This document shows, in pieces, positions 1-16,922 of a DNA stretch of 16,922 bases (position 1 is the stretch's first letter; the number at the start of each line of letters is the position of its first letter). The notes beneath the pieces were generated by a model that saw only the letters and a list, made by a program, of their open reading frames with translations, had not been told where the DNA came from and searched no databases. Origin of the DNA: Nitrospirota bacterium (lineage in GTDB: Bacteria > JACPQY01); the NCBI GenBank assembly GCA_016190245.1, contig JACPQY010000010.1:1-16922 (forward strand), in the 5' to 3' direction. Position numbers and translations under genes: made by a program.

Positions 1-663
1 GAGGCGCCACTGTCCCGATTCGTCCTCGCCGCCGCACTCGCTCAGCACCGCGGACGCATTGATACGGATCGCGTAATTCTCCTCGAGCACATACAGCAGC
101 ACCGGGTTTACTTGCGGCTCGCCCGCGACTGCGAGTCGCAGGTCGTCGCCCGCCCGGCCGCGCGCCTCGATGCGGGCCGGCAGCAACAGCACGGGCGCAT
201 CGTACGGCCGCCCACCATCGGAGGCGGGCCAGGTAGCCATCCCCATTGCCAGGTGGAGCGTCTCGATACCTTTCTCTTCGAGATTGCTCAACGCCTTGCG
301 CTGGAGCGCTACGAGCGCGCTTCGTACCTTCTGGCGCGCCTCGGCTTCGGCCCGGGCGCGCACGACGGGGTCGCCATTCTCCGGGAGGGCTGAAAACAAT
401 GACCCCTGCGCCTCACCTTGAGGTTGGGCGCGTGGAACGGGGTCAGAGGCTGCCACGCGGCGGCCTGCCAAGACCAGCGATTCGATCCCCAGTTTCTCGC
501 CGGCGAGCAGGCGACCCACAGCCTCGGGCTCGGTGCTCAGGTCGAGAGTGCCGACCTTGAGATCGCGGTAGAAGAGAAGGGAATTCGCTCGCGAAGGGTC
601 GATGAGCCGGTGGGTCCATATACCGCGCGCGGCATCGATGATGCGGCGGATATCCAGATCCAT
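1..663 (-). CDS. DUF4011-type (SF1 helicase-associated) protein, N-terminal part, runs off the left edge
   Basis: An open frame of 221 codons runs without a stop from an ATG at 663 to the window edge. The protein starts MDLDIRRIIDAARGIWTHRL and contains the phrases LFYRDLKVGTLDLS, LAMGMATW, DGGRPYDAPVLLLPARIE and PQVNPVLLYVLEENYAI. These match my memory of the DUF4011 domain, which sits at the N-terminus of large COG1112-like SF1 helicase/nuclease proteins often found in defence islands. The helicase part itself would lie outside the window. The usual motif RLIDLSRRN reads RLIDPSRAN here, so it has drifted. No Shine-Dalgarno precedes the ATG. The frame stays open upstream to a stop near 826-828 but has no better start. 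A separate promoter-bearing 5' fragment lies just upstream, so the true 5' end may have been altered. Domain identity is fairly sure; the start is uncertain. Confidence 0.72.
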   Translation of the reverse strand, partial: MDLDIRRIIDAARGIWTHRLIDPSRANSLLFYRDLKVGTLDLSTEPEAVGRLLAGEKLGIESLVLAGRRVAASDPVPRAQPQGEAQGSLFSALPENGDPVVRARAEAEARQKVRSALVALQRKALSNLEEKGIETLHLAMGMATWPASDGGRPYDAPVLLLPARIEARGRAGDDLRLAVAGEPQVNPVLLYVLEENYAIRINASAVLSECGGEDESGQWRL

Positions 664-712
664 CTCCTCGGAAGAGGCACTGGAATGGGTTTCGTGGTCC
701 AAGAGACTGGCG

Positions 713-892
713 TTAGTCTGGAAGCGTGTTTGATCGAGAACAGGATGGAACGCGTTGCAGGCTGAGTGGACAATTCTTTCGGCTGTAGTTGAGCTCCGTC
801 CAGAACAATTGCTTCAGCCCATCGATTTTGGTTTGGTGAAGATTCCGCAGAATTTCCGATATGGATTGCTGTCGCTCCACTTGTTCGGCCAT
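713..892 (-). pseudogene. Orphan 5' fragment resembling the N-terminus of an Eco57I-type methylase/defence protein
   Basis: A 59-codon frame begins at the ATG 892-890 and ends at TAA 715-713. Its first 46 residues look like a genuine protein start and include LKQLFWTELNYSRKNCPLS. From memory this resembles the 'LFW.ELNY.R.N.PLS' segment near the N-terminus of large Eco57I-like methylase and related defence proteins. That attribution is inference. After about residue 46 the translation becomes low-quality and stops, while the DUF4011 frame continues on the same strand 50 bp further on. A deletion that joined the 5' end of one defence gene to another, or a frameshift inside a single gene, would explain the arrangement. 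There is no Shine-Dalgarno before the ATG. Confidence 0.4.
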
Positions 893-902
893 TTCAAGCC
901 GG

Positions 903-931
903 AGAGTAGAAGATCAGTGGAATTGTGTCAA
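903..931 (-). promoter_or_regulatory. Sigma70-type promoter of the orphan fragment (consensus -35, weak -10)
   Basis: Read on the minus strand there is a perfect TTGACA (931-926), a 17-nt spacer and TACTCT (908-903, 3/6 match). The -10 ends only 10 nt before the ATG at 892, so the predicted transcript would have a leader of about 3 nt. The -35 and spacing are strong; the -10 is poor. Confidence 0.4.
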
Positions 932-959
932 AAGTACGGGCCGCGCTTTCGCCGTCCAT

Positions 960-1027
960 CCCATGCTCAGGATGGCATGGGACCATGATAGGAAGCGGTC
1001 CAGGACGGACCGCATGTCGCATGGTCC
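960..1027. repeat. Palindrome cluster in the spacer between the DUF4011 region and tRNA-His
   Basis: CCCATGC (960-966) pairs with GCATGGG (975-981) across an 8-nt loop. Next to it is a nested hairpin: outer arms GGACCATG (980-987) and CATGGTCC (1020-1027), inner arms GCGGTCC (995-1001) and GGACCGC (1007-1013), with a 5-nt loop. There is no coding frame and no T-run. The rest of 893-1228 shows no gene I can support. Confidence 0.5.
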
Positions 1028-1179
1028 ATGGGACGACGTTGCTGCGGCAAGTACCGCACCCTCCATGGCTGGCCAGTTCTGAGTCAGTGGGGGCTGCAAG
1101 GCGACCGTATGCAAGTTTGAAAATCGGCGGAAATCGGCGTAGCCTCATGAAACTCTTAACGGCATTTGCCTTTGCTTGT

Positions 1180-1199
1180 GCCGCCCATCCATGGGCGGC
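1180..1199. repeat. Perfect 9-bp palindrome upstream of tRNA-His
   Basis: GCCGCCCAT (1180-1188) and ATGGGCGGC (1191-1199) are perfect inverted arms around a 2-nt centre. It lies 30 bp before the tRNA. It could be a protein-binding site or a terminator stem without a T-run. The function is unknown. Confidence 0.5.
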
Positions 1200-1228
1200 T
1201 TGGTCGGCAAGTACCCTAATCCCTGTAT

Positions 1229-1304
1229 GGTGGGCGTAGCTCAATTTGGTTAGAGCACCAGACTGTGGCTCTGGGGGTTGCGGGTTCAAATCCCGTCGCC
1301 CACC
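1229..1304 (+). tRNA. tRNA-His (anticodon GTG)
   Basis: A full cloverleaf can be drawn. The acceptor stem is GTGGGCG (1230-1236) with CGCCCAC (1297-1303). The D arm is GCTC...GAGC. The anticodon arm CCAGA/TCTGG has loop CTGTGGC, giving anticodon GTG. The T arm is GCGGG-TTCAAAT-CCCGT. The diagnostic extra G(-1) at 1229 faces C73 at 1304, as required for tRNA-His. The next three bases are CCG, so the CCA end is not genomically encoded and must be added by tRNA nucleotidyltransferase. No clear sigma70 promoter was found upstream. The gene marks the edge between the defence-like DNA on the left and the envelope operon on the right. Confidence 0.95.
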
Positions 1305-1464
1305 CCGCCGCCTGCGGCAGGCGCGGAAGCGCCTCGCGGCGCGGCGTCGCAGGTGGAAGGGCAGAAGTCCGCACCCGCGGTTGGGAGGTGGCTCGCCCTT
1401 CTGGCTCTTCGGGTCCTGCCGGTACAGGGCGTCCTGCCTGCTCAGCGGGCCGCCCAGGGAGGTG

Positions 1465-1493
1465 CTGGATTCCGGCTTCCGCCGTGACGACGG
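1465..1493. repeat. Degenerate REP-like half-element
   Basis: CTGGATTCCGGCTTCCGCCG followed by TGACGACGG resembles the intact hairpin element at 16460-16487 (ATTCCGGC-TTTC-GCCGGAAT-GACGG), but the 3' arm has decayed. It sits in the roughly 285-bp spacer between the tRNA and cpoB. No gene is supported in that spacer. Confidence 0.45.
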
Positions 1494-1537
1494 TCTTGGA
1501 ATGGCTTTGCAGGGACGGTGATTCTGGAGGGGCCGGT

Positions 1538-1565
1538 TTGACTTCCCCGGGAATCTGCCGATAAT
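1538..1565 (+). promoter_or_regulatory. Sigma70-type promoter of the cpoB-LysM-dprA operon
   Basis: TTGACT (1538-1543, 5/6) is followed after 16 nt by GATAAT (1560-1565, 5/6). A start near 1572 leaves a leader of about 19 nt that contains GGAAGGA (1582-1588), well placed before the ATG at 1591. Confidence 0.6.
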
Positions 1566-1590
1566 AACCTAAACGAGTAACGGAAGGACT

Positions 1591-2307
1591 ATGCTCCCAT
1601 CGGCGCGTGTGGGTTTGGCTATTGCCTCTGCGCTGGCGGTGTGCTCATGCGTTACCCAGCGGCAGGCGCAGGAGGTCCGCGATCTGAGGAGCCAAGTCTC
1701 GGAGCTGCAGCGGAACCTCGTGGACGTCAGCATGCGGGTCAACAACATGGACTCGCGCATCGAAATTGTCAGCCAGAAAGTGGCCGAGTTGGACGCGCGC
1801 GTTCAGGCCGGCGGTTCGCGCCAGTCGCTCGATGTCTCCAAGCTGCCCCCCCCCCCGGCGGCGGAGCCTGCAGCATCGGTTGCGGTGCCGCCACCTGCGC
1901 CGCAGGGCGCCCCTGTCGAGAAGCCGGTGCTGAGGATGGATCCCATTTCCGTGTACAACGGCACCTTCCTCAAGCTGCAGAAGGGCAAGCTGGACGAGGC
2001 GGAAAAGGGCTTCCGCGAGTTCATCGATCTCTATCCCACCCATGAAAACGCGGACAACGCGTACTACTGGCTTGGCGAGATCTACTACTCCAAAGGCGAG
2101 TTCGAGCCGGCGTTGCGCACGTTCAGGGAGCTCGCGGAGAAGTACCCCAAGGGGAACAAGGTGCCGGATGCGATGGTGAAATCGGGCTACTGCCTCCTCA
2201 AGTTGAATCGCACGGAGGACGCCAAGGTTGAATTCAAGAAAGTGATCGAGGAGCACCCCTTCAGCTTCGCGGCGAATCAGGCGCAAAGGAAACTGGAAGA
2301 ACTGTAG
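1591..2307 (+). CDS. cpoB: Tol-Pal cell-division coordinator, CpoB/YbgF-like lipoprotein
   Basis: The protein has 238 residues. The N-terminus is a lipoprotein signal (LALAVCSC-type end, probable lipidated Cys20, with Cys18 also nearby). It is followed by a coiled coil at about residues 26-72 with heptad leucines and valines, a proline/alanine linker at about 80-115, and TPR-like repeats at about 119-236 containing the YbgF hallmarks YNGTFLKLQKGKLDEA, NADNAYYWLGEIYY and YPKGNKVPDAMVKSGYCL. CpoB works in the periplasm with Tol-Pal, linking outer-membrane constriction to septal peptidoglycan synthesis. The lipid anchor differs from the soluble E. coli protein. The ATG at 1591 is chosen for GGAAGGA just upstream and the signal sequence. 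No pal or tol gene is adjacent. The linker codons contain an 11-C run at 1846-1856, a potential slippage site. Confidence 0.88.
   Translation: MLPSARVGLAIASALAVCSCVTQRQAQEVRDLRSQVSELQRNLVDVSMRVNNMDSRIEIVSQKVAELDARVQAGGSRQSLDVSKLPPPPAAEPAASVAVPPPAPQGAPVEKPVLRMDPISVYNGTFLKLQKGKLDEAEKGFREFIDLYPTHENADNAYYWLGEIYYSKGEFEPALRTFRELAEKYPKGNKVPDAMVKSGYCLLKLNRTEDAKVEFKKVIEEHPFSFAANQAQRKLEEL
1846..1856 (+). repeat. 11-C homopolymer inside cpoB
   Basis: Eleven consecutive C bases encode the proline linker (Leu-Pro-Pro-Pro-Pro-Ala). Loss or gain of one C would frameshift the gene before the TPR domain. It could be a contingency tract or an assembly length error. Confidence 0.9.
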
Positions 2308-2330
2308 ACCCTCGAAAGGCTGGCGCGCGT

Positions 2331-3524
2331 ATGGGATGGCCAAGGACGGCCCTTGTGATTCTGATCTACGTGCTGCCCCTCTACCCGGTGTGGGCGGAGG
2401 AGAACGCGCCGGCCGAGGAAGCCGCCCCTGCGGCCGATGCGCCCCCGGCGGATAGCCCTGAAGAGCCGAAGGGCCAGGTGACTCACACGGTGGAGGAAGG
2501 CGACACCTTGTGGGATCTTTCGGGCCAGTATCTCGACTCCCCTTGGGAATGGAGGCAGATCTGGGAGGCGAACACGCCGTTGGTGATCAACCCCCACTGG
2601 ATCTTCCCGGGGCAGGTGTTGAGGATCCCGCCCATCGTCGGCGAGCCCACCGTCGCCGTGCCGCCAGAAGTGACTCCGGCTCCCGCCCCGGCATCTGTGC
2701 CGACTGGTACGGCCGCGCCCCCACCGCCGCCGGTGGTCCAGCTCGCGCCGACACCCGCCGTGACCCCCGCGTCCCCGAGGCGCACCGTGAAGCTGACCCC
2801 CCCCCCGAAGGTGGCCACTCCGCAGGTTGTGCCGACCCTGTCAAAAACTCGCGAGATCGTGTTCCCCGGTCTGCTGGGGAGCGGGTTCGTAAGTCGGTCC
2901 GAGCTCGAGGAACAGTACGAGGGAGTTCCCCAAGTGCTCGCGACGATGGACGGAAGGAATCTGATGGGGCAGGGCGACCTCGTGTACTTGCAGTTCGAAG
3001 AGGACCGCCCGACCGTGAAAAAGGGGGAGCGGTATCTTGTCGTGCGATTGGGGGACGAGGTGGAGCACCCGGAGACGGGCGACGATCTCGGTTTCATTGT
3101 ATTCGTCCAGGGCGTGCTCGAAGTGGAAGACGTCTCGGCGGAAACTGCCTCCGCCCGTATTCTCGTGTCGTACGACTACATTGTGAGCGGCGACCTCGTG
3201 GTGGCTCTTCAGGAAGTGCCCGATAAGATCCCCGTGAGTGTGCCGCCCAAGGGGATGCAAGGCTTCATCGTGGCGGCGCGGGACACCCTGGCCTTCGTGG
3301 GACAGGGGCACATCGTGTTTGTGGACCTGGCGTTCAGCAGCGGGGTGGAGCCCGGCCAAGTCTTCAAGATCGTCCGAACCGAGGAGGAAGTCGAGGGGCT
3401 CGTGGTGCCCCCCATCCTCGTGGGTGAGCTCGTCATTCTCCGGGTGGGTGTGACCGCGTCCACGGCGCTCATCACGCGCAGCAACGCGGTGGTTCAGGTG
3501 GGTGACCGCATCCGATCCGAGTAG
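2331..3524 (+). CDS. Secreted LysM-domain envelope protein
   Basis: The protein has 397 residues. It has a signal peptide (about residues 1-22, cleavage likely after VWA), an acidic/alanine-rich stretch, and a LysM domain at about residues 51-100 (HTVEEGDTLWDLSGQYL through PGQVLRIPP), which binds the glycan of peptidoglycan. A proline-rich linker follows at about 105-165, then a C-terminal region of about 220 residues. That region looks beta-rich (VYLQFEED, GERYLVVRLGDEVEHPETG, GFIVAARD, GQVFKIVRT) and I do not recognise it as a named domain. It lies 23 bp after cpoB and overlaps dprA by 23 bp, so the three are probably cotranscribed. The ribosome site is weak (GAAAGG about 11 nt before ATG). 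A 10-C run at 2797-2806 lies in the linker codons. Confidence 0.85.
   Translation: MGWPRTALVILIYVLPLYPVWAEENAPAEEAAPAADAPPADSPEEPKGQVTHTVEEGDTLWDLSGQYLDSPWEWRQIWEANTPLVINPHWIFPGQVLRIPPIVGEPTVAVPPEVTPAPAPASVPTGTAAPPPPPVVQLAPTPAVTPASPRRTVKLTPPPKVATPQVVPTLSKTREIVFPGLLGSGFVSRSELEEQYEGVPQVLATMDGRNLMGQGDLVYLQFEEDRPTVKKGERYLVVRLGDEVEHPETGDDLGFIVFVQGVLEVEDVSAETASARILVSYDYIVSGDLVVALQEVPDKIPVSVPPKGMQGFIVAARDTLAFVGQGHIVFVDLAFSSGVEPGQVFKIVRTEEEVEGLVVPPILVGELVILRVGVTASTALITRSNAVVQVGDRIRSE
2797..2806 (+). repeat. 10-C homopolymer inside the LysM gene
   Basis: Ten consecutive C bases encode Thr-Pro-Pro-Pro in the linker. A one-base slip would truncate the protein after the LysM domain. It parallels the 11-C run in cpoB just upstream. 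Confidence 0.9.
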
Positions 3525-4635
3525 CCGCCGAGGCCCCGGGAAGGGCGAGCCGCCGGCGCGTTGGGCGCTGGCGCTGGCCCGGGTGTCGGGAGTGGGGCCG
3601 GTCACGGCGCGGGCGCTGGTTCGCCACTTCGGCAGTCCCCGGATGGTTTTCGAGGCAACCGAGTCCGCGTTGCTCCAGGTCGAGGGGGTGGGTCCGCAAC
3701 TCGCGCACGCCATCCGGTCGTTCCGCGACTGGAGCGGCGTCGAGCGCACCCTTGCGCTCGCCGGTCGCCACGGCATGAATCTGCTGGTATTGGGCCAGCC
3801 CGAGTATCCGCCGCTGCTCGGCGAGATCTCGGACCCCCCTGTGTGCCTCTACTGCAAGGGGGCGCTCATCGCCGAGGACGATGCGGCGGTGGCACTTGTC
3901 GGTGCGCGGCGAGCCACGCGGGAGGGCGTCCGCGCCGCGGCGGATCTGGCCGCGGGACTCGCCCGCCACGGCGTGACGGTCGTCAGCGGGATGGCGCGGG
4001 GGATCGACACGGCGGCGCACCGCGCGGCCCTCGATGCAGGGGGGCGTACGGCGGCTGTTCTGGGCTGCGGACTGGACGTGGTGTACCCGGCCGAGAACGT
4101 GCGCCTCTATCGCGAGGTGGCGGAACGGGGCGCGCTTCTCGCGGAGTTCGACCCTGGCACGAAGCCGGACGCGGGGAACTTTCCCATACGCAACCGGATC
4201 ATCAGCGGACTGTCGCGCGGAATCATCGTCGTGGAGGCCGAGGAGAAGAGCGGCTCGCTCATCACGGCCCAGAGGGCGCTGGACCAGGGCCGGGAGGTAT
4301 TCGCGGTGCCGGGCAACATCTACTCGCGCGGATCGAAGGGCACGAACCGGCTGATCCAGCAGGGCGCGAAGCTGGTGCAGAAAGTCGAGGACGTTCTGGA
4401 GGAGTTGTGGCCCGAGCGGCTCGCGGGCGCGGGGGGGACGGCCGGCGTGGTCCCCCCGGTGAGCGATGAGGAGGGACGCGTCCTGGACCTCTTGCGCGAG
4501 GAGTCGGTCCATGTGGACCCTCTCATACAGCGTTCGGGGCTGTCCCCCTCGCGCGTGCTGCAGGTGCTGCTCCAGTTGGAGCTTAAGGGGCTCGTGAGAC
4601 AGTTTCCCGGGCAGCGCTTTGCCCGCGCCGGCTGA
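3502..4635 (+). CDS. dprA: DNA-processing protein DprA (Smf)
   Basis: The protein has 377 residues, the usual length for the family. DprA is a cytoplasmic protein that binds incoming single-stranded DNA during transformation and loads RecA. Residues 22-75 hold a helix-hairpin-helix (SAM-like) region with VSGVGP and VEGVGP. Residues about 110-300 form the Rossmann-like core: LVGARRATREG, VSGMARGIDTAAH, AVLGCGLDVVYPAEN, GNFPIRNRIISGLS, SGSLITAQRALDQGREVFAVPG and GTNRLIQQGA. Residues about 320-375 are a winged-helix end (SDEEGRVLDLL ... LKGLVRQFPG). The GTG at 3502 overlaps the LysM gene by 23 bp and has AGGTGG just before it. The neighbour topA seen after dprA in many genomes is absent. The gene suggests, but does not prove, natural competence. 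Confidence 0.95.
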   Translation: MTASDPSSRRGPGKGEPPARWALALARVSGVGPVTARALVRHFGSPRMVFEATESALLQVEGVGPQLAHAIRSFRDWSGVERTLALAGRHGMNLLVLGQPEYPPLLGEISDPPVCLYCKGALIAEDDAAVALVGARRATREGVRAAADLAAGLARHGVTVVSGMARGIDTAAHRAALDAGGRTAAVLGCGLDVVYPAENVRLYREVAERGALLAEFDPGTKPDAGNFPIRNRIISGLSRGIIVVEAEEKSGSLITAQRALDQGREVFAVPGNIYSRGSKGTNRLIQQGAKLVQKVEDVLEELWPERLAGAGGTAGVVPPVSDEEGRVLDLLREESVHVDPLIQRSGLSPSRVLQVLLQLELKGLVRQFPGQRFARAG

Positions 4636-4697
4636 GGCCGGCCTCCTGCCGTGTTGCGAAAGTTCCGCGCGGGAAGCCGGTGGAAGCCACGGCACTT

Positions 4698-4733
4698 TCG
4701 GACCGATGTTTGCGCAAGCCATCATCGGTCCGA
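4698..4733. terminator. Hairpin between convergent dprA and the radical SAM gene (possible terminator)
   Basis: TCGGACCGATG (4698-4708) and CATCGGTCCGA (4723-4733) are perfect 11-bp inverted arms around a 14-nt loop that itself contains TTGCGCAA. It lies between two converging genes, where a bidirectional terminator is expected. Neither side has a T-run, so intrinsic termination is uncertain. Confidence 0.4.
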
Positions 4734-4781
4734 TCGTCCTGCGTCCTCAAGAAACCCATCCTTGAGCTATTCAACGCGGGA

Positions 4782-5879
4782 CTAGGCGGCGAGCCGCACC
4801 CGGGCCCGGCGGCGGCCCCAATCGCCCGGCGCGGCCTCGAACACGCCTGCGATCGGCGTTCCGCAGAACCGGCAGGACCCATCCTCGAGGTTCCACTCGC
4901 CGAGGGCGTGCCAGTCCCGTTCGATCACGAGTCGGCCGCAGCCGGGGCAGTAGGTGCTCTGCCCGTCGGCATCGAAGACGTTCCCGGTGTACACATAGCG
5001 CAGCCCGGCCCGTCTGGCCTGCTCCCGCGCGCGTTGAAGCGTCTCAGCCGGGGTCCGCGGGACGTCGGCCATCTTGTAGTCCGGGTGAAAGGCGGTGAAG
5101 TGGAGGGGGACGTCGGGGCCTAGGGAATCGGCGTACCAGCGGCAAAGGTGATCGATTTCGGCTGAGGAATCGTTGAGGCCGGGGATGAGCAGCGTGGTCA
5201 CCTCGAGCCACACCTTCGTCTCGCGTCGAACGTACATGAGGGTATCCAGCACGTCCTGGAGATGGCCGTAGCAGGTCTTGTGATAGAAGTCCTCAGTGAA
5301 CGCCTTGAGGTCGATATTGGCCGCGTCCATGGCCTCGAAGAACTCAGGACGGGCCTGGGCCGTGATGTAGCCGGCGGTAACGGCCACCGTTTTCAAGCCA
5401 AGGGCCCGACACGCGAGGGCCGTGTCGATGGCGTATTCGGCGAAGATGACGGGATCGTTGTACGTGAAGGCGACGCTTCGGCACCCGGACTCGCCTGCGG
5501 CGGCGGCGATCCGCTCAGGCGAGGCGGAATCCGCCAACCGGTCCGCTTCGCGCGCCTTGCTGATGTCCCAGTTCTGGCAGAACTTGCATCCGAGATTGCA
5601 GCCCGCCGTGCCAAACGAGAGCACGGAGGTGCCGGGCAGGAAGTGGGCGAGGGGTTTCTTCTCGATGGGATCGATGCAGAAGCCCGAACTGCGGCCGTAG
5701 CTGGCCAGGGCGATGGCGGGCCCCATGCGCCGGCGCACAAAGCAGAATCCTCTCTGGCCGTCTCGCAAGTGGCAGAACCGCGGACAGAGATCGCACTGGA
5801 GGCGGCCGTCGGGAAGCTCGTGAAACCACTGGCCCACGATCACCCCCGGCTCGATTTCCGTGCGCCTCAGCCTCTCCAC
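4782..5879 (-). CDS. amrS: AmmeMemoRadiSam-type radical SAM enzyme (AmrS-like, PflA-related)
   Basis: The radical SAM cluster motif CNLGCKFC (Cys at about residues 94, 98 and 101 from the 5879 start) is followed by QNWDIS. Upstream are a cysteine-rich CDLCPRFC segment and YGRSSGFCIDPIEKKPLAHF. Near the C-terminus, CPGCGRL and CRFCG form a probable zinc ribbon. This is the layout of the PflA-like enzyme of the AmmeMemoRadiSam (AMMECR1-MEMO1-radical SAM) set, whose substrate is not firmly known. Neither MEMO nor AMMECR1 is next to it here. The frame stays open to 6191, but that extension overlaps the tetR gene and is poor sequence. I choose GTG 5879; GTG 5843 (MIVGQWFHELPDG) is equally possible. 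TATACT at 5892-5887 would put the transcript start almost at 5879. Product sure, start unsure. Confidence 0.9.
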   Translation of the reverse strand: MERLRRTEIEPGVIVGQWFHELPDGRLQCDLCPRFCHLRDGQRGFCFVRRRMGPAIALASYGRSSGFCIDPIEKKPLAHFLPGTSVLSFGTAGCNLGCKFCQNWDISKAREADRLADSASPERIAAAAGESGCRSVAFTYNDPVIFAEYAIDTALACRALGLKTVAVTAGYITAQARPEFFEAMDAANIDLKAFTEDFYHKTCYGHLQDVLDTLMYVRRETKVWLEVTTLLIPGLNDSSAEIDHLCRWYADSLGPDVPLHFTAFHPDYKMADVPRTPAETLQRAREQARRAGLRYVYTGNVFDADGQSTYCPGCGRLVIERDWHALGEWNLEDGSCRFCGTPIAGVFEAAPGDWGRRRARVRLAA

Positions 5880-6009
5880 GCCCTTCAGTATATCGCCCCG
5901 CTCACGGATGGGCCACAGCCGTTCCAGCGACCCGGTTGCGGGCTCGGGGGAACGCGACGCAGAATGGCATTCAGGCCGCGGCGGGGCTAAGATAAGAAGG
6001 TAGCCGCCG

Positions 6010-6729
6010 ATGGAAAAGCCTTTCTCCCGAGACACATCAGGAGGGAACGTGCAGGCGGCTTCGGAGGAGGTGGCGAGAGACGCGACGGTGGGGACCGAGG
6101 CCGGGATGGCCCGCCGCATGACGCGCGCCGAGAAGGCGGCGGCCTCGATGCAGGCGATCCTGGACGCGGCCCTGACGTGCTTTAACCGCAACGGCTACGA
6201 GACGACCTCCATGGAGGACATCGCCCGCGAGGCCGGGGTCTCGAAAGGTCTGCTCCACTATCACTTCGAGTCGAAGGAGCACCTGTTCCTGGAGGTAACC
6301 TCGACGATCTTCCGCCGATTGTCCGAGCGCGTGCGCACCACTACGCTCCAGCTCGGGCCCTCCGTCAAGCAGGCGATCTGGGCCCTCGACGAGCTCTGGA
6401 GCTTGGTGGACAAGGTTCGACCGCTCATGCCCATCCTGATCAACCTGGGCGCCCGCGCCATGACCAACCCGGAGTTGAAGACCCGCCTGACCGAGAACCT
6501 GGAGCTCCATCGCGGCATGCTCCTGGAGGGGCTTCGGCTCGTGCTCGGCCCGATTCGTGAGCGAATGGACACCTCGGAGGAGGATATCGCCGAGGTGACG
6601 ATGGCCACGCTGGTGGGGTTGTGCATCAGCACGCTCTTCGCGGCGGATGTGTCGCGCGCCGAGCGGGGATTCGAGGAATTCAAGCGGATGGTGATTCGGC
6701 GGGTCGCTCCACCGGACCAGGTGCTGTAG
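6010..6729 (+). CDS. TetR/AcrR-family transcriptional regulator
   Basis: The protein has 239 residues. A TetR-type DNA-binding domain lies at about residues 47-95: ILDAALTCFNRNGYETTSM, then the helix-turn-helix DIAREAGVSKGLLHYHFESK and HLFLEV. The C-terminal region of about 140 residues is the ligand-sensing and dimerisation half typical of the family, and it gives no clue to the ligand. The first 32 residues are weakly structured. An internal ATG at 6106 (MARRMTRAEKAA), preceded by GAGG, is a good alternative start. It is divergent from the AmrS-like gene with about 130 bp between the starts, so it may control that gene and itself. It converges with the beta-barrel gene. Confidence 0.88.
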   Translation: MEKPFSRDTSGGNVQAASEEVARDATVGTEAGMARRMTRAEKAAASMQAILDAALTCFNRNGYETTSMEDIAREAGVSKGLLHYHFESKEHLFLEVTSTIFRRLSERVRTTTLQLGPSVKQAIWALDELWSLVDKVRPLMPILINLGARAMTNPELKTRLTENLELHRGMLLEGLRLVLGPIRERMDTSEEDIAEVTMATLVGLCISTLFAADVSRAERGFEEFKRMVIRRVAPPDQVL

Positions 6730-6775
6730 GGTCCCTGGGCAGAGGGGCAGGGGGCGGATCCAGGTATCGCGTGGT

Positions 6776-7828
6776 CTACCGGCGGCCGGGTGGTCGCTTG
6801 GTCGGTGGGGCAGCGCCGGTGCCGCCGGGATTGGGAACCGTCATGCCGATGCCGAAATCCAAGGCCATACCCACGGGGCGACCGTAGATGGCTGAGTCGA
6901 GGAGCTGGAGACCGCCGCCCATCCGGACGAAGAGAGGAATCGCGGACCACGGGTAGTACCGGAGACCGAGGAGGACTGAAGGTTCGTTCATCGTGAACGT
7001 GGTTAACTTGCCTTTTGCGTCGGGGAAGTCGATGAGCTTACGGGCGGTGCCGTAGAGCAGGAAGGCGTAGGCCTGGAGTCCATCGGGCATGGGCCATCCC
7101 CAGTAGTAGTAGCCGCCGCCCACGGAGAAGCCGTAACCCTCAGGTTTGGGATTTGGGTAGATCGGGATGTTGCCCTTCTCCTCCAGAACGGGACTGATCC
7201 ACTTGCCCAAGCCGAAGAACGCGGTGAAGGGACGGATCTCCAACTCGAAGGCCGCACCGAAGGTGGGGTAGAGGTGTCCCGCCCCGGCGCTGAAGGTGTA
7301 GGCGATTCGTTCGTCGAAACGTTTCTTGGATAGGTGGGCAGGCGGCTTGCGGGCGACCACCTTGGGTTTGGGCGGCGCTTCCTTAGGTTTTTCGCGCGTG
7401 CGGGCCTTGAACCCTTCGCCGCTCGTGATGGTGGTGAAGAAGCCCGCGAGATCATCCCCGAGCGCCACGATGATGTCGCCGCTCCATCCGGCCGGCAGCG
7501 GCCGGGGCGGTTTCTGGGGCTTCGTCGTCATCTGCTCCAGCATGGCGCGCACCTCTCCACAGGCTGGGGCCGTCTGGACCCGACAGTACAGGCGCGAGTA
7601 GACGCCGCTGTACTCGCGCCCGCCGATGGCCACGTTGGGCCACCCCTGAGAGATCAGGTATGCGCGGAAGATTTCCGGCCACTCGGGGTGAACGTTGTTG
7701 GGCAATATCGTGACGGTCGCGGCACTCTGCGCGAGGGCGGGGGCAGGGAAGAGGACGATGGGGGCTGTGCCGCAAATCGCGAGCAGGAGCAGTAGCGCGG
7801 GAAGACGCGCAAGAGACGCCGGCCTCAT
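6776..7828 (-). CDS. Predicted outer-membrane beta-barrel protein of unknown function
   Basis: The protein has 350 residues from ATG 7828. It opens with an arginine-bearing signal peptide and a long hydrophobic core ending ALA-QS (cleavage after about residue 33). Residues about 34-150 form an unrecognised globular part with two cysteines (YCRVQTAPACGE). A lysine/proline-rich linker (about 175-200) leads to a C-terminal half of alternating aromatic and polar strands (YTFSAGAGHLYPTFGAAFE, FSVGGGYYYWGW, VLLGLRYYPWSAIPLFVRMG, MALDFGIGMTV), typical of a beta-barrel. I cannot name a family. The frame is open upstream to 7966, but that part runs through the promoter and is not used. There is no Shine-Dalgarno, and the ATG lies only about 10 nt after the predicted transcript start. 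Confidence 0.7.
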   Translation of the reverse strand: MRPASLARLPALLLLLAICGTAPIVLFPAPALAQSAATVTILPNNVHPEWPEIFRAYLISQGWPNVAIGGREYSGVYSRLYCRVQTAPACGEVRAMLEQMTTKPQKPPRPLPAGWSGDIIVALGDDLAGFFTTITSGEGFKARTREKPKEAPPKPKVVARKPPAHLSKKRFDERIAYTFSAGAGHLYPTFGAAFELEIRPFTAFFGLGKWISPVLEEKGNIPIYPNPKPEGYGFSVGGGYYYWGWPMPDGLQAYAFLLYGTARKLIDFPDAKGKLTTFTMNEPSVLLGLRYYPWSAIPLFVRMGGGLQLLDSAIYGRPVGMALDFGIGMTVPNPGGTGAAPPTKRPPGRR

Positions 7829-7844
7829 GAAGCTGATATCATGG

Positions 7845-7873
7845 ATTATAGACGTGACGCCACTGGGTGACAA
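7845..7873 (-). promoter_or_regulatory. Near-consensus sigma70 promoter of the beta-barrel gene
   Basis: On the minus strand TTGTCA (7873-7868, 5/6), exactly 17 nt, then perfect TATAAT (7850-7845). It is the strongest promoter in the window. The -10 ends 16 nt before the ATG, so the leader is about 10 nt and has no ribosome site. Confidence 0.75.
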
Positions 7874-7904
7874 GGGTTTTCCCCCATGACCCATCCGCAA
7901 TTCA

Positions 7905-7933
7905 TTGACGCGCGTCGGGACTTTCCCTATCAT
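7905..7933 (+). promoter_or_regulatory. Sigma70-type promoter of the cheD-HDOD-TPR-peptide transporter run
   Basis: TTGACG (7905-7910, 5/6), 17 nt, TATCAT (7928-7933, 5/6). A start near 7940 gives a leader of about 18 nt containing GTGAGGG, well placed before ATG 7958. It is back-to-back with the beta-barrel promoter, 31 bp away. Confidence 0.7.
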
Positions 7934-7957
7934 GCGTAGGCACGTGAGGGCTATTCC

Positions 7958-8422
7958 ATGCTTCAAATCGGTCTCGGAGAACTAAAAACCTCCACCGATG
8001 GAAAGGGGCCCATGGAGATACCCAACATCATGTCGGGTGTCGCGGTGATCATGTTGGACAAGAAGCGCGGCATGGCGGGAGCCGTGCACGTGCTCCTGCC
8101 GGTCTGCAATTCGATGAGTCGGGCGGATCTCACCAAGTTCGCGGACACGGGCGTGAAGCTACTCCTCGGTGAAATGGAGAACCAAGGTGTCGCCAAGCAC
8201 GAGATCACCATCAAGGTCGTCGGGGGGTCCGACCTGATGGGGGCCACGAATTTTTCGGTCGGGCACAAGAACGTGGAAGTCGTTTCGCGCGTTCTCAGCC
8301 AGGAGGGTCTCCTCGTGGCCGCCCAGGAGGTTGGAGGCCGGCGCAAGCGGCACGTCATCATTCACCCCGGGACGGGGCGCGTCCAGGTCAAGTACCTTCT
8401 GGGCGAACCCCTCGATATTTAG
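7958..8422 (+). CDS. CheD-like protein lacking the catalytic Cys and Thr
   Basis: The protein has 154 residues and aligns along the whole CheD fold: VAVIMLD, GAVHVLLP, KFADTGVKLLLGEMENQG, KVVGGSDLMG, FSVGHKNVEVVSRVL, AAQEVGGRRKRHVI and TGRVQV. CheD deamidates glutamines on chemoreceptors and, in some bacteria, binds the phosphatase CheC. The active residues of Thermotoga CheD (Cys27, His44, Thr21, from memory) align without gaps to Gly27, His44 and Ile21 here. Only the histidine remains, so deamidation by the known mechanism is unlikely. It may act as a binding or regulatory protein. GAGGG precedes the ATG. The next gene starts 2 bp after its stop, so translation is probably coupled. No chemoreceptor or other che gene is in the window. 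Confidence 0.85.
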   Translation: MLQIGLGELKTSTDGKGPMEIPNIMSGVAVIMLDKKRGMAGAVHVLLPVCNSMSRADLTKFADTGVKLLLGEMENQGVAKHEITIKVVGGSDLMGATNFSVGHKNVEVVSRVLSQEGLLVAAQEVGGRRKRHVIIHPGTGRVQVKYLLGEPLDI

Positions 8423-8424
8423 TC

Positions 8425-9279
8425 GTGCCGATCTCACTCGAGTTGAAGCGGAAGATCGTCCGCTCTGTGGACGATCTCCCCCCAATCCCGCGCGTGGTCA
8501 TGAAGATGAAAGAACTGATGATGGCCCCCAACTGTTCCGCCAAGCATATTGCGGACCTCGTCTCGCAGGATCAGGCGCTTGCCTCGAAGGTGCTGAAGCT
8601 GGCCAACTCGCCCTATTTCGGGGTGATCCGCACGATCAGCAGCATCCAACAGGGCGTGGCGTTTCTCGGCTTCAACACCCTGCACAATCTCGTTCTGGCG
8701 AGTTCGCTCTTCGGGATGTATGAGAAGGAGCTCAAGGGCTACAAGATGGCGAAGGGCGCTCTCTGGGAGCATTCGATCTACTCCGCTTTTGCCGCTCAGT
8801 CCCTCGCGGAGAGCGTCGGGAACAAGGCCGTTAGAGAGACCGCTTTCACGGCGGGTCTCATCCACGATGTCGGCAAGCTCGTCATGAGCCTCTATATCAG
8901 CGAGGTGTTCCAGAGTATCATGGACTTGGTGGAGCGTGATGGATTGCAGTTCCTCGAGGCGGAAAAGAAGCTCCTGGGGTTCGACCATGCGGAGATCGGG
9001 AGTGAGGTGGCGCGGAAGTGGCGATTTCCCCCCGCCTTGGTGAATGCCATTCGGTACCATCACGCGCCGCAACTGGCGAGCTCGGACGCGGACCTCGTTT
9101 CGATCGTTCACTTGTCCGACGCGGCCTGCCTGATGATGGGCAAGGGGTCGGGGGTCGATGGCGGGTACTACCCGATCGACGGGCTGGCTCTCCAGACGCT
9201 CAAGATGAAGGAAGACGATCTTCAGAAACTCATTCTTCGACTCACGAGCAGCGTCAATCCGGCCATTCTCGAGGTTTGA
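8425..9279 (+). CDS. HDOD-domain signalling protein with an intact HD motif
   Basis: The protein has 284 residues and is essentially one HDOD domain. It begins LKRKIVRSVDDLPPIPRVV, continues with SQDQALASKVLKLANSPYFG and the signature SIQQGVAFLGFNTLHNLVL, and has AGLIHDVGKLVMSLY (His147-Asp148) and LLGFDHAEIGSEVARKW. HDOD proteins act in bacterial signalling, motility and regulatory complexes; most have lost HD catalytic residues. Here the HD pair and a later YHHAP are kept, so phosphohydrolase activity is possible but not shown. The GTG start lies 2 bp after the CheD-like gene and has no ribosome site of its own, pointing to coupled translation and a joint function with that protein. Confidence 0.9.
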   Translation: MPISLELKRKIVRSVDDLPPIPRVVMKMKELMMAPNCSAKHIADLVSQDQALASKVLKLANSPYFGVIRTISSIQQGVAFLGFNTLHNLVLASSLFGMYEKELKGYKMAKGALWEHSIYSAFAAQSLAESVGNKAVRETAFTAGLIHDVGKLVMSLYISEVFQSIMDLVERDGLQFLEAEKKLLGFDHAEIGSEVARKWRFPPALVNAIRYHHAPQLASSDADLVSIVHLSDAACLMMGKGSGVDGGYYPIDGLALQTLKMKEDDLQKLILRLTSSVNPAILEV

Positions 9280-9338
9280 GAGGCTTCACGGACCCCGAGA
9301 CGAACAGGATCCCAGTGGGGTCTCCCGGCGGCGTTTCG

Positions 9339-11114
9339 ATGTCGGGCGGTTGGGCTGAGCGCTTCGCGGGGTTGAGCGCAAAGCAGGCGGATCGGAGCGG
9401 AGGGTTCGTCCGGCACCTCGGTCTTGGTGCGGCAGTCCTGTGCCTCGCGTGGGTCTCGTGCTCTTCGCCGTGGTTGCGCCGTTCGGTCACGCTGCCCGGC
9501 GTGCCGCCGTCGCCCGAGATGGATTTCTATTCGGGGTACCTCGAGGCGCGCCGCGCGTGGCACGCGGGGCAGTCGGCCGAGGCCACGGAGGTCTACGCCC
9601 GGCTCGTCCTGTTGCGTCCGGAGTCCGCCGAGTTGTGGACGGAATACGGGCAGACGGCGTCGCGCGCGGGCCAAGTGCAGGTGGCGGAGAACGCGTATCG
9701 GGAGGCCTCGCGGCTGGACGGCAGTCTCATCGAGCCGCACCTGATGCTTGCCCAGATCTTTGCGCTCACGGGGCGCTGGGCGCCCGCGCTCGACGAATAC
9801 GAGGAGGTGCGGCGTCGCCAGCCCGACTACCCGGGGTTGGGGGTCAGCATGGCGGCCGTGGCCCTGGAGGCCGGCGAGTTGGACCGTGCGAAGGAACTCC
9901 TCCAGGAGTTGCTCGAGGTGGAACCCGAGGATCCCACCCTGTTGTACTACTGGGCCCGTCTTCTCTCCCGACAGGGGCAGCCCGAGGCGGCCGAGGATGC
10001 CGTGACGCGGGCGCTGCGTTGGGCGCCCCATTCTTCGGAGCTGCTGTGGGAGCGCGCGCGTTTGTACAAGGACAGCGGGCGTCCCGAGGCCGCGCTCTCG
10101 GAAGTTCATCGGCTCCTCAGTGTCAATCCTGCCCACGCCGAGGGGCGTACGATGCTCTGGCAGGCCGTCTGGGACCCTCAACTGAACTCGGAGGCCGCAG
10201 AGATTCTGGCGGGTCTCACGGAGCAATACCCCGTGGATCCTTTCTTCCCCCTGGCCTTGGGCTGGGCCCATCTCGAACGGGAGGCGTTTCCCGAGGCGCT
10301 CAAGGCCTTCCGGGAGAGCCTCCGCCGCTACCCGGAGTTCGACGAGGCGGCCTATGGCGAAGGGCTCACCCTCGAATCGCTCGAGAACGAGGCCGAGGCG
10401 TACGCGGCGTTTGGTCGCGTGCGGGCGGGATCGAGCCGGTATGCCGATGCCACGATCCGCCTCGCCTTGATCGAGGCGCGGGGGAAGAAGTGGGACCACG
10501 CCGCGGAGAGAATGAGCGCGCTGCTCAAGACGGCGCCCAACGAGGCTCGCTATCACGAGATCCTCGGTCTGATCCGCCAGGAGCAGGGAGATTCGGATCG
10601 TGCCCTCGCGTCGCTTCGCCGCGCCGCGGAGCTCGAGCCCGAGAACGAGCGGATTCTGTTCCGGCTGGGGATCCTCCTGGAGGAGAAGTCCGATCGCGAG
10701 GGGAGCCTCGATGTGATGAGGCGTATCCTGAGGGTGAACCCCACGCACGCCAACGCCCTGAACTGGGTGGGCTACACCTATGCCGAGAGCGGGCAGAATC
10801 TCGAGGAGGCGGAGGGGCTGGTCCGCAGGGCCCTGGAGGTTCGACCCGAGGACGGGTACTTTGTGGACAGCCTGGGGTGGGTGCTCTTCCAGCGCGGCGA
10901 TTTCGAGGGGGCCTTGGGAGAACTCCTGCGGGCCGTGGAGCTCACAAAGGATGATCCCGTGATCCACGAACACCTTGGCGATGCCCTGCTCAACCTCGGC
11001 CGCGGCGAAGCGGCGCGGCAGGCCTATGAGCGGGCGCTCAAGCTCTCACCCAAGAAGGACCAGCTCGAGCGGCTCCGGCGCAAGGTCCATCTGGTTCCCC
11101 CCCCTCTCGAGTGA
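9339..11114 (+). CDS. TPR-repeat lipoprotein
   Basis: The protein has 591 residues from ATG 9339. A positively charged N-region is followed by GLGAAVLCLAWVSC, a lipobox with Cys41, so the protein is probably membrane-anchored on the periplasmic side. From about residue 60 to the end it is an array of tetratricopeptide repeats (for example AWHAGQSAEATEVYARLV, YWARLLSRQGQPEAAEDAV, GWVLFQRGDFEGALGEL, HLGDALLNLGRGEAARQAYE), a scaffold for protein binding. The open frame extends back to 9018 inside the HDOD gene, but that part lacks protein character. The 59-bp gap before it holds a GACCCC/GGGGTC inverted repeat (9291-9296, 9317-9322). Its stop overlaps the GTG of the next gene, with an 8-C run just before. 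Confidence 0.85.
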   Translation: MSGGWAERFAGLSAKQADRSGGFVRHLGLGAAVLCLAWVSCSSPWLRRSVTLPGVPPSPEMDFYSGYLEARRAWHAGQSAEATEVYARLVLLRPESAELWTEYGQTASRAGQVQVAENAYREASRLDGSLIEPHLMLAQIFALTGRWAPALDEYEEVRRRQPDYPGLGVSMAAVALEAGELDRAKELLQELLEVEPEDPTLLYYWARLLSRQGQPEAAEDAVTRALRWAPHSSELLWERARLYKDSGRPEAALSEVHRLLSVNPAHAEGRTMLWQAVWDPQLNSEAAEILAGLTEQYPVDPFFPLALGWAHLEREAFPEALKAFRESLRRYPEFDEAAYGEGLTLESLENEAEAYAAFGRVRAGSSRYADATIRLALIEARGKKWDHAAERMSALLKTAPNEARYHEILGLIRQEQGDSDRALASLRRAAELEPENERILFRLGILLEEKSDREGSLDVMRRILRVNPTHANALNWVGYTYAESGQNLEEAEGLVRRALEVRPEDGYFVDSLGWVLFQRGDFEGALGELLRAVELTKDDPVIHEHLGDALLNLGRGEAARQAYERALKLSPKKDQLERLRRKVHLVPPPLE

Positions 11115-12817
11115 GCGGAGCGTTTCGCCGGTGGCTCGCGCCGGGGTTCGCGGCAGCGCTGGCGGCCTGCGATACTCCCCGCGCGCCAACCGAACTCGCC
11201 ACCCACACGGCGGGGGCGGGCGCGGACTCACGTGACGGAGATGTTTTCGTTGAAGCCTCGATCGGCGACGCCAGCCAGCTCAACCCCGTGCTCGCCAAAG
11301 ACGCCTCATCGGGAGACATCAACGATCTTGTCTACAGCGGTCTCCTGCGCTATGGGCCGGATCTGCAAGTTGAAGGCGTGCTCGCCGAGCGATGGGACGT
11401 GGGCAGGGGCGGATTGGAGATCACATTCCACCTGCGTCGCGGGGTGAGGTGGCACGACGGTGTGCCCTTCAGCTCGGCGGACGTTCTCTACACGTACGAA
11501 AAACTCCGGGATCCGAAGGTCCCCACACCGTATTCCTCGGAGTACGATTTGGTGAAGGAAGTGCGCGCGCCCGATGCGAACACGGTGGTGGTTGCATACC
11601 GCGAGCCGTTCGCGCCCGCGCTCGAGAGCTGGATGATGGGGGTGCTTCCGAAACACGTGTACGAGGCGAAGTCCTTTGCCTGTCCGCCCACGCCGTGCCG
11701 ACCCGAGGCAGGGCCCGCGAAGACGGTGGAGGATTTCGTTTCCCACCCCGCGAACCGGTGCCCCATCGGCACGGGGCCGTACAAGTTCTGCGAGTGGCGC
11801 ACGGACGAGAAGGTGGTGCTGGAGGCCAACCCGGACTACTTCGAGGGTCGGCCGCACATCCAGCGGTACATCTACCGGGTGATTCCCGACCAAGCGGTAC
11901 AGTTCCTGGAGTTGAGGCGGGAGTCGGTTGACTCCATGGGTCTGCGGCCGGATCAGTACCGCGCCTATGACGTCTTCTTCGAGGCGTACCGGAAGTACCG
12001 CTATCCTTCATTCAGCTACACCTACCTCGGGTTCAACCTCCGCAAGCCCATGTTCCAGGACCGCCGCGTGCGTCTGGCCGTGGCACGCGCCATCGATAAG
12101 GACGAGCTCATCGAAGGTGTTCTGATGGGTCTCGGCCGTGCCGCCACCGGGCCCTTCCCCCCGATGAGTTGGGCGTACGATCCCGGTATCGAGGATTTCG
12201 CGTACGATCTCGAGGAGGCCCGACGACTACTGGACGAGGCGGGATGGAAGGACAGCGACGGCGACGGCATCCGCGAGAGGGACGGCGTGCCGTTTCGCTT
12301 CGAGGTGATGACGAATCAGGGGAACAAGACGCGCGAACTCACGGCGCAGGTCCTCCAGCAGCAGCTCCGGCGGATCGGCCTCGATGTCAAGATCCGGATC
12401 GTGGAATGGAGCGCGTTCATCCAGCATTTTGTGGAGCCGCGCGCCTTCGAGGTCGTCATCCTCGGGTGGTCGCTCGGGCGCGACCCGGACCAGTACCTCA
12501 TCTGGCACTCGAGCCAGGACGGCGAGGGCAAGTACAACTTCGTGGGCTACCGAAACGAAGAAGCGGACGCGCTGTGGGTGAAGGGTCGGACCACGTTCGA
12601 CAAGGCGGAGCGGGAGAAAACCTACCGGCGGATCCATCGCCTGATTCACGACGACCTCCCGTACGTGTTCCTCTATTACCCTGAGGCGACGCCCGTCGTT
12701 CACCGTCGCTTCGAGGGGCCGGAGGTCCGCCCGGCAGGCCTCACGTGGAACTTCATCCGCTGGTTCGTGCCGGCGGAGAAGCGGCGGTACCGCACGCAGG
12801 TGTCTGCGAATGGGTGA
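11111..12817 (+). CDS. Family-5 solute-binding lipoprotein of a peptide/oligopeptide ABC transporter
   Basis: The protein has 568 residues. The signal ends in LAAC (Cys20), so it is lipid-anchored. The family-5 (DppA/OppA-like) body shows QLNPVLAKDASSGDINDLVYSG, LRRGVRWHDGVPFSSADVLYTY, PIGTGPYKF, the hinge-region VRLAVARAIDKDELI, and the C-terminal YNFVGYRNEEADAL and RIHRLIHDDLPYVFLYY. It captures peptides or similar ligands outside the inner membrane and passes them to the two permeases that follow. GTG 11111 overlaps the previous stop (GTGA). Four cysteines (CPPTPC near residue 196 and C...C around the PIGTGPYKF motif) sit in an insertion and could form disulfides. The ligand cannot be predicted from sequence alone. 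Confidence 0.92.
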   Translation: MSGAFRRWLAPGFAAALAACDTPRAPTELATHTAGAGADSRDGDVFVEASIGDASQLNPVLAKDASSGDINDLVYSGLLRYGPDLQVEGVLAERWDVGRGGLEITFHLRRGVRWHDGVPFSSADVLYTYEKLRDPKVPTPYSSEYDLVKEVRAPDANTVVVAYREPFAPALESWMMGVLPKHVYEAKSFACPPTPCRPEAGPAKTVEDFVSHPANRCPIGTGPYKFCEWRTDEKVVLEANPDYFEGRPHIQRYIYRVIPDQAVQFLELRRESVDSMGLRPDQYRAYDVFFEAYRKYRYPSFSYTYLGFNLRKPMFQDRRVRLAVARAIDKDELIEGVLMGLGRAATGPFPPMSWAYDPGIEDFAYDLEEARRLLDEAGWKDSDGDGIRERDGVPFRFEVMTNQGNKTRELTAQVLQQQLRRIGLDVKIRIVEWSAFIQHFVEPRAFEVVILGWSLGRDPDQYLIWHSSQDGEGKYNFVGYRNEEADALWVKGRTTFDKAEREKTYRRIHRLIHDDLPYVFLYYPEATPVVHRRFEGPEVRPAGLTWNFIRWFVPAEKRRYRTQVSANG

Positions 12818-12860
12818 GTTCGTCTCGCAGGAGGCGACCGCCCGGCCATCGAGGGACTGA

Positions 12861-13838
12861 ATGGGCCGCTACCTCCTTCGCCGCCTCCTGACCCTGATCA
12901 TCCTCCTCCTCGGTATCACACTGGTCACCTTTGCGGTGATGCAACTGGCTCCGGGCGGACCGATCGATCTCGCCACCGACATGTCCGCGAAGATCTCCCC
13001 TGAGATGAAGGATCGGCTCAACAAACTCTACGGCTTCGACCAACCCTGGTACATTCAGTATGGAAACTGGCTCGCGCGGAGTGTTCAATTCGACTTCGGG
13101 GAGTCGTTCAAGGATGGGCGCCCCGTGATCGACAAGATCCTCGAACGGGTCCCGAACACGCTGCTCCTCAACGTGTGCACGATGGCCCTCATCTTCCTCT
13201 TCGCCATCCCCATCGGGGCGGTCTCCGCGCTGCGCCAGAACTCGCTGATCGACCGGGGCTTGGGGATCTTCGTGTTCGTGGGGTTCTCCATGCCGACGTT
13301 CTGGTTCGCGCTCATCCTGATGCTCCTATTCGGGATATTTCTCGGCTGGCTGCCGGTCTCCGGTTTGCGCTCCCTCGACTACGGGGAGCTCTCGGCGACG
13401 GGGCGGCTTCTCGACGTGGCACAGCATCTCATCCTGCCGGTACTCACGGCGGCCTTCACGGGCCTCGCGTTCATGTCGCGATACACGCGCGTCGCGCTAC
13501 TGGAGGTGATCCGGCAGGACTACGTGCGCGCCGCTGCCGCAAAGGGACTGTCGCCATCGCGCGTGTTCTGGAGACACGCGTTCCGAAACACGCTGATCCC
13601 CATGGTCACACTCCTGGGTTTGATGCTCCCGGACCTGATCGGAGGGGCGTTCATCTTCGAGACGATCTTCGCCTACCCGGGTCTGGGCCGGCTCGGGATG
13701 GAGGCGATGATGTCGAGGGACTACCCGGTCGTGATGGGGCTGGGCACGATCGTCGCGTTCCTGACGCTGCTGGGGAATCTTCTGGCGGATCTGGGTCTCG
13801 CGATCGTTGATCCGCGCGTCCGAATCGTGTCTTCGTGA
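12861..13838 (+). CDS. Peptide ABC transporter permease, DppB/OppB type
   Basis: The protein has 325 residues. The N-terminus has the conserved first membrane helix of the family (LLRRLLTLIILLLGITLVTF) followed by MQLAPGGP. A periplasmic part (FDQPWYIQYGNWL, FDFGESF) precedes about five more membrane helices. The cytoplasmic coupling (EAA-like) loop DYVRAAAAKGLSPSRVFWRHAFRN lies before the GGAFIFETIFAYPGLGRL helix, and it is where an ATPase would dock. GAGGG lies 5 nt before the ATG. The stop overlaps the start of the next permease. It forms the channel heterodimer with that protein. Confidence 0.93.
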   Translation: MGRYLLRRLLTLIILLLGITLVTFAVMQLAPGGPIDLATDMSAKISPEMKDRLNKLYGFDQPWYIQYGNWLARSVQFDFGESFKDGRPVIDKILERVPNTLLLNVCTMALIFLFAIPIGAVSALRQNSLIDRGLGIFVFVGFSMPTFWFALILMLLFGIFLGWLPVSGLRSLDYGELSATGRLLDVAQHLILPVLTAAFTGLAFMSRYTRVALLEVIRQDYVRAAAAKGLSPSRVFWRHAFRNTLIPMVTLLGLMLPDLIGGAFIFETIFAYPGLGRLGMEAMMSRDYPVVMGLGTIVAFLTLLGNLLADLGLAIVDPRVRIVSS

Positions 13839-14671
13839 TGCTCAGGATCTACCTCCAGCGGTTTGTCCGCATCCGATCGGGTCTGGTGGGGGCCGTCCTG
13901 CTTGTGGCGCTTGGAGTGGTGGGCTTGGCCGCGCCCGTCTTCGAGCCGCGCGACCCCGATGCTCAGGCGCTGGCCGAGCGTCTCCGTCCGCCGTCCGCTT
14001 CCGCGTGGATGGGCACGGACGAACTCGGCCGCGATGTCCTCTCGCGCATGCTGCGCGGGGCGAGGATCTCGTTGAGCGTTGGCTTCGTGGCCGTCGGGAT
14101 TTCGGTTGTGATCGGCACGGGTGTGGGTGTGGTCTCGGGTTTTCTCGGTGGGTGGGTGGACGCTGTCCTGATGAGGCTGGTGGATATCATGCTTTGCTTC
14201 CCGACGTTTTTCCTGATCCTGATGGTGCTCTCGCTCCTCGAGCCGGGGATCTTCAAGATCATGGCCGTGATCGGCCTCACGTCCTGGCCGGGCCTCGCTC
14301 GCGTGGTGCGGGCGGAGTGCCTGAAGCTGCGCGAGCTCGAGTTCGTGACGTCCGCGCGGGCGCTCGGGGTGACGCGGCGGGCCATCATGGCGAGGCATGT
14401 TTTCCCCAACGTGCTCAGCTACGTCATGGTGGCTGCGACCCTGGGCGTGGGGGGAGCGATCCTGACGGAGGCGGGCCTGTCGTTCCTCGGTCTGGGCGTC
14501 CAGCCCCCCACAGCGAGTTGGGGCAACATTCTCACCTCGGGCAAGGACTACATTCACGTCGCGTGGTGGCTCATGGCGTTTCCGGGGCTGGCCATTCTGG
14601 CCACCGTGCTGGCGTTCAACCTCGTGGGCGAGGCCCTCCGCGACGCCATCGACCCGCGCCAGGCGAACTGA
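13838..14671 (+). CDS. Peptide ABC transporter permease, DppC/OppC type
   Basis: The protein has 277 residues. An N-terminal helix is followed by the DppC hallmark WMGTDELGRDVLSRML and then SLSVGFVAVGISVVIGTGVG, LVDIMLCFPTFFLILMV, the coupling loop EFVTSARALGVTRRAIMARH, and GGAILTEAGLSFLGLGVQPP with ASWGNIL. The ATG at 13838 forms a TGATG overlap with the upstream stop; the GTG one codon earlier (13835) is an equal alternative. After its TGA the genes stop. The DppD/DppF-type ATPases that normally follow are absent, and the next DNA is repeat-rich. The transporter therefore needs ATPases encoded elsewhere, or its 3' genes were lost. Confidence 0.93.
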   Translation: MLRIYLQRFVRIRSGLVGAVLLVALGVVGLAAPVFEPRDPDAQALAERLRPPSASAWMGTDELGRDVLSRMLRGARISLSVGFVAVGISVVIGTGVGVVSGFLGGWVDAVLMRLVDIMLCFPTFFLILMVLSLLEPGIFKIMAVIGLTSWPGLARVVRAECLKLRELEFVTSARALGVTRRAIMARHVFPNVLSYVMVAATLGVGGAILTEAGLSFLGLGVQPPTASWGNILTSGKDYIHVAWWLMAFPGLAILATVLAFNLVGEALRDAIDPRQAN

Positions 14672-14729
14672 GGAGCGTCAGCGGACGCACATCCTTGCCC
14701 CTCTACCTCGCCAGCGCACAGGGCAGGGT

Positions 14730-14746
14730 GGGACGTTGTTTCCTGG
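14730..14746 (-). repeat. 17-bp inverted copy of the core of the 47-bp repeat
   Basis: GGGACGTTGTTTCCTGG here is the exact reverse complement of 15054-15070 and 15945-15961. It marks the left side of the accessory region. No gene is supported between 14672 and 15029. Confidence 0.7.
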
Positions 14747-15029
14747 GTTGCTTTGTCGCTGCGCCATCCCCCTGCCCCCCGATCGGCCCCACGATGTTCG
14801 ATGTGTTCAAACCAACTGTCGAGCCATCTCCGCCGCGGCCGGACCCCATTCCCCCCGACCTCGCCAGGAGTGGGGGCGAGCCGATCGAGAACATCCGAAG
14901 GGGCGCTGCCATCCAAGGCAATGACCGGCGGGACCACTGAAGCCGAGCACCCGGCGCATACTCGCCCGCCGAGGGCGCGGGCCAGCACCCGGGCCTGACA
15001 AGACACGTCCAAGGTCTTTGCCGGCGCGG

Positions 15030-15076
15030 ACCCGTCGCCGGCCGTTATGCAATCCAGGAAACAACGTCCCCCAGAA
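15030..15076 (+). repeat. 47-bp direct repeat, left copy
   Basis: Identical over 47 bp to 15921-15967. It begins ACCCGTCGCCGG, ends CGTCCCCCAGAA and contains GTTATGCAATCC. It lies downstream of higA. The two copies bracket the higBA pair and the 16-bp inverted repeat. Confidence 0.85.
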
Positions 15077-15087
15077 CGCATGTCGGG

Positions 15088-15121
15088 AAAAACCCACGTA
15101 GCCGACATCCCCAGCCGTGGG
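15088..15121 (-). terminator. Probable terminator of higBA
   Basis: On the minus strand CCCACG (15121-15116) pairs with CGTGGG (15098-15093) and is followed at once by TTTTT (15092-15088). A small inner stem (CCAGCC/GGCTGG) overlaps the loop side. It lies 15 bp after the higA stop. Confidence 0.45.
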
Positions 15122-15136
15122 CTGGTTCGCGAACAG

Positions 15137-15412
15137 CTACGCGGCCAGACGGTCGGAATGTTCGGCCGCCCGATAGAGATCCCAGGCAACCTGGAGGTTC
15201 ATCCAAAACTCCGGGCTTGTTTTCAGCTTCCTGGCGAGCAGGAGCGCCGTCTCGGCGGTAACCCCGCGCTTGCCCCTGATGAGGGTATTGATTCGCTGGA
15301 TGGGGATCTTGAGAGAACGGGCGAGTTCGACTTGGGTGATCCCAAGCGGTTCCAGGAACTCCTCGAGCAGGATTTCCCCCGGATGGCTGGGCTGACGGCG
15401 CTTGGGCAGCAT
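15137..15412 (-). CDS. higA: HigA-type antitoxin, XRE-family helix-turn-helix
   Basis: The protein has 91 residues. It has the HigA/VapI pattern: RQPSHPGEILLEEFLEPLG, then the helix-turn-helix ITQVELARSLKIPIQRINTL, IRGKRGVTAETALLLARKL, and TSPEFWMNLQVAWDL. It neutralises the HigB toxin and represses the operon by binding its promoter. The ATG at 15412 is preceded by a strong GGGAGG, 10 bp after the higB stop. The toxin-first order is typical of higBA. Stronger translation of the antitoxin than of the TTG-initiated toxin fits its role. Confidence 0.95.
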   Translation of the reverse strand: MLPKRRQPSHPGEILLEEFLEPLGITQVELARSLKIPIQRINTLIRGKRGVTAETALLLARKLKTSPEFWMNLQVAWDLYRAAEHSDRLAA

Positions 15413-15422
15413 GATCCTCCCT

Positions 15423-15716
15423 TCAGGAATGGTAGTCCGTGATCCAAACGGAGGACGCGCTTCCGTTCTCGAACTTGAACACGAGGCGATACTGGTCGTT
15501 GATCCGAATACTGTGTCGCCCCCTGAGATGGCCCTTCAGGGCTTCCAACCGGTTGCCGGGTGGAGCCGACAGATCCTGAACCGTGCGGGCGGCATTCAGC
15601 ATGTCCAGCTTCCGCCTGGCCACGCGCTGGACCGGTTTGGGGATTTTCCGTGCAGCCTTCGAATTCGTCCCGTCATAGATGTCCTGCGTCGTCCTGTCCC
15701 TGAAATCCGTAATCAA
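15423..15716 (-). CDS. higB: HigB-type (RelE superfamily) toxin
   Basis: The protein has 97 residues. The HigB pattern is clear: ITDFRDRTTQDIYDG, IPKPVQRVARRKLDMLNAA, LSAPPGNRLEALKGHLRGRHSIRINDQYRLVF and VWITDYH at the end. Such toxins cut mRNA in the ribosome; basic and aromatic residues in the RHSIRINDQYRLVF strand fit that role. The start is TTG at 15716. There is no Shine-Dalgarno, and the predicted -10 ends 9 nt before the TTG, so the toxin may be made poorly from a leaderless message. It is the first gene of the pair, followed by higA. Confidence 0.95.
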   Translation of the reverse strand: MITDFRDRTTQDIYDGTNSKAARKIPKPVQRVARRKLDMLNAARTVQDLSAPPGNRLEALKGHLRGRHSIRINDQYRLVFKFENGSASSVWITDYHS

Positions 15717-15725
15717 ACAAGCCGA

Positions 15726-15754
15726 ATGTTACACGATTAACGGATACCGTGCAA
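15726..15754 (-). promoter_or_regulatory. Predicted higBA promoter
   Basis: On the minus strand TTGCAC (15754-15749), 17 nt, TAACAT (15731-15726). The transcript start would fall about 3 nt before the TTG of higB. Both hexamers match consensus only partly. The HigA operator was not identified. Confidence 0.45.
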
Positions 15755-15774
15755 GCGAACACGCAAACACGCGG

Positions 15775-15846
15775 GTCAGGTCTTGCATTCGTGCATCGCG
15801 CAGGCGAATCCGAGATTCAACTCAATGAATGAATGCAAGACCTGAC
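15775..15846. repeat. 16-bp perfect inverted repeat, probable transposon-end relic
   Basis: GTCAGGTCTTGCATTC (15775-15790) and GAATGCAAGACCTGAC (15831-15846) are perfect inverted arms with a 40-nt spacer. The pattern resembles ends associated with IS200-like/REP-associated tyrosine transposases, from memory. The element lies directly upstream of the higBA promoter. Confidence 0.65.
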
Positions 15847-15919
15847 ACCGGCCGCACTGCACAATCCGGTTCACCCTGGCGCGCGTCACGCCCAATCCGC
15901 GCTTCAGTTCGGCCGGTCG
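15776..15919 (-). pseudogene. Decayed HTH-like coding end abutting the inverted repeat
   Basis: On the minus strand a frame through this stretch reads RPAELKRGLGVTRARVNRIV, a helix-turn-helix-like phrase, and ends HECKT-stop within the inverted repeat. A stop codon formed by the AAGACCTGACC repeat end is what I recall for REP-associated (Y1) transposases. The body of any such gene is missing: upstream of it the 47-bp repeat takes over. This may be only a remnant; the assignment is inference. Confidence 0.3.
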
Positions 15920-15920
15920 C

Positions 15921-15967
15921 ACCCGTCGCCGGCCGTTATGCAATCCAGGAAACAACGTCCCCCAGAA
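15921..15967 (+). repeat. 47-bp direct repeat, right copy
   Basis: Identical to 15030-15076. The starts of the copies are 891 bp apart. The flanking bases differ, so the repeat has sharp ends. Confidence 0.85.
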
Positions 15968-15973
15968 TGTTGA

Positions 15974-15994
15974 CCCCTGGGGCGGCCCCAGGGG
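15974..15994. terminator. Strong GC hairpin after the small membrane-protein genes
   Basis: CCCCTGGGG (15974-15982), loop CGG, CCCCAGGGG (15986-15994): perfect 9-bp stem. It lies 8 bp beyond the stop of the leftward 36-residue gene. There is no T-run, so it may stabilise the mRNA end or belong to the adjacent repeat. Confidence 0.4.
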
Positions 15995-16002
15995 ACGCCT
16001 GA

Positions 16003-16113
16003 TCACTGAGCTTTGGAGTGTCGGTCCTGCCAAGCTCCGACAGCGGCCAATATTGCGACCGTCAGGCCGATCGCACCGTAGAAAATCAGCAGGGCATTGC
16101 CGGGATCGGTCAT
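16003..16113 (-). CDS. Tiny single-helix membrane protein (36 residues)
   Basis: The ATG at 16113-16111 follows directly on the TAG of the previous small gene and is preceded by GGGGAAGGA, an excellent ribosome site 4-5 nt away. The protein reads MTDPGNALLIFYGAIGL and continues TVAILAAVGAWQDRHSKAQ: one membrane helix of about 20 residues with a polar tail. I do not recognise a family. The ribosome site, hydrophobic pattern and tandem placement support a real gene. A strong hairpin follows the stop. Confidence 0.6.
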   Translation of the reverse strand: MTDPGNALLIFYGAIGLTVAILAAVGAWQDRHSKAQ

Positions 16114-16305
16114 CTAATCCTTCCCCTTTGGATAGACAGTCCAAGCAAGGACGAGCAACCCAAAGATAATCGCGATTGTTTTCCAACCGATACCGCCGGC
16201 CAGAACGTCCGGTTTGAGCAGGTATGTCCCACCGACGAGGGTGGCAAAGTACTTTGCCGCGTCGAAAACAAGTTTTCCGAGTTGCCGTCTCCTGCCTTCA
16301 TTTAC
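16114..16305 (-). CDS. Small membrane protein (about 63 residues), DUF6722-like, no canonical start codon
   Basis: The frame reads NEGRRRQLGKLVFDAAKYFA, then TLVGGTYLLKPDVLAGGIGW and KTIAIIFGLLVLAWTVYPKG, ending in KD and TAG. It has two hydrophobic segments and a basic N-terminus and recalls the small DUF6722 membrane family (LGK...D..KY... then a hydrophobic region), though I am not certain. An in-frame TAG lies three codons before the expected start, and the codon where Met should be is GTA (16305-16303), one transition from GTG. The gene is either start-damaged or uses a rare start. An ATG at 16301 is in another frame and gives a poor protein. The 36-residue gene follows with no gap. Confidence 0.5.
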   Translation of the reverse strand, partial: VNEGRRRQLGKLVFDAAKYFATLVGGTYLLKPDVLAGGIGWKTIAIIFGLLVLAWTVYPKGKD

Positions 16306-16311
16306 CTGTCC

Positions 16312-16339
16312 ATTCTACCTGTGTAAGAAACCATGGCAA
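16312..16339 (-). promoter_or_regulatory. Sigma70-type promoter of the two small membrane-protein genes
   Basis: On the minus strand TTGCCA (16339-16334, 5/6), 16 nt, TAGAAT (16317-16312, 5/6). The -10 ends 6 nt before the GTA codon at 16305, so transcription would begin at or next to the presumed start codon. Confidence 0.5.
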
Positions 16340-16415
16340 GTCTTGGACGGGGACCCTAATCTGTCGACAACAGGGTAGGCACGAGGGGTCAGCCCTCACC
16401 CTACCGGTGAAAGTC

Positions 16416-16488
16416 GTCGTCGCTCCGGCGGAAGCCGGAGCCCAGGCTAACCTCCCGTCTGGATTCCGGCTTTCGCCGGAATGACGGA
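16416..16488. repeat. REP/BIME-like inverted hairpin pair
   Basis: Two hairpins face each other: GCTCCGGC (16422-16429) with GCCGGAGC (16434-16441), and ATTCCGGC (16463-16470) with GCCGGAAT (16475-16482). The outer flanks also match in inverted orientation (GTCG...CCCAG and CTGG...GACGG). This is the common composite extragenic palindrome layout. A decayed half copy lies at 1465-1493. Nothing else is supported between 16340 and 16598. Confidence 0.7.
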
Positions 16489-16598
16489 AACGGACCGCTT
16501 TCTTGTCAACGGATTAAGGGGGGACTCGCCAGTGGGCGGATTTCATCATGGGAGGTTGGTCACCGGGACGGGGGTGAGGCGTTGGGTGTGGGTGGTGG

Positions 16599-16922
16599 TT
16601 ACTGCAAGGTGCCCTGGCCGAGGAGGATCGAGACGTTGTCGCTGTTAGAGTTCGCCACGGCGAGGTCGGAGATGCCGTCGGCATTGAAATCGCCCGTCGT
16701 GACGGAGAAAGGCCCGGTCCCCGCCCCGTAGTTGACGGCGGCGGCGAAGGTGCCGTTGCCCTGGCCGCCTGTCCCGTTCCCGAGGAGGATCGAGACGTTG
16801 TTGCCGCCTTAGTTCGCCACTGCGAGGTAGGAGATGCCGTCGGCATTGAATTCGCCCGTCGTGACGGAGCGAGGCCCGGTCCCCGCCCCGTAGTTGACGG
16901 CGGCGGCGTACGTGCCGTTCCC
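16599..16922 (-). pseudogene. FG-GAP/VCBS-repeat protein, C-terminal end, broken by an in-frame stop, runs off the right edge
   Basis: The minus-strand frame entering at the right edge reads GNGTYAAAVNYGAGTGP, then a stop, then VSILLGNGTGGQGNGTFAAA, FNADGISDLAVANSNSDNV and SILLGQGTLQ, with the natural stop at 16601-16599. These are FG-GAP-type repeats (D.N.DG..DLAV.N), which form beta-propellers in secreted or surface proteins. The unit is 54 codons (162 bp), and the two units visible are nearly identical in DNA, so they duplicated recently. A TAA at 16811-16809 lies where the sequence suggests Tyr (TAC, NYGGN), a one-base change. Either the gene is a pseudogene, the protein ends one repeat early, or the base is an error. 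Most of the gene lies outside the window. Confidence 0.7.

Follow-up and report, generated by a model that had tools for sequence, protein, structure and literature searches.

Cysteine-less CheD-like proteins are paired with HDOD proteins apart from chemotaxis genes in two small bacterial phyla

The stretch of DNA analysed here (the window, 16,922 nucleotides from a Nitrospirota bacterium) contains a gene for a CheD-like protein, CheD-A, in which the catalytic Cys27 is replaced by glycine, and directly behind it a gene for an HDOD protein, HDOD-A. The same combination was found for nine distinct CheD-like proteins from two phyla, with Ile21, Gly27 and His44 in all of them and an HDOD gene next in every case. 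Lacking Cys27, CheD-A is most likely a non-deamidating form of the CheD fold. Our best explanation, held at even odds, is that a CheD–HDOD pair of chemotaxis operons gave rise to a non-deamidating form that stands on its own. The features of the window that bear on it are the following.

7905..7933, + strand: candidate sigma-70-like promoter, TTGACG-17-TATCAT, upstream of CheD-A (consensus scan, 10/12)
7958..8422, + strand: CheD-A, Cys-less CheD-like protein of 154 aa, pair A (Pfam CheD, model, orthologue, paralogues)
8036..8038, + strand: Gly27 codon replacing catalytic Cys27 (sequence comparison)
8425..9279, + strand: HDOD-A protein of 284 aa with HD residues intact (Pfam HDOD, residue table)
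9339..11114, + strand: TPR protein with a possible lipoprotein signal (Pfam TPR; same order in G001, a sister-family genome)
11111..12817, + strand: peptide-type solute-binding lipoprotein, SBP_bac_5 (Pfam, 311 bits; same order in G001)
12861..14671, + strand: two ABC permeases, BPD_transp_1, at 12861-13838 and 13835-14671 (Pfam; same order in G001)

CheD-A matched Pfam CheD (PF03975) with 83.3 bits against a curated cut-off of 25 (E 1.7e-23), and the nearest solved structure was 2f9z_C, the CheD of T. maritima (phmmer E 1.2e-14). An AlphaFold model of the protein (pLDDT 82) aligned with 2f9z_C in VIA-align with a Z of 23.8 and an rmsd of 1.5 Å over 147 residues, while other families reached a Z of 11.5 at most. 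The match and the model uphold the original prediction that the whole CheD fold is kept. In T. maritima numbering, Ile21 is encoded at 8018-8020, Gly27 at 8036-8038 and His44 at 8087-8089. The alignment had been described as free of gaps, which is correct between residues 21 and 44, but one gap, a single residue long, occurs before residue 21. To place these residues in context we used a PF03975 search over 386 genomes spread across the domain (the spread sample), in which every match was tabulated for residue 27 and the next gene. Gly25, Ser26, Cys27 and His44 were nearly invariant across the 162 Cys-bearing CheDs of this sample. Thr21, whose replacement had been counted with that of Cys27 as loss of the catalytic site, was present in only 97 of 163 Cys-bearing CheDs; since it varies among these proteins, only Cys27 is diagnostic.

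HDOD-A starts with GTG on the same strand, 2 bp beyond the CheD-A stop codon (TAG, 8420-8422). In the window the HDOD start has no ribosome site of its own, as was originally observed, but in G001 the motif GGAGG stands directly before both HDOD starts. The protein matched Pfam HDOD (PF08668) with 213.6 bits against a curated cut-off of 22.9 and Pfam HD with 43 bits, and its nearest solved structure was 3hc1 (E 7.7e-38). It keeps H116, H147-D148 (encoded at 8863-8868), H188, H212-H213 and D232, so that the HD pair reported at the outset is accompanied by a complete set of H, HD and D metal ligands, and the HD site may bind a metal or a ligand.

The window's genome (G000) was found to carry a second CheD–HDOD pair, pair B, on contig 60, also with Gly27, and G001 carries orthologues of both pairs. 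Beyond these two, all genomes returned by the search for relatives were related at the domain level only. The spread sample added Gly27 CheDs with HDOD in one further family (f71), and the pair was present in 5/5 examined genomes of the phylum to which it belongs; the CheDs of this second phylum have a shortened loop after residue 48. The Cys-less form with HDOD was thus found in only two phyla, both small, and a search for viral relatives found none. An HDOD gene followed 9 of 11 Gly CheDs, compared with 20 of 162 CheDs that have the Cys (Fisher p 1.4e-6, uncorrected for kinship). In these 20 cases HDOD is on the same strand, and in most of them the two genes overlap or almost do. The two Gly27 CheDs without HDOD lie on another tree branch. 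One, in G080 (L187, 2538-3098), has the motif GSG and Tyr in place of His44 and stands beside cheA/cheR, and the other, in G383 (L192, 3029-3514), has VGPG; both apparently represent separate losses of the catalytic Cys. A CheD paralogue with Ser at the Cys27 position (LGSS) was also seen beside cheA and cheB in G243 (L109, 2805-3365).

Within the spread sample, CheD and HDOD genes stand next to each other at 29 distinct loci. In one genome (G345) a CheD that has the Cys is fused with HDOD in a single protein of 448 aa (L127, 10225-11571), which argues for a physical link of the two proteins; on the evidence of adjacency and fusion, the proposed connection between CheD and HDOD is real. A gene that by eye resembles the flagellar flgB lies near this fusion. 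In a large phylum of 291 genomes, HDOD stood alongside CheD in 25 of the best 30 CheD loci, and Cys27 was present in 30/30. A pairing unique to Cys-less CheD was ruled out by these 25 loci and the 20 Cys pairs of the spread sample; judged by these sequences, CheD and HDOD were paired before Cys27 was lost, and they are paired in more lineages than have lost it. Genes for cheR, cheB, cheA, cheW or mcp (cheY was not counted) were present in the flanks of 14/20 Cys pairs and 0/9 Gly pairs, in a comparison of flanks of unequal length, and a frequent order around the Cys pairs was cheR-cheD-HDOD-cheY-cheB. No che genes were found beside pairs A and B, either in the 16.9-kb window or in the 13-17 kb around the G000 and G001 copies. 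Homologues that keep Cys27, which the original prediction had named as evidence against it, therefore do share the pairing, whereas the che-free context sets the Gly27 form apart from Cys pairs, most of which lie in che operons.

A CheD tree built without the columns of the active site placed the Gly-HDOD proteins at three positions (3 changes), but a single clade was not rejected (p-AU 0.217). Since the Gly proteins were not joined in this tree, loss of Cys27 may have occurred more than once. The HDOD tree was clearer and placed HDOD-A and HDOD-B as sisters with support of 99/98, so that in the window lineage both genes were duplicated together; the simplest order puts this duplication after the loss of the Cys. 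Estimates of dN/dS were 0.23 for CheD-A, 0.14 for HDOD-A, 0.13 for CheD-B (dS being saturated in these three) and 0.10 for HDOD-B, values that indicate purifying selection on both genes of pairs A and B. A sequencing error or a pseudogene was ruled out by this selection and by the nine distinct proteins. Conservation of the loss in nine proteins from two phyla also strengthens the proposal that the CheD fold has probably been reused without its nucleophile.

The order of genes after CheD-A in G001 is that of the window, namely HDOD, TPR protein, solute-binding protein and two permeases, and upstream of the CheD-A orthologue we found TTCATTGACGC (the TTGACG box), a 17-nt spacer and TATTCT. The TPR lipoprotein and the peptide importer had been included in the suggested signalling module. 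They are conserved beside pair A in G001, but they are absent beside pair B, which adjoins SpoIID, HU, ArgJ and aminopeptidase genes, and beside the second-phylum pairs, and they are therefore outside the core module. Other observations were made in the window. Upstream of CheD-A lies a divergent open reading frame (6776-7966, - strand, 396 aa) without a Pfam match, whose listed TTG start overlaps the start of CheD-A and is probably placed too far upstream. A HigB-like toxin gene (15137-15716, - strand; Pfam HigB-like_toxin, 81.5 bits) adjoins an antitoxin-type gene with HTH_3, and a tRNA-His (GTG) is located at 1230-1306 (+ strand). At the contig end a tandem repeat (16618-16919) with a 162-base unit, 90% alike, encodes on the - strand repeats of the 'FNADGISDLAVAN' type, FG-GAP-like by eye, one copy having an in-frame stop.

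Chemotaxis genes were present elsewhere in these genomes. MCPs numbered 6 in G000 and 9 in G001, and 7-13 MCP domains were counted in the second-phylum genomes, which ruled out a genome without chemoreceptors as the setting of the pair. CheR was found in the genomes searched that carry the Gly27 CheD–HDOD pair, and CheW-domain proteins in G000 and G001. Each of these two genomes also gave one CheC-domain match, the open frames being 400 and 467 codons long, and these proteins could be flagellar-switch relatives. The CheC-binding residues Met92-Phe93 (M101-F102 in B. subtilis) are absent from the Gly27 proteins; pair A has Leu-Met at these positions, pair B has Met-Leu and the second phylum Val-Ala. 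Two results first suggested that HDOD may replace CheC as the partner of CheD. Among the HDOD-linked CheDs of the spread sample Met92 occurs in 1/20 and Phe93 in 2/20, compared with 80/142 and 79/142 in the others, and no CheC match was found in G035 and G026. Against a replacement, Phe93 is retained in the majority of the CheDs paired with HDOD in the large phylum (among the best 30 loci), and CheC is present in G005 and G153.

A bolder reading, which we put forward tentatively and with a little less than even confidence, is that CheD and HDOD constitute a signalling complex of two proteins that has so far gone undescribed. It would be frequent in che operons, with its two parts fused in a single species, and in two phyla it would have been freed from chemotaxis operons and, without deamidase chemistry and in one of these phyla also without the HD site, would act purely by binding. 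In our best explanation, too, the two proteins would form a complex in which the CheD fold still recognises a helical receptor-like or HDOD surface without modifying it, and because recognition would be kept while modification was lost, the pair would signal by reversible binding, with the receptor or partner being occupied or titrated. That the fold and the HDOD neighbour are conserved in the nine pairs and neither active site is, together with the fusion protein, favours a complex that signals by binding. Having moved out of che operons and lost the catalytic cysteine, the pair most likely binds partners and carries out no chemistry. For B. subtilis CheD the binding role has been reported as major and the deamidase activity as minor (PMC3513319). 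The same work can be read in support of a different account, which we consider unlikely, that the Cys-less CheD still serves chemotaxis by binding chemoreceptors and tuning CheA without deamidation, HDOD only regulating CheD: a B. subtilis CheD F102E, deamidase-competent and binding-poor, behaved as a null (PMC3513319). Every searched genome with a Gly27 pair has MCPs, CheR and one CheC-domain protein, and the search of these genomes gave no CheD that keeps the Cys. However, the Gly27 pairs stand apart from che genes in both lineages, and the Met92-Phe93 pair that binds CheC is missing from their CheDs.

The original prediction was that the CheD fold acts as a sensor or adaptor that regulates an HD-domain enzyme, and a form of it in which phosphohydrolase activity is regulated appears improbable to us. 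The complete HD site of HDOD-A and the strong conservation of HDOD-B (88% vs 65% for its CheD) speak for such control. But HDOD-B carries D232N, HDOD has no established substrate, and in the second phylum the HDODs show H116F, H147R, D148T/S, H212Y and H213P/Q, with only H188, H229 and D232 left of the HD-site positions (L193 3321-4205, L191 2031-2942, L190 2085-3041), while the pairing with CheD is kept. Since these HDODs are without HD residues, control of an HD enzyme by CheD does not hold as a general claim but is possible in the window lineage; hydrolysis, as these substitutions suggest, is outside the conserved core of the CheD–HDOD module. A different reaction, catalysed through another cysteine (position 50 in the pair A CheD, position 40 in that of pair B) or through His44, we regard as quite improbable. 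His44 was found in 9/9 Gly27 CheDs with HDOD and 163/163 Cys-bearing CheDs, and Cys50 is common to CheD-A of the window and its G001 orthologue, but the nine proteins have no cysteine position in common, and several fold relatives (NTAN1, YfiH, CNF1 and BLF1) were deposited as mutants in which one Cys is replaced, an indication that proteins of this fold generally have a site based on Cys. Least credible of all is a decaying relic of chemotaxis; loss of the catalytic residue and the shortened second-phylum loop would agree with decay, but dN/dS is about 0.1-0.23, the reading frames are intact, the duplicates have been retained, and synteny and a promoter-like motif are conserved.

The protein families themselves are known; what appears to be new is the Cys-less, che-free CheD–HDOD pair. 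The open-licence literature searched contained no paper covering both CheD and HDOD, and subscription-only descriptions may exist. The role of HDOD beside CheD in many che operons and the function of CheD without enzyme activity now become testable questions, and the Cys-less CheDs, under selection with an HDOD partner, would offer a natural experiment on the claim from B. subtilis that binding outweighs deamidation. Compared with known HDOD proteins (PF08668; 3hc1, 3m1t), the window protein has the complete domain and the HDxGK motif and differs in having a CheD partner, of which the literature searched gave no case. The likeness to the CheD deamidases of T. maritima and B. subtilis (PF03975, 2f9z) lies in the fold, His44, the glycine-rich GG motifs and Arg130, whereas here Gly stands at position 27, Leu24 is changed, Gly25 and Ser26 are changed in most of the proteins, and the genes have an HDOD neighbour and no che neighbours. 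The CheC–CheD–CheY-P system of B. subtilis, in which CheD chiefly binds (PMC3513319), provides a precedent for a non-catalytic role, although the partner gene here is HDOD and not CheC and the CheC-binding Met-Phe is absent. The Cys-bearing CheD–HDOD pairs of che operons, observed in this analysis in many families, have the same genes in the same order with very short spacing but keep Cys27 and lie mostly among cheR, cheY, cheB, cheA or mcp.
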